Assembly: GCA_021234155.1 (NCBI GenBank)
Contig: JAJEKV010000001.1
Span: 1,239,927-1,303,926, forward strand
Direction: 5' to 3'
DNA length: 64,000 bases
Source of the DNA: Isoetes taiwanensis
Taxonomy: Eukaryota; Streptophyta; Lycopodiopsida; Isoetales; Isoetaceae
This document shows, in pieces, positions 1-64,000 of this stretch. The stretch's first letter is position 1. Each line of letters opens with the position of its first letter. The notes beneath the pieces are model-generated. The model saw nothing but the letters and a program-made list of their open reading frames with translations, made no database searches and had not been told where the DNA came from. The position numbers and the translations under genes were made by a program.

Positions 1-1198
1 CTAATGAAGTGCATGCATGACAACGAGGGGAAGTCTACTATGTTGAATAGTAGAATGCTTAAAATGTGCAAACCCAAAGGCGTGTATGACTACATAGCGA
101 GATAATTACAAAAACGGCTATGTAAGTAATTCTTAGTGGCTTTATTATAAATTTATCCGAGTCATCCTCTTAACTTAACCGCATTACGGGATATAGTGGA
201 CATTTTGATGTCGGGTAGTGCTTTGTGAAGAAAAGGTGTTGGTCAAAGGTCTATGGTACCCCATTCCTAACGAAGAGGAAGAGAAGAGGAAATAGAAGAA
301 GAAGAGGGAAGGAGGAACCGGTGGTAACAAAGGGGAGGAGCAAAGAGAGCTGCCGGTAGCAGTCTGAGAGCCTCAACCAAAAAGGCCAAAACCACAAAGA
401 CCTTGACTATAGAGGAGTCGTGAAGCTCTTGAGAAGGCTCACGGAGCGGTCTCGTTGTGAAGCCCGAGATAAGTCAAGTGCTATTCTAAAAGCGGGTTAA
501 TGACACTAAAGCTGCTCAAGCAAACTATTTCTTTGACATTGAGCACTATTAAGAGGCCACCTAAAATGAAGATGGGGTCAGGAGTGCTTTCTGGTCGGAA
601 GTCTGCTGGCGGCACATGTGGCTATCTTGAAGCAAAGAATGAGAAGGAATCCTCATGCCCATGTGTGCCACTAGTTGTAATGGTTGGCCAGTCGGTGCAA
701 CCAATTAAAAGATTACAAGAAGGCTGACTTTGAAGATTACACCTACTATGTTCTTGGAGGCACACATAGTTACAAGACAAGGAAAAAGAACTAGCAAAGG
801 AAGAAAGTAGCGAAGTGTGGAAAGCGTGGAAAGCGCATATATATGAGGATGTAACAGGATGAAGAAGCAAAAGTCATTGCCGTGAGTCATAATCACCGAC
901 AATGACTTGATTAAAATGAGTTTAATAGACAAGATCCGTTTCATGCAAGTGAATACGTGGAGTTCAAACAAGTGCATGGAGAGGACTTTAAAAAGCAAAA
1001 GAACAAGCTCGGGGAGCCGGCTTGTGTGACGAGTGCTGCCTCGGTTATGATTCTGATAAGAAGCCCATTATGGCTGTGAAACAATACGATAACTACTTTT
1101 CGGCTTGCTTTTCGAGAGATGGTCAAGTAAGTAAGCGCTTTCATTACGTCTTTTGTAGTATGTTTAGCTTTGTTTTAGCGTGGTTACAAGTGCGGAGA

Positions 1199-1354
1199 CG
1201 CGGTATAAATTTATACCGCGTGCGGGCACCTTTATAAATTATATGGGTGCCGGTCGCGGTGTTAATTTAAACGATGCGAACGCGGTATAATTTATACCGT
1301 GCCAGTCACTGATTTAAATTTATATCGTGCGAGACGCGGTATAAATTTATACCG
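1199..1354. repeat. Palindrome cluster GGTATAAATTTATACC, copy group 1
   Basis: Three near-identical palindromes at 1199-1220 (perfect over 22 bases), 1281-1300 (one A shorter) and 1339-1354. They sit in the inferred intron 1127-1448 of the broken methylase gene. A second group lies in a later intron of the same gene. Confidence 0.8.
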
Positions 1355-2438
1355 TGACTAGTCAATCGAGTGCACATTTAGGCGATGAAGCGTGCAACAA
1401 ATTCTCTTATGCCATTCAACACTAAACTACTTGCATTTGTCCATACAGGTGTGGGATCTTCAAGAGAGAATTTTTTGTATGTTCGAAGATGGTGAGCTTA
1501 AAGAACAAGCTAGCTCCGCAGGAAAGAAACCAAAAAAAGGTGGTGGATCAAAACAAAAAAATATGAGCATTGTACCCTAGACGGCGATTCTGTGGTCTAA
1601 AAGCAAAAGAAATTTTTGTTAGCCTCTTGGAAAAGTCGTGGCCAAGGAATTCACATTAGGCGAGATGGCCAAGGAAGCTAAGACATAAGCCTCATTTGCT
1701 ATGCCGTGTTTTTTTCCACCTTTTTTTGTCTTACAACATGTTTCTCTTTGCATTCAGAAAGACATTGTCACCTGCCAGGCCGAGTTAATGAAGCAGCTAA
1801 ACCTAGAGGACTGGGAGGAGTGCAAGCTTTTATACCCAAGTTGTACCACAGATAGTATCATCGAGAGAGCACTTTAACCCGGTGGTACGGGTAAGTTTTG
1901 TAGAAAATATGTTCCGTGGTGCATTGCCTTTTCTCTCGCGGTATTCTTCTGAGAACAAGAAGAAGGGGCTACCCAGCTGGATTTTAAACCTGGTTCGTGT
2001 AGGGCCAAGGAGGAGAGGCGAGACTTAAGGCAATCGAGCGAGGGAAAAGAGGTTGCCACTAGCGTTTTGACACTACTTATGAGAGATTTACAGCGTTTGG
2101 TTAGGACTTCTTGTGCAGAGTTGTTCGGGGTGATTACCACGAGGCTGGGGACACTTTTAGACAAGCAAAATTTTACATTATGCATTGCAGATATTCCCTA
2201 TGGCTTCAAAATTAAGGATAGCGCTTTTGACGAGGAGGCTTTCACCCACGTGCAAGTCCGTTCTTTTTTGGATGGCCTGAAGGAAGTCACCATATCTGCT
2301 AACTGGATGGTCATCATTTTCCATTCCAACCTCTGGAGGCGATGTGGGTGCTTAAACCTATGGGGCGATGCATGAACGCCGAACCGAAGCTGCGTTTGGT
2401 AAGCTTTACATTCAACAGCTTTTCTTTTTAGTAAGCGC

Positions 2439-2570
2439 GGTATAAATTTATACCACAACTGCCTTAAGGTTTAAATTTAAATGGCGAGGCGATGTTTGTA
2501 TAAATTTATACGGCTTGCCGCCGTGGTATAAATTTATACAGCAAGGCAACCCTCGTATAAATTTATACCG
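2439..2570. repeat. Palindrome cluster GGTATAAATTTATACC, copy group 2
   Basis: Four copies or partial copies of the same AT-rich palindrome, at 2439-2454, 2498-2511, 2525-2539 and 2555-2570. They lie in the inferred intron between the motif IV and motif I exons of the broken methylase gene. Confidence 0.8.
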
Positions 2571-3329
2571 CCACACTACTGGGCTAACTTATTTTCCTTG
2601 TTTTCATTCTACTAATATTTAATTGTTGTATTGTTTGGCGGGCTTAAAACAAGCGTCCAAGGGTCATGGTGGTGTTCAGCTTAGTGAGTTGTTTGAGCAT
2701 TTTCATATAGGTTTTTCTGGTAGCGGACGTAAAAAAAACCATGGTTCATTTCAATACGCAGAATGAGAAGACTCCTTCTGAAATGCTTTTTCGGTTCGGT
2801 TCATTTGCAGAAATTAAAGAGACCCACAGCCGACAAAGTATTTTGTGGTGTCAATATCGGGCTTCCACAGTGGCTTATTAATAATTTGTCTGATGGTTTT
2901 CTCGCCGGAGCCTGGATCTTAGATGCCTTTTACGGATCGAGGCACCACGGCAATTTGTGCTTATAAGCGGGGGCGCGCAAATGTCGTCTCGATCGACATA
3001 GACCCGGATAAAGTAAGTTTCATCGGGGACGGGATAAGCTCTTGTGAATCCTTTCTGATGAAAAGCGAGGAAGCCAGGGAGCAAAGAAGCGGTGCCAACG
3101 ATGTTAAAGGCACTTATCTGAAATCTGACCTCCACTTACGGGGAAGAAAAGATGAGGAGGTGGAGTTTATCGACTTGGAGCCTGTGGTGCCTGAGCTCGA
3201 AAAACCGCCTATGCCGGTAGGATTGGAATCGAGGGGCGTCTCTGTTTGTTGTAAGCTTCGCAAGAGCGGATCTAAGGGGATGAGAGTCACGTGGATTTTG
3301 GGAAGAACCACCTCCCCACCTCTATTATA

Positions 3330-4440
3330 ATTTTATCTGCAGACGAGTTCTTAACTACTTCCATTGTAAACTATGTGCTAAGTATTATTATAATTTATTT
3401 TGATGAAGATTTTTTTAAACCGAAAGCTTTGTCTCTTCAACAATGCTTAATTAGAACAACTCTTTCTTGCTCCATGATTTCACACTCTTTGTCTTTCCAA
3501 TGTTTAATTTTCTTAGTACTTATATTAAGCTTGCAAAAAGACAAACTATATTTCCTTCTGTTTTTAACAATAAATACTTACTGAGTTATCAAAATTAATG
3601 TCTCTCTCCTCAAAACAAGCATTTTTTTTTGCCCTCTTTTAAAAATGAAAAGGCTTCAAAAATGTTGCTTTTTCGGGGGTATTCCGAATGCTAATTGCTC
3701 AACAATCTATTTTGCTCCCTATTTTGTGTGTTTTTTTCAAGTTTTCAATTTTTATAAAGGAATCTTTCAAACGCACTTCTTAAATAAGTGCGTTTCATTT
3801 TAAACCTTGTTATTTGAACTATGTGAAGACATAACATCAAAATCGCCACATCTTCAAATATATCAAGGATGTGCTAAAAGCTATCAAAACATATTCTCTC
3901 CACCTCTCTATTTATCGGGGAATCAAATCGCATAGATTAATTCCAGCAGTTAAGACTCTTGAAGTCAATAGAGTTGAAAAGATGTTGTGTGTTTTATCTT
4001 AACTATTTTTGCATGATGTGTTTAAATTGGTGAAATGTGTGCATAAATTGAGAACAATATGGGTGTAATGTGGAGAAAATGAAAACAATGTGCAAATATT
4101 GTGGATGAAGCATTTATGATGTATTGAAGTTGAACTTATGGACTTGAAGGTGTATAAGAGTCCTTTTCAATGGTTAAAGCATGGGGTGAGGTGGCGCAAT
4201 CCTAGGAGACATGTAATTTATTGGAGATCTAATGGTGGAGATTGTTCAAAGATGAAGGGCTAGGATTTGTTGTGTAAGTTTAAGAGGAGGGGTACATCTC
4301 CTCATTCCCTCTCTCTCACTCTTGTGTCTTGAAGGAGATCTATTATAGTAGAGTGTATCCCATGGAAGAATTAACAATAGGAGAGGAGGATGAACCTCCA
4401 GACTTATTTTATCTCTCTCCTTCTTCATCTGCAATTTGTG
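3330..4440. other. AT-rich intergenic stretch
   Basis: About 1.1 kb of AT-rich DNA after the methylase relic, with homopolymer runs and short open frames only. I see no gene, terminal repeat or RNA gene here. Confidence 0.5.
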
Positions 4441-4451
4441 TTTAACCTATT

Positions 4452-4685
4452 TGCTGGTAGAGTGTGGCACAGCCTGATGCATATATTTTGCATTATGCTC
4501 AGCTTGGGGTTTGGTTCATTCCGTTGGATTATAAAAGAACCTTATATTGGTTAAAATACACTTACTTGCTGGTAGAGTGTGGTGCAGCCTCATGCATATA
4601 TTTTGCATTCTGCTCAGCTTGGAGTTTGGTTCATTCTGTTGGATTATAAAAGAACCTTGTAAATATTGGTTAAAATACACTTACC
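4452..4685 (+). repeat. Tandem duplication, about 115-bp unit
   Basis: Two adjacent copies starting at 4452 and 4567 (TGCTGGTAGAGTGTGG...), each running through a TTGGATTATAAAAGAACC segment. The copies differ by a few substitutions and a short insertion. The short open frames inside it are by-products of the duplication. Confidence 0.8.
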
Positions 4686-4689
4686 CCAA

Positions 4690-5760
4690 TTTGGATCCCA
4701 TCCTCCAGATCACCAAAAAAGATCACGAAGAGGATATAAGCTAATGTCGTGTTAGTAGTACATGCAAACCGAATTTTTTTTCTCTATCCCAAGAAATGTA
4801 GTATGTTTTTTGTCGTTCATCCAACCTCGATGTGTTTTTTTGCCGTTCATCCAATGTTGTAAATACCGGATATAGTCATGTTTAGGCCAGCTTTAAATCG
4901 TAAAAAATACGCTGTCTACAAAAACGTTGTGTATTTTTTTGTGATGTTTAAACATGTCAAGATATGGCTACAACATGTTCAAAGGCCCGGATACCGGATA
5001 TACCATGGATAAATGCGTGGTTTAACATGATGTTGTTCGATATTTACAACGCTCGTTGGATAACACTAAGGCTGGATTCACCATAATGTAAAATGCCTTC
5101 ACCATCATGTAAAATGCTACGCCCTTTTACGCCCACCATCACCAATTTGCAAAGGGTATAACAGGGCCCCTATCCGACCACTGTTGCATGTGAACCTGCT
5201 CTAACACATCGCCCGCTTGCATGTGAACCTGCTCTAACACATCGCCCGCTCTAACACATCGCCACAGAGAAACTTATGGTTCTAACAGGACACCTGTAAA
5301 TATTTAAGAGCCGCTTCACATGCTCGATGACAACCCTCATCATCAGGTAAAAAAGCACTTTTTACAAACACCATCACCTGCCACCTTTTACAAACACCAT
5401 CACCTGCCATCGCCAAAAAGCACAGGGCAAAACAGGGCCCCTCTCCGGCCGTAGCATATGCAACCATCGCCAAAGAGGGCCATGTTTGCCCCTGTGCTAT
5501 TTGGAGATATGGCAGATGATGGTGCGTGTGTAAAAAAGTACGGCAATGGCACCAATGATCAACTTTCATGGCCTGCCCACCCTTAAATAGGTCTCCTTCC
5601 CTGCCATTATGAATAAGGGTGGAATTAAAAAAATGCCCTTCCCCTTGAAAGGGCAAAAAATTGAGCAACCTTTAAAATAAGGGCAATGATTAAAAAAAAG
5701 CCTTAAAATTCTATTAACGTCATTTGTCAATATTTATAGTATTATCCTTTATTATAAAGT
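4690..5760. other. Repeat-rich intergenic stretch
   Basis: Low-complexity DNA with short direct repeats: GCATGTGAACCTGCTCTAAC with CACATCGCCCGC repeated at 5187-5262, and a TTTTTACAAACACCATCACC unit repeated at about 5360-5410. The 128-residue minus-strand open frame here is made of these repeats and is not a convincing gene. Confidence 0.5.
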
Positions 5761-6060
5761 TTTAGTGTATGTCGTGCATAAAACCCTAAAACTTTCGACG
5801 GCCCGGATTTGATGAAATCAATGGAGGATATGGTGCCAGGTAAGAAGCCTTTTTTAGTTTCTGTCTAGGTCCCGAGGGCAGCTATGGCGACTTCGGGTCC
5901 CGAGGGCAGCTATCGCGAATTCGAGCATGGCGGGCTGCTTTCAAGGTATGGCGACAGGGTATTTGAGATAGCGAAGTGGCGGTCCAGATAGTCTGAGAGT
6001 CCAAGGTCATCTTCCCTTTTCGTGAGCTGCTTCGTTATTTGACATGAAATTCCTTTAAAC

Positions 6061-7107
6061 ATGCATTCTGCTTTGGCTCCTGTTGATCAAACCGCGTCCT
6101 CTGTAGCCATCGTTGACCACCATCTTGGTGCTTTTAGAGATTCTGAACAGGGTGTTGAGCCTGTCCTACTTTCGCATGATAAACACTTACAGAAGCAGAG
6201 AAGGCGAGTGAAAGGCCATTTGAGGCGGGCTTACATGGATAATGCAGTATCAGAAATTGATGATGCACTACCTAAGTTTCCTGAAAAGGAAATTATGAAG
6301 GAAGCAGTACATGTGGAAGAACCAATCACCAGCTGGGATGAAAAAGTAGGTGAAGGTGAGGTCGACCAAGTTGTCTAAGCTCTTTTAGAAGTAGGCCAAG
6401 TTGCCGCTGCCAAACAACTGCAACAAAAACTTTCTCCAAATTGCACATCCATTGAGATTCTAATTGTGGAGACGGCACGAAATATAGCTTCATCTTCAAC
6501 TCCCACACTAAGGGGATCAGTAGTGGCCTCTTTAATACCACAATTTTGTGGAAGAATGCACGGGCTTTCGGGGATTAGATTTGTCCTTCTCATCGCCTCT
6601 GCGGGTGATATATCATCTCTTTAACTCATATGCCTTAATGCAATGGTATTGTATGTTGTTCTACACGTAACATGTAAAACTACAGGTTCTCGAAGCATTA
6701 ACCTTGGCATCAAGAGAGAATCGTGGAAAAAGGCTTATCTTGGTAGAATTACCCATAATAATAGCACAGATTTCGAACTTCTTAGAGTTGCCTTTAAGCA
6801 TATCAAAAGCAACCAATGGAATTGCTGCAGCTCCTTTCTTTTAAAGGTCAAGATGCACTCACTGAGGCAAGACTGCTGGTTGCTACACATGCAATTAACC
6901 CAGCAACTATTGCACGGATATTGGCTGAATCGTTTCTTAAGGTGAATGCACATTGCAGTTTGAACATTACTCACTGACACACGGATTCTTACTTTAGTGA
7001 GTATTGCTTTACAGGGTCTCTTAGCAGCTCACTGAGGTGGATACATGGACTCATCGTTGAAGGAAGAAGGCCCTGCACCACTGCTCTGGAGACCATCTGA
7101 TTTCATT
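6061..7107 (+). pseudogene. SPG11: SPG11 (spatacsin) pseudogene fragment, C-terminal part
   Basis: The translation follows plant spatacsin-like proteins. First comes LLSHDKHLQKQRRRVKGHLR and AVSEIDDALPKFPE, then ALLEVGQVAAAKQLQQKLSP across a TAA stop at 6376-6378. An exon at 6686-6941 reads LKGQDALTEARLL, ATHAINPATIARILAESFLK, and ends at a GTGAAT donor. The next exon starts at 7015 after TTTACAG in the same phase (GLLAAH, GGYMDSSLKEEGPAPLLWRP). A TGA at 7033-7035 stands where the family has Arg (CGA to TGA), and a frame slip lies near 6835. Homology fades after 7107. Spatacsin acts with AP-5 and spastizin in lysosome/autophagosome recycling. Exons and introns are kept, so this is a DNA-level copy, not a retrocopy. 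It lies upstream of a Helitron 3' end at 9927 and may be its captured cargo. Confidence 0.82.
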
Positions 7108-7289
7108 AACAGTGGGCAGGTTTAAATTCATGCCTGCAGGTTGTGAAAAACAATCATGCCTGGAAATAAGAGATAAGAGACTGCTTTAGATTAGTCCATG
7201 GTCGTGCAGCTTTAGGTTTAATTTTGAGCCATGTCCTGTACCCATTCAGAATTATCAGAGTAAGGAGGAGAAAAAGACCATGGCTGGTA

Positions 7290-8385
7290 TATTTTCTTCT
7301 GCCTGCTGCAAATTGCTACTGTTTTTAATTGGATTCTGCATGGTAAGTTTTGGCTCCTTTTGAAAATGATCCTTTTCTTATATTTTCTTCTGCTCATTAC
7401 AAATAGATGCCATTAAATTATCATCTTTAATCTTCTTGCAGTAAGGACAATGTGCCCGGGTGCTCCATCAATTCCGTATCTTCTTGCTGAGCCATAGAAC
7501 CCAGTGTTCTTGCTGGATTGCCTGGTAAGATGATTTGCTTGGAATACCATCAAGTTTTATTATGACAATGCTTATTTTGGATACTCCCTATATCTGTATG
7601 GATCCCTATTGGGGACATGGAAGGAGTATATATAATTGAATTTAGTTGTGCTTAAGTCTTATCATCTTAATGACTGGGAGAATAACCAAAGCAGTCATGT
7701 GTAAGGTTACTTATGATGATTTAACTTGAACAACACCATCTTTTCTTTAATTCAACGGTTTTGCATTGCAATCATATGCAATCCATGGGAAAAAAGACCA
7801 AAGGCTATAACCGATTTTGGATGAATAGAAGATGCAGACAGTTTTTGATTGCAGCTAGGATTATATCGAGCATTTGAGCTGGGATCTTTTGAAAGTGATC
7901 TTTCTCTTACATTTTCTTCTGCCCGCTGCAAATTGCTACTATTTTTAATTGCATCCTGCATGGTAAGTTTATGATATTGGTTCCTTTCAATGCATGTTCT
8001 TTTGCATATCTTTTTGAAATAGCAGATGGATAGTGCAGTATAAAGATATCTTACTGCTGAAACGTACATGCTTCAAAAGTGGAAATCAAGTTGAAAATGA
8101 TGGTTTTGGATTAAATGCCTTTTACTGTTGAAGATCATTATCATGCATAAATTTTGGCTATGGTAAGCAGCAATGATTTTAGATCTGCATACAGATATGA
8201 TGGATTATGTGTACATATCAGCTGGTTTATGCATGTTGATAAAACGATAATTGCTTTGCCTTGAATAGGATATAATGAATGATGCATGTTCTTTTGCATA
8301 TCTTTTTGGAAATAGCAGATGGATAGTGCAGTATAAAGGTACCTTACTGCTGAAATGTACATGCTTCAAAAGTGGAAATCAAATG
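7290..8385 (+). repeat. Two duplicated segments in non-coding DNA
   Basis: A segment of about 60 bp (TTTTCTTCTGCCTGCTGC through CTGCATGGTAAGTTT) occurs at about 7290-7350 and again at 7910-7970. A second segment of about 100 bp (TGCATGTTCTTTTGCATATC through AAAAGTGGAAATCAA) occurs at 7991-8090 and 8283-8385. No coding signal. The repeats lie between the SPG11 relic and the Helitron end at 9927. Confidence 0.75.
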
Positions 8386-8389
8386 TGGT

Positions 8390-9165
8390 CATGAATATTT
8401 GAAGACATATAGCTTACAGTCTGGCTGGGGCAACGGTGACATGCTTCTCTCCTTTATGTCCACCAATTTTATCTCTTATACTTTGGTGCTTTGGGCTGCA
8501 GAGAGCAGCTTCTTCATGTTCATCTTGAAAATTTCATGTGGGCATCCATTTTCAACTGAATTCAATGGAGGTAAGGTTCGATTTATAATGGTTTTGTCGC
8601 AATAAATGTATTTTATTTTATCCATTCTTGCTATTTCATTTGTAGGCAGTCATGTGGCAACTGCATTTGCTTTTTATCTTTGAAGAGACTTCAAGTCTTT
8701 CAGTTTTGATAGTTCTATAACTATATACGGTATCTTTGTTTCTTTATATAATATTTTGGAATGAGCAGAAGTCCAACATTTCATTTAGGGACAAATCTAA
8801 GTTCATTGTCACAAACATCCCCTTTATGCATGGTGGATTGGATTTTGCCACAAAATATTGTGCTCTTTGATATAAGACATCCATTTTATTAATTACAACA
8901 CAAAGGATGCAACTCTTACCACCTAACACAATGGTCTTTGCAAAAACAATTCCTGGAGAAGAAGGATACAGAAAGCTGGAGTCACACAAATATACTAAAT
9001 GCAAGTTCTAAATGCAGACCAACTTGAGTAAGTTTAGGTAGATTGGATACTTTGTTTTCCAAATGATTTTGTTGACTAGGGTTGTAAGCAATACCACATG
9101 GTGGATATACTACAAAAGATTACAAGTCTTGCATTGCTAACCACAACTTCACTGAACTCTCTGCC
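8390..9165. other. Non-coding stretch
   Basis: AT-rich sequence with only short open frames on both strands. No recognisable gene or element boundary. Confidence 0.45.
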
Positions 9166-9169
9166 ACAC

Positions 9170-9322
9170 ATGTCAGCTCAAGTACAAATACAAGCTTCAC
9201 TAACTACAAATGTCACATGCCAGCTCAAATATAAATAAGCTATATCATGTCAGCTCAAATACAAATACAAGCTTCACTAACTACAAATGTCACATGCCAG
9301 CTCAAATATAAATAAGCTATAT
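9170..9322 (+). repeat. Tandem duplication, 77-bp unit
   Basis: Two head-to-tail copies start at 9170 and 9247 (ATGTCAGCTCAA...GCTATATC) and differ at very few positions. Confidence 0.85.
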
Positions 9323-9879
9323 CGATATCGAATGTAAGATCCAAACATAAAGAGCGTCTCACCTTTATTTGCTAAAACTGTCACATGCAAATAGCATGCA
9401 TAGGTATATGGTAGAGGAAACTTACTTAGGAAAACAAACCATATGCACGACAATTACAAAAATAAAAATTATAAAGCGAGCATATTTACAAGCTCTCAAT
9501 ATAAGCCCCGCAATGTAACATATAATACAATAATTTCTATATTCAATCTAATTTTTTGTCAACATGAAAACAAATCCCCTATAGTCCAATGCTGATAATA
9601 TTGTGGCATACAAAACAAAAAGGGGAGGCACAAAAGGCGCTTGGTAAAAAAAGCACATCATGTTCCTCTTTGGGCGAAAGGCACATCCTTTAAAACTTTG
9701 CCTCTTTGGACGTGGTCTTTAGGGGCCCTCTTATGCTATATAACACTCATTTATGACAAGATTGAAGAAGACGAGCGACTGGAGACCGGAGAAGAGCACT
9801 TTCTCTCAGAAATATCGATGCATCACTATGTAACATGAAGAAGTGAGGTTTAAGCATTTTTTCATTGTGGCCCAAAAAA

Positions 9880-9927
9880 TTTACAGGCTCTCAACTTATG
9901 CCCAGCAACGCTGGGCACCATTACTAG
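9880..9927 (+). mobile_element. Helitron 3' terminus (element A)
   Basis: An 8-bp hairpin TGCCCAGC-AAC-GCTGGGCA (9899-9917) is followed by ten bases ending in CTAG at 9924-9927 and then a T. This is the expected Helitron 3' end: hairpin 10-12 bases before CTRR, insertion before T. The last 45 bases closely match the end at 13870, so both belong to one family. I could not place the 5' end. Element A may extend left to include the SPG11 relic, but that is inference. Confidence 0.75.
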
Positions 9928-10892
9928 TTATCTATATATTATTGTAAAAAAGCAAGAAATTAAAAATCTATAATTAACAAAGCCAATTTTTTAAAAGGAA
10001 AAAAAGAAAATAAAGAAAGGAAATCAAAAAACAAAAAGCAACGTTCATTTTGGCGGCGGGTGGGCAGGAACTTCCTTCTATATGTTGCTTTCTTTAGCAA
10101 CGGCATGCATAATGCATCACTCTCCGTGACCAGAGTCACCGGAGTGACAGGGACAAAAAGTTCAAGAATCAGACTCATCGGCATTTATACTCCAACCAAA
10201 TTTCGCTGCTTTGCTAATGCATCGTGCATGCCATTTGATTCACATGAAGAAGAAGAAGCAATTTTTACGTCATGCCACTTGGCAGCATCCCTTAGGACAT
10301 ATGACACGCACACAATTGTGTAATTGTTGTTGTGAAAAACCTGCAAGGTTAGTGTTTGCTTCCAATTCCTTGCATTCCTTTGTATTTTATTTGCGTTAAT
10401 GCATTTCTTTATATTTTTGCCAGTTGTTAGTTGCATTCTTCCATTGTTTCTTGCATTTTTTATTGTTTGATACATGCTCAACAAATTTTATAGCCTTGAA
10501 ATCACAAAGAGGGTTTACATTCTATTTATGATATGCTAATAAATATATAGATCACTATGTTTTTTTTTGAAAAAAAAGTTACTTTGTTTTCAATAAATGT
10601 ATGCTTTGATAGATAAATGGTGTCTTATAATGAGTTTTGCAGTAAATAAGGACAGTTTATATTGTACCATGAAATAAAAAGGGCTGATAAAATTTTAACC
10701 TTCCCAAAAAAGGGCAATCTTTATATTATAATGTTTTACCGTAAGTAGTGAACCGAGCCCTAAATTGGGCGGTCCGGATTAATCTATCCAACGGTGTAGA
10801 TGATGTCACGTTAAAAGCCTTTTTAGTTAGCTTAAAAAAAGCAAAAAAAAAAGGGTTTGGACGTATTAGGGTTCTGTTAGTTTTTTGTGGCT

Positions 10893-11036
10893 ATGGCAGC
10901 CACGGCAGCCACGGTGCCCAAGGGAAAACCTAGGACAACGGGGGTAGAATCTTTGGTGGAATTGGAGGGTGTGGATCAACTGGGCGATGTTGTGCTGCCG
11001 GATATGCTTGAACCGTTTCAGGCTGTTTGCAGATAG
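10893..11036 (+). pseudogene. Unrecognised 5' gene fragment inside Helitron B
   Basis: An ATG in CTATGGCAGCC opens a 47-residue frame (MAATAATVPKGKPRTTG, then VESLVELEGVDQLGDVVLP) that looks protein-like and ends at TAG 11034-11036. It is preceded by a leader with GC-rich and CCCTAAA-like motifs. Protein-like sequence continues in other frames to about 11250, so the frame is probably broken. I do not recognise the family. The likely reading is the first exon of a captured host gene. Confidence 0.4.
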
Positions 11037-12048
11037 CAGTTCGGTGTTGCAGATCATTCGATTTTCCTGCCATTTCTGGCCCATCACTGCAAATGGAGCA
11101 TCACTGCAAATGGAGCTCTACAATGGTCGACGCTCTGCTGCCTGTGCCGGAAATGGACGCTACCTCTTTTTATAAGGGATCTTCTTTATGCAAAGACTTA
11201 CTATACATGATTTGGGGTTCGAATGCATTTCCTGTGGCAAGAAGTGGTTAAGGTTAACGAGCAGTTCGGCCAGTAAGCATCCCAGGTGTGTAAATTTTGA
11301 ACTGAACCTTTGAAGCCCCGGTTTAATCCCTTTAACCATATGATCCCCTAATTTGTCATCTTCGACTTCTATTTTGGCTTTTGAAATGCATTTAGAGGGG
11401 ATCTTTGTAGATATATATGGTCTTTGCAGCTGTGTCTCTTGCTCGGACATCAAGCCCCGGTTTGCTATTCACTTCAAATCTTTTGCATGCAGTATAGGAA
11501 TAGCTTATACATAGATGTTTTGCCAAGGCCTTTCAAGAAACAACATGCGCGTGTTTCGTTTGGAGTAGGCGTAATCCTTATGTGAGTTTCTTGGGTTATT
11601 CAGCTTCACATTCTAAATAATATTTAGGCCCTTAGACTTCATCTTTGTTTTTGCAGATATAGGAGTCAGGAACATAAAAGATAAGGGCAATTTTTGTGTA
11701 GGACGATTCCAGTTCTGATCCTGCAGTAAGCTTTGGCTTCTATACGTCGATGTCATGTTTTGGTTTCCATGTTCATGCCCATTTTCTTTAGTCTTATTTC
11801 ATGGATAAAATTACTTTGACTTGAAAAATATCTGATAGCATACGACAGTTTTCATATATTAGTGTGGTATTCTGATATGGACTTGAAAGCTATAAAGATG
11901 ACACAAAAGGTTTCTGCTAATAATATAAAGCTACATATAGTACTTGCAATGCATTCATAGACATCTAATTTCTACCATCTTTACATGCAGCATTGCAGAT
12001 TCATTGATTCACAATCCTTTGTTTGTTTAACCAACCTTGCAGAACTGG

Positions 12049-12599
12049 AAATGGCGAAATGCTTGCTAATGGAGTGATGAGATTTTTGCTAGCAGATTAA
12101 CCTGAACCTGGTAAGATTGAGTGAATGTTACCTTATTTACTATTGGAGTATCACATGCATGTCAGGCCAGCTAAAATTAAATCATACAGGAAGTTTCGAA
12201 TTGTAGCTGGATGTTCAAATGGGTTCAAATTTGGCCAATTGCAATGGCATGGCAACATCTAAGGTTTATCATTTGGTATCGGGATGGCATGGCAATGTGT
12301 CGCTTTGCCCATGATTTTTGTATATGTGCCGACCTCCCTACACTTCGTTTAGCTTGCAGCTTCGTTTCCTCACTAGGTTACCGCAGCATGGCTCTGTTCA
12401 TACAGCATGGCCATTATAGGGTATGTATATTGATAGTTTCTGGTGAAGTGGCCATCTTGGTTGGGTAAGATGGATAACATTTGATCCCAGTAATGAGGGT
12501 CTCTGTATGGTTCTTGCAGGCTCCATCGATGGGAGCTATAACAAATCCAGTTCCAGAGTCCCAAAGTATAGGACTTCTCTTCATAGCCGTGTTTTTAAC
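12049..12599 (+). other. Exon-like blocks inside Helitron B
   Basis: Two short coding-like blocks. One near 12049-12112 follows TTGCAG, reads NGEMLANGVMRFLLAD before a TAA, and ends at GTAAG. The other, 12520-12599, sits between CTTGCAG and a GTAAGT donor and reads APSMGAITNPVPESQ, SIGLLFIAVFL. Both look like exons of a captured host gene that I do not recognise. Confidence 0.35.
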
Positions 12600-13009
12600 G
12601 TAAGTGGATCTGACTCTTCTAATTGATAAAACTGCAAACTAATAAGATTCAAGAAAACTGCTAAAAACATGTACAATAGCTTTCCTGCAACATTTTTTGA
12701 AGCATAAGCCCAAGGATTGAGCATCTAGACCATGGAGATATGGTCTCTCTTTCTTTTTTCTTATTATTTCGTATGTCTTTGTAGGCTGCTTTCATTTCTG
12801 TTGTTTCTAAATAATCAGCAGCATTTCAATTATATTGGCAGATGGTTCAGACTTCACTAAGAAATACTATATTTATAGATATATTAAAAACCATATCCAT
12901 GATGTCTGAAGATTTAATAATCTATTAACTTGTACTAATCACTTGCAGCCTTGACACGAAACTGAAGAGTATACGGATTTGATGCGCAAGGGTCCTTGCA
13001 TATGTAATA

Positions 13010-13159
13010 GCAGCAACATCCACAGTTTTTGTTTGTTAAAAGTGCTAATTGAAAGTTTCTTTCGGATTGCCTTTTAATATACATGCAGCAACATCCACAG
13101 TTTTTGTTTGTTAAAAGTGGTAATTGAAAGTTTCTTTGGGATTGCCTTTTAATATACAT
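13010..13159 (+). repeat. Tandem duplication, 75-bp unit
   Basis: Two adjacent copies start at 13010 and 13085 (GCAGCAACATCCACAG...TAATATACAT) and differ by two or three bases. They are within Helitron B. Confidence 0.88.
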
Positions 13160-13288
13160 GATTATTTTTCAATGGAATCAATTTCTGCATCATCAATCCG
13201 AGTCAACAACCTAAAGAATCCCTTGCTACGTGAAACCGAAGGAATATAACCAAGATTCAAGATATAACCTTAAGAAATGCATCCCGTT

Positions 13289-13414
13289 CTTATAGAGAAC
13301 AAGATGGATGCTAGCTGCACCCCCAAGTTGAACATTGCCATGGAAAAATGCCTTATAGAGAACAAGATGGATGCTAGCTGCATCCCCAAGTTGAACATTG
13401 CCATGGAAAAATGC
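13289..13414 (+). repeat. Tandem duplication, 63-bp unit
   Basis: Two adjacent copies start at 13289 and 13352 (CTTATAGAGAACAAGATGG...AAAAATGCC), almost identical, within Helitron B. Confidence 0.88.
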
Positions 13415-13915
13415 CTTGCATGAAAATCTGTATATGGGTGTAAATGCACGTGCATGTCTTGCACATGGTTTTATGTCTGATGGTTTTGTCTGATTGTTTT
13501 ATATGCAGCCAAGTATATAATCCCAGAATCAATAAAAAATCAATAATCTATTGTGCTTTGCACGTCATTAATTTCTGTATGCTCTAAAAATTCATATTAA
13601 GACAAAGAAATTTAGGTCAAAATAAGTTAATTTAGTAGCGTGAATTGAGGAATGTAGGCCATGTTTACGTGAAACGTAGATACAATTCTTGGTTGCAAGG
13701 CAGCAAAGGTATTTTTCTAAGTAATGTGTATTGTATTCACGCGTTCATTTTTCTAAGTAAACTGCTTATTGTATTCACGTGTTAAGGTGAAGTTATAATG
13801 AATTACACGTAAGTTTCTCATTTTACAGGTTTCCAAACTTATGCCCAGCAACGCTTGGCACCGTTACTAGTTAAAAATATACCCTTAGAAAAAAAGTAGG
13901 GGTCTACCCTTATAA

Positions 13916-14598
13916 TGGGCCGTTCACATGGGTCCAGATTTTCCCCGCGCTTATAACGCGCTGCAAAACTTTTCAGCGGCTTAACAGCGGGGACTCAGCA
14001 TCGCGCCGTTCATGGCGCGCGAGCTGACCCCCGATCTCTGGCTCGGCTGATTTCTGGCTTACTCAGCCAGGAGGATTCCGCAGGGGAAATTTTTTTCAGC
14101 AGCACATTCACATGCACTCATCATGCTGATTAATGGAATCCGGGCAGCAAGAAAGAACTATAAATCAGAATCACGAAGGCTAATCATCACCTTCTTGCTC
14201 GATATTTGGCGCTCCATTCTTCAATCCAGTTTTTAATCCACTCAAATCAATCCGGTCTTCAATCCTTCCTCCCATTCCGATCCTGGAATAACAATCGCCC
14301 TTCCTGTAAATGGCCTGTAATCGGCCTTCCCAGATGATTATTGGCCTGAATCCGTACCAAATCGGAATAGAAGCAATCGGAATTGAAGAATAGAAGCAAT
14401 CGGAATCAGTCCCCAATCGGCCTGGGCTATCCGATCAGGTATTATTCTGGCTGAAACGCGGGTTTCTAATCTAAGCTGCTGGGAAAAAGGAGGAAAAAAT
14501 CTGTCAGCCATATGTGAACGGCTACGGGGAAAGGGCTATCAGCGCGGGCCAGCTGGACTTCAGCCCCCGCAAAACTCATGGTCCATGTGAGCGGCACA
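13916..14598. mobile_element. Harbinger-like MITE, 683 bp
   Basis: The left end TGGGCCGTTCACATGG and the reverse complement of the right end TGTGCCGCTCACATGG match at 14 of 16 positions. The element is flanked by TAA on both sides (13913-13915 and 14599-14601), the 3-bp duplication typical of PIF/Harbinger elements. The interior is GC-richer than its surroundings and carries repeated AATCGG/AATCC motifs. There is no transposase. It sits 45 bases after the end of Helitron B. Confidence 0.65.
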
Positions 14599-14601
14599 TA
14601 A

Positions 14602-15330
14602 GTTGAACCCTGAATACCGGCTATAACACGCTGTGAGTGAGACCCACAAACTCAAAAGCAGTGCAAAAGTCAAATCAAGGGCACTTAACATTTCGGTACT
14701 TTTCAAATCAGTGGCCATAACATGGCACCCGTCCAAGACCTAATCTTGTCAGTCTCAGAGAATAATGTTTTGTGCATATATTTTCTATTCTAGGCTAGGA
14801 TTCTTAAACATGCATGCCGGATTTAGTTTCCGAATGCCAGATTTGGACAGTGGGCATTTTTTTTGTGTTAGGTTTCGGGCTACACTAGATTCCCACGCCA
14901 ATCCTTGCTGCATGGGAATCAGTAAAGAGACTAGAAAAACAGGGGAAAAAGAAAAGAAATATATCTGTGGGCGATTTGAATAATGTAAGTCGGTGCGGCA
15001 GGACCATGGCACGGATCGGAAATTGAAAAGTAACTGATTTGTGTCTGGAACAGAAGAAAGAGGCCAAGAAAAGCGACATGGGTGTATTGAGAAAGGAGTT
15101 AAAAGATCAATTTTATTGCAGTGGTTTTGCGGATCACCCTGCAAAATGTCTCCATCCCAAATTGAGATAATGGAACATCCACAAACCAAAACCCTGCTAC
15201 TTACTGACAATAGTGGGCAACGCAATAATTGTCCAAAATCTTCTTAGTTCATTCAACAGAGGCGGTGTCTGCTGATCCTGCATTGGTTTTCAAGAGGATG
15301 ATCTTCCTGCGTTTGTATTATTTTCTGCAG
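14602..15330. other. Upstream region of the pectin methylesterase gene
   Basis: About 0.7 kb between the MITE and the core promoter of the pectin methylesterase gene. Open frames on both strands here (up to 146 residues on minus) have no recognisable domain and overlap each other, so they are not called. Confidence 0.5.
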
Positions 15331-15334
15331 CCCC

Positions 15335-15342
15335 TATAAAAG
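15335..15342 (+). promoter_or_regulatory. TATA box of the pectin methylesterase gene
   Basis: TATAAAAG within CCCCTATAAAAGGCC lies about 250 bases before the start codon at 15591. Transcription would start near 15365-15370, leaving a 5' leader of about 220 bases. Inferred from sequence only. Confidence 0.6.
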
Positions 15343-15590
15343 GCCAGTTTTAAGCTGTTTGTTTTGGTAGTTTTTTGTTCTAACAACTCTAGCTTTTCAA
15401 GGTCTTGAGGTATTTATGAGCAAAAATAGTTTTTGAAGGGATCTGTGCATGCTTTTGAAGGAAAAGCAGAGCTGTTTTGGTAAGTTTCTTCAAGAAGAAG
15501 CAGAAGGAGAAGGAAAGAACTTTTAGCTGTTAGATGCAAGTTGTCTAACATTGCAATTAAGTTTGGAATAATTCTATTTTACTCAAGCAC

Positions 15591-18002
15591 ATGGGGAGCA
15601 TCAGTATAGAAGAAGGGGGAACAGATATGGCATCGAGGCGAGGAGGCGGTCCTGCGCGGTTAAATCAGCATGGTCGATATGAGGAGCTTAGCAATCCAAG
15701 TGCAAGATGGAGCAATTTAGGCTCCCTCCAAGACAAGAATCAAAGGCTCACCAAGTCTGTCAAACTATGGATAGCCACCATCTCTGTTCTGGTTATGGTT
15801 ATAGTCATAGTTTGCCTCACAGTTTTTATTCCAAGGTCTGGAGACAGTTCCAAAGTTGAAATCAAGAGACATAAAAACAAGATCACAACTCAAGTCCCTC
15901 TTGTTTGCCAAGCAACCAGGTACCAAGATGTCTGTCTCTCTTCTTTGACTTCTGATACTAGATCTAAACAAGCCTCTGCTCCAGATCTGGTCCTCATAGC
16001 CATAGATGTTGCATCTTTAGGTACTAAACAGAGCTTGGTCTTGTCAAAAAATTTGTTACAAGATGCTGGCAGTAATAATCCAAACCTCACCGCTGCAGCA
16101 CAAGATTGCACTGAGGTTTTGAGCTATGCTCTTAGATGGATGGATATTTGCAAAAGTTCCAATCTCAGTTCTCAGGTGAAGGATATTCAGCAATATTTAA
16201 GTGCTGTGATGTCTTATCAGTATGATTGCAACCAGGCTTTGAGCTATGTCAATACTTCTACAGATGTTGGACAGACTATGGTGCAGGTTCAGTCTGTATT
16301 GCCTCTGATTAGCAATGCTCTATCCATGGCTGATGCCTTTGATTTTTATGGACCTGATCCCACAAACTGGAAACCCCTGCTTCTAAAAAGAGGGCAATCT
16401 TCTGCAATTTCTTCTAGATCACATACTAACAACCATCACAACCAGCATCATGCAAATGATGCAGATTTGTTGAGCAAACCCGCCGCGGAAATTTCTCCCT
16501 CTACCGTTGTCAGCAAGGATGGATCTGGCCAGTTCTCTAAGATCCAAGATGCTGTAAACAGAGCTCCTGATTACAGCTTCCAAAGATACATAATTTATAT
16601 CAAGGCAGGGACTTATGAGGAGACAATTGTAGTTCCTGAGAGCAAAAATATGCTCATGTTTATTGGAGATGGAGTGAATAATACGGTGATTACAGGAAGC
16701 AACTATTTCCACGAAGGAGTGAACACCATGGACACTTTTACAATGAGTAAGGCCTCCATCCCCTTTGCTCTGTTATATCTGTTTTGGGTAGAAATTTGCA
16801 ATCTAGTTGTTCAGATTACCTCTGGAACTGGGAAACATCAAAAGCCCAAAAATCAGATGTACAGTTTGCAGTTTTGGATTCAAAACCGCCATCAAGTACA
16901 GCCCATTTTTAGACGAGTTCATCTTTTTCTTTCAAAATCTGCAACAGAATTACTTTGAGGAGTTCTAAGTACATGAAGAATCAACTTTCTGACAACCCAA
17001 GCACTGCAATGAATCTAGTCTTACAAAACCACCTCTTCATAGGATTAATAGATCTCAGGATTGAGTGAGGACTAGATTCACGTATTCAATTTGAGCGTTG
17101 ATAGCAGGATTTGATGTTTAGAGCTAAAACCCCAAATCTCAAAGGAAAAAAGAGCACTCTGATTTATTTGCACATGCTGCTGATGAAGAACCTTTGATCT
17201 ACATTTAAAGGAAAAAAAAAAATGAAACCTGTAAAAAGGGAGGAAGAGGTCTGCTCTATGAAACAGAGGATAAATCTAACTGATGGGTTATGTTGATGCA
17301 GAAATCGTTGGAAATGGCTTTCTGGCAAGAGATTTAACAGTTGAAAACACAGCAGGACCAGAGTTACATCAAGCAGTGGCACTAAGGCTAGACGGAGATG
17401 AAGCAGCCTTCCATGGATGTTCCTTCACAGGTTTTCAAGACACACTATATTCTCACACATTGCGCCACTACTTCAAAGACTGCACAATCATAGGCACCAT
17501 AGATTTTATCTTTGGAAATGCAGCCACATACTTCGAGAACTGCAACATCTTCATACGCAAAGGCCGCCCAGGCGCTGGACTTAGTACTGTAACTGCACAT
17601 GGGCGCATAGATCCTGCACAAACCACCGGATTTGTCTTTAAAAACTGCTCAATCCAAGGAACCCAAGATTATATGGATCAATATCACGCTGAACCCAACA
17701 AGCATAGGGCTTATCTGGGCCGACCTTGGAAGCTTTATTCCAGATCTGTTTTTTTAAACAGCTTTATGGGCGAATTGATCCACTCAGATGGGTGGCTTGC
17801 TTGGAGCGGAAGTTTTGCCCTTGATACTCTGTTTTTTGCCGAATTTCAAAGCTATGGCCCTGGTGGTAGCAGCGCCGGAAGAGTTCCTTGGTCTTCTCAA
17901 CTCTCTGCCTCTGATGTTGAGAAGTTCAGTATTGAAAGTTTTATTCAGGGCAAAGCTTGGCTTCCGGCAACTAATATTCCTTTTGGGTCTCCCTCTTCCT
18001 GA
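15591..18002 (+). CDS. Type-I pectin methylesterase with inhibitor pro-domain (pectinesterase)
   Basis: Removes methyl esters from cell-wall homogalacturonan. Two exons, 15591-16746 and 17302-18002. The intron 16747-17301 (GTAAGG...GCAG) joins in phase (THR-MET-LYS, then IVGNGFLARD) and gives 618 residues. Residues 57-81 form a hydrophobic membrane/signal-anchor segment. An inhibitor-like pro-domain spans about 101-250, with cysteines 106, 115, 173 and 213. After a His/Asn-rich linker, the catalytic beta-helix runs about 304-610. It keeps every active-site motif: HQAVALR (Q409), GFQDTLY (Q431, D432), GTIDFIFG (D453) and YLGRPW (R526), with family-like spacing. Only a weak basic LLKRG lies near the pro/catalytic boundary, not a clear RRLL site. 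The start follows a TATA box and leader. Reading through the donor would add a false tail ending at 16958. It is the one clearly intact host gene in the window. Confidence 0.95.
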
Positions 18003-18201
18003 GTGCTCCAGCCAGAGATCTTTGAATCTCAAAATTTTGCCTGGATATGTAAACCTACATTATGTCAATTCTAGCATCTCATTGACTCCAACAATAGATA
18101 GTCGATCAAATTATATACGCCCGAATTGGGTTAGAGTCCCGAGAATGGAAACCTTCCTAATTTTCCTCTCTAGAAACCTCCCCATCTTTCAGGCAAAGCC
18201 T

Positions 18202-18291
18202 GGGGAGGTTTCCACTGATTGTTAACTTGGGGAGGTTTCCACTGATTGTTAACTTGGGGAGGTTTCCATGGGGAATAACTTGGGGAGGTTT
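18202..18291 (+). repeat. GGGAGGTTTCC repeat cluster, left group
   Basis: Four copies of CTTGGGGAGGTTTCC or close variants, about 30 bases apart, immediately downstream of the pectin methylesterase gene. The same motif recurs at 21044-21506. Confidence 0.8.
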
Positions 18292-18664
18292 CCGCAAAAT
18301 CCCAAAATATATTATTTTTCTTGATCTACGTCGTAGCTGCTATTCATAAATGAACCTAAAATTAATTTTCACGGCTAAATTTAATTCCTTTTTTTCGTAT
18401 TCATTCTTTTATTCTGAGTTACTTTTTCTAGTTCTAATTTGCATTTCACTATCCCTCGTTTGTAGTGTCCCTCTTTGGCGGCAGCAGTACTTAAATTGAT
18501 TCACAGATCCGTAGTAGAAATGGCCCTCGATCACAGCATTGTTTGGCTTAAACTGCGTGAAGAAATCCGTCGATCACGCATTGTTTGGCTAAAATGCGGA
18601 ATGTTATTCTGACCCTTTGGCGAGCGGCCCGCCCCCGACGTAGGGTTTCTTTCCCACCATAGCC

Positions 18665-18890
18665 ATGGCGGTTGAAGCTTTGCAATTACAGCGATGTGCC
18701 TCCCTCTTGCATGTACTCCAGCATGAGATCAGAGCAACCTTTTTGTTCATCATTTAACCAAGGTTTGGAAATGTTTTCTTTCTTGGTCCTTGTAGATTCA
18801 ATCTTTATATGCAGCCATTTGAAGAGAACCCTGTTGCAGAACCTCATGGCTCATGGAGTAAAATGTACTGGCACTGGGAATAGGGAGTAA
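18665..18890 (+). pseudogene. Short unrecognised gene fragment
   Basis: An ATG at 18665 opens a protein-like start (MAVEALQLQRCASLLHVLQH) that stops after 30 residues. About 120 bases on, after a CAG, comes PFEENPVAEPHGSWSK, MYWHWE, followed by a TAG. This looks like two exons of a captured or decayed gene. I do not recognise the family. It lies between the two GGGAGGTTTCC clusters. Confidence 0.35.
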
Positions 18891-18899
18891 CTCAAATTT

Positions 18900-20330
18900 T
18901 CAATTACTGCCTTAGTCAATGACCATTTAGGAAAATAGTTCTGTCTGTAATTTTTTTTTCTTCTTCAATAATTACGAATCAACACATCCAGCACGGGTCG
19001 CCGAGCTTTAACAAACTGGTTTGCTATTTTTTTATCCCAACATGTCCTCTGTTTATTAACGAACATCTATTTTTTCCGCTTTTCCCTTTTTCCAGCTATG
19101 GCGAAGTGCTCTATCCTCAAGCTCTAATCTTATCAGGAGGATCTGACTTAGCAACAGGCTAGGATGGAGCTTGAACACATGATATAAATATTGCAGGTTA
19201 CAGAACGTTTCTATTTTTCTTTCTCTTTGTAATTTATCAAGGAAAGGGTGATCGATGTGCTTTAATCTTGCATTGTATGATCCACAGTGCTTAAGCATCT
19301 ATCTCCTTCAACTCCGGTAGATATCATCCATAAAAAACGGTTTGGTGGAGATCATTTCCGGCTTATATGTGAAATTTTATTCCTTAGGCATATATATCGT
19401 TGATTTTGCCTGCTAGCTCATTGTGATACTTTTCTTTACCCTTTTATCTAGCTCTCTTGAACCAGGCTTTCTCCTTAGCCATCTTGTTACAACATCTACC
19501 CTGTCTTGTAGATTAGAATATGCATTACAAGAACATTATTGCTGAATGTCTAAATAACATTGTTTTGTTTCATTGAAGACTTGATGCCATAGACTCGCTA
19601 TTTTGTGCAAATTTTTAGTAATATTTTTATAATGAAACAGTTAATATATTGGCAGAACTTCAGAACTTTTTATGGTGTCTAAAGTTAAGAGCTCGTTGGT
19701 ATAAGATTCATTTGGCGGAGCAGCCATAATATTTGCAGAAGCAAGGCATTTGGCTGGGCAGTTATAATATTTGTAGAATCAATCATGGAGACTAATGCTG
19801 GAATCAAATATATGGATCCTTTTATTTCTGTGTCCAACTTCTTTCTTCCAAGTTAGCAATGATCTTTATCAGTTCCCTGAATATATTTATATATATAGCT
19901 GCTTGTATCTCTGGCAATATTTAGTTTGATTTTCTACACTTTTTGTTTCCATTTATTATTCCTGACATTAGATTTTATCTTTTGTTTCACCTTGTTTGTA
20001 CTTGATCTTGCTCTTGTTTTTCTATACTTGAATTTTGGTTGGACTTGCAGCACTCAGGATCAAGAGATGCAAAGTTATGGTATTCAAAGTTTCATGAATT
20101 GGTAGCAAATGCAAATTAGATTTCTGATAGTAATTTTGGAGTTCTAGATTAAAGTAATATAGAGTAGCTTTTTGAATGATTGTTGGAAAGATTCAGAGTT
20201 ATTGTGCTATTTATATTCATTTGAAAAACTGAAGACAATGTTTAATGAAGGTTCAAACCCTTGGAGTTCTTTTCATTTAATTACCATTTCTTATGGTAAT
20301 TTTGTATTTGTTAATCAAAAAAGAAACTAC
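18900..20330. other. Non-coding stretch
   Basis: AT-rich DNA with no convincing gene. A splice-like TTGCAG sits near 20050, but the following frame is short. Confidence 0.4.
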
Positions 20331-20337
20331 GACATGT

Positions 20338-20555
20338 TTACACTAAGAACCACTACAAACCAATATTCCCTAGAAGTCATTATATTTTACACTAAGAACC
20401 ACTACAAACCAATATTCCCTAGAAGTCATTATATTTTAGCACTAAGAATCGGCCACATGCTAATAGATGTTTACGCTAAGAACCACTACAAGCTAATATT
20501 CCCTAGAAGTCATTACACGTTAGCACTAAGCACCCGCCACATGCTAATAGATGGA
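20338..20555 (+). repeat. Tandem array of a 50-110 bp unit
   Basis: CACTAAGAACCACTACAA plus CCAATATTCCCTAGAAGTC recurs three times. A longer variant adds GGCCACATGCTAATAGATG. The copies have diverged by short indels. Confidence 0.8.
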
Positions 20556-20879
20556 AGGTATAGGTTGATTGAAGGTATAGGTGGATATGATTGAGTTGAT
20601 TGAAGGTATAGGTGGATATGATCCAACAGAGTCTCCCTCATTCAAATGATTGTCATAATCACCAGTAGGTGTTACATGGTCTTCATCATCTACATCCTCA
20701 AAACATGTTGCATTGTCAATATTATCAAAAGCGAAATCACTTACAGTTGCTTCTGAATCATATAGGAATGAATCAGTGGAGATATCAACTTCAACTTCCT
20801 CATACACGTTACGCTCCAAATCCATGAGATAAATCACAACATCAAATGAACGAAAGATGAAATAGTCGATGGGAATCAC
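20544..20879 (-). CDS. Acidic hypothetical open frame (111 codons)
   Basis: A minus-strand frame rich in Asp, Glu and Val, beginning MIPIDYFIFRSFDVVIYLMD, with no recognised domain. Part of it overlaps tandem repeats, and repeated CAAGAAATAGCTCAC units (about 20885-21020) lie upstream of it. It may be an exon of a transposon-related protein or simply chance. Confidence 0.25.
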   Translation of the reverse strand: MIPIDYFIFRSFDVVIYLMDLERNVYEEVEVDISTDSFLYDSEATVSDFAFDNIDNATCFEDVDDEDHVTPTGDYDNHLNEGDSVGSYPPIPSINSIISTYTFNQPIPSIY

Positions 20880-20884
20880 TCAAA

Positions 20885-21020
20885 GAGACGATTTGCTTCA
20901 AGAAATAGCTCACTTGATGAAAGAAGAACTCAAAACGATGATTTGCTTCAAGAAATAGCTCACTTTGCTTCAAGAAATAGCTCACTTGATGAAAGAAGAA
21001 CTCAAATAGACGATTTGCTC
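20885..21020 (+). repeat. Direct repeats GATTTGCTTCAAGAAATAGC
   Basis: CTTCAAGAAATAGCTCAC occurs three times and TTGATGAAAGAAGAACTCAA twice within 140 bases. Confidence 0.8.
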
Positions 21021-21043
21021 AACTTTGAAATTTTATAGACATT

Positions 21044-21506
21044 TTGTGGAAACCTCCCTAGTTTCTTTGGAAAGTTGGGAGGTTTCCATTAAATATTTAA
21101 AAAAAAATAGTCATTAATGTTGGCAACCACCGATGGACTACAACGACGACGGCCCAGAGATGCAGGCTAGTCTTGGTCAGCCGTGCAAATTGAGAGCTTT
21201 TTTTTTTTTTTTTTTTGGAAACCTCCCCACCTTTCCAGGGAAACCTCCCCTGTTTTCTTAATTGGAAACCTCCCTGTGTCATCCAAGAAAGGCTGGGAGG
21301 TTTCCTGAAAAAAGGTTCCATGGAAACCTCCCAATTTTTCTAATATGGAGAAAGTTGGGGAGGTTTCCATAGAAAGTTGGGGAGGTTTAGGGAAAGGTGG
21401 GGGAGGTTTCGGGGAAAAATTGGGGGAGGTTTCCAGGGAAAGTTGGGAAGGTTTCCACGAAAATTGGGGAGGTTTCAGGGAAAGTTGGGGAGGTTTCCAT
21501 TGGAGC
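21044..21506. repeat. GGGAGGTTTCC repeat cluster, right group, both orientations
   Basis: GGAAACCTCCC appears in one orientation at about 21219-21340 and GGGAGGTTTCC in the other at about 21355-21506, with a mixed pair at 21044-21096. The arms could pair into a large hairpin. Open frames on both strands across it are repeat translations. Confidence 0.8.
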
Positions 21507-21912
21507 CCAACCCAAAACGGGCGTAGAAAAAACCATCGATAGATAGTTGATTGCCAAACAAAATACAGTAGGCTAGATAGTGGATTATCCATGATTCGAG
21601 GTTTGATGTGTTCGACTGCTATACATATTTTTATCACAGGGGAACACAACTGAAATTGGATTATGATCTTGTTGGAATAGCCCCTACGGTTGTTCACATA
21701 CACAACAGCTCCGTCTAAATTCCATAAAAGCAACTTATGAATCTGCCCACACAGCCAATCGCGTCATGACACGTGGCATATTTCATTTACAAAATGCGCC
21801 ATAAAAATTTAACTGTGAAGTCCTCTTTACCATCCATTTCGGCATTTACCTTGCATTTTTCTTTGTAATCTAGAGCATTGCCCTAAGTTGCTTCCATGTT
21901 ACAAGAGTGGCA

Positions 21913-21968
21913 ATCTACTTGCCATTCCTGGGATGTCAACAGGGCGATCCCAGGAATGGCAAGTAGAT
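21913..21968. repeat. Perfect 22-bp inverted repeat with 12-base loop
   Basis: The arms 21913-21934 and 21947-21968 are exact reverse complements (ATCTACTTGCCATTCC...). A partial third copy, CGCCATTCCTG, follows directly. It could be a hairpin RNA, a foldback MITE core or a recombination relic. Confidence 0.85.
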
Positions 21969-22399
21969 CGCCATTCCTGTATACAGAAAACTTCATTAAT
22001 ACAAAAACTTTTTACGACAGTGGATTACATCAAGCCTTCTTGATTAAATCTTTTTTCTTTATTACTGTCTTCTTGATAGATAGTAAGCAAATCTGAGCTA
22101 AGTCGTATTTAATTAAAGTGGGACTCATTCCATTCCCATTTTTTTTCGGAACCCGGTTAATTTACATAAAAAGTAGCACCCCGACCCGAAAACTATCCTA
22201 AATTCAATTTTTGAATAAAACTCAATCCGAAGCTTTGCTCCAGCTTTTCCTGTGTTCGCGAAGTCGAGAACAAAAACAATGCAATTGAAACAAAGGAAAT
22301 TCATTAAAGTTTGAAACCAAAGATCTAGTTGAAAAAAATTTTTATTAATAAATTGAACAGATACAATGTATTTTACATGGGACCGCAGAGACCATGGCG

Positions 22400-24318
22400 G
22401 TCTTGTTGCCACTACTGATTACATCATCTTGGTAGGTGGTCCACCTTAGGGGATTAACTTGTAGGCGCTTCTTCATGCCGTCTGGAAGCCTTTGGGGCAA
22501 CCTCGAAGAGTGTGGAATGCCTCACGTGGAGGTGCCTCTCGAGCTACTGGGCCACTTGCCCACCCGACTTCTCCCTTTCGCCTCCCGCGACCTTTCATCG
22601 AATATGCTCCTTCCCCACCCTCCGTGGATGTTATGCAATGCTTGCAAGATGCTTTGAGCTTGGCTGGTCTCTTTGTTCTTTGCGCTTTTTTATCCCCTGT
22701 GGTGTAGCGAAAGCAACCTCTCTGGGAATTGAGCAACCTTGTCCCAAAGGCGGGCAAGAGTGTAAGCGTGGACCGGGATCGTGCGCTGAACGGTATTTCT
22801 TCCGCCCTTGAGCGGGATCCGCCTCGAGCGTCTCGCGGATGCCCGAGATAGACTGGTGTCCGGACCTGTGCCTCGAACCACCGGAGCAAGGAGAGTATGA
22901 TTAACAATTACGGTGTCATTAGTCAAAACGAAAAGAAAAGAACGCGTTGAAATCAAATTACAACGAGGAGAACATTCATTCCATACAACCGCATCCAATG
23001 ACGTGGAAGTAGTGTCTTTCTCGACTTCGCCGAGTCGAGAAAGGCCCATAAAAGTCAAAGTACAACCATACTCATTAGAATATGGTTGCATCCAATCACA
23101 CACGGAAGCATACAAATGCTTTCACAAACGAAAATTAAGATGCCTTTCATTTCGCGAGTGAGAAAGGCCCAGAAACCCAATGTACAAGCATTATCATAAT
23201 AGATTGTACAAGCATTTCATCAACACGACAAGCATGCCTTTCATTTCGTGAGTCGAGAAAGGCATCGAAAACTCAATATACAAGTATATTCATTACAAAA
23301 TGGTCAATACATGTGTTCACGCTCGATTACAATATTCACACAATTTGACTATCGAAAGCGGGGGTCACTCTTCTTGTTCACCAAAGTATTTGTCGTCCAT
23401 AGCTTTTCATGATCGGCTTTGCTCTCCGGATCGGGTTCCGCGGAGGCTCGGATAGTTAAAAAGCACATCGGTGACAAGAATGGCGAAGAGGGATTCCGCC
23501 AAGACAGAGACAGAGTCAGAAGGACAACCACCTATCCGCTCTCATATTCTTCTAGGTCGATATATGGCTTAGCAATGATTGTATTTTGCGCGTTATGATA
23601 GCACTTGTAGGCGGAGTCGCCTATGATCGGGCCGTGTTGTGTTTGCCATAGTCCCGAATAGCTCATAAACCCCGGCCGGCCTTTTTCACCATTATAGGCT
23701 TCCCCTTTGTGATGGCCGGATCGAGGTCCTTCACATGCTCGACCCTTTCGCTTCCCCCAAACGAACTTGAACTTCAAAATGAAATGCCGGAGAACACCAA
23801 GAACATTGACAATATTTTTCTTTGCCATACAAGACCATATGCCCACCCGAATCCCTCGCGCTGTGCACTGGGCCAATAATTTCCTTAGCTCTAGGGCCCG
23901 GATACACTATTTTATGCCTGCTTTCATTGGGATCCGCGAGGTGTTAATCTCGGGACGTCTTTGTCGTGGTATACCGCGGCTAATACTCCATTGACGTCAA
24001 ATATTACAAGCTTGGTGGGACCAAATTGGATCCCGTTGGAGTTTGGCTCACCATATTTCCGGTTCATCGGGATCCAAATTGGGATCATTATCTTTTCGTG
24101 TTCTTTTCGGCTATGGCGGTCTTGCTCGGATTTTCATTCTCATTCTCCTCGACGCGGAACCGTTTGGAATCCATTGACAATGATCCGAGTCGTTGACTGG
24201 AATTCCCTGAAATGATGACATCCGGCCGAAGGAACGAGTTTTTCGACTTCGGCGAGTCAGAATGAAAAGAAAAGGTATTGAAAGGAACGAGTTTTTTCGA
24301 CTCGCGAAAGTCGAGAAA
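22400..24318. other. Left flank of the CACTA element: palindrome-rich, GC-richer DNA
   Basis: Contains CTTTCTCGACT...AGTCGAGAAAG palindromes at 23016-23043 and degenerate copies near 23150, 23255, 24240 and 24295-24318. GGAACGAGTTTTTTCGACT is duplicated near 24231 and 24284. Several minus-strand frames of 77-144 residues have no recognised domain and do not join convincingly. The same palindrome family occurs at 43.2-47.1 kb, beyond the other end of the CACTA element. Confidence 0.55.
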
Positions 24319-24333
24319 CACAAGGCACCCAAA
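24319..24333 (+). repeat. Left terminal inverted repeat of the CACTA-like element
   Basis: CACAAGGCACCCAAA, preceded by AAA (24316-24318). It is identical to the reverse complement of 41537-41551. Confidence 0.9.
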
Positions 24334-25304
24334 ATTAAAACACTACATGGTTTTTTCTATGGTTGTGACTAGAAAACCATTCTACAAAACCAATGGGTGT
24401 TTGGGGTTAATTTCATTAAAACCATATGTGGCTAAACTAGTTGGTCTTCTTATAAGGTCCGTTAAAATGGTATTACGCCATGGTGATTGTAAATGGCTTA
24501 TTTCTAGTGTTTGTGATTGGTATTATATGTTGGTAATGCGTGGATGTGGTACATTATATTGTTTTAAGGGTACGGTTTGTCCATGTGGTATAATGTGATG
24601 GTTGTGGATGTGGTTTCAATGTAGTGCTCTATTCATGTGATTTCATAATGTGGTAGTTATTGTGGTTTGTGATTGTGGAAAACTAGCCCGACTAATTTTC
24701 ATGGTAAATATGCATGGTTCGAATTGTGTTAATAGCAATAAATCATTATTAGTTGATTAGTCAAAGTATTTAGGGTTTTCTATTAAAGCACTATTGTGCT
24801 TATCAAAATTAGATATAACAGTTTTCTTCTAAATGTGCATGGTTTTATAGCGCATTAGGGTCATGGTTATCATTGATAAACTAGTAATGTTATATAGTCT
24901 GAAGCATTTCAAGTTAATAGACTAAAACCATTAAGGACTATGGATGGTTTCTTACGTATTGTAGTACTTATTAAAGTTGGTAATCCACTAATGGCTTCTA
25001 GTGTAAAGCATTTCAATTAATGCATAAAAGGCATGACGCCCTTTCCACTTAAAGAGTATTTGTTAAGAATGATAAACCACTAAACAGTTTCTAGTGTTAA
25101 GCTTCTTAAGTTATGCATAGAAAGAATAGCAATCTTTTCACCGAAGGCCTGATAGTTTCTTCAATCATACTAGCAATGGTGATGATGACAAATCACTACG
25201 TTTCTATGATCTAAAGCACTTTTGGTTAATGAATGAAAACAAGAGCAGTCTTATTGATTATGTATGTATGCATTTGTTCTATGACTACATAGTTTCTTGA
25301 CATT

Positions 25305-25825
25305 TATGCCTAGTGGTCAAGACTCTTAACCATAAATGTTTTCAGTTCCATAGGCCTAATGGTCAAGACTATTAACCACAAAGGTTTTTCACGTCCAAGC
25401 ATTTAAGATTGATTAAAACAAGTAGTTAAAATATAGTAGTCTATTACTGGTTAAGACTATTAACTATAAACATTTTTCACGTCCATATGCCTATTGGTTA
25501 AGATCATTAACCATAAATGTTATTCATGTACATATGACTAGTGGTTAGGACTATTTACCATAAATGTTTTTCATGTCCAAGCACTTAAAATTAGACTACA
25601 AGAAGCAGTTAGAATGTAGTGGTCTCGTAGTGGTCTCGTAGTGGTTCAGATTATTAACTATAAATGTTTTTCACGTCCATATGCCTAGTGGTTAGGACTA
25701 TCAAGCATACATGTTTTTTACATCCAAGCATTTAATATTAGACTACAAAAAGCAGTTAGAATGTAGTGGTTTCCTAGTGGTTAAGATTATTAACCATGAA
25801 TATTTTTCACCTCCAAGCACTGAAG
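25305..25825 (+). repeat. Left subterminal repeat array of the CACTA-like element
   Basis: About eight degenerate copies of CTAGTGGTTAAGACTATTAA followed by CCATAAATGTTTTTCACGTCC, often with an AAGCATTTAA tail. Subterminal arrays of this kind are where En/Spm-type accessory proteins bind. The related AGTGGTT/ATGGTT motif continues toward the left end. Confidence 0.75.
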
Positions 25826-26118
25826 CTTCTCCTCCATGGTTTCGTAACATTTTAAAATAGTTCTTAACCACTACCACATTTTGTTTAAAGCATTTGTGTT
25901 CACATATACTTCTTTAATGGCTACATTGCCAAGTAAAGATAGATTGATTTCAAAAATTAATGCCGAAAAGGCTACAATAAATATTACATTGACAATGGAT
26001 CAATATAATAAAAGTAAAACACAATTGCAAGTTCTACTAAGCCCATAAGGCAATATCATAATAAGACATAATAAATAGATGCATCTGTCTTAAGTTTGTC
26101 CAAGGTCTCAATATGCAA

Positions 26119-29100
26119 TCAGCCTGTAAAAGTGACAGTTGAATGGTTGATGTTTCCCGTTCTCCAACCCTCTTTGGAGATTCTCACGATATTGCACTTT
26201 ATGCATGCCATTGCAAAGAGTTTATACAAATCTGAACCCCTCACCTTGGACTTACATAGATCAGAAAATGCCTTCTTGTGTGTCTTATTCAATTCCTTGC
26301 TCAATTTAAGAAGATCTACAGCATTAACATCATCAATCTTCTCCTTGTTAAGCGCAATCATGCATATAATCTTGTGTTTGAGAGGCTGCATTTTTTCCAA
26401 TCTTCTAATCTCCTTTGACTTTGTAGTCTGTGACACGCAAATCACATGAAAATATAAAAAACAAGAATTTCAAAACAACACATTTAATTTCAATGGCAGC
26501 CCCATTATTGTATGATGAAAAAGGACAATTTGAAGTCTAACATACCTGCAAATCATCGCCACTGCTATCATCATCTGATTTTTCCATAATGGAATTGTCT
26601 TCCTTCATTGTGCTTAAATCAGACAGAATTTTCCTCGCTTCAATTTGAGGAACGGGTCGAAGCCTTGATTTTGGCCATCGCACGAACCATTGCTTCATAT
26701 TAGTGCCAAGATCATTTAAAATCTCGAGTTCACTCGTCGGAAATGGCATTGGTAGCTCTTCGGAACCCTTCTCAAGATAATAAATATTTAATGAAACATT
26801 ACCTTCACCAATTGGTATTCCATGTGCCAAACCAGCAGGATCTGTTTCATGAATCAACCCCAAACCAAATTTTTCGTCGCCACAAAGCAAAGACACATAT
26901 TCGTTCTTGCGATATTCTTCAACAACCTACAAGGCAATTGAGAGATATTATTAGAAGGTAATGCTGCCCTGCACTTCCAATACAAGTGAACAATGCACCT
27001 TACAAGTTGAAGACAAAAAAGCTACTAATAACACGCCATTCAGTGAAGTTGCTGAATTAGAAGAAAAGTTCCAGAAGATGGTGGCAGAAATTCAACGGAG
27101 TAAGGAAGCGGAGTCAAATTCACTGCTTCAGGCTGGTCATTTTGCCAGGAAATTCAAAGAAATCAAATATACACCTAAGGAGGTTGACAAGAAGAAGCCA
27201 CCACTTTTATCTACATAAATTGTAAGGGCTGAATTAGCCAGCACTAAAGTAGAATTAGCAGCTGTGAGAGCATGAGCCCAATGCTATGACTGCTACTGTG
27301 TTGTCGCAGAACTGCATAGAGTGAAAGAAGAACTTGCTCATTGAGTAGCCAGCACAGAAAGATTTGAGGAGTCTTTAGTCGTGCGTGATGCAGCTAATCT
27401 AAAAATTTCCATTGCGCATGTGAATACAGCAGATAAAGCTAAATGCTGCTACAGACATACCATGTAGTAATTTCAGCAATAGCATCTTGACCAATGTGTG
27501 GAATATTATCCTTGCAGCATAAACTAGGAAGACATCTCAATTTAATCATTCAAACTATTGTGTACATGAAGCAAAATTCATTTAACAGTGCGTAGAGTAT
27601 ATGTTCTTAAACATTCATCTAACACTATTACTATGCCATCTTCTAATTGAGTACGGGGATGCACTCATGAATGCCTCTCCTGGCTAACTCAGCGCAATCA
27701 AGAATGATCCTGACAAATAGAATATCCCAACAATATGGTTGACATGTTTGTATGGGCATGCTGGTAAAGCAAAAGTTGAATTATCTATCTTTTAAGTATG
27801 GTCCAATGGTGATCATATAGTACAACTGCAGCAAGACTAGCAAGCTCTATTAACCAAGCTACTGCCTAAATATGTAGCACGCAGACTGGCAAACCAACCT
27901 AAACAGCAATATCCAAAGTCTATTACACTACAAGTGACCTAAGTAGTCTGTCTAGCCATGTCCAAAGCATAGCTAAGCCTATTAGACAAGCCATGCAGCT
28001 GCCCCTATCTATTTCAGATAAATTAACAAGCTGACCTAAGCATCCAGAGTAGACCAGCGCCTAGCATATGCATGCGATCTAATGCTAGACTAGCAAACCT
28101 ATCTAAACATGCATCTATCTTTAGCAAGCTAACAAAAGCAACCTGACCAACACAACTACACAATTTGCAGCATATTAGCATGTAGCAATTGCACGCTAGC
28201 AATAGCACCCTGATAAAATATTGCTAAGCAATGCACCATGACCAGCATCTAGCACATGCATGCAACTAGCGCAGGACCAGTTAACAAATCTAAACATGCA
28301 TCTAGCTTTTAGCAGTCTGACCAAACCATCAACACCATATTAAACTACTCTACACAAGGCTACCTGGCAACCTGCAGTATCCAGAATTACAAAAAAGAAA
28401 GTTCTATGAATGCAACATTATGAGGTGATAATACACACCGAATTCACGCTACCATCACTTCGTCGCTTCTTTGCAGCATACGTTACTTGCGTGTCAGTAT
28501 TTCCAAGATCTTCAAAGTCATCATCATCGTTGTCTAACGTCTCAAATCGCTTGTCCATTGCTGAAATTGTCAAGGATTCTGGCCATTGTAGCTCATCCTA
28601 TTACAACAAAGAAAAAAACAATAAAAATCCAAGATGAAAATCCAAGTAAAAATATGAGTTAGGATAGTGTGCATACGTCTATGGCAAGTTCCTCGATCCT
28701 CTTTTGTGCAGCAAAATTCCCTTGCTCAAATGGCAGGTAGGCATCTTTTTCACTGTCAATAATGCTTTTGATTTTAACTTGAATCAAAGCATAGTTTTCT
28801 CCATTAACCTGATTTTGCACTTTTGCAGTTCCTATTACAACCTCCTTACTTGCAAACAAAGATGGACGTTTACAACCAGCGAAGAAGAGATCATTGAAGA
28901 ACTTCAAATGGGTAGTTTTCAAAGTCCTTGTTGAAGCCAGCAAAATAACATCATTATCCTTCTCATAATTCCTTTCATATTCAAACTTTTTGGCGCACTT
29001 GCTCAAGCGCTTTTTCTGTCCACCAATTATTAAATTGATTGTTTCACGGATAAATCTTTCTGGAACAGAATAAGAAACACTAGGCCAGCATATAGGCTTC

Positions 29101-29777
29101 AAGATTCCACTTCCCATGAGATGTTGGATGAGTTTCTCTCTTCGTGCAATCCATTTCTTATTTTCATCACATGGCCTGAATTGTGGCAATGTAAAAATAG
29201 GAAATGTGGATAACACAGCATTGCGAATCTCCCTATGATTGTCAACCATTTGCAGCCACTGAGAACGATGCCCTGTTTTCTTCAAAGCCAACCTACCATT
29301 TTTTAAATCTGGCCCCCTGCTCAATACTGTAAAAACATGGCCAGCTTTTGGGACTTTATCAAATCGTACTTGACCATAACTCTCAAGACGACCATGATCA
29401 CGTCTCACATCCCTTTGTTCATCACTTCTTACATCTCGATCTACAATTGCATCAGCATTTAGAGCTGATTGATGGCTAGACATACCTCCTTTGGACACAG
29501 TAAGCATTGATCCATTTGTACAAACAGTAGAAGAAGCATTGTTCTTGATTTCATCACGCAGGCCCACAATCCCAACAGCCAACCCTCTTACGAAACCTAA
29601 TTCAAGCCAATCATTGAGCTGAAAATTCAGAAAGCTCATCCCATATACCTGCTTCTCAATAACTAATGCCTCCCCAATCTCCACTGGCGTAGAAGAGAAA
29701 CGACTAAAGATATACGCAGCCACATCTTTAGGCTGCCACATTGAGACCTCGGAGAGTGTTGGCAGAATTTCAGCCAT
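26119..29777 (-). CDS. Intact four-exon accessory gene of the CACTA-like element (TnpA-like role)
   Basis: Exons on the minus strand: 29777-28677, 28597-28439, 26926-26546 and 26427-26119. All introns are GT-AG and every junction is phase 0, giving 649 residues with no internal stop. Residues about 8-80 (WQPKDVAAYI ... LNDWLELGFVRG) resemble a SAM-type helical domain. A basic middle follows (KKRLSKCAKKFEYERNY), and exon 2 encodes an acidic DNDDDDFEDLG tract plus a KKRRSDG basic motif. Exon 3 (SELEILNDLGTNMKQWFV, RWPKSRLRP) looks like the plant-transposon DUF8039 class, uncertainly. Exon 4 is helical and charged. The likely role is binding element ends or aiding the transposase, inferred from its position and not shown by homology. 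Intron 2 (about 1.5 kb) hosts a captured coiled-coil fragment on the other strand. A host gene origin is possible but less likely. Confidence 0.75.
26961..27450 (+). pseudogene. Captured coiled-coil gene fragment inside the CACTA-like element
   Basis: An 85-residue frame (ELEEKFQKMVAEIQRSKEAE ...) stops at 27218. The same frame then continues coiled-coil-like (VRAELASTKVELAAVRA, then VAELHRVKEELAH) through further stops to about 27450. The heptad-like Leu/Ala/Glu/Lys pattern resembles plant coiled-coil proteins such as the WEB family, but the family is not certain. It lies antisense in intron 2 of the accessory gene, typical of host exons picked up by large CACTA elements. Confidence 0.5.
27460..28430. 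other. Intron 2 remainder of the accessory gene
   Basis: Non-coding sequence rich in CTAGC, TAGCAAGC and GCATGCATC words that recur irregularly (for example AAACATGCATCTA at about 28105 and 28292). No gene seen. Confidence 0.4.
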
Positions 29778-30362
29778 ATAGATGCAAGCGATCTAGAAGA
29801 AGAGTAAAAGTAGCATCAATACAAATTGGTATATAGAATAAATATGGCACAACTTCCAAACAAATAGTTAATGCAATTGTCAAAAGGCGAGGACTTATGC
29901 AGGTCCAAGTAATCATTTCCAAGTAATTAGGCTGTATGCAGGCAATGCAAGATAAGATAAGGCATAAAAAACCAAAATATCAATGCTTGTCTTTTGCTGA
30001 TAACTAATTATTATCAAATTCTTATACCCTGATAACTAATTATTATCAAATTCTTATACCCTGAATAATAGAGATCAATTCTTTAAATTCACTGAAACGG
30101 AATGATTTAAAACGTCCTATAGGATGCAGAGCATTTATTCTCATCGAGAAGCTAGCTCAGAGCTTCTTTATTTCAATATAAACAGCAGGACTAAATGGTT
30201 ATTAGCTCCTACTGATGGAACAAGAACTGCAGGACTAAATGGTTATTAGCTCCTACTGACCATAGTGGTGAGGTAACCCCTCATATGTGTAATACAAATC
30301 TCTGTACTCAATGTTAGCAAAAACAGTACCAGGTCAGCTGAATACCAACATAGATTTGATGC

Positions 30363-30704
30363 TTAATCAGTGACCTCATCATTTTCTGTGATACCCTCAC
30401 AAATTAACACCAAAAATGGATAGCCAATATGCAGTCCAGCTGCCCGAAGAACTTGTTTTGCAGCTGCCCGAAGAACTTGTTTTGCATTTAAGCAACAAGG
30501 CTCTGCATAATCTGTAAAGAATGCAGGAACTGCTTGTGCTGTTATGATTTCTAATGCACCGACCCATAAGTTATCATTTTTCAATCCTGAATTCATGGCC
30601 ACCACCAAATGCGGCAAAGGCATTGTCCATCCAGGGGAGAGTGTTTGAATTGAATGTAGATATATCAGGGTATAAGAATTTGATAATAAAAAATTCAGTC
30701 TCAC
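30363..30704 (-). other. Possible captured gene fragment upstream of the accessory gene
   Basis: A 113-residue minus-strand frame with a protein-like middle (LKNDNLWVGALEIITAQA, VPAFFTDYAEPC). A 24-bp tandem duplication makes KQVLRAA appear twice, and the frame then continues GLHIGYPFLVLICEGIT. I do not recognise the family. It may be a 5' exon or a captured fragment in the leader of the accessory gene. Confidence 0.35.
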
Positions 30705-30892
30705 AACAATGCCTATTCATGCTGATGAATCCTTATCAGAGTTTACAAATTAACAGACATACCTGAATCCCAAAGCAACAGAGAAATTTCTCACTTTCTC
30801 AGACGAATAGGGCGCCTCTTGTATTGAAAACAGAAATTTCTACCTCCTTTAGAACCGCAATGCAAATAGTTACCTGAAATCGTTGAAAAATT

Positions 30893-31065
30893 CTTCTTGG
30901 AAATTTTCTGGGGCCAGCAATCAGCTAGCCAGCCCCCGTTTCTCTGCCAGCAGCCATCATTGATCATCCTGCCTGGCGAAACGTTCACCGCCACCGCCAT
31001 AAGATTAGGTTTTGCTGGCCGAAACGTTCAATGTATTCTAGGGTTTCGGTAGGCATTAATGCATC
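30893..31065 (-). promoter_or_regulatory. Leader/promoter block of the accessory gene, inverted copy of 34664-34830
   Basis: Read on the minus strand, this block runs from an ACCGAAACCCTA telo-box-like motif to GCTGATTGCTGGCCCC. It is an imperfect inverted copy of the block at 34664-34830 before the transposase. An ATG at 31000 opens a short frame (MAVAVNVSPGRMINDG). Upstream position and strand suggest a shared leader or promoter for both element genes. Confidence 0.6.
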
Positions 31066-31211
31066 ATCGTCATGTGAAATAAACAAAATTCCAAAATATT
31101 TTCAATATATAATTAATGCATCATTTGCATAAAACGAAAGTTGTGAAGCATATAAGAAGTGTTAAACCATGCACAAGTTTAACTTGATAAATGTGAAACG
31201 TCTTATAGGTT

Positions 31212-31890
31212 ATGAAGCATTCCAAACTTGACATAAATCAACCCAACAGATTGATTTGTTTACTTTTTTTCAACATTGCCAATTATATTCTGCTGCACGT
31301 TCGGATGTCACCAATAACTAGTTTATTGCATGCTGAAAAAATCATGCGAGGACTATTTTATGTTGGGCAAGAACTTACGAGCTTGGAGACTCAAGCACCC
31401 CTGAAGTATTGTTTGCTATGTCTGGACAGGTGCCAGTGAGGGTATTATCAGATAAACTATGTCATGCAACCTCAACTTCTGACAACAAAAGTGTGCCTGT
31501 GAAGATGTCTTAGGCGGTAAGTACAGTTCTTTCTTTCTTGTGCTCTTTTTCTATTTTGAATTGATTTATGAAGTAACAAAATGTAATATTAAGTACCTTT
31601 TGTATAGCAGTTGATTCGTAGGCAAAAGCCCTCTTGCCTTAGAAGCAGTGTTCAACTTTTAATCTAAAATGGGTTGCCTTTAGTGGAGTTCGAATTAAAA
31701 ATGTCTATTGCTTCTTTTTTCGGACATTTTGTGGGAGCGGATCAGAAGTTTTTAGGCAAGTGCATTTCCATGGTTTGAAGATAGGCAGCCTTTGTGTACC
31801 ATCCAGATTAAATTTAAACAAGTGAGGTTTTCTGATTTAATTTGAATAGGTGTGTAAACATCGTTTGTGATGAATTAATCTGCATTTATA
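31212..31890. other. Non-coding spacer inside the CACTA-like element
   Basis: No gene recognised between the accessory-gene leader and the tandem repeat block. Confidence 0.4.
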
Positions 31891-34040
31891 AGGTTTATTA
31901 TGGACTAGAAATTCGTCCCTTTATGCCCTTAAACTGGTGAAGTAACATCTCTTTCATTGACCTTTAAACCATATCCTAAGTCTCAGTTTGTTAAACGGTA
32001 ATCTGCGGCCAAACAATGTCTGTTAAGTTGTGGTCACATTATGGCTAAATGTGTTCTTCGTTCTTGAGCTTCGTTCTTGAGCATTAGGTAGATCCTATTA
32101 GTAATGTAATGCCAGTCAATTAACTCAGGAATAGATTAGAGTATAGTTGACTTTCCATGTAAAACAGGCAAGAATGGAAAAGTTGTTACTGGTTGTGGTG
32201 CTTTGAATAATTTAAAAGTTCAATCTGTTCATAAGTGTGCTACCTTTAGTTCAAGTTGTTAAATGTTTGAGGCATGCATTCTCCTTAGGGGGCAGGATAT
32301 GGTAGCAAAAGTTGAAGTATATAGAATTGACTCCAACATGTTGGTCGTAAACCTTAGAAGTAAGGTTTGTTCGCTGAGTTTGACTTAATGTAGAAATTTT
32401 TGCCATAGTAGGAAAAAAAACACGTTTGCAATGGCTAGGAGGAAGAGAGAGAGAGAGATATATGAATACATCTCTCAGCATGTATGTATGGAAGGATGCA
32501 GATAGTTTAGCCTAGCTAGGCTAGCTTTGGTTTTAGTTTACGAATACATATGAAGGGTTTTTCTATTTGCATTTTTCAAGAGTCAGCCATTAGATTCTTG
32601 CTTACCCCTACCAAAAAGGAGAATGACTAAGGCGGATGAAGTACCCTTTCTCTTGGCAGTTGCAAAGAAATAGATTTAAGGGCAACAATGTTTTTTGGAG
32701 CACAGGCATGCGTTTGCCTCCTGTTCAAGCTTTACCTTAGAGCTAATGGAGTAGTTACGTAAGTCCATTTGCTTTTGGGTTCGTTATCTTAAAGCCTCTA
32801 TTCATACGATTGCGGTATGGGAATCTTATGCATGGAAGCTTCTCTCAATGTATGAACCATGGAGGAACTTGCATAAACAACAATACTAAGGTTTATTATG
32901 GACTAGAAATTCGTCCCTTTATGCCCTTAAACTGGTGAAGTAGCATCTCTTTCATTGACCTTTAAACCATATCCTAAGTCTCAGTTTGTTAAACGGTAAT
33001 CTGCGGCCAAACAATGTCTGTTAAGTTGTGGTCACATTATGGCTAAATGTATTCTTCGTTCTTGAGCTTCGTTCTTGAGCACTAGGTAGATCCTATTAGT
33101 AATGTAATGCCAATCCTAGTTTTGACTAACCCGCTCTTTCTTTGAGGCACTTTATTTTTACCTTTCTCTTGTTCTTTTTTTCTGTCAATGAACAAACAGT
33201 TAACTCGGGAATATATTAGAGTGTAGTTGACTTTCCATGTAAAACAGGCAAGAATGGAAAAGTTGTTACTGGTTGTGGTGCTTTGAATAATTTAAAAGTT
33301 CAATCTGTTCATAAGTGTGCTACCTTTAGTTCAAGTTGTTAAATGTTTGAGGCATGCATTCTCCTTAGGGGGCAGGATATGGTAGCAAAAGTTGAAGTAT
33401 ATAGAATTGACTCCAACATGTTGGTCGTAAACCTTAGAAGTAAGGTTTGTTCGCTGAGTTTGACTTAATGTAGAAATTTTTGCCATAGTAGGAAAAAAAG
33501 CACGTTTGCAATGGCTAGGAGGAAGGATGCAGATAGTTTAGCCTAGCTAGGTTAGCTTTGGTTTTAGTTTACATACATATGAATGTTTTTTCTATTTGCA
33601 TTTTTCAAGAGTCAACCATTAGATTCTTGCTTACCCCTACCAAAAAGGAGAATGACTAAGGCGGATGAAGTACCCTTTCTCTTGGCAGTTGCAAAGAAAT
33701 AGATTTAAGGGCAACAATGTTTTGTGGAGCACAGGCATGCATTTGCCTCCTGTTCAAGCTTTACCTTAGACCTAATGGAGTAGTTACGTAAGTCCATTTG
33801 CTTTTGGGTTCGTTATCTTAAAGCCTATATTCATACGATTGCGGTATGGGAATCTTATGCATGGAAGCTTCTCTCAATGTATGAACCATGGAGGAACTTG
33901 CATAAACAACAATACTAAGGTTTATTATGGACTAGAAATTCGTCCCTTTATGCCCTTAAACTGGCGAAGTAGCATCTCTTTCATTGACCTTTAGACCATA
34001 TCCTAAGTCTCAGTTTGTTAAACGGTAATCTGTGGCCAAA
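31891..34040 (+). repeat. Large tandem repeat, about 1.0-kb unit, 2.1 copies
   Basis: AGGTTTATTATGGACTAG marks unit starts at 31891, 32889 and 33918. Units 1 and 2 are near-identical, but unit 2 gains about 80 bases (33110-33195) and lacks a GA-rich stretch present near 32443-32495. The third copy is cut off near 34040. It lies between the two divergent genes of the element and contains no gene. Confidence 0.9.
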
Positions 34041-34663
34041 CTGTACGCCGGACATACAGTTTAGCATTGGGGTGTAAGTTTTATTTGTTAACAATCATAC
34101 CAAACATAAGATGTCAACTTCAATTGTCCAAAAAATATCTTCACAACTTAGAACATTATGAAATACCAATTTCAGCATCAAATGCATAACTATGCAAAAT
34201 ATTATTAGCTTCTAGTCTTCCACATAAATCCCATGTTATAACTTCACAAACTCAACTGGACTATTGCTAACCTTTATTGTTTCAATGATCTCGATCACCA
34301 CAGTGCCTTGTCGATACTTCTTAGATTTATTTTAAAGCAACATGCCTTAAAACATGCCTTAACCTCCTGAGCTAAATAGCAATTTTAACAATATTTGATT
34401 CCTCCTAAGGTATAAATCAACGTTATCCCATGTTCGCTTATCAACTATAATGTTTTAATGGGTCACATGCATATATGTTCTTCATAGCTTGTTTACTCTA
34501 TATGGTTCCTATAATGACTCAATAGACAACAGTATGTGATATTATAGCCGATCTGTGCTCCTGCATGTGACGACCACTCCTCAAATTCCGACAGTTCTAC
34601 TCCACACTTTAGACTCATTGAACTTATTTGTTAAAAATTTAGAATAATTTTGTTGCCAAAACA

Positions 34664-34830
34664 TGAAGCATTAAGGCAACCGAAACCCTAAAAGACGTCG
34701 TCATTGCAAACCCTAAACCTTAATGCAGTGGCGCTGGACATTTCGGCCGACTCGTTGAATCAATGATGACTGTAGTCAGGGAAATGGGGGCTGGCAAGCT
34801 GATTGTTGGCCCCAAAAAACTTCCAGAAAG
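34664..34830 (+). promoter_or_regulatory. Leader/promoter block of the transposase gene, inverted copy of 30893-31065
   Basis: Contains CCGAAACCCTAAAAG and CAAACCCTAAACC (telo-box-like motifs found in many plant promoters), a GACGTCGTC motif, and GATTGTTGGCCCC. The reverse complement matches 30893-31065 with moderate divergence. It lies about 0.5 kb before the transposase start, pointing toward it. Confidence 0.6.
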
Positions 34831-35356
34831 GACTATCTCACGAATTTAGGTAGCTAGTTTGCATAGCTTGATTCTTATTTGATTGGAAAATTTGTTGTTC
34901 AATAGAAGAGGGGCCCTTTGATCTGAACTGCGGAATTGCTTGTTGTTTTGGAATTCAGGTATGTCAATATTTATTTGTCTTATATGGATTCAGCATCACG
35001 AATGTGTAAAAATGCTTATTATAATGCTTGTTATAATGCATCTGTGTCTTAATTTATCAATAAACAGACTATGCATTTTGAGATGAGTGCATTTCAAAAC
35101 AAAAGCTTGCTGATAAGTATTTATAGCCAAACTCTGATATGCTGCTGTATCTATCAACTTAGCTTTGATTTTCCATGCACTTAGTAACAGATTCTAGTAG
35201 AGGTTGATAGAATTACTAGATGAACGACTATGGATTTTTGGCTTTGTGCTACTAATGAACAATTTATAAGCAGTGTTATTTTGTTCTTTAGGTGCTTATT
35301 CTGCATACAGCCTGCTTACTTAGAGCTGCATAAATCCTCAGCTTCTTACATGAGCA

Positions 35357-38300
35357 ATGGAAGACCGATATAGGTCTAGAATCCTATGTAAGTGCGCATT
35401 ATGTCTTGCTGTGAATCATGAAGGTTGTTACATTAGCAGACAAAGATACAGATCTCACCAACGCCGTCCATAGTGCAAAAACAGAAGACTGTGTGACAGA
35501 TTAGAAAAAGGGGGTAAAATTGTTTGCACTTGTACTATTTGCGTTACAAAGTGCCCTGCTGGAGTGCCTTTTAGTCATTCTGGTTATATGCATCATGTTC
35601 AGAGTGTCAAAATAAAGGAGCAGGGCAGTTCTTTAATTGAGTTGCAGGAGAAGAATGTGTCTCAAAAGGGTTTGGAAGGCATCAACATTGTGGTTGATGA
35701 AACAGCAAACCATATGCACTTAGATAATGAGCCGCCGGACCAACCAGAACCAATGCAGAATGAGGCACCCGTGTCGAATGAAGCAGACAATTTATGCAAT
35801 GATGCATATGATGAAATGCGGATTGCAAGTTTAGATGATCAATTTCTAGCATGCCTGGTCGAAATTCAAAGCTGTTTGGACATGCACAATGTCCCTGAAA
35901 AGCTTCAAAACGATTTGTTCAGATTGCTTTTCCAAAGCAAGGCTGGTAGTGGTCTTGCATCCATAATTGCCGAGAAAACAATTGCTGAAAAAGGAAAATG
36001 GACTGGAATGGTGAATGGGTTTCGTGTTCCAACCAGCTTGAAATGCATGAAGCAAATGTATCAAGACATGGGGCTCCCTTGCCTGCAAAGGCATACAATA
36101 TGCATACATGATGATGGCCAGGCAGTTTACAGATTCAAAGTTATTAATGATGGTGTTACATTGAGTTGCAGTTGCAAGAGAAAAATAAATGGTGTATTGG
36201 TGAGAACGTCAAGATGTCTTAAGCATGAAACTGTACAGTTTGCCAGAAGACACGAAAGGATGGAGTGACATTTTTATACAATCCGATTAGTTACATTCTG
36301 AAATTAAGGTGCAGAAGTAAGAGCATAGGTTACAGTGACATTGAGCATTGGCGTCAACGAGATACTTGGCTTGGGAAAGGACTTCACGAAAGTCCTGCAG
36401 CAATTTCTGAATGTTGGCATGCTAGGCGATGGAGGGAAATGCAATATTTCTGGGATCCAAGCACGAAATGGGAACTGCCAATTATTTGCAAGCATTGCCA
36501 AACAATTCTGCAGACATGGCCGTTGGGAAGTCGAGCAGAATGCATCATACATGCAGGGTTCGATTCATCAACCAATCATTACATTGTAACATGCCCCCAA
36601 TGTCTTAGGGAAGATTCATATGCAAGGCATGAGTGCTTTGGAGATCCAAGGAATTTAGCCCTTTTACTGCATTGGGATGGGTTTCAGTCAACCCGGAGCA
36701 CGGTGAGAAGTAGTGGTGTCGTTCGCCTTGTGGCATTAAATGGAGGAAAAGGTCAAGATTCCAAAGTGAAAGAACTAACATTTCCAGTTCTGTTTATTCC
36801 TAAAGAGGAGATCAATTCTGGCACTAACAGTCTCGATCCCTTTCTTGAGCCTTTGATTCAAGAGTTAAGAAACCTTTATGTAACAGGACTGGAGGTGAAC
36901 TACGCACTTGATGCTAATGTTATTCATCCAGGGTTGCCGCAAGTTTTTCATCAAAGGTGTATTCTATATGCTATTACAGCAGACCATCCTGCACAATGTG
37001 AAGTTTTGAAATTGTCTTCTAGTAAGCGCCTATGTCCTTATTAAACCATAATAGAATATCATTCTGATTCTTGCTTCTTTGTTGTGGACAGGTGGGAAAG
37101 TTCCGTGTAGACGATGTGATATTGTATTGTCAATTTCTTCAGACAACTCATATTACTATAATGACTTGTTGAAGCTTAACACGTATTCGGATAAGAAGAA
37201 AACAATGGAACATGTGTTTAATGGTATTGAACAGTTGAAAGATGGTATTCCAAATGCAGCTCGTAATACGGATCTGGTGTGTTCGTGGGCCTAGTATGTT
37301 CTTGAGTTTGTATCAACTATATGGATTTGATCTGCTCCATCATTCGGCCGTGGACCTCATGCATACAATGGCTTTAAACATGTGTTACAAATGCAACAAG
37401 AGAATGTTTGAGCAAGTTAAACAAGCAGGTAATGAGAGGACTGCTATGGAGAGATTACAAAATGTAATAACGGCAAGAACTCGCCGTATGAAAGATGGCA
37501 GGTGTCCACGAGACCCATTCAAGCGGTTTGGCTTTTTCAAAGCACAAGAACAACAGGTTTTTTGCCAGTGGTATGCTGATTATGTGCTCGCGGGCTTGGT
37601 AAGTGAAGATGATTTTAGTATATCACAAATTGTGACAGATTTGACTCGGATATTTTTTGATTATGCCCGCACAAATGGATGGACATTAGAAATAAAGGAC
37701 GTTGCAAAGAAATTGTTGCAGGCTTGGCGCATTCGTTGGAATGAGCTTTGTGGTCCTAACACCTCTCCATTGGAGCACATGGCAGGAGAATGCCATATTT
37801 TGGATGATGTAGACATCATTGGCCCTCCAGATGCGACTTGGTGTTATTTTTTTGAGAGCACCTTTGCAAAGCTGTTACAGATGCCAACAAACAAGAAAGA
37901 CATGGAAGTAACATATGCTCGTGTAGAGGCCCGTCTTTTGTATTCCAAAATTTATCGTATGAACTCTCTAGACAGGGATGGGTTGCTACCTCATGAACGT
38001 GGCGAATTATATTTGCGGTCAGCTTTGGTAGGTATTGAAGATGGCAAGTCATTTGCGTCTATGTCTAAATCTGTCTCAAATGGAGGCATCATCCGTGCAA
38101 GTTCTCAAAACATGGCCATTGAGCTGTGGTCAACATACAAAAGACATAATTTAGAGGCTTGGAAAAACATTATTTCCAACAAAGGCATACTTATTGGCTG
38201 TGGAAAGGCAAGGGAAGAGGAAATTTACCTTCAAAAGGCATAATGGTCTCAGTGGTCTATCTCAGTCCATTGTAACACAATATAAGGGAATCTTGCTTGC

Positions 38301-38929
38301 GGGATGAGGACATTTGTGATGGACAATGGTATGGTAAGCTCAGGTATATTTTTTCCCATAAAGAAGGATCTGAAACAAGTGTATATTTTGCAGCAGATTA
38401 TTATAGATATCAGGTGCTAAATGCTAGTATCAATCTTGATGAGGCAACTGGAATGCCCATTTTGGCGGAAGGAATGGAGCCTTTTGATTATGAGTCAATC
38501 TTGCCAGTACGCTATATACTTCGAGAAATATGCATTCTGCCCATGAGGACAGCTGGGGATACAAGAAGTATTGCACTTGAGACAAAAACTGTGACTTTGC
38601 CAAATAGGCTACTTCAATTGCATAAGCCTGGAACTATTCCTATTTGGCCCTTAGAGGAGGATGTTGTTGCTGTTCAAGCTATCAAGCATGGATCTGCACC
38701 CCATTTGACCTCATCTGATGGTTGCTGGTATGCTCTTGTTGATGCAGTGAATGAAAAAGACAAAAAAGTGAAGATTACATGGTTGGATTTAACAAACAAG
38801 AGAGGAGCACGATGTTTGGTACCATCTTACGAGGAGAAGAGGTGGCAGTCTTGGGATTGTCTTCTAAAGGTGTTGACTGTTAGAAAAAGTGGCATTGGAC
38901 GACGTGCTTTTTACTATCTATTGGATTGA
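35357..38929 (+). pseudogene. Tnp2-like transposase of the CACTA-like element, frame-broken
   Basis: Cuts and joins the element ends in CACTA elements. ATG at 35357 starts a Cys-rich finger (CKCALCLAVNHEGCYISRQR, YRSH). After an in-frame TAG (35471-35473) a second similar finger follows (CTCTICVTKCPAGVPFSHSG, YMHH). The main body has LLHWDGFQSTRSTVRSSG, FIPKEEINSGTNSLDPFLEP, LIQELRNLYVTG and GKVPCRRCD, in the order of the Tnp2 family. A clean 70-bp intron (37022-37091, GTAAGC...ACAG) joins in phase. Later blocks are VRGPSMFLSLY, HHSAVDLMHTMALNM and ECHILDDVDIIGPP. The last part (38297-38929) resembles the C-terminal region of these proteins. Frames shift near 36255, 37280, 38237 and 38290, so it appears inactive unless some breaks are assembly errors. 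Confidence 0.8.
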
Positions 38930-39276
38930 GAAAATGCTTTGGCTTAGTTGCGGGTTTTGCATCAGCTACAGGTGTTAGATGCTGCTCCTTTATTGTCAAT
39001 GAACGCCATTTTCAGGTATTTTACTTGTAATTTCAATAATATCATTTCTGCAGCAGTGACAGAATGTGAAGAGAGAATGTACTTTTATATCCTTGCATGT
39101 ATTTTCTGAAGGCTCTCTATGCCAATCTGGAAAGCTGAGATCAGCTAACGCAGTCCAAAAATATAATTCCTGGCGAAGCTAGCAACTTGGAGACAGAAAA
39201 ACTGCCTTCTCATTCATTGTAGTATTGAATGTTGTGTGTATATTAGGTTTGAATTGTAGTATTGAATATTTTTCAG

Positions 39277-39348
39277 GCCATCTGCAATGGTGCTGTAATC
39301 GCTGTTGGAGGAGATGGCACGTTTAATGAGGTGCTGCCGGCACATTAA
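39277..39348 (+). pseudogene. Captured exon of a lipid/diacylglycerol-kinase-like gene
   Basis: After a TATTTTTCAG acceptor, 24 codons read AICNGAVIAVGGDGTFNEVL then PAH-stop. GGDGT-x-NEV is the nucleotide-binding signature of the diacylglycerol, sphingoid-base and ceramide kinase catalytic domain. A GTGCTG after GAG may be the old donor. A single exon inside the CACTA-like element is best read as a captured host fragment. The exact kinase cannot be told from so little sequence. Confidence 0.55.
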
Positions 39349-39349
39349 T

Positions 39350-40780
39350 CTACCTTCTATTTCAGAGCCAAACATATTGGTACCATTATAAGAGTCCTGT
39401 GAATTAGTCATAATAGATATCTTGTCAAACGAAATGCAACATGTAATGTTAGAATTATTGCATAAACAGTTGGTTCATATCATAACTGACTCTAAACATG
39501 CCAACGCAATACGATATCGCACAATGGCGTGTTGGTTAGTCATATACCATTGAAGATATCGACATCCAAGGTGGACGACAATAAAATAGACAGTCAATGA
39601 GCTTTGCGTTTTCTAGAAGATTATCGTTTGAAAATGGAGCCTCAAACGGAAGCCATTTTTCTTTTAAAGTTCACAGAAGTTCCATAGAATGCCATGCCAT
39701 CAAATTAAGCATTGAATGAAAAGCTCAATTTGCCTAATGGAGGCCCATTTGGCTAGTACATTAATTTAGAAACATTGAAGCCTCAAGGTTGATAAAATTA
39801 ACCTCCATCGAGGTCTCAAGACTGGTCAAGACTAGAGATGGATGTCGAGGTTGGTACTAATAACCTCGGTCAAGACTAGGGATGGATCTCGATGTTGGTA
39901 CAATCAACCTCTAGTATATTTGACAATTTAGAAATGTATACGTTACTTCATCCTACCTTCCTTAATCGTGAGTGAATACAAGTATGCTTTGATATCCAAC
40001 TAGTCCATAAAGATGAATTCCAAGGCCATACTTGGTTATGCATTTGCACAAAAATTGATAATGTGCACATGCTTAATACATAACAATGTTCTTTACTTAT
40101 TATAGGTCATCCAATCTAGTGCTCACATGGCCTCTATAAAATTACAATCTTGAAAAGCATGTATCTACTATTGGGGTCGCCGTAGACAATTTTCAAGCTA
40201 AATGAGATTTGAAGCAACAAGGAGGAGAATTAGAAATGGACAAAATCTTGAATAAAATAGCTATCAGAAAGGTTGAGTGCATGAATTCCTTGCAATTGAA
40301 AATAAACTTGTAATTTTTAAGGGACTTGCAAGTTGCAATATCTTCTAGCAAAAGTTTAGAAGTGAGTCATTGTTTGTCTTTTAAGATGAGGAAAGATGGG
40401 CAGTCGTTGAATGCGCCATGTGCATGTTGGGTTGTCAATGTGGCAAGTGGGCGTTAGGCATGGAAGAAATAACTATATTCAAAAGTTCTTAGCCGGACGA
40501 TAGTTGTTGACGGGCAAAGGTCATAGGCCTTTTAAAACAATTAAAAAAGGGTCATGTAAAGTAGCCGGATATGTCTAACAAAGGATACTATTGAACCAGT
40601 GGTTGATATTCAAACACACTGCTCACTTAGGTGATGATTATTAGCAATGAATTCAAGTACAACAAATGACGATGTCAACAACATGTTGATTCATAACTCT
40701 CTTCCCTCAACATCCTTGATATTAGTATGTAGGGAATGAATGGTTTACTTAATATCTCCAAAATATGCTCATTAAGATTG
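39350..40780. other. Right interior of the CACTA-like element, non-coding
   Basis: AT-rich sequence with a short duplicated phrase (GGTCAAGACTAG...GATGGAT with CTCGATGTTGGTAC) near 39825-39900. No gene recognised. Confidence 0.4.
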
Positions 40781-40789
40781 GATAATACC

Positions 40790-41520
40790 ACTATAAAATA
40801 CCATTAAAAAAAAAAAAACTCGACCATAGACCATGTTAGCTACTACATTACAAAGATCGACCAATAAAACCATGTAAAAAACCATTAAGAAGTTTAGAAT
40901 CATATTACCCTAGGAAATTAGATGTAAAACCATGTACTAACCATGTCTTCCTTAACAAAAAACCACTAGCATTCTTTCTCAACAAGAAAGTGAAAAAGTC
41001 AACCACCAAACCATGTTAAAAGCCACTAACAATTTGGCAACCCATGTTAGCCTAAAAAATTACGATGAAAAACCTCAAATAAAAAGACATTGTTAAACTA
41101 TGTCTACAAACATTATAGTATTTTCAGTCAAAAACCACTAACATTTTGGCAAGTCGTGCTTGCTTAAAGAATCCAAATGAAAAATCACAAATAAAAGGAC
41201 TTTGTTAAACCATATATATGAACACTGAAGTATTGCCAGTTAAAACCACTCCCAAAACCATCTACATGTATAAAAAAACTATTAAGCATTACTTTCTTAC
41301 TCTCAATGTTGCAAATTGCATAATTAACCACTATGACATGCCAAACTCGTAGCAAATACCTGGATAAAAACCTTCATCAGTCTCAATTAACCACATAAGA
41401 GTATAAACTAGCATGCAAAACCATAGTTCCATTCAAAAAACCACTATAATAGGTGGATTTTATTAAGGAAAATTATTTTTGCATGGAAAACCACTATCAT
41501 AGTGGTTTTGTAGTGGTTAT
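40790..41520 (-). repeat. Right subterminal repeat array of the CACTA-like element
   Basis: Many degenerate copies of AAACCATGTnAAAAACCACTAAC-type words, for example ACCACTAACATTTTGGCAA twice. They are the complement of the AGTGGTT/ATGGTTT words near the left end. This opposite-orientation layout is characteristic of CACTA elements. Confidence 0.7.
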
Positions 41521-41536
41521 CTATGGTAGTTAAATC

Positions 41537-41551
41537 TTTGGGTGCCTTGTG
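41537..41551 (-). repeat. Right terminal inverted repeat of the CACTA-like element
   Basis: TTTGGGTGCCTTGTG, the exact reverse complement of 24319-24333, followed by AAA (41552-41554). Confidence 0.9.
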
Positions 41552-41589
41552 AAACACCGATAGAGCAAAGTAAACTCACCTCAATCTCA

Positions 41590-44090
41590 GGTTTTCAATA
41601 ATGTTTTCGGCAACATTCTGGTCCAAACCTTCGACATCCTCGTCTCGTCAGGGTTTGTCTCCCTCGCCCTCGTCGTCTTTCTCGCTTCCATTTGTCTTCC
41701 TCCCTTGAAATGCTCATGAAGCGGATCCGTGTATGATTTGAATGGTTTCAACCATGTCCTTATTTCCAACCACGGATATAGGTTTCATTCCAAACAAAGA
41801 TAGCCCACGAGAGAACGGGCCATTCATGTACCACTCGCGATACAATTTGATCTTCCTCGACCAAAATTTGGTTATGAAGTACTTGATAACTCTTGGCCGG
41901 ATAGGAATTCTATGTATAGGACCGGCCGCACCATCTTTCTCGACCTTGTCCATCGATGGAACATCCTCCATAAACACGCCCCCTTCCGTGGTTCCATCCG
42001 CTCTTGAGAGATCATGAACTTGTCGAGATAATGATGCTCGCTAGACCACCACTTATCCGTGTCGTGGCCGATCTTGAAATCAAACCAAAACTATGTTGGC
42101 AAAGCTTGGTGCCTTCGCAAGCCAAGTCCGCACTCATGATCAAGTTCATTATATGGAGTGCATGATCTTGTTGGTGAAGTTAATATCACTGCCCATTGGG
42201 AGATAGCAGTTGTTTGATTGCCCGGCATGCAAAAGACAAGGAAACCGAAAGTATCCAGTCGGTCATGTCGTGACACGTCTTGTACCAGCGCTCTATGTCG
42301 GCTTTGTCATAAAAAAGTGGGGTCTTGATCATATTGATGGCAAATAGTGCCACGGGTCAGTGCCGTTCGAGACCACCAAATCCCTTGTGTCCCAAAGTAA
42401 CGAGAAATGGGGAGCTATCGTGCGCCTTAAATGGGACCACCGAATCCAAGCTTCCTTTTAATTGCCATATGCGTTCGAGGGAAAGGAAGGGTTTTAACGT
42501 TACTTCCCGGCTTGGTGTTGATGTAGGGTTGACATAGGCGGTTCAATTCCTTCATGTCTTCCTCATCAAGGGCGACCTTTTCCTTGTAATAATCAAAATC
42601 ATGGTATTCATTAGATGCAGCGTTGCAGAACTCCCGTGATGCCTTCTTCTAACCCTTCGCTTTGGGGCGTGGCATAATCCTTTCGTCCTGCAATTTAGAA
42701 CTCTGGTCTTCCTCGGCGAGGATTGTTCCTCCAAGATTTTTGCCTTGTAGGTCAAAGCGTTTCTTTTGTCCGTGAGGCCCTGTATCCTCTTCATGAACTG
42801 CTTGTCAAACAACTTGGGGTCGGCTTTTGCTTGGAAATTCTCCATTCGTCCTTGACTTGCCTCTTGTCCATTGAGCCCATATGTGGAGTCCATTTCTCCC
42901 GGGCCGCCTCGGTGCTAAGAATGAGGTCATATTGGTCGAGAGAGACTCCCACCTTTCCTTGGTGTTCTCTTCTTCTTCTCCTCTTCTTCCTCTCCCTCGT
43001 CATCTTCCTGTCCCTCGGTGAGAACATATACGCATAGTTTCTCAAGGTCTTCCACTTATCAGGGAGCCACGTTTCCTTTAGGGCCGAGGACAACCCAATG
43101 CTTTCCACTTGTTGCCCTAGCGTGTATGATCACGTCGAGGGATAAGGGCTGCATTAGGACAATGTACCAATGTCGAGCATGAAAGTATCTACAAACACCG
43201 GAATAAGCGGTAAATAGTAGCCGGGTTTTCTCGACTCTTGGTCGATGAAAGTCCCTTTGAATGTCTAATTTTCTTTTTACTTCTGCGGGTTTTCGACTCA
43301 GTCGAGAAAGCTCTGCATCCTTTGATTTTACGCATTACCACGGCTTTTCATTTCGCGAGTCGAGAAACCCGATGATAATCGGCAAATGTTAGGATGGCGG
43401 GGCTTTTCGACTTCAGCGAAAAAAGTCCCATTGAATGTCTAATTTTCTTTTCTAGCGGCTAAGGGTTTTCTCGACCTTCGGTGGAAAGCTCCACATCCTT
43501 TGATTTTACGTGTTACTCGGGCTTTCGACTCGCGAAGTCGAAAACCCGATGATATATCGGCAAATGTTAGGATGGCGGGGCTTTTTCGACTTCGAGTCGA
43601 GAATGGAAAGATTGAGAGAGTTATTTACCTTACGTAGGCGGCTTTTCGCTGCTATTGTGTTCGGCGGTGGCTAATCTTGGCGGCGATTCGGTTCTTTGGC
43701 GTCTCCGTAGAAAGAACTCTGCACTCCGGCTTGGCATATCTATCCTTGATCGCTGCGGCACCTCCTTCTAAAATGCGCAATACTTGAGCCGCCCTCACTG
43801 AATCTTGACCGTCTACAACCCGAACCGGACTTCTTTTTCCCGGATCTTCCTCGGACTTCGGTGAACAACTCACTGTCGATGCTGCTAAAGGTATGACATC
43901 CGCAGGCATTGGATCGCAGCGAGGATGTCGCACCATCGGTTGAAATCTCGGCATGTGTGCTGGATTAAATTCGTGGTGGTTGAACAAGGCGGCATCTCCG
44001 TGCAAACCTTGGCCGTCTAATGTCCGGCGGCGGCTTTGTGATATTCCCAGCGGATAATCTGAGCTAGGCGGCTCCATTTTACGTGCCCCT
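41590..44090 (-). pseudogene. Unrecognised, broken minus-strand gene in the CACTA flank
   Basis: Protein-like blocks read leftward. The first (44077-43652) contains ALFNHHEFNPAHMPRFQPM and ends at a plausible donor (GTAAATAAC). A palindrome-rich intron (43640-43150) follows, then WVVLGPKGNVAP + KWKTLRNYAYMFSPRDRK (43108-42791), TGYFRFPCLLHAGQSNNC (near 42240), and MFMEDVPSMDKVEKDGAAGP (41977-41714). The blocks are in different frames with stops between them. I do not recognise the family. The 43.2-43.6 kb intron repeats GCAAATGTTAGGATGGCGGGG-like phrases with CGACTCGCG palindromes. The CACTA element lies immediately downstream and may have cut this gene in two, with its remainder at 24.3-22.4 kb. 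Confidence 0.35.
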
Positions 44091-44099
44091 CTCGTGAAA

Positions 44100-45790
44100 T
44101 CGATCGATCATGCGGATCGAGGTTTGGGGAGTCGACCATATCTTCGTCTCTCCCGTCATCGACTCCTCCCGTGTGGTGTCATCATCCCCATCTTTGTTTT
44201 TGGTGGACTTTTTTGTGTATGAACCACAACTTCATTCCCCAACTGCAGAGTGTTGTAGAGTCTTCAACCTGCGGTAGAAGTGAAGCTCCCGTATTGAGCA
44301 GTTTTTCACGACTCTGGAAATCTCCATACCAAGCTCCACGGATGTTAGGGTTCCGGCCTCCTTCATCCCTTCGGATCCTTCCACCCAAGGTTACGACAAT
44401 TTAAAGCGTAGAGCCTTTTTCGGTGCCCTTAGCCTTGCTCATGGAAGAGTGAGAATAATTTGAAGCTGCTAATTTTTTTGGTGCGATAGAACTTACTCTT
44501 TGGCGGGTCCTCGACATATAGTGTTAAATGCTTGAATGGCGCGAGGCGGCGAGAGCACAACACCGATTTTCTTGTACTTATCTCGGGAGCTCTTCTTGTC
44601 CCTTTGGTGTAGAAAGCGGATCTTTCTCCTTCCCACTTGTCGATACCTCGACATACCACCAGAAATCTGCCCATTTGTTTTCAGAAGCTCTGTCTCCGAT
44701 CCCCGATGGCGAAGAATGGAGTTCGGCCGGTGATCACCGGTGAGTCCAGAGGTGAATCTTTGCAAGAAGAAAGGATGGATCGGTTAAGGTATTCCGACAA
44801 AAAAAACCTCGAGCTCACGGGGTGTTTGTCTTCTTCTTCTTCTTTGCCATTTGGCGAAGCATCCCCTCCGGCCCTCGCTTCTTGGGCATGTCATGTCGTA
44901 TGCCCTCTCATCCTCTTCGGACGACTACGTAAATTAAGTTTCCTCCGCTGGCGTTGTGAGTTTTAGGATTTGCATGTAAAAAGATCGGGCGTGTTCTTTA
45001 ATTTGAAGTTAAGGACATGCAATCATTTATGAAAAAAGCGGGCTAAAGGGTTTTAAACCGCGATTCGGCTTTTAGCCAGCCCAAACACTATTCGAGAAAT
45101 TTAATCACATCAAAGGGACTAAGTGAGTGGGCGTAGTTTATCTTCCACTAGCGGCATTGGGGAACTTCGAGGTCGGAGGGGGATCATCGGCTGTTAGCGA
45201 CTTAGGAATGGCGCCGCGATCGCGGTAAGGCGCTAATGGCGCCTTGCATATGTGTGTTTTTCCGTAGCGTCCCTATTGCAAGCAGATTGATTTGATCGAT
45301 GAAACGGAGCTAAGGTAGGAAGCGGAGAGGAGCTGCAACACGGAACTCTACAACGCGGCGCCATGGAAAGGGGATCTGGCGAGAATCGCGGTGATCACAG
45401 TATTAGATGCGAATACACTCTTGAAGAGACCAAATGAAAAGCAAGAGACTACGGGTGAGGCTGCGGGATCCGTGATCTGATGGCCCAAGGAATTACTGGC
45501 GTGAAAGAGGTGAGTTTGAGAGATGCCTATGTTATTTCGCTTGTAGAACATGCCGTATGTGTTTAAATAATGGAACTGCTGATAAGCTCGACGGATTCAG
45601 TGTTTCCTTGTCCAGCATTTTTCAGCTGCGAGAGATGATTTACTCTCTAGGTTGAGATGCCGGCAAGGAAACATTGGATCGGGGGTAAAGAACAGTTCCG
45701 TTATAGGTCTGTTTTTCCATGGACTGTTTACTTGGAATGTTGTACATAGATCAGGCTAGGACTAAGGCCCAGGAGATGCGGTTCAAATGC
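44100..45790. other. GC-richer spacer without a clear gene
   Basis: Several overlapping open frames of 60-110 residues on both strands, with no recognised domain and no consistent splice pattern. None is called. Confidence 0.35.
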
Positions 45791-45797
45791 ATCCTCT

Positions 45798-46950
45798 TGT
45801 AGTTAGTCGGAGGGGCCTCCACCCTGTCCGAACCACTCCTCTTCGCCAATATTAGGAAGATGGTTGAAGGAGAGTGGCTTTCATAAGGCAGGGCTAGAGG
45901 CACTTGGGACTAAAAGCGAGGAGAATAGAAAGTGCAGTACTTGTAGAGAATGCAAGCCTTGGCTTCCTCACTGTGGTTTCCCACGTGGTTAGTTGTAGAG
46001 GCCTCCACCCAGTCGACCCCCCCCCCGCAATATTAGCGAAGATGGTTGAAGGAGAGTGACTCTGACTGGGTCGAGGCCACTGCTACCAGACACAGGAGAA
46101 TTGGCTGGCTAAGGGATTCTCGACTTGCGAGTCGAGAATGCTTGGCTTCCTGTCTACATTCTCGACTCGCAAGTCGAGAATGCCTTAACCATCCAGAACT
46201 CCGGTTAGTACACATGGAGTGCCGGTTGGGTAAGGCATTCGGCTTCATGGCCGAGAATGCATCTGACAAGCTCTGTGGTTTCCCGTGGTTAGTTGTAGAG
46301 GCCTCCACCCAATCGAGCCCATCCCTTCACCAATATTCGGACAAAAAAGGTTCAGAAGGAGCGGTCTTTGATTGGGTAGAGAGCCCTTTGCCACACACGA
46401 GGGAATGGGTTGCTAAGAGAGTTGGCTGTGAGCCGATCAAAAACACTTCCCTTCGCAATGTCAGAGGAAGATAGAAGGAGAGTGTTTTAAGGCTGTCTGC
46501 AGAGGCCAGCTCTAAGTGCACTAGAGCACTGCGTTTTCTCGACTCACGAGTGAAAGCGACAACAACTCGTGGTTAGTCGTAGGGGCCTCCACCCAATCGA
46601 GCCCATCGCCAATATTCGGCGAAGATGGTTCGAAGGAGGCGGTCTTTGATTGGTAGAGGCCGCTGCGACCACCACAGGAGAATTGGGTTGCTAAGAGTTG
46701 GCTGCCGGAGCAGTCAAAACCACTTCCCTTCGCAATGTCAGGAAGATAGAAGGAGAGTGGTTGAGATCGTCTGAATAACTTCTAAAGTGCACTAGAACTG
46801 CGTTTTCGACTCGCAGTCGGTGAAAGCGCCAACACCTCGATGGTTAGTCGCCGGGGCCTCCACCCGGTCGGAGCCGGTCCTCGCGCAATATTCGATGAGC
46901 ATGGTTGAAGGAAGTGGCTTTCGAGGCTGGGTGGAGGCTACAACTGCACA
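45798..46950 (+). repeat. Satellite-like array, about 190-300 bp unit, five copies
   Basis: The phrase GTTAGTNGNAGGGGCCTCCACCC followed by GCCAATATT...GAAGATGGTTGAAGG recurs at about 45799, 45987, 46286, 46571 and 46845. Units differ by indels. Some contain TTCTCGACT...AGTCGAGAA palindromes. Confidence 0.8.
46116..46182. repeat. Pair of TCTCGACT/AGTCGAGA palindromes
   Basis: ATTCTCGACT-TGCG-AGTCGAGAAT at 46116-46139 and CATTCTCGACT-CGCA-AGTCGAGAATG at 46157-46182, perfect stems of 10 and 11 bp. Related palindromes lie at 47100-47140, 43200-43620 and, across the CACTA element, 23016-24318. Confidence 0.85.
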
Positions 46951-47219
46951 AAAAGCCATTGGCGGTATCACATTCGACTCAATTCGAAGGCTGCTGCAGG
47001 GTTCTAAAGAATGTGAAGACATTGGGTAGGCTGTGCAATCGGATCGCGAAGTCGAGAATCCCTCAACCGCCAGCGGTCGAGTGTACACTCCTCTTCGCGC
47101 CTCGAAGTCGAGAAGTTCTCGACTTCGAAGTCGAGAGAAGAAACTTTAATGCTTCTGGATTGTTGGCAAGCTGAAGTATTCTCAGCTCGCCACTCTATCT
47201 GCATGTCTCTGCGATTGGA

Positions 47220-48580
47220 TTTCTTTGTGAGTTAGAAATGGAGATTACGTGAAGCAATTCCTATTCTAATTCTTCTTTGGGGAGAAAAGACATTCCTAGT
47301 TATTTTTGTTAATGCTCTGCAATATCTTACTTCCTAAACACCGGTCTCGATGATTTCTATCTCGGTTGCTTGCTACTATAACCACTATTCTCACTTGTGC
47401 ATGTACAATGTATTCAATTCAACCACAAAGCAAAGAAAAAGATAACAAAAAGCGAAAAACAATACAAAAGATTAATAAGATTAATGAGAAAAGCGAGAGA
47501 AAAGTGGAGAACGATCTGAGAGAAAAGTGGAAACGATCTGAGAAAAATGAGATAAAAAAGGGTATGATATTACAAAAACATACTGGAAGATTTTCTTTTG
47601 GATGAGGAGGAGGCTTCCGGGGAGTTAAGCTTCCATGTGGGTATAGTCGTTGACAAAGCGTGAATAAGGATTTGTCGGTATGTAAATTGTATCGGGGATT
47701 AATAAGAGCCTCTAACAACGTAATATAAGAAAAAATGCACTAAAAGACTTCGAGAAAACTAAAAGCGACACTAAAAAGGGCCTCACTTTCTTCTCGGTGA
47801 TGCGCCCGCTCGAACAATGAATCTGGCGAGAACCGTATTGGAAGGCGTCTGATCCGTCGACCAAACCCATTTGTCATAAGATGTTGGAATCGCTCGGTTC
47901 GATCGATCGCTGATCGGTAAAGCGGGCGCCTAAGGAAACGAGGAGCGAAGAGTGAGAGAAAAGGGGAGGAAGAATGGTCGGGGGAGAGGAAGAGGGGTGC
48001 GATTAATTACTGGCTGCACCCTCGAACCTCGTAAAGTGCAATAAATATACTGTCGCGTGTGGGCCATGCCCTCCATGGCGTGGCGGTCGCGGATTCTTGG
48101 CGTGGCCCACGGTTTCAGCCTCTGAAGAGGCGCCACGTGGCCATGCCAAGATATGAAAGGGTAGGTTATATGTTTATATATGTTATCTTATGTATTTAAT
48201 AAGGTTTCAATGGTTGAATAGTATCAATGGTATATATGGTTACAATGTTCACATATGGTTTAGAAATAGGTGTGGTTGTATGCTTTAATATGGTTATATG
48301 ATTTTAGTTAATATGGTTGTATGATTTAATATGGTTATATTTAATATGTTTGTATGGTTTTATATGGTTCATATGGTCATATTTGTGGTGTTTGGGGCTA
48401 TATGGTTTTAATGTGAGCTTTTTCATTCAGGGAGCATGTGAGATGAGTAAAATGGAGCCGGGGAAGTCCAAAGGAGGCCATTGCCCCTAGGCTCCAATGG
48501 AGGAAGATGGGTTGCCTTTTGTTGCACCCTTGCAACCCCAGACGGTATTCTTGAGGGCATAATAGCTGCCAGTTGATCCA
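47220..48580. other. Non-coding stretch with ATGGTTATATG-type simple repeats
   Basis: A purine-rich stretch at 47430-47560 repeats GAGAAAAGTGGAAACGATC. At 48180-48400, AATATGGTTATATG-type words recur irregularly. No gene recognised. Confidence 0.45.
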
Positions 48581-48589
48581 TTTGATAGT

Positions 48590-51300
48590 GTGAATGATGA
48601 GAGGTCGGGAGATGAACATCTTGGAGTTGGCATTGTAAAGCTTCTTTTCGAAGTTGATACTATCATGTCGAGGGAAGCTCTAGTGATTGCATTGTGTGCT
48701 CAGGGCTCTTTGGAGTCCCAAGCTCGGTTGAGATGGCCAATTAGATTTATTACACACAAGAATGGTGATACTCTAGAATGTCCTCTTGAACTACACACCC
48801 CAAGGCCCACCCAAGGCCATGTGGAAGATTTGGTGGTCGATGAGCATCCTTTGATCACAAGGGAAGAGATGCTATGTCTTTCATAAAAGGCAGCCAAAGG
48901 TGCCCAAGAGGCCTAGAAGTGACAAATATTTAGAAAGGATGGAAAGTATGGCACCAACCAAAGAAAACACGGAGGCAATTAGGGGACAAGAGTGTTGCAA
49001 CCTAGATTGCAAAGGTGCATTACAATGTGGATGACCTCGTAAGTGGATAAGGTCCCAATACATTGGACGACTTCAAAAAGATAGGATTAATTTCATTTAC
49101 TCCTTGTGTAGGAATTCCGGCTATGATGAAAACACGGGGCCTACCGCTATATCAATTGAGGGAATGAAGGTATGTATGAGAGCATTGAGATGGATTCTTG
49201 GGGTGAGCAAGTCTTCATTTTCTGAGAATCTTGGGAGCGGGTTAGAAAAGGGCACACTTTGTTCCAACATGGTAATGCACTCACTTTGAAACCTAGAGCA
49301 AATACTCTAAAGGCCATTGCGGTCTTCGAGAGCTTTGTGAGATACATGTCTCAATCTATGCCCCACAAGTCGAAGGTGAGCGAGCACGGTGTGTGAGTGG
49401 TGCAAAATGTTGCCACAACACTATATCCAAAAGGAGTGCCTTAAGGAGGTCAACTCCATCCTAGAAACCTTCTTGGAGGTAGGCCTCTTTCTCAATCACG
49501 TTTCACAAGTTATGGAGCACTCACTTCTCGGACGTGAGTGTCCTACAACACATGCCATTCTCAAAAGTGCAACACTTGCATTCAACTCAAGGATACACTT
49601 GCATCAACTGCAATAGAGAAAGAAAGAATGGCAATTAGGGAGCAATTTGCAGATCACCAAAGGGACCAAATATCATGTAGGCAGTTGTATTGGCGGTGGA
49701 GAACATTTTTCTCGAGATCTGTGGGACAAATTTTTGTGTATAATTCATGATAAGATGGACCAACACAAGACTTTCTTGCCAAAGCTAGATCCTTTACCCA
49801 AGCGTTGTCAAAGCGGCTTTTCGGATGAAAGTAAGTCGGCGGGTGTATTAACACATGGTCATGGGCTGGAACATATGGTCATTTTGTGCTTGATCTATGG
49901 AGAGATGATCCAAACTTCCATGTGAGCTCTATTTTCAAGTGCTTGAGAACACTAGAGAAAGGATCGATAGAAGGGAGGAGGTATTCCCAAAGACCCATTT
50001 TGAGGCTTTGATGGATGATCAACCGCTTTGTTACCAAAGGCGAGATAAAAAGCTCACATCCAAGGTGTCTAGTGAATCAAGGAGGACTTGGGATGATTAC
50101 CCCTTACTTGAGAAATCCTTGCACGAGGAGCTATGTGTTCAGTTGGACAACTGTTGGAAAGAAAACAAGAATAGATGGATGTTTGGGGCAATGTCATACT
50201 TGACAAAGCGGTGGGAGTATTCAAAGTTGTGAAAGTGGGATTCATGATGGTTGGGCATACGCATGATGATATAGATGGATTCTTTGGAACTTTCTCCACC
50301 AAGCTCAAGAGAGAAAACGTGACCACTCTCCCGAACTAATGGATGTGTTTGAGAGCTGCATTGACCCCAACCCAATGGCTTTCTTGATGGATGAGGTTGC
50401 AGATTGGAAATCATTTGTAGAAGGATACTTGCTAGATGGCAAGGACCAGTTGGAGGACACACAAAGCCACTTCAATTCAAGTTTTGGGTTAGGGATGGAA
50501 TACCAATCATGCAATATAAGTGGAGACCAGGTGACAAGTTGTGGATGCCTGTACAAGGTATCGAAGTTGTGGCAAAGGGTGTCTTTGGTGAAGTTCTCAT
50601 TCCTAAAGGGCAGACCAAAACCACTACCTCCCTTCAAGGCAGGTCAAAGACTCTAGCCAAGCGGTGAAGGGCATCAAGGATTACATAACGCTTTGGGATG
50701 ATGTTGAAATGGAAAGCACACCTCCACTCTTAAGAAAAATCAAATGGACTCCTAATCAAGTCTTTGGGAGAAAGTTGTAACATGCTTAGAAACTGAACGA
50801 CCATGTGGGAGGGAGCTAAGAGAGCGGGTTCTTGCCGGAGTCAAGATGGGAGGGTTCTCAAGGTGCAAGCACGTCTAAGAATGCTCACTTGGGTCCCAAG
50901 TGGTTTGTGGGAAGTAAGGCCTCAAAGAAGTGGTTTGATCTTCCCGAGTGGGATCCCTTTGAGGACATCAAGGAAGGATACTTTGTGCTAGTAAGGCCCG
51001 ATGATGAGGATCTGTCCAATATGGTTAGGGTGGCACTCTCGATGTGACCACCACTATGCTCGATGGAGAGGAGTTGCGTCTGGATTCCAAATTCAATATT
51101 GGGAGCCCATTGGGAGGCACAAGAAGGGCAACTTGAAGGAGCAATACACCGGCTATTTGGGAGAAGAAGTGGAGGCCAAATTATGCTGACCCTCAAAGGA
51201 GGGAATTGGTGGAGTGTGTGGTATGGTCATATCCAAGTTCTCACATTGCAAAAGACAACACACACAAGATCCCAAGAAAGGAGATGGACAAGGCCATGAG
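48590..51300 (+). pseudogene. DUF7869-type protein (RNase H-like, possibly transposase-derived), frame-broken
   Basis: Blocks in changing frames follow this uncharacterised family in order: EGMKVCMRALRWILGVSKSS (49160-49220), a Cys-x2-Cys block (CNTCIQLKDTLAST) near 49570, CIIHDKMDQHKTFLPKL at 49735-49790, and LTHGHGLEHMVILCLIYGE. Then come QLDNCWKENKNRWMFGAMSY (50140-50200) and VGHTHDDIDGFFGTFSTKLK at about 50250-50310. The last two hold the Asp-Asn and Gly-His-Thr-His-x-Asp signatures shared by the family. The tail has DGIPIMQYKWRPGDKLW and LPEWDPFEDIKEGYFVL. Stops and shifts occur throughout (for example 49030, 49290, 49620, 50230). The function is unknown. A DDE/RNase H-like nuclease fold is my inference from these motifs. 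Confidence 0.65.
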
Positions 51301-51309
51301 CAACCTCCA

Positions 51310-52630
51310 TGCTATATCATTGTATGAGGGTGCATAATATTGAGAAGTTTGAAAACTTTCTCAACTAGTGGTTTGTAAAATTTATGAGGAAAACAAGTAA
51401 CCCAATTCTATGTGTGTCATGTGTAATTCTATTCAAGCAATCAATTCAGAAATTTCTTTTATGGTGTGTGAGTCCCATTTTCAGTCCGAGTCCCAAAATT
51501 CAAGATTTGTCCCACTTTAATTAAATACGACTTAGCTGCTTCAGACATCAGAGCAGCCATATGCATGGGAATATTAAAGAAGTCATCGACATGGATGTAT
51601 AACTCAGCAAAACCTGCCGCAATAAAAACGAAATAGCATTGAGGCCGATTATGAGCTCTGCGTCCACTCCATAGAGGTCCAAAACGAAAAAAACTAGCCA
51701 GTACAGAGTTAGGAAAAAGAGACAGGCCGATTGAGGGAAGGAGGAAAAATCTTGGCATGATCTATAGAAGCATGAAATGCACTGAAAAGATTGAAGCAGT
51801 CGGAGCAGAGGGGAGTAAGGAGGTGGAAGAGGTGTCGGAGGAGCCACCATGTAAGCCATAGGGGGCAACATTGAAGAACTACCTCCTTGCATTAGCTTTG
51901 AAACAAGTATCTAATTCAATTGTAGCACCTCCAACAATCAAGAAAACAAACTGCAACAAGAAAAGAAAGGGATTATTAGCATGAACACCTGAAAAGAAAT
52001 AGAAGCACATAAATCTCACCAAGATTCGTAAGGATTCGTGAAACTCATCACCTCATGGTGGTGAGGTCCCCAGCACTTAAGCAGATCCGAAGGACCTATG
52101 CAAAAAGATGCATTGGCTCTTCCTAAAGAAGGTGCCTTTGTCCTCCTTACTGTTTTGTCAAGCAAAGCATTAGATTTTTGTTACTTGAAATCATAGGCTT
52201 ATAAGATGACTTTGTAATTATTTGCAAAAAGCCATTTTTTTTACATTCCAGTTACTATACTATCGTCCTCAATACCAATTGTTGCAACTGTCAAAAGTTC
52301 AGTGTATGTGCCGTTATTTTTTTTTACAGGAGTTAGCCTTCAGCAGCGAGGACATCAAAGAAAAAACTGTGGCAGATAGGACTAGAGAGAAAAGCAGGGA
52401 TCCTCACTCTGTACCTTGATCTTTTGTCATCATACCCAATTAATTTTCTAATTTGAAGTAGTTTGTAGCTTTTTAATGTAACTTAGATCTTGTTTGCATG
52501 GCCATTACACTGCATTTATGAAAATCGTTCCGGTTGACGTAGGAGAATAGCTCTCTCAATCAGCGATAGACCACAACAGTTCTAACACATAAAGGCTCTA
52601 CAGACTGCAAATGTGCCTGTTCAGTTCTAA
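51310..52630. other. Spacer with minor open frames
   Basis: Minus-strand frames at 51892-51548 and 51758-51459 look partly hydrophobic but have no recognised domain. An exon-like block at 52330-52419 (after TTTTTACAG, reading ELAFSSEDIKEKTVADRTRE) may be a fragment linked to the next relic. Nothing else is supported. Confidence 0.35.
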
Positions 52631-52639
52631 CAGGTTCAG

Positions 52640-54060
52640 AGAATAGTTCAGTTGAAGGTGGTAGTTGGGCAGCTGCATTTCAAAATTGTGATGCTTTTGA
52701 TGCATAGTGGAAATGAAGCTGAAGCTGTCAAGTGGTTCAGACAGCACGTTACCTGTTACAAGCCATCTGTGGGACCCCCAGAAGGAGCATTTTTACACTG
52801 GGTTGGGCATGGGTTAGCAAGCAGTTCCATGTTTTTGCAGATCTGCTGAAAGCTAGCAATCAAACTTCTTCAGCGCCTTCAACATCTGTTCCTCTACTTT
52901 CTAAAGTTTTGGTTACCAATACTGAATTGCGACTTGGTTATTATTATCAAGTCTGATGCTGTGTTTATATATGGAACTGATGTATTTATGAATGTGAAGA
53001 TGGCAGCTGTATATGTATCTGAAAGGAGACACGCATTTTAAATGGCTTTGGCAACATTTGAAGCATTTGAAGATCTGGAAGCAATGGATATACTAGCTTC
53101 AGAAGATATTGTCCCACCTATATATATTGGTCAACCTCCACAAATAATAAGACAGGGTAACCCACTTGATTTACAGAGGTATGTCCTAGAATCTTGTTAC
53201 ATGCATTTAATCTACCTTAATATGACTTCTCTAGCTGATCTGCAAATTATGGTTCCAGTCCCACACATGTAGAATACATGAGACACGCAATTCTCGAGGA
53301 AAAGGAATTCCCATATACTCTCACTATCGACCTTTTCAAAAGAGCTCATGATGAGTACAAAATTATTAATGCAAGTCGGACAATCTATTATATAGGCAGC
53401 GAACTAGATTGTGAATACTTTACAGCCAGAGACTATACAAACGCCAAGCAGCTTTTGACACGGTTGCAGGGATGTATCAGAAAGAAGCTTGGGTTGCACT
53501 ACTGGGAGCGAGTCTTGAGTATTTAAGAGAATGTGCTTGCAACTTGGCTTGCTTAAGGAATATGTAGAGTACACTTTGGAGTTGGCAACTTTACTTGAAC
53601 CTACAGGGAACAGCAACAACATATCTGATTCTGCAGTACCAGCAGGACCACTTGGTTCTATTCAAAGATTGTAGTTGCACAGAGAAATAATTTCTGTTCT
53701 GCAAGGTGCCCAATCAGTACTTCCTGCACGGGAGTCTGAAGATGGTTTGGCCATTATTGAATCTCACCAAGTTGCACTACAGGTCGATCTCGTGAGTCGT
53801 CTCAAAGGAGTATTATCAGTTTGTGTAGGTTTTGTAGAACCATGCAAAACTGAAACAATTTATGGAGTATTTACTCCCGATTTGCTCATTCTACCCTAGA
53901 TCGTATTTACTCCAACTGACTGTAATTTTAAAGGGCCTCATATTTGGCAGAACAATGCAAATCGGGATCTCTTGATCTTGGCGAGTTTACAATCCCTGCA
54001 AAAATTGAAGCAGAGCTGGTTAAGTTTTCAGATGGAACAAGCGGACAGGCTTGTCGTGTG
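52640..54060 (+). pseudogene. TRAPPC11: TRAPPC11 pseudogene fragment
   Basis: Reads as plant TRAPP-complex subunit 11 (vesicle tethering at ER/Golgi) in exon order: QLKVVVGQLHFKIVMLLMHS, EAEAVKWFRQHV, then after a one-base slip at about 52800 WVSKQFHVFADLLKAS. An exon at 53050-53179 (EDIVPPIYIGQPPQIIRQGN) ends at GTATGT. The next starts after CATGTAG near 53272 (EYMRHAILEEKEFPYTL ... DYTNAKQLL), slips near 53457, and continues in another frame (DTVAGMYQKEAWVALLGASL, EYLRECAC). After another slip come EYVEYTLELATLLEP and, past a TAG at 53672-53674, LQVDLVSRLKGVLSVCVGF. Introns are kept, so it is a duplicated genomic fragment. Several stops and shifts make it inactive. Confidence 0.75.
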
Positions 54061-54069
54061 CAGAGAGGC

Positions 54070-57000
54070 GCCTAAGTGTAAACAACAATTTGATGGCTTT
54101 CTACACTGCAACTTTTGCCAACAGGGCGGCCTTGATTTGCAGGAGCAGAGCAATTTTGGAGAGCCATGCTTTGGAAGAATTATTAGAACACCGTATCTAT
54201 GATGACGACAAAGACTCCAACAAAGGCTTTGGGGTCCTGGGAATCAACTAGACCTCTATTCTGGGCCTCCAAATCAGGCTTATCGGCCTTAGAAATCATA
54301 GCACAGTGGCTCCATATGCAACCCTTCTTTTATATTTCTTGTGGTTTACATAACATGGGATACTTTGGATTAGACTTTCCATTGCAATTCCTTAATTTGT
54401 GAGCAATATTCCCAACTGCATGTGTCAGCATTGGAGTTGCAGAAGAACCCACAAAAAAAGAATCCCAAGGCAAAACTATTCTAGGAGAAAGTACCTTTGT
54501 GGAATCTGATGCAAGCTCATGCTGTGTTTGCCAAAAATCTTGAAGCAGGTCCTGCACATTGAAATATCGAATGTCTCTGAATTGGAGAGTTTCTCTGTGG
54601 CAAACGCATGGGATTCTTTAATCCATCCACGAGTTTTGTAGCCAAAAGAAAAGATCTGCAAATAGATATTTTGAAACCAATTTGAGGGGTAGTGATCAGT
54701 TTTATGTAAAAAACATCATTGCCTGCATATCTAAGTCTGCCGGTGATGGATGGTAGCCGAATTTGATAGAATGATTGTGAAAAAAACACTGATTTTACCC
54801 TAATTGTATCATTCCTATGAGTTAGGCCAGGGTGCTCTGGTGTCCAAATTCCATTTGCAGCCCGAAGATTTATTAAGGAAAACCTGTGGCAGATCGTAAA
54901 TCCAATATATCCAGTTCATGCAAGGCAAACCCGGCAGAGAAAACTTTATGTATTATGTGAAACATATTATTTGATTCTAAAATGACGGCTCTATTGCTGC
55001 AATTTTGATATTCCCAATTCTCTATTAAAGCTTTCAAATGCAACAACGAATCTTAGCTTTCCTACATTCTCCTTTTAAAGAATGGTATTTTCAACCTAGC
55101 ATGCCCAATTCCTGCCAGAGGTCGCAAAGTGAAGGGCAAGAGAAAATTTTGACAAAAGCACAATCTCATTAAAATGAGAAATTTCTTGATTCCAACTAGG
55201 GATGAAATTGTTTTTAAGACATTTTTTAAGGCATTTTATACCATAATGTGGCACCATTTAGCATTTTTTCACACATGTTTAGTCCAAATTTGGCACCATT
55301 AATATCAAAGGGAAAAAAAATAGCAAAAAAAAAAAAACAAGGTGCTGCGCACAGAGGGTTGCTCTCCATGGCCGGAGGGTGAAGTGGCTTAAAATCATAG
55401 TTCCATGACCAGAGGGTGAAGTGGCTTAAAATCATAGTTCACGGTCATGTTTTGACAATCAATTCAAATTGCTACATCAAGTCAATAGAATACTTGATAC
55501 TTGATAAGATACGAAACAATGTATGAATAATCTAAATAGAGAAATAAGAAGGGGGATGCAAAAGATCTTAGGAACTATGAATTGTTTGTATTTATGGCAT
55601 ACAATGTGAACCTCGTGTTAAATGCAAGAACATGGCTGTGATAATCCCCCTTTCCAAAAGCAACCTCTGCAGCTTCATTCATTGGCTCAACATTACACCA
55701 CATGACCTCTATCCTATCGATTTTCATCCTAGGAGGATCAAGATCTAGATAGATGACCAGCATTGTGAGCTAGCAATCAATGTATCGTATCTGCATATTT
55801 TATGACTTGCTATTTCCCTTACCCTTAACCTTTTCTATTTCTAGTTCCTATTCTAATTGAGAGCCTCATCTATCTTAGACTAGCTCCCAGACCCCCAAGC
55901 TTTGTTGTCCTTGACAGAACAGAGTATCTGGCACTACCATAGCGAGAAGAATGGGCGACGGGGAGAGTCACCTGGAATAGCCAACTTAGGCCAGTCACAA
56001 AGCATATCTGGGTATATACTGACATATACCCAAAATATGTCGTACACATATAAATGAAGATTTGCCATTAAAGGCGACCCAAAAACACACAAAATTTTGT
56101 CATAAAAAAACACACAACTTTGTCCGAAGAGTTGATATGCCACGTGAACAAGATCGTTAAACATGCATGTTGCGCTTCGAAAACAAAGTATGCTGGGGTT
56201 ACCATTGTTGGCCAAGGATCGCTGCCACAGTGGAGTAGAAATTGTGGAGTTCCAATTTTGCGCGTTATTTTTGCCTTTAATTCCATTGAATTGCTTTCTC
56301 TATCATGAGCTATTCATTCTTGTGTTTAATCTAGTATTGAAATTTATGCTTTACAAATCATGTTTACAACAAAATGCAACTCATTAGTAGGTATGCAATT
56401 GGAGCCAAAACATGACATACGCTTGGTAATTTTCGTGGGGAGGTGCTTTACCCCTTAAATTCAAACCCCTTCAAAATATCAAACGGCAGTGCAAAACTCA
56501 ACCCGGCCTCACACTCAAAAATTACGTAGTACATAGGCCCAATTATTTTCACATGAAAAATGGTGTAATTTGGTTGGGCTTCTTGGAGAGGTGCAAGACT
56601 CCACAATGGGCCGCCGTGTCTCCACTACCACCTCACTTTGCACCTCGCCCTTACACGAGGTAAAATGTTTTCTTTATATTATATTATAATAATACATAAA
56701 ATTTTGCACCATGGTTATACAAAACCTAACTCTTTGCACTATGGTTACGTAGAAAATAATGAACAAAACACCTGGGCACAGAAAGAACAAAGCACATCAT
56801 ATGCAAGTACCTGATCCATGAAAGAACCCTGAAATTCTTATCATAGCCTTGTAGCCGTATGCCAACACCATTAGCCTTGCTACAATCTTATACTCTTGAG
56901 TACAAGGAGGACAAAGTCGTTAAGAAGTTATCCATTTTATCAGGTGAGAAAGGTACAATCCCATGTATACACTATTGGCATGCAGCAATCAACCAACCGA

Positions 57001-58110
57001 TTTTTTCAAGCGAGAAAGCTACAATCCCAGGTATACGTTATTGACATGGCTCTTCAGGATCAACAAATCCATCGAGCGCGATGCAAACAAGTTATTCGTT
57101 GCGTATCTATAAAAGAAGATACTTCATATCAGCTTCGAATGGTCCATCTGTGCATGGGCATCGATATTAACATTGACACTCTCTATAAGCTCATTGTCTG
57201 TTATTTCATCATCATTTTTAGTGTCAATGTCATCATTACCCTCATCAATATCACTTTGCACATGTCCACCATGAGCAAAACTAATGGAGTCTCAGGTTCT
57301 TTCCCCATGTCAAGCTCAATTTTTGTTGAATCATCAATTAAGCTTATAGATTGTTGTTCTTACGTGGTGATACCATCAATATCAGCAGTATAGCTTCCCG
57401 TGATATTTCGTCAAAAATGCAGCAACAACTTATTGCCCAACAATCAACCAATTTGCATACCACAAAACATGGTAATTTGATACCTTGGTTATGTCAAGCA
57501 ATGGCTCTTGTTTTGCATAACGGAGTGTTGGAAACCAGAACCCATATATCCGTATTCAAGCTCTTAAGGTCTTTGAACTGATGTTCGGTGACAAAACCAA
57601 ACCGTGATTGTAGAGATTATTAGGCAAAAGAAAGCATGTAGTTATTACGAAAAGAACAACCACTGATCTTCATACATTTGATCGTGGTTTGCTAATGGGT
57701 GCAAGAAACAGCCTTCGTGGTTCATCTTCAAGAGCCTTTGAAGGCAAATGCATAAAATACTTATCCATACACTCGACTACATCAATGTCAAAACACCTGA
57801 CAACATCTCAGAAAGTTTCTTTATACTTGTACTTCGCAACACATTTTTCATCATATATGCAGAACTACAGGTCTGGTAAGACTTTCCAACATAAGTAAGA
57901 CGGGAAAGAAGTTAAATAACACTATGTTGCGGCAACTCTCTTAATGCAGCCCTCAAGCAACGTGTCAAAATGAAAAAGACCACAGAGAAATGATCGGTCC
58001 AGTTGAAATACTTATTAAGAAGGCCTTAAAAGTGACTCTTCATATGCAAGTACAATGAATCGTCAACGAGGTGCTCTAAAGCCAGTAAATAGAACCCTAA
58101 GCATAGCTAT
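54070..58110. other. Long stretch without a recognised gene
   Basis: Mostly AT-rich sequence with short frames. Notable items are a 40-bp direct duplication at 55375-55440 (AGGGTGAAGTGGCTTAAAAT), a duplicated segment at 56930-57045 (GAGAAAGCTACAATCCCAGG-type, two copies about 75 bp apart), and a protein-like but unrecognised plus frame at 57040-57390. Element boundaries are not visible. Confidence 0.4.
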
Positions 58111-58118
58111 ATTTCATC

Positions 58119-59345
58119 TTATTCATCCGACTTCGTGTCACCAGAAGTTGCATTGTGTATTGTTACTTCGTCCTGGAAACAAACTCTTTTCTTTCCTTGA
58201 CTTGGTCTTTTTCTATAATCTTTTGAAGTTGTCACTGAGATTCTGTCAGAAGAATATACTTTTGCTTGTGATAGTGGAATTCTTCTCCTCCTTCCTTTTG
58301 GTAGAAGAATATACTTGCAACAATAGAGGACAAGAACATACTTCCAAAATGAGAAGTGCCAGACCACTCCATATGTAAATAGTCCACTTCCATCTGTATA
58401 GCATTGAATACATCCATGGGCTGCACTATATATTTCAGGAAGTCCAGAACCAGGAGAGAACCCTGCTTTTGGCTCCACTAACACTTTCAAGTGCCCCAAT
58501 GAAGAATTCTCACCTTTGTAATCCATAATATCCAAGTTCAGCGTCTGATACTCTCTAGACAGATCAACCAATATTGACAGTGGCCAAATTAAAGTTTTGA
58601 TGTAACGGATAGGAGCATCTTGATATCTAACATAGAAGGTTGGCTTGACCGTGCTAAAATGTTGCCAGCATTAGATATCAGCTCTCCAGTTACCTATATA
58701 GAGAAACTTAAGTATCAGCAACATTTCCAAACTGGTGGGAAGGAGGCTATAGACTCTATGATAACACTCATAATACTACTATATATGCAATATAAGGTAA
58801 AAATCCATTGAGGGATGCATAATGGTGCAGGAAAGCTTCTTTTCCTTGATCCTAAAATCCTTTGTCCTCTTATGCTTCTACTCTATACGCTACTATAAAG
58901 AGATATGAAAACAATGAGTTTCCTCACATGATGCACAAAGACATGTCCGACCTAGGATGGTATGTGATCATGGTAGAATCCTGAAGTTCATGCATAGATA
59001 ATTTATGAAGTTCATGGTAATCTGGTAGTGTTAATTGGACCGTTGCATGAATCTTCAGTGTCAGATTTGCATTAGTGATTTTTTGTGGTGCAATGGACTG
59101 TGAACGAACAAGTGGAATGTATGCACTTGGACGAGCTTGGGTATAGTCAAAATATAACGATTCTCTAATGTTAATAGGCTCTTGGACAAACCTGTTCACA
59201 AGGATAAGGTCAAATCAGTATGCAGGGACGAAAAGGGTACTCAAAGCAAGGCCCACATAGATTACCTTCAGGAATCCCCAACCAAGCTTTCTTGCAGCAA
59301 CCCATAGTTTTGGCCCAATATAAGCTGCTCTATCCCTCATGTCTG
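58119..59345 (-). pseudogene. Seipin-like gene, damaged
   Basis: Seipin shapes lipid-droplet formation at the ER. Read on the minus strand: 59340-59260 gives KLWVAARKLGWGFL and IYVGLALSTLFV (first membrane helix, then a stop). At 59199-58960 comes FVQEPINIRESLYFDYTQAR, PSAYIPL and the luminal beta-domain start KIHATVQLTLPD. At 58700-58640 comes GELISNAGNILARSSQPSML, a one-base slip, then APIRYIKTLIWPLSILVDLS. The rest is REYQTLNLDIMDYKGEN, LKVLVEPKAGFSPGSGLPEI and YSA, then the second membrane helix FWKYVLVLYCCKYILLPKGR followed by a basic tail to 58119. The order and two-helix topology match plant seipins. At least one stop and one shift argue for a pseudogene; the final 150-residue block is still open. 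Confidence 0.72.
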
Positions 59346-59349
59346 CAAA

Positions 59350-60535
59350 AATGGATAACTTGTCAGTCAGAACCCATACTACTCTTTTAATTCAAAAATC
59401 TGGCATGCTGGATGAACAAGCAAATGGCTGAAAAACATTGACAACCATATGATAGCTGAAAATGCTTAGACAATCAGCTTTATTTGAAGAACTACAGCTT
59501 GCACTGTCTCAGAAATGTCGTAACAAATTTGAAGATAGTTTAGAAGACAGTACATCTTTATCTCCAAAAGATAGATGGAGCCAGGTGCCCTAATGCAAAT
59601 GGCTAGATGAGCTTACATCTTGCTCAAGCCTTCGTTGTTCTGCCATGCAGGTTCTTTCAAACTTTGCCAAGTACTAAGACATACTTATTTATCCTGAATA
59701 GAACAGCTTATGCGCTTCCGGGACTTCTAGATTCCACAGAGCCTCTCTTTGCGGTGAAGATGACAAATTTACAATTTTCTGTACCTGAAACATGCAAAAT
59801 ACCTAAGATACGAGAAGCTTCTCTAAAAGGAAATCTCAATGCATAACTTAACAAAAGGCTTTATGAGTTTGACTTGCAGAACAACAGTGTTAACATTTAG
59901 GCACCCAGAGTTCTTGCATCACTCGTATGGCAGCAGGCGTCTGTGGCACAAGTTCAAGTAAAGAATAGACATAAATTTCAACGAAGAACAATGCAGCTAG
60001 ATAGTAATTGGCATACATGAGATTTGTCTGCATAAAATAATGCAGCCAAGCAACTACTTTTGGCCATTGGGTCTCTACCTGCTGATGATTAAACAATGTA
60101 AATATGAGATGAATGTATCTAGACTAAAGGCAGACTGTTAACACGGCAAGACCTTGGCATTATTGGCTATTGAGTCATCTCTGCCTACCAGCTGTATACA
60201 GAATCTGGGCTACATTGCCATATAACAAAACCAAAAGTGACCACATGCACAATTTATAGATGGACTTTAAGATTGATGTTATATTTATCCCATAGACACA
60301 TAGAGAAAGGTAATCAGACAATCTAAGCACAGCTCAAAAAGCCAATATATTAAAACCACAAAAGTGGAACCACCTTGACCAATGGAAACCCATTATTTGT
60401 AGCATATGCATCAATAACCAACACATAGATTCCTGCAAGCCATTTATACGGGACTGTAAAAGCACAACATTGTTACTTCTCTATTACACACTTATTACAG
60501 TTAATACATGCCTTCGTTCCAGACCCTAAAGCCCA
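59350..60535. other. Spacer upstream of the seipin-like relic
   Basis: A minus-strand 68-residue frame at 60096-59890 contains a hydrophobic stretch and could be an N-terminal exon of the seipin-like gene, but I cannot support the join. Otherwise no gene is seen. Confidence 0.35.
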
Positions 60536-60539
60536 GTAT

Positions 60540-61352
60540 GTGGGCACAAGTGATGCCTCGATGCGGACACTAGATACAGAATTACAGCCACAGAAGAAAC
60601 ATTGTGTTGAAGCGGAAGTGCAGACATTGGAAAGGGAACATGTTGAGGTGGGCGTACAGACATCTCCACAATCCCAAGGGGACCAGGAGTCGCAGTGCCG
60701 CACTAGCAGACAGGAGCAGGCTACCTCAGTATCTTCTGTTACTAGGAGCCTGAATTTGCGTATTATAGGGGTTGCAGAGGCAGAAGATGATGCCCTTTCT
60801 GATATGGATCTTTGCTTTGCAATTTTTCACCGATGTCATGCATGTGAAGGCTGGTGGAGTTGTCTCCATTTGCTAGGGTGGGAGCGGCAAGACACGATCG
60901 TCCCTCGCCATCTTTTGGTTCGGTTTCAAGACACTCTTAGCCGCTTACATGTTCTTCAAGATGGAAACCATCTCGAGAGGGACTAGTTTCTCAAGACGGG
61001 GAGGACCTCTCCCTCTTCAATTGTGTAACCGTAAGGAGGAGCTCTGCAAGGTTAGGGTAGCCCTTTGCAAAATAAATGGGCAAAGTGTGGAGGGAGGTGC
61101 AAGCAATTATTCTAGATCAATGGCCTTCCAATCCTTGGAGTGGCTATGTCTAGATAATTTTAGAAGCATAAATTTACCACTAGCATTAGCATTATCTTAT
61201 CTTATTCTTGGTAGCCTTTTAATATTTGGTTATTGTGTTTGGTGATGGGACCTAGTCCCTGGTTTTAGATGGGTTGTTGCCCTTGCATGTGCCGTCCCAT
61301 AACCCGTTGGGTTCCCATGGACGTAAAAATTCATCTTATCTTATCTTATCTA
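60540..61352 (+). mobile_element. Non-LTR retroelement remnant with (TCTTA)n tail
   Basis: A 148-residue frame begins with a charged region and then reads RSLNLRIIGVAEAEDDALSD and LLVRFQDTLSRLHVLQDGN, like LINE ORF1 proteins (the NLRIIG motif). Frames then break, and no endonuclease or reverse transcriptase is present. The segment ends in AATTCATCTTATCTTATC (tail repeats 61333-61351), a simple-repeat 3' tail typical of LINE/SINE integration. Probably an internally deleted LINE or a LINE-derived SINE. Confidence 0.6.
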
Positions 61353-61359
61353 TGTTTCA

Positions 61360-62030
61360 CCTATTATTAAACTACCTCATAGGCTAAAAGCTGACCTTGC
61401 CTATATATTCATCATGTTGCTTAATATATCAATGTACTTTTAACAGGCACACTATATATTAATGAAATCGAAGCGATGGTCAATGGTTACAGGTCATGTC
61501 CCACATAAACTGGCAGATTCAGCCTATTCTTTGACGTTATTATAGTAAAACAATTACTAGCATATTTCCATATTAACCTGTTTTCCATGTGCGTTCTTCT
61601 TGGTCCTTGAGCAAAACCAACTCTATCAAACCACTTCCATCGTCTAGGACCATATGTCCCTGTTGAGGATCTGTTACAATGATACCCTAGAAACAATGAT
61701 TGAAGAGATTGACACTAACATGAATGGAGCCAAACAAATTGTTTGCATCTACCACCAATGTCAGCAAAAATTAATATGCCATATAAAACTTCCAATGGAG
61801 CATTGATATATCCGGTAGATTGCATAGGCATCATCGAGGAACAAGTGGGCATTATAAACATATTTAAATTACAAGTGCATAAATAACCAAGAATCTAACA
61901 TGCAATGGCATTAACAAGATTTGAATTGTAATCCTTTTTACTCAAGTTGTTCAATGCGTTGATGTTATCTATTAATGAACAGTTTCTATGGCATCCACCC
62001 ACTAGTACTTACCAGGTAGGTTCCGTTTAG
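61360..62030. other. Spacer between two non-LTR elements
   Basis: Non-coding, AT-rich; no gene recognised. Confidence 0.45.
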
Positions 62031-62034
62031 CACA

Positions 62035-62058
62035 AATAGAATAGAATAGAATAGAATA
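62035..62058 (-). repeat. Pentanucleotide 3' tail of the LINE
   Basis: Four to five TAGAA units on the plus strand, reading TTCTA at the 3' end of the minus-strand LINE. This marks its integration end. Confidence 0.8.
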
Positions 62059-64000
62059 CATTAATGTCCCTTGTGCCGTAAGGCCCCTGGACTTGTGTAG
62101 CATGGGCGAGCTCCCAAAAGAGGGTGCTACTAGCACATCACGCTGTTATAATGTAGCCTTTTCTGAAGGCTGACTTTTTTTCTTTTAATACCAGCATCCT
62201 GCTTTATCTCGGCTTCTTGGCCGTGCAGTGATGCGTCGTTATCAATCAGCTTTTAGCTGAGCAATTTGTGTGAGGCTATATGATCCGCCTTGTACAGATC
62301 ATATTACAAGCCCTCTCTCACTGTGTACTTCTATGTGTCTGGTCGTCATCCTTTGGATCGCGTCTGCCAGATCCCGTAATGATTCTGTCATCGTCATCAG
62401 CCTGTGGACTGGTTCCCCCCACCTTATATTTCTGTATCTATCCCTGATGTCTCCGTAGACCGGACAGTCATTAAGCATATGATTCTCATCCTCTATTCTT
62501 CCCCCGTCACATATTCTGCATATCCTGTCCTCCTTGTCTACCCCTCTCCATCTGTCTTTTTCAATTCTTAGGTCATGACTCCCCATCCTGAATCTGACGA
62601 GGATGTCCCTTCTGATTTTCCCCAATGTGTTATCTCGGTATATCTGATGTCCCATTTGTTGTCCTGGGTTAAAAACTTGTACGAGCCAGTCTGTCTTGGG
62701 TCCCGTGTGTCTCTGCAGCCATGCCCTTGTCGCTATGTCTGTCCACTCCTCATTCCACTGCCCCTCTTCAGGTTTAATCCCATCTGTCTGGTCCATGTTG
62801 CCACATCTTTAAACCATCCAGTGTTTTCGAGGATGTGTGATTTTGCTGATTCGGTGATTGCGATGCTGGACAGTTTCCCTTGTTTGTCCCCTGCATTGTC
62901 TGCGGCGTGTTTGTTCTTACCCTGAATTCCTGTCTGTGCCATTGTCTAAGAATCCCCTCTTGCTTGTCCCAATTTCTTTCTGTTAAACTTGGTCCCCATG
63001 CTTCTGCTCCGTACAACTGAGTAGTGGCTACCGCTGCACTAAATAGGTAACATTTGATGTCCCAATCAGTTATTCTGCTTCTGTTACGGAAATTTTTCAT
63101 GTTAAAGTAGCTTCCTATAGCTGATTGGAATCTGGCGTTAGCTCCCTTGGCCCATTTCCCTGTGCCATGCGCATCATAACCTAGATACATGTATTCTGTT
63201 GCCTCCTCTATCTCTTTTTCTTTATATCTGAAAGGTTTATGCTTGTTCTTGTGTCCAAAGATGACTATCTTAGTTTTTGCTAGATTCACTGTCATCCCTG
63301 TCTCCTCACAAAACTATTCTAGAATTTTGAGCAGTCTGTGCATCCCCTTGTTTTTTGTTGCCATCATACTAAGGTCATCCGCATATAGCATTATTGGTAC
63401 CTTCGTGTCTCCTAGTGTGGGGGCATATTCATCCCCCTGCTGTTCTGCTATGTATCCCTGTAGCGCATCTATGTATATACCAAACAGAGTTGGGGATAAC
63501 GGACATCCCTGCTTTACACCAGTGTCACAGACTATCGGCTGTCCCTCCTTTTCCATCTTAGCGTATACCTTGTGGTATAGCCTTGCGATCGATCCTACCA
63601 TATTTATCGGGGCTGCATGTCCATCGACCTTTTAATGACTTCTCCCTTGGGATTTGTATCAAATGCTTTTCTCGAAGTCTACAAAGCGTGATTATTTTCT
63701 CCCCTGCACTTTGTTATGCTCTATTAATATTCGAAGAGTCACTAGATGGTCTGTGGTTGAGTGTTCCGGTCTCTTCTGCCCATTTCTTTAGTTTGTTATC
63801 CAGAACCTTTCCAAACCATTTTGCGAAAATCGAGCTTACCATTATCGTCCTATAGTTTCCTGGGTCTCTTCTATTTCCTGTCTTATGTAACGGTATGACT
63901 CTGTTGTATGTCCACCTGTCTGGAAGTCCTGTATGTATGATGCCATTGAAAATGTCTGTAACCTGTCTACCAATTTCTGTTTCTACACACTTCAGCAGTT
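62035..64000 (-). mobile_element. LINE retrotransposon, 3' part with reverse transcriptase; continues past window end
   Basis: On the minus strand the frame gives LPDRWTYNRVIPLHKTGNRR (near 63930-63860), GVKQGCPLSPTLFGIYIDAL, and the catalytic MLYADDLSMMA motif (YADD) near 63385. After an in-frame TAG at 63316-63314 it continues ETGMTVNLAKTKIVIFGHK and YLGYDAHGTGKWAKG. The C-terminal part has a zinc-knuckle-like CRICDGGRIEDENHMLNDC at about 62525-62470. Frames shift near 63620 and 62780, so the copy is inactive. The 3' end carries a (TTCTA)n tail, seen as TAGAA repeats at 62035-62058. The elements order RT, then a C-terminal CCHC motif, fits plant non-LTR elements. The 5' part lies beyond the window. 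Confidence 0.85.

Follow-up and report, generated by a model that had tools for sequence, protein, structure and literature searches.

The broken gene at the start of the window (the whole stretch of 64,000 nucleotides of Isoetes taiwanensis DNA that was analysed) is one half of an 8.0–8.5 kb two-gene cut-and-paste DNA transposon. Elements of this family have two divergent genes, short inverted termini, 4-bp target duplications, purifying selection on both genes and arrays of palindromes that are specific to each subfamily. The explanation that best joins these observations is that the window contains a decayed plant element whose ParB-like methylase marks element DNA, possibly with the palindromes as its address. 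In the absence of methylome, RNA or binding data, we hold this reading with little more than even confidence.

The window gene, a frameshifted and intron-containing fusion of a ParB-like region with a beta-class DNA methylase (motif IV before motif I), was identified at positions 269–3302, with its stop region just past the latter position. A sequence-only reading had placed it at 480–3260; the gene proved to be real, but these limits are too narrow, since it starts left of the window (at about −218) and the element continues to position 3811. The motifs named in that reading (GGTHSYK, DIPYG, DAFYGS and others) were all located. Reading of the sequence placed GGTHSYK at 757–777, with EEAKVIAVSHNH at about 861–899, while ADIPYGFKIKD, DAFYGS and GTTAICAYKRGRA lie inside the open reading frames 1953–2375, 2733–2966 and 2923–3330, respectively. 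They occupy different frames because the window copy is frameshifted, and they belong to a single gene, not to unrelated frames: in a related copy on contig C976 (called C976 below), they follow one another in one stop-free spliced frame of 943 codons. Alignment with another relative, C1036 (80–89% DNA identity across the exons), showed that the five exon blocks beginning with the ParB exon contain 64 indels, of which 58 are not multiples of three, and the introns of the C976 copy are of the GT-AG type; the gene was thus correctly described as broken and as containing introns. A GTAAGT donor directly follows the ParB-like exon in both the window copy and C1036. The C976 protein matched the window copy in a tblastn search (best joined match E 2e-36). 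No PF01555 or ParB match was obtained with the seven window open reading frames scanned against Pfam, all matches being below the cut-off, because this copy is too broken. The features of the window are listed in the table.

Features of the transposon copy in the window (positions are those of the window; an empty strand cell means that no strand was assigned).
Feature	Position	Strand	Evidence
Right-hand part of decayed two-gene DNA transposon	1..3811		homology to C1078, C1036 and C1076 ends at 3811
End of ParB-methylase N-terminal region	1..96	+	74% DNA identity to C1036
ParB-like exon (GGTHSYK, EEAKVIAVSHNH), frameshifted	269..1126	+	86.5% identity to C1036 over 845 bases, 29 indels; tblastn with C976 protein
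Two perfect palindromes GTATAAATTTATAC, starts 1203 and 1339	1203..1352		in intron after ParB exon
Exon B of ParB-methylase (VWDLQERIF...)	1446..1676	+	88.7% identity to C1036
Exon C of ParB-methylase (DIVTCQAELMKQLNLEDWEEC...)	1755..1890	+	87.5% identity to C1036
Exon D, methylase motif IV ADIPYGFKIKD	1950..2399	+	86.5% identity to C1036; motif IV AD[LI]PYGF in 5/5 aligned copies
Four perfect palindromes GTATAAATTTATAC, starts 2440, 2498, 2526 and 2555	2440..2568		in intron between exons D and E
Exon E, methylase motif I (DAFSGSGTTAVCALKQGRN in C1036), indel-broken	2646..3302	+	80% identity to C1036; PF01555 in open copies
Subterminal palindrome AAACGCACTT...AAGTGCGTTT	3769..3795		sequence reading; same place in C1078, C1036 and C1076 (one mismatch)
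Right terminal inverted repeat AAGTGCGTTTCATTTTAAACCTTGTT	3786..3811	+	comparison of copies; genome-wide terminus matches

The search for intact paralogs was performed on the assembly of 1,658,258,908 bases (1110 contigs). The best 150 of 1443 first-look PF01555 candidates were scored (best E 3e-17), and most of the matched stretches among these 150 contain no stops. Paralogs with open frames are present in the genome. In C976 the 943-codon frame is assembled from five modelled exons, although no first exon upstream of these could be identified. Its protein matched PF01555 at residues 759–847 (E 9e-18; 65.5 bits against a gathering score of 26.7), a PHROG DNA methyltransferase (E 5e-27) and CcrM (6pbd, E 1e-9; CcrM profile match 2.5e-13). 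Since such matches contain introns, are associated with target duplications and are found on contigs as long as 53 Mb, contamination was rejected, in agreement with the sequence-only reading. Its further suggestion of a plant-resident or transposon-borne member of this methylase class is borne out by the genome-wide PF01555 matches and by nine full-length elements with inverted termini and 4-bp duplications.

All five aligned copies show the beta-class order, with AD[LI]PYGF (motif IV) preceding DAFSGSGTT (motif I). The nearest structures are those of CcrM, MboIIA and RsrI, whereas the N4-cytosine entry 8s9m was matched much more weakly (E 0.005). CcrM and MboIIA are adenine enzymes by record name, and we assume the same of RsrI. 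The predicted target is probably adenine rather than the N4 position of cytosine, as inferred from the D[LI]PY form of motif IV and from these remote structures; no activity data are available.

The assignment of the ParB-like region is the weak point of the analysis, since it depends on matches below cut-off. Profile searches with this part of the methylase proteins gave no PF02195 match and reached no curated cut-off, and in structure searches it matched no ParB structure. Weak matches were obtained with ParB-like phage PHROGs (E 0.0021–0.08, the values 0.0021, 0.017 and 0.03 being reached by no more than two of five members each) and with DUF6551 in all five members (best E 0.0066, and 0.0023 for one exon; overall range 0.002–0.11); an unrelated family, IgA0_D2, reached E 0.0049 in one member, which is as good as DUF6551. 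Of the fusion initially proposed, the methylase half is confirmed through PF01555 in the relative C976, though not in the window frames themselves, and the ParB half remains below profile cut-offs, with PF02195 unmatched. The methylase profile also identified phage relatives, namely two ParB-methylase fusions (L034 and L035, the latter with both PF02195 and PF01555 above cut-off) and a methylase alone (L033). In profile-profile alignments with phage ParB-methylases, the methylase parts aligned over motifs IV to I with E 6e-8; the ParB parts reached only E 0.26 (hhalign), yet they are colinear from GGNHSFKAR to EEAKIIANTHNADNE, a stretch which we take to represent boxes II–III.

As in the prokaryotic and phage fusions (Bce_0392 type, L034 and L035), the ParB-like domain of the plant protein precedes the beta-class methylase; however, each phage gene consists of one uninterrupted open frame, whereas the plant transposon gene is spliced and encodes an extra N-terminal region. 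According to PMC5512222, Bce_0392 of Bacillus cereus combines an adenine methylase with a ParB domain that nicks DNA, so a nuclease role is possible for the ParB-like part of the plant protein. Together the two domains would then form a miniature restriction-modification pair, in which the methylase protects self DNA, and the same domain order in L034 and L035 is in keeping with such a pair. Nevertheless, the nicking by Bce_0392 is described as sequence-nonspecific (PMC5512222) and would not explain the palindrome arrays, and we regard a nuclease as rather improbable here.

The second gene of the element, located upstream of the methylase gene on the opposite strand, encodes a DUF7869 protein (PF25273, E 1e-52 in L012). 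The best 150 of 9907 DUF7869 candidates in the genome were scored. Between these and the best 150 methylase places, 24 pairs no more than 20 kb apart were found, compared to 0.54 expected under uniform placement. Among the listed pairs 22 of the 24 are divergent with DUF7869 upstream, and 17 of these are separated by 5.1–6.0 kb; the two non-divergent pairs are C1042:4501013 and C907:51149409. On the other hand, for 126 of the best 150 methylase places, no DUF7869 from the best 150 is present within 20 kb. From the five DUF7869 places ranked highest, four were examined, all of them without a scored methylase within 20 kb; in three, a ParB-methylase gene proved to lie on the divergent side. At the fourth, L123, which contains DUF7869 and palindromes, no methylase was detected in 10 kb.

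Nine full-length copies with both ends were recovered (8039–8536 bases), all with inverted termini and all flanked by perfect 4-bp target duplications, as determined by eye and by script. The duplicated sequences are TTAA, ATAT, CATT, TAAG, AAAC and GACC in the six copies of subfamily 1, and GCTG, CCTT and GGAT in the three copies of subfamily 2. Eight of the nine copies start with AACAA and eight end with TGTT, C1066 being one letter off at each end. Subfamily 1 elements typically start with AACAAGATTGCGTATTAAACGGGAG and end with CTCCCGTTTAATTTGCAACCTTGTT, with minor variation among copies, while those of subfamily 2, which includes the window copy, start with AACAAAGTTTAAAATGAAACGCACTT and end with AAGTGCGTTTCATTTTAAACCTTGTT. 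Members of a third subfamily (L122 and L124) start with AACAACGTTC; their right end was not found within the stretch examined at either locus. The subfamily 2 terminus gave 992+980 matches in the genome at up to 2 mismatches (reversed control, 0), a count that takes in both ends as well as gene-less derivatives.

The DUF7869 protein is likely to be the transposase, an inference from the motifs IDGMD, LQLDN and GHTHDQID, which are invariant in three aligned copies, and from the Sola2-like 4-bp duplications. Sola2 DNA transposons, as described in PMC3627910, generate 4-bp target duplications, have inverted termini of 12–21 bp and carry Fanzor as a passenger. The plant element has in common with them the length of the duplications, the short inverted termini and the presence of a passenger protein, which is in this case a ParB-methylase instead of Fanzor. 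With respect to the Sola2 superfamily, the 4-bp duplication criterion is met, but the evidence for the transposase consists only of the above match to PF25273, with no comparison to Sola2 sequences.

The window copy extends to the left as far as G000:C907:1236606 (L011:2680), where homology to the full-length copies starts; approximately 0.6 kb of the left part, including the left terminus, is therefore missing. Neither a TIR word search nor local alignment located its left end, and C1093 likewise has no readable left end. A hairpin at the right end was considered as the element terminus and dropped, since homology runs past it. Both genes of this copy are decayed, and the DUF7869 remnant lies immediately outside the window on its left side. 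When positions 1900–3811 of the window were used as the query of a DNA search, there were 1377 candidates, of which the best 40, including the query itself, were scored; among these, the long matches elsewhere are 81–90% identical, and one shorter piece is 93% identical.

Analysis of substitution ratios (Nei-Gojobori) indicates that the methylase gene is under purifying selection in the relatives. The dN/dS values were 0.05–0.19 in 6 of 21 pairs, the other 15 pairs being saturated at synonymous sites; for DUF7869 they were 0.09–0.34 (mean 0.15) in all 21 pairs. When the methylase gene was divided into parts (unsaturated comparisons among seven pairs), the ParB-like region gave 0.05–0.07 and the methylase 0.03–0.21, while the N-terminal region, with faster amino-acid divergence, gave 0.12–0.38 and the C-tail up to 0.63 in one pair. 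The modelled methylase frame of seven subfamily 1 copies contains no stops in two of them and 1–4 stops in five, alignment gaps apart.

The selection on both the ParB and methylase parts, as well as the association of the genes in three subfamilies, argues against the methylase being a neutral passenger or the hitch-hiking remnant of an endogenous virus. This possibility, to which the broken state of the window copy and remote methylase matches in 367 phage records might point, was already disfavoured, and we consider it very improbable. None of these records is matched over 80% of the query, and among the 20 phage matches listed only the methylase part is covered, with 23–28% identity. The DUF7869 profile (A3) has no relative in viral contigs, nor does the C976 DUF7869 protein have one in phages, and the endogenous virus is thus unsupported. 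Relatives of the ParB-methylase were sought in viral sequences as well: neither the C976 protein nor profile A1 found any, A2 found three remote ones, and a scan of genome contigs gave none. At this search sensitivity the lack of viral relatives is weak evidence.

The palindromes of the elements share the frame GTAT-N6-ATAC, which was noticed post hoc, with the cores TCCGGA, AAATTT and GAATTC in subfamilies 1, 2 and 3, respectively. L122 and L124 each contain five GAATTC units and one AAATTT unit. In two units of C1034b the core is shortened to TCGA, which is still self-complementary; this copy has three perfect palindromes in all. In 13 elements the number of perfect palindromes of at least 14 bp was 2–25 per element, against Markov control means of 0.15–0.85; those of C1066 are not exceptional (2 perfect, control maximum 2). 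Self-complementary GTAT...ATAC units account for 1–6 of the 6–12 units in each subfamily 1 copy (many being imperfect), for 92/95 in five subfamily 2 elements, and for 6/10 and 6/9 in subfamily 3. In C1036, 20 of the 21 palindromes avoid the methylase exons, lying in the central region or in introns, and one overlaps the last codon and stop. Two palindromes of C1078 extend into the DUF7869 open frame at its 5′ end. Outside the elements, window positions 3812–64000 and 45,099 bases flanking nine elements contain neither any of the four core types nor a self-complementary GTAT-N6-ATAC of any kind. The genome contains 4415 copies of CGGTATAAATTTATACCG and 1474 of AAAGTGTATTCCGGAATACACTTT (reversed patterns, 0). 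Element-borne GTAT-N6-ATAC arrays with subfamily-specific self-complementary cores are new here.

Since the palindrome type follows the DUF7869 subfamily as closely as it follows that of ParB, the binder of the palindromes is not identified, and binding by DUF7869 is about as well supported as binding by ParB, the subfamilies of both genes changing together. The palindromes may be unrelated to the methylase and serve the DUF7869 transposase as sites, or they may be no more than simple minisatellites. This is a real possibility, if short of a probable one: besides the joint change of DUF7869 subfamily and palindrome type, it could accommodate L123, where palindromes and DUF7869 were found and a methylase was not detected, and the number of array units, which differs between copies. 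It does not readily account for palindromes in methylase introns and in the central region, away from the ends, and slippage alone does not predict symmetric core changes that preserve self-complementarity.

Six genomic palindrome sites, the first places listed (three each for subfamilies 1 and 2), were sampled. The three subfamily 1 sites are all located beside remnants of methylase genes. Those of subfamily 2 lie beside subfamily 2 termini, with no methylase detected. Two of the latter are 2.2-kb gene-less derivatives with both termini that have kept the palindromes; one (L116) has a target duplication, and the other (L118) has none but a short DUF7869 remnant just outside. Only a left terminus was found at the third site. 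Retention of the palindromes in gene-less derivatives fits a cis-acting site, but hitch-hiking fits as well. GTATTCCAGAATAC and GTATTCTGGAATAC, which deamination of 5mC at the central CpG would be expected to yield, occur frequently in subfamily 1; this suggests that the host methylates these palindromes.

In the mechanism that we favour, marking of element DNA by its own methylase, the ParB-like domain would recognize the GTAT-N6-ATAC palindromes as a dimer, although no binding data exist, and would thereby bring the methylase to the control region of the element. Methylation, probably of adenine, would then label the element DNA, and such a mark would most likely serve either to shield the element promoter from 5mC-type silencing by the host or to set the timing of transposition. 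A more specific version, in which the ParB-like methylase and parS-like arrays co-diverge as a self-recognition system, so that each subfamily tags the copies belonging to it, gene-less derivatives among them, with N6-methyladenine for anti-silencing or copy control, can be put forward only tentatively.

Dam controls the transposition of some bacterial elements. The methylase might similarly act on transposition and not on silencing, with methylated sites near the ends or promoter allowing only freshly replicated or hemimethylated copies to move. The palindromic motifs subterminal to the right end and the location of the arrays between two divergent genes could be read in this way, but the large arrays are central and intronic, not terminal, and we consider such control unlikely.

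Amino-methylation of plant DNA (6mA, 4mC) is a matter of dispute, and to our knowledge most of its writers have yet to be identified. The abundant transposon family described here, whose methylase is conserved and of bacterial type, offers a concrete candidate for such a writer, and the element arrays are a place to look for its product; a transposon-borne methylase would explain plant amino-methylation without any host function. If the palindromes are methylase sites, the family would be a selfish DNA that labels itself in a sequence-specific manner. This would be a new kind of move in the contest between transposons and silencing, and would call for caution in the interpretation of plant 6mA maps.

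Several transposons with DNA-modification genes have been described. Giant-virus Mariner elements carry methylases (PMC3627910). Retrotransposons of dinoflagellates and charophytes carry DNMTs under purifying selection (PMC5890265); like the plant element they are selfish and encode their own selected DNA methylase, but theirs are C5-cytosine enzymes of host origin, whereas the cut-and-paste element has a bacterial-type amino-methylase. DIRS retrotransposons carry adenine methylases (PMC5890265) and so resemble the plant element, for which this target is inferred, but belong to a different element class. KDZ and other fungal transposons, with Zisupton forming 8-bp duplications, carry TET/JBP genes (PMC12730594), that is, a DNA-modification enzyme as in the plant element, but a dioxygenase accompanied by other transposases. 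The bdelloid N4CMT and the N4-cytosine methylase of Marchantia are host genes (PMC8885841). They too are bacterial-type amino-methylases in eukaryotes, and N4CMT is of the same beta class, but it has SPPY and a chromodomain, in contrast to the D[LI]PY of the plant element methylase, whose C976 protein gave no chromodomain match. A literature search, which did not cover most subscription journals, found no report of a ParB-methylase in a plant transposon, nor of DUF7869. Transposon-borne methylases and prokaryotic ParB-methylases are known, and their combination is unreported in the literature searched.

Comparison of individual copies indicates that modules are exchanged between elements. Between C1051 and C1057, dS is 0.06 for DUF7869 but about 1.4 for the methylase gene; the differences between C1034a and C1034b are concentrated in the middle.

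The element copies on contigs C1051, C1057 and C1034 of the genome assembly (G000; stretches L012, L017-L020 and L023-L024) are mosaic. In one pattern, a near-identical transposase module (DUF7869, assigned by inference) accompanies a methylase module close to synonymous saturation; in the other, the copies diverge mainly in their middle module.

Since the frame adjoining the C976 insertion resembles a pentatricopeptide repeat protein (judged by eye only), this element may be located near or within a host gene. The frames beside the methylase copy in stretch L010, one of which contains the motif DNMDQSKTCLP, possibly represent another transposase family; a Pfam search with these frames revealed no significant match.

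Positions of the further features
Location	Strand	Feature
L001:132-761	-	frame adjoining the C976 insertion
L010:827-3673	-	frames downstream of methylase copy
window 15561-18002		plant pectinesterase gene with PMEI domain; two exon-sized open frames
window 35474-38929		run of open frames
window 36229-37044		Transposase_21 (tnp2) match

Judging from sequence, the run of open frames is possibly another, CACTA-like element; the Transposase_21 match is weak (E 1.7e-5, under the cut-off). The pectinesterase frames matched PF04043 (1e-21) and PF01095 (6e-23 and 8e-83).
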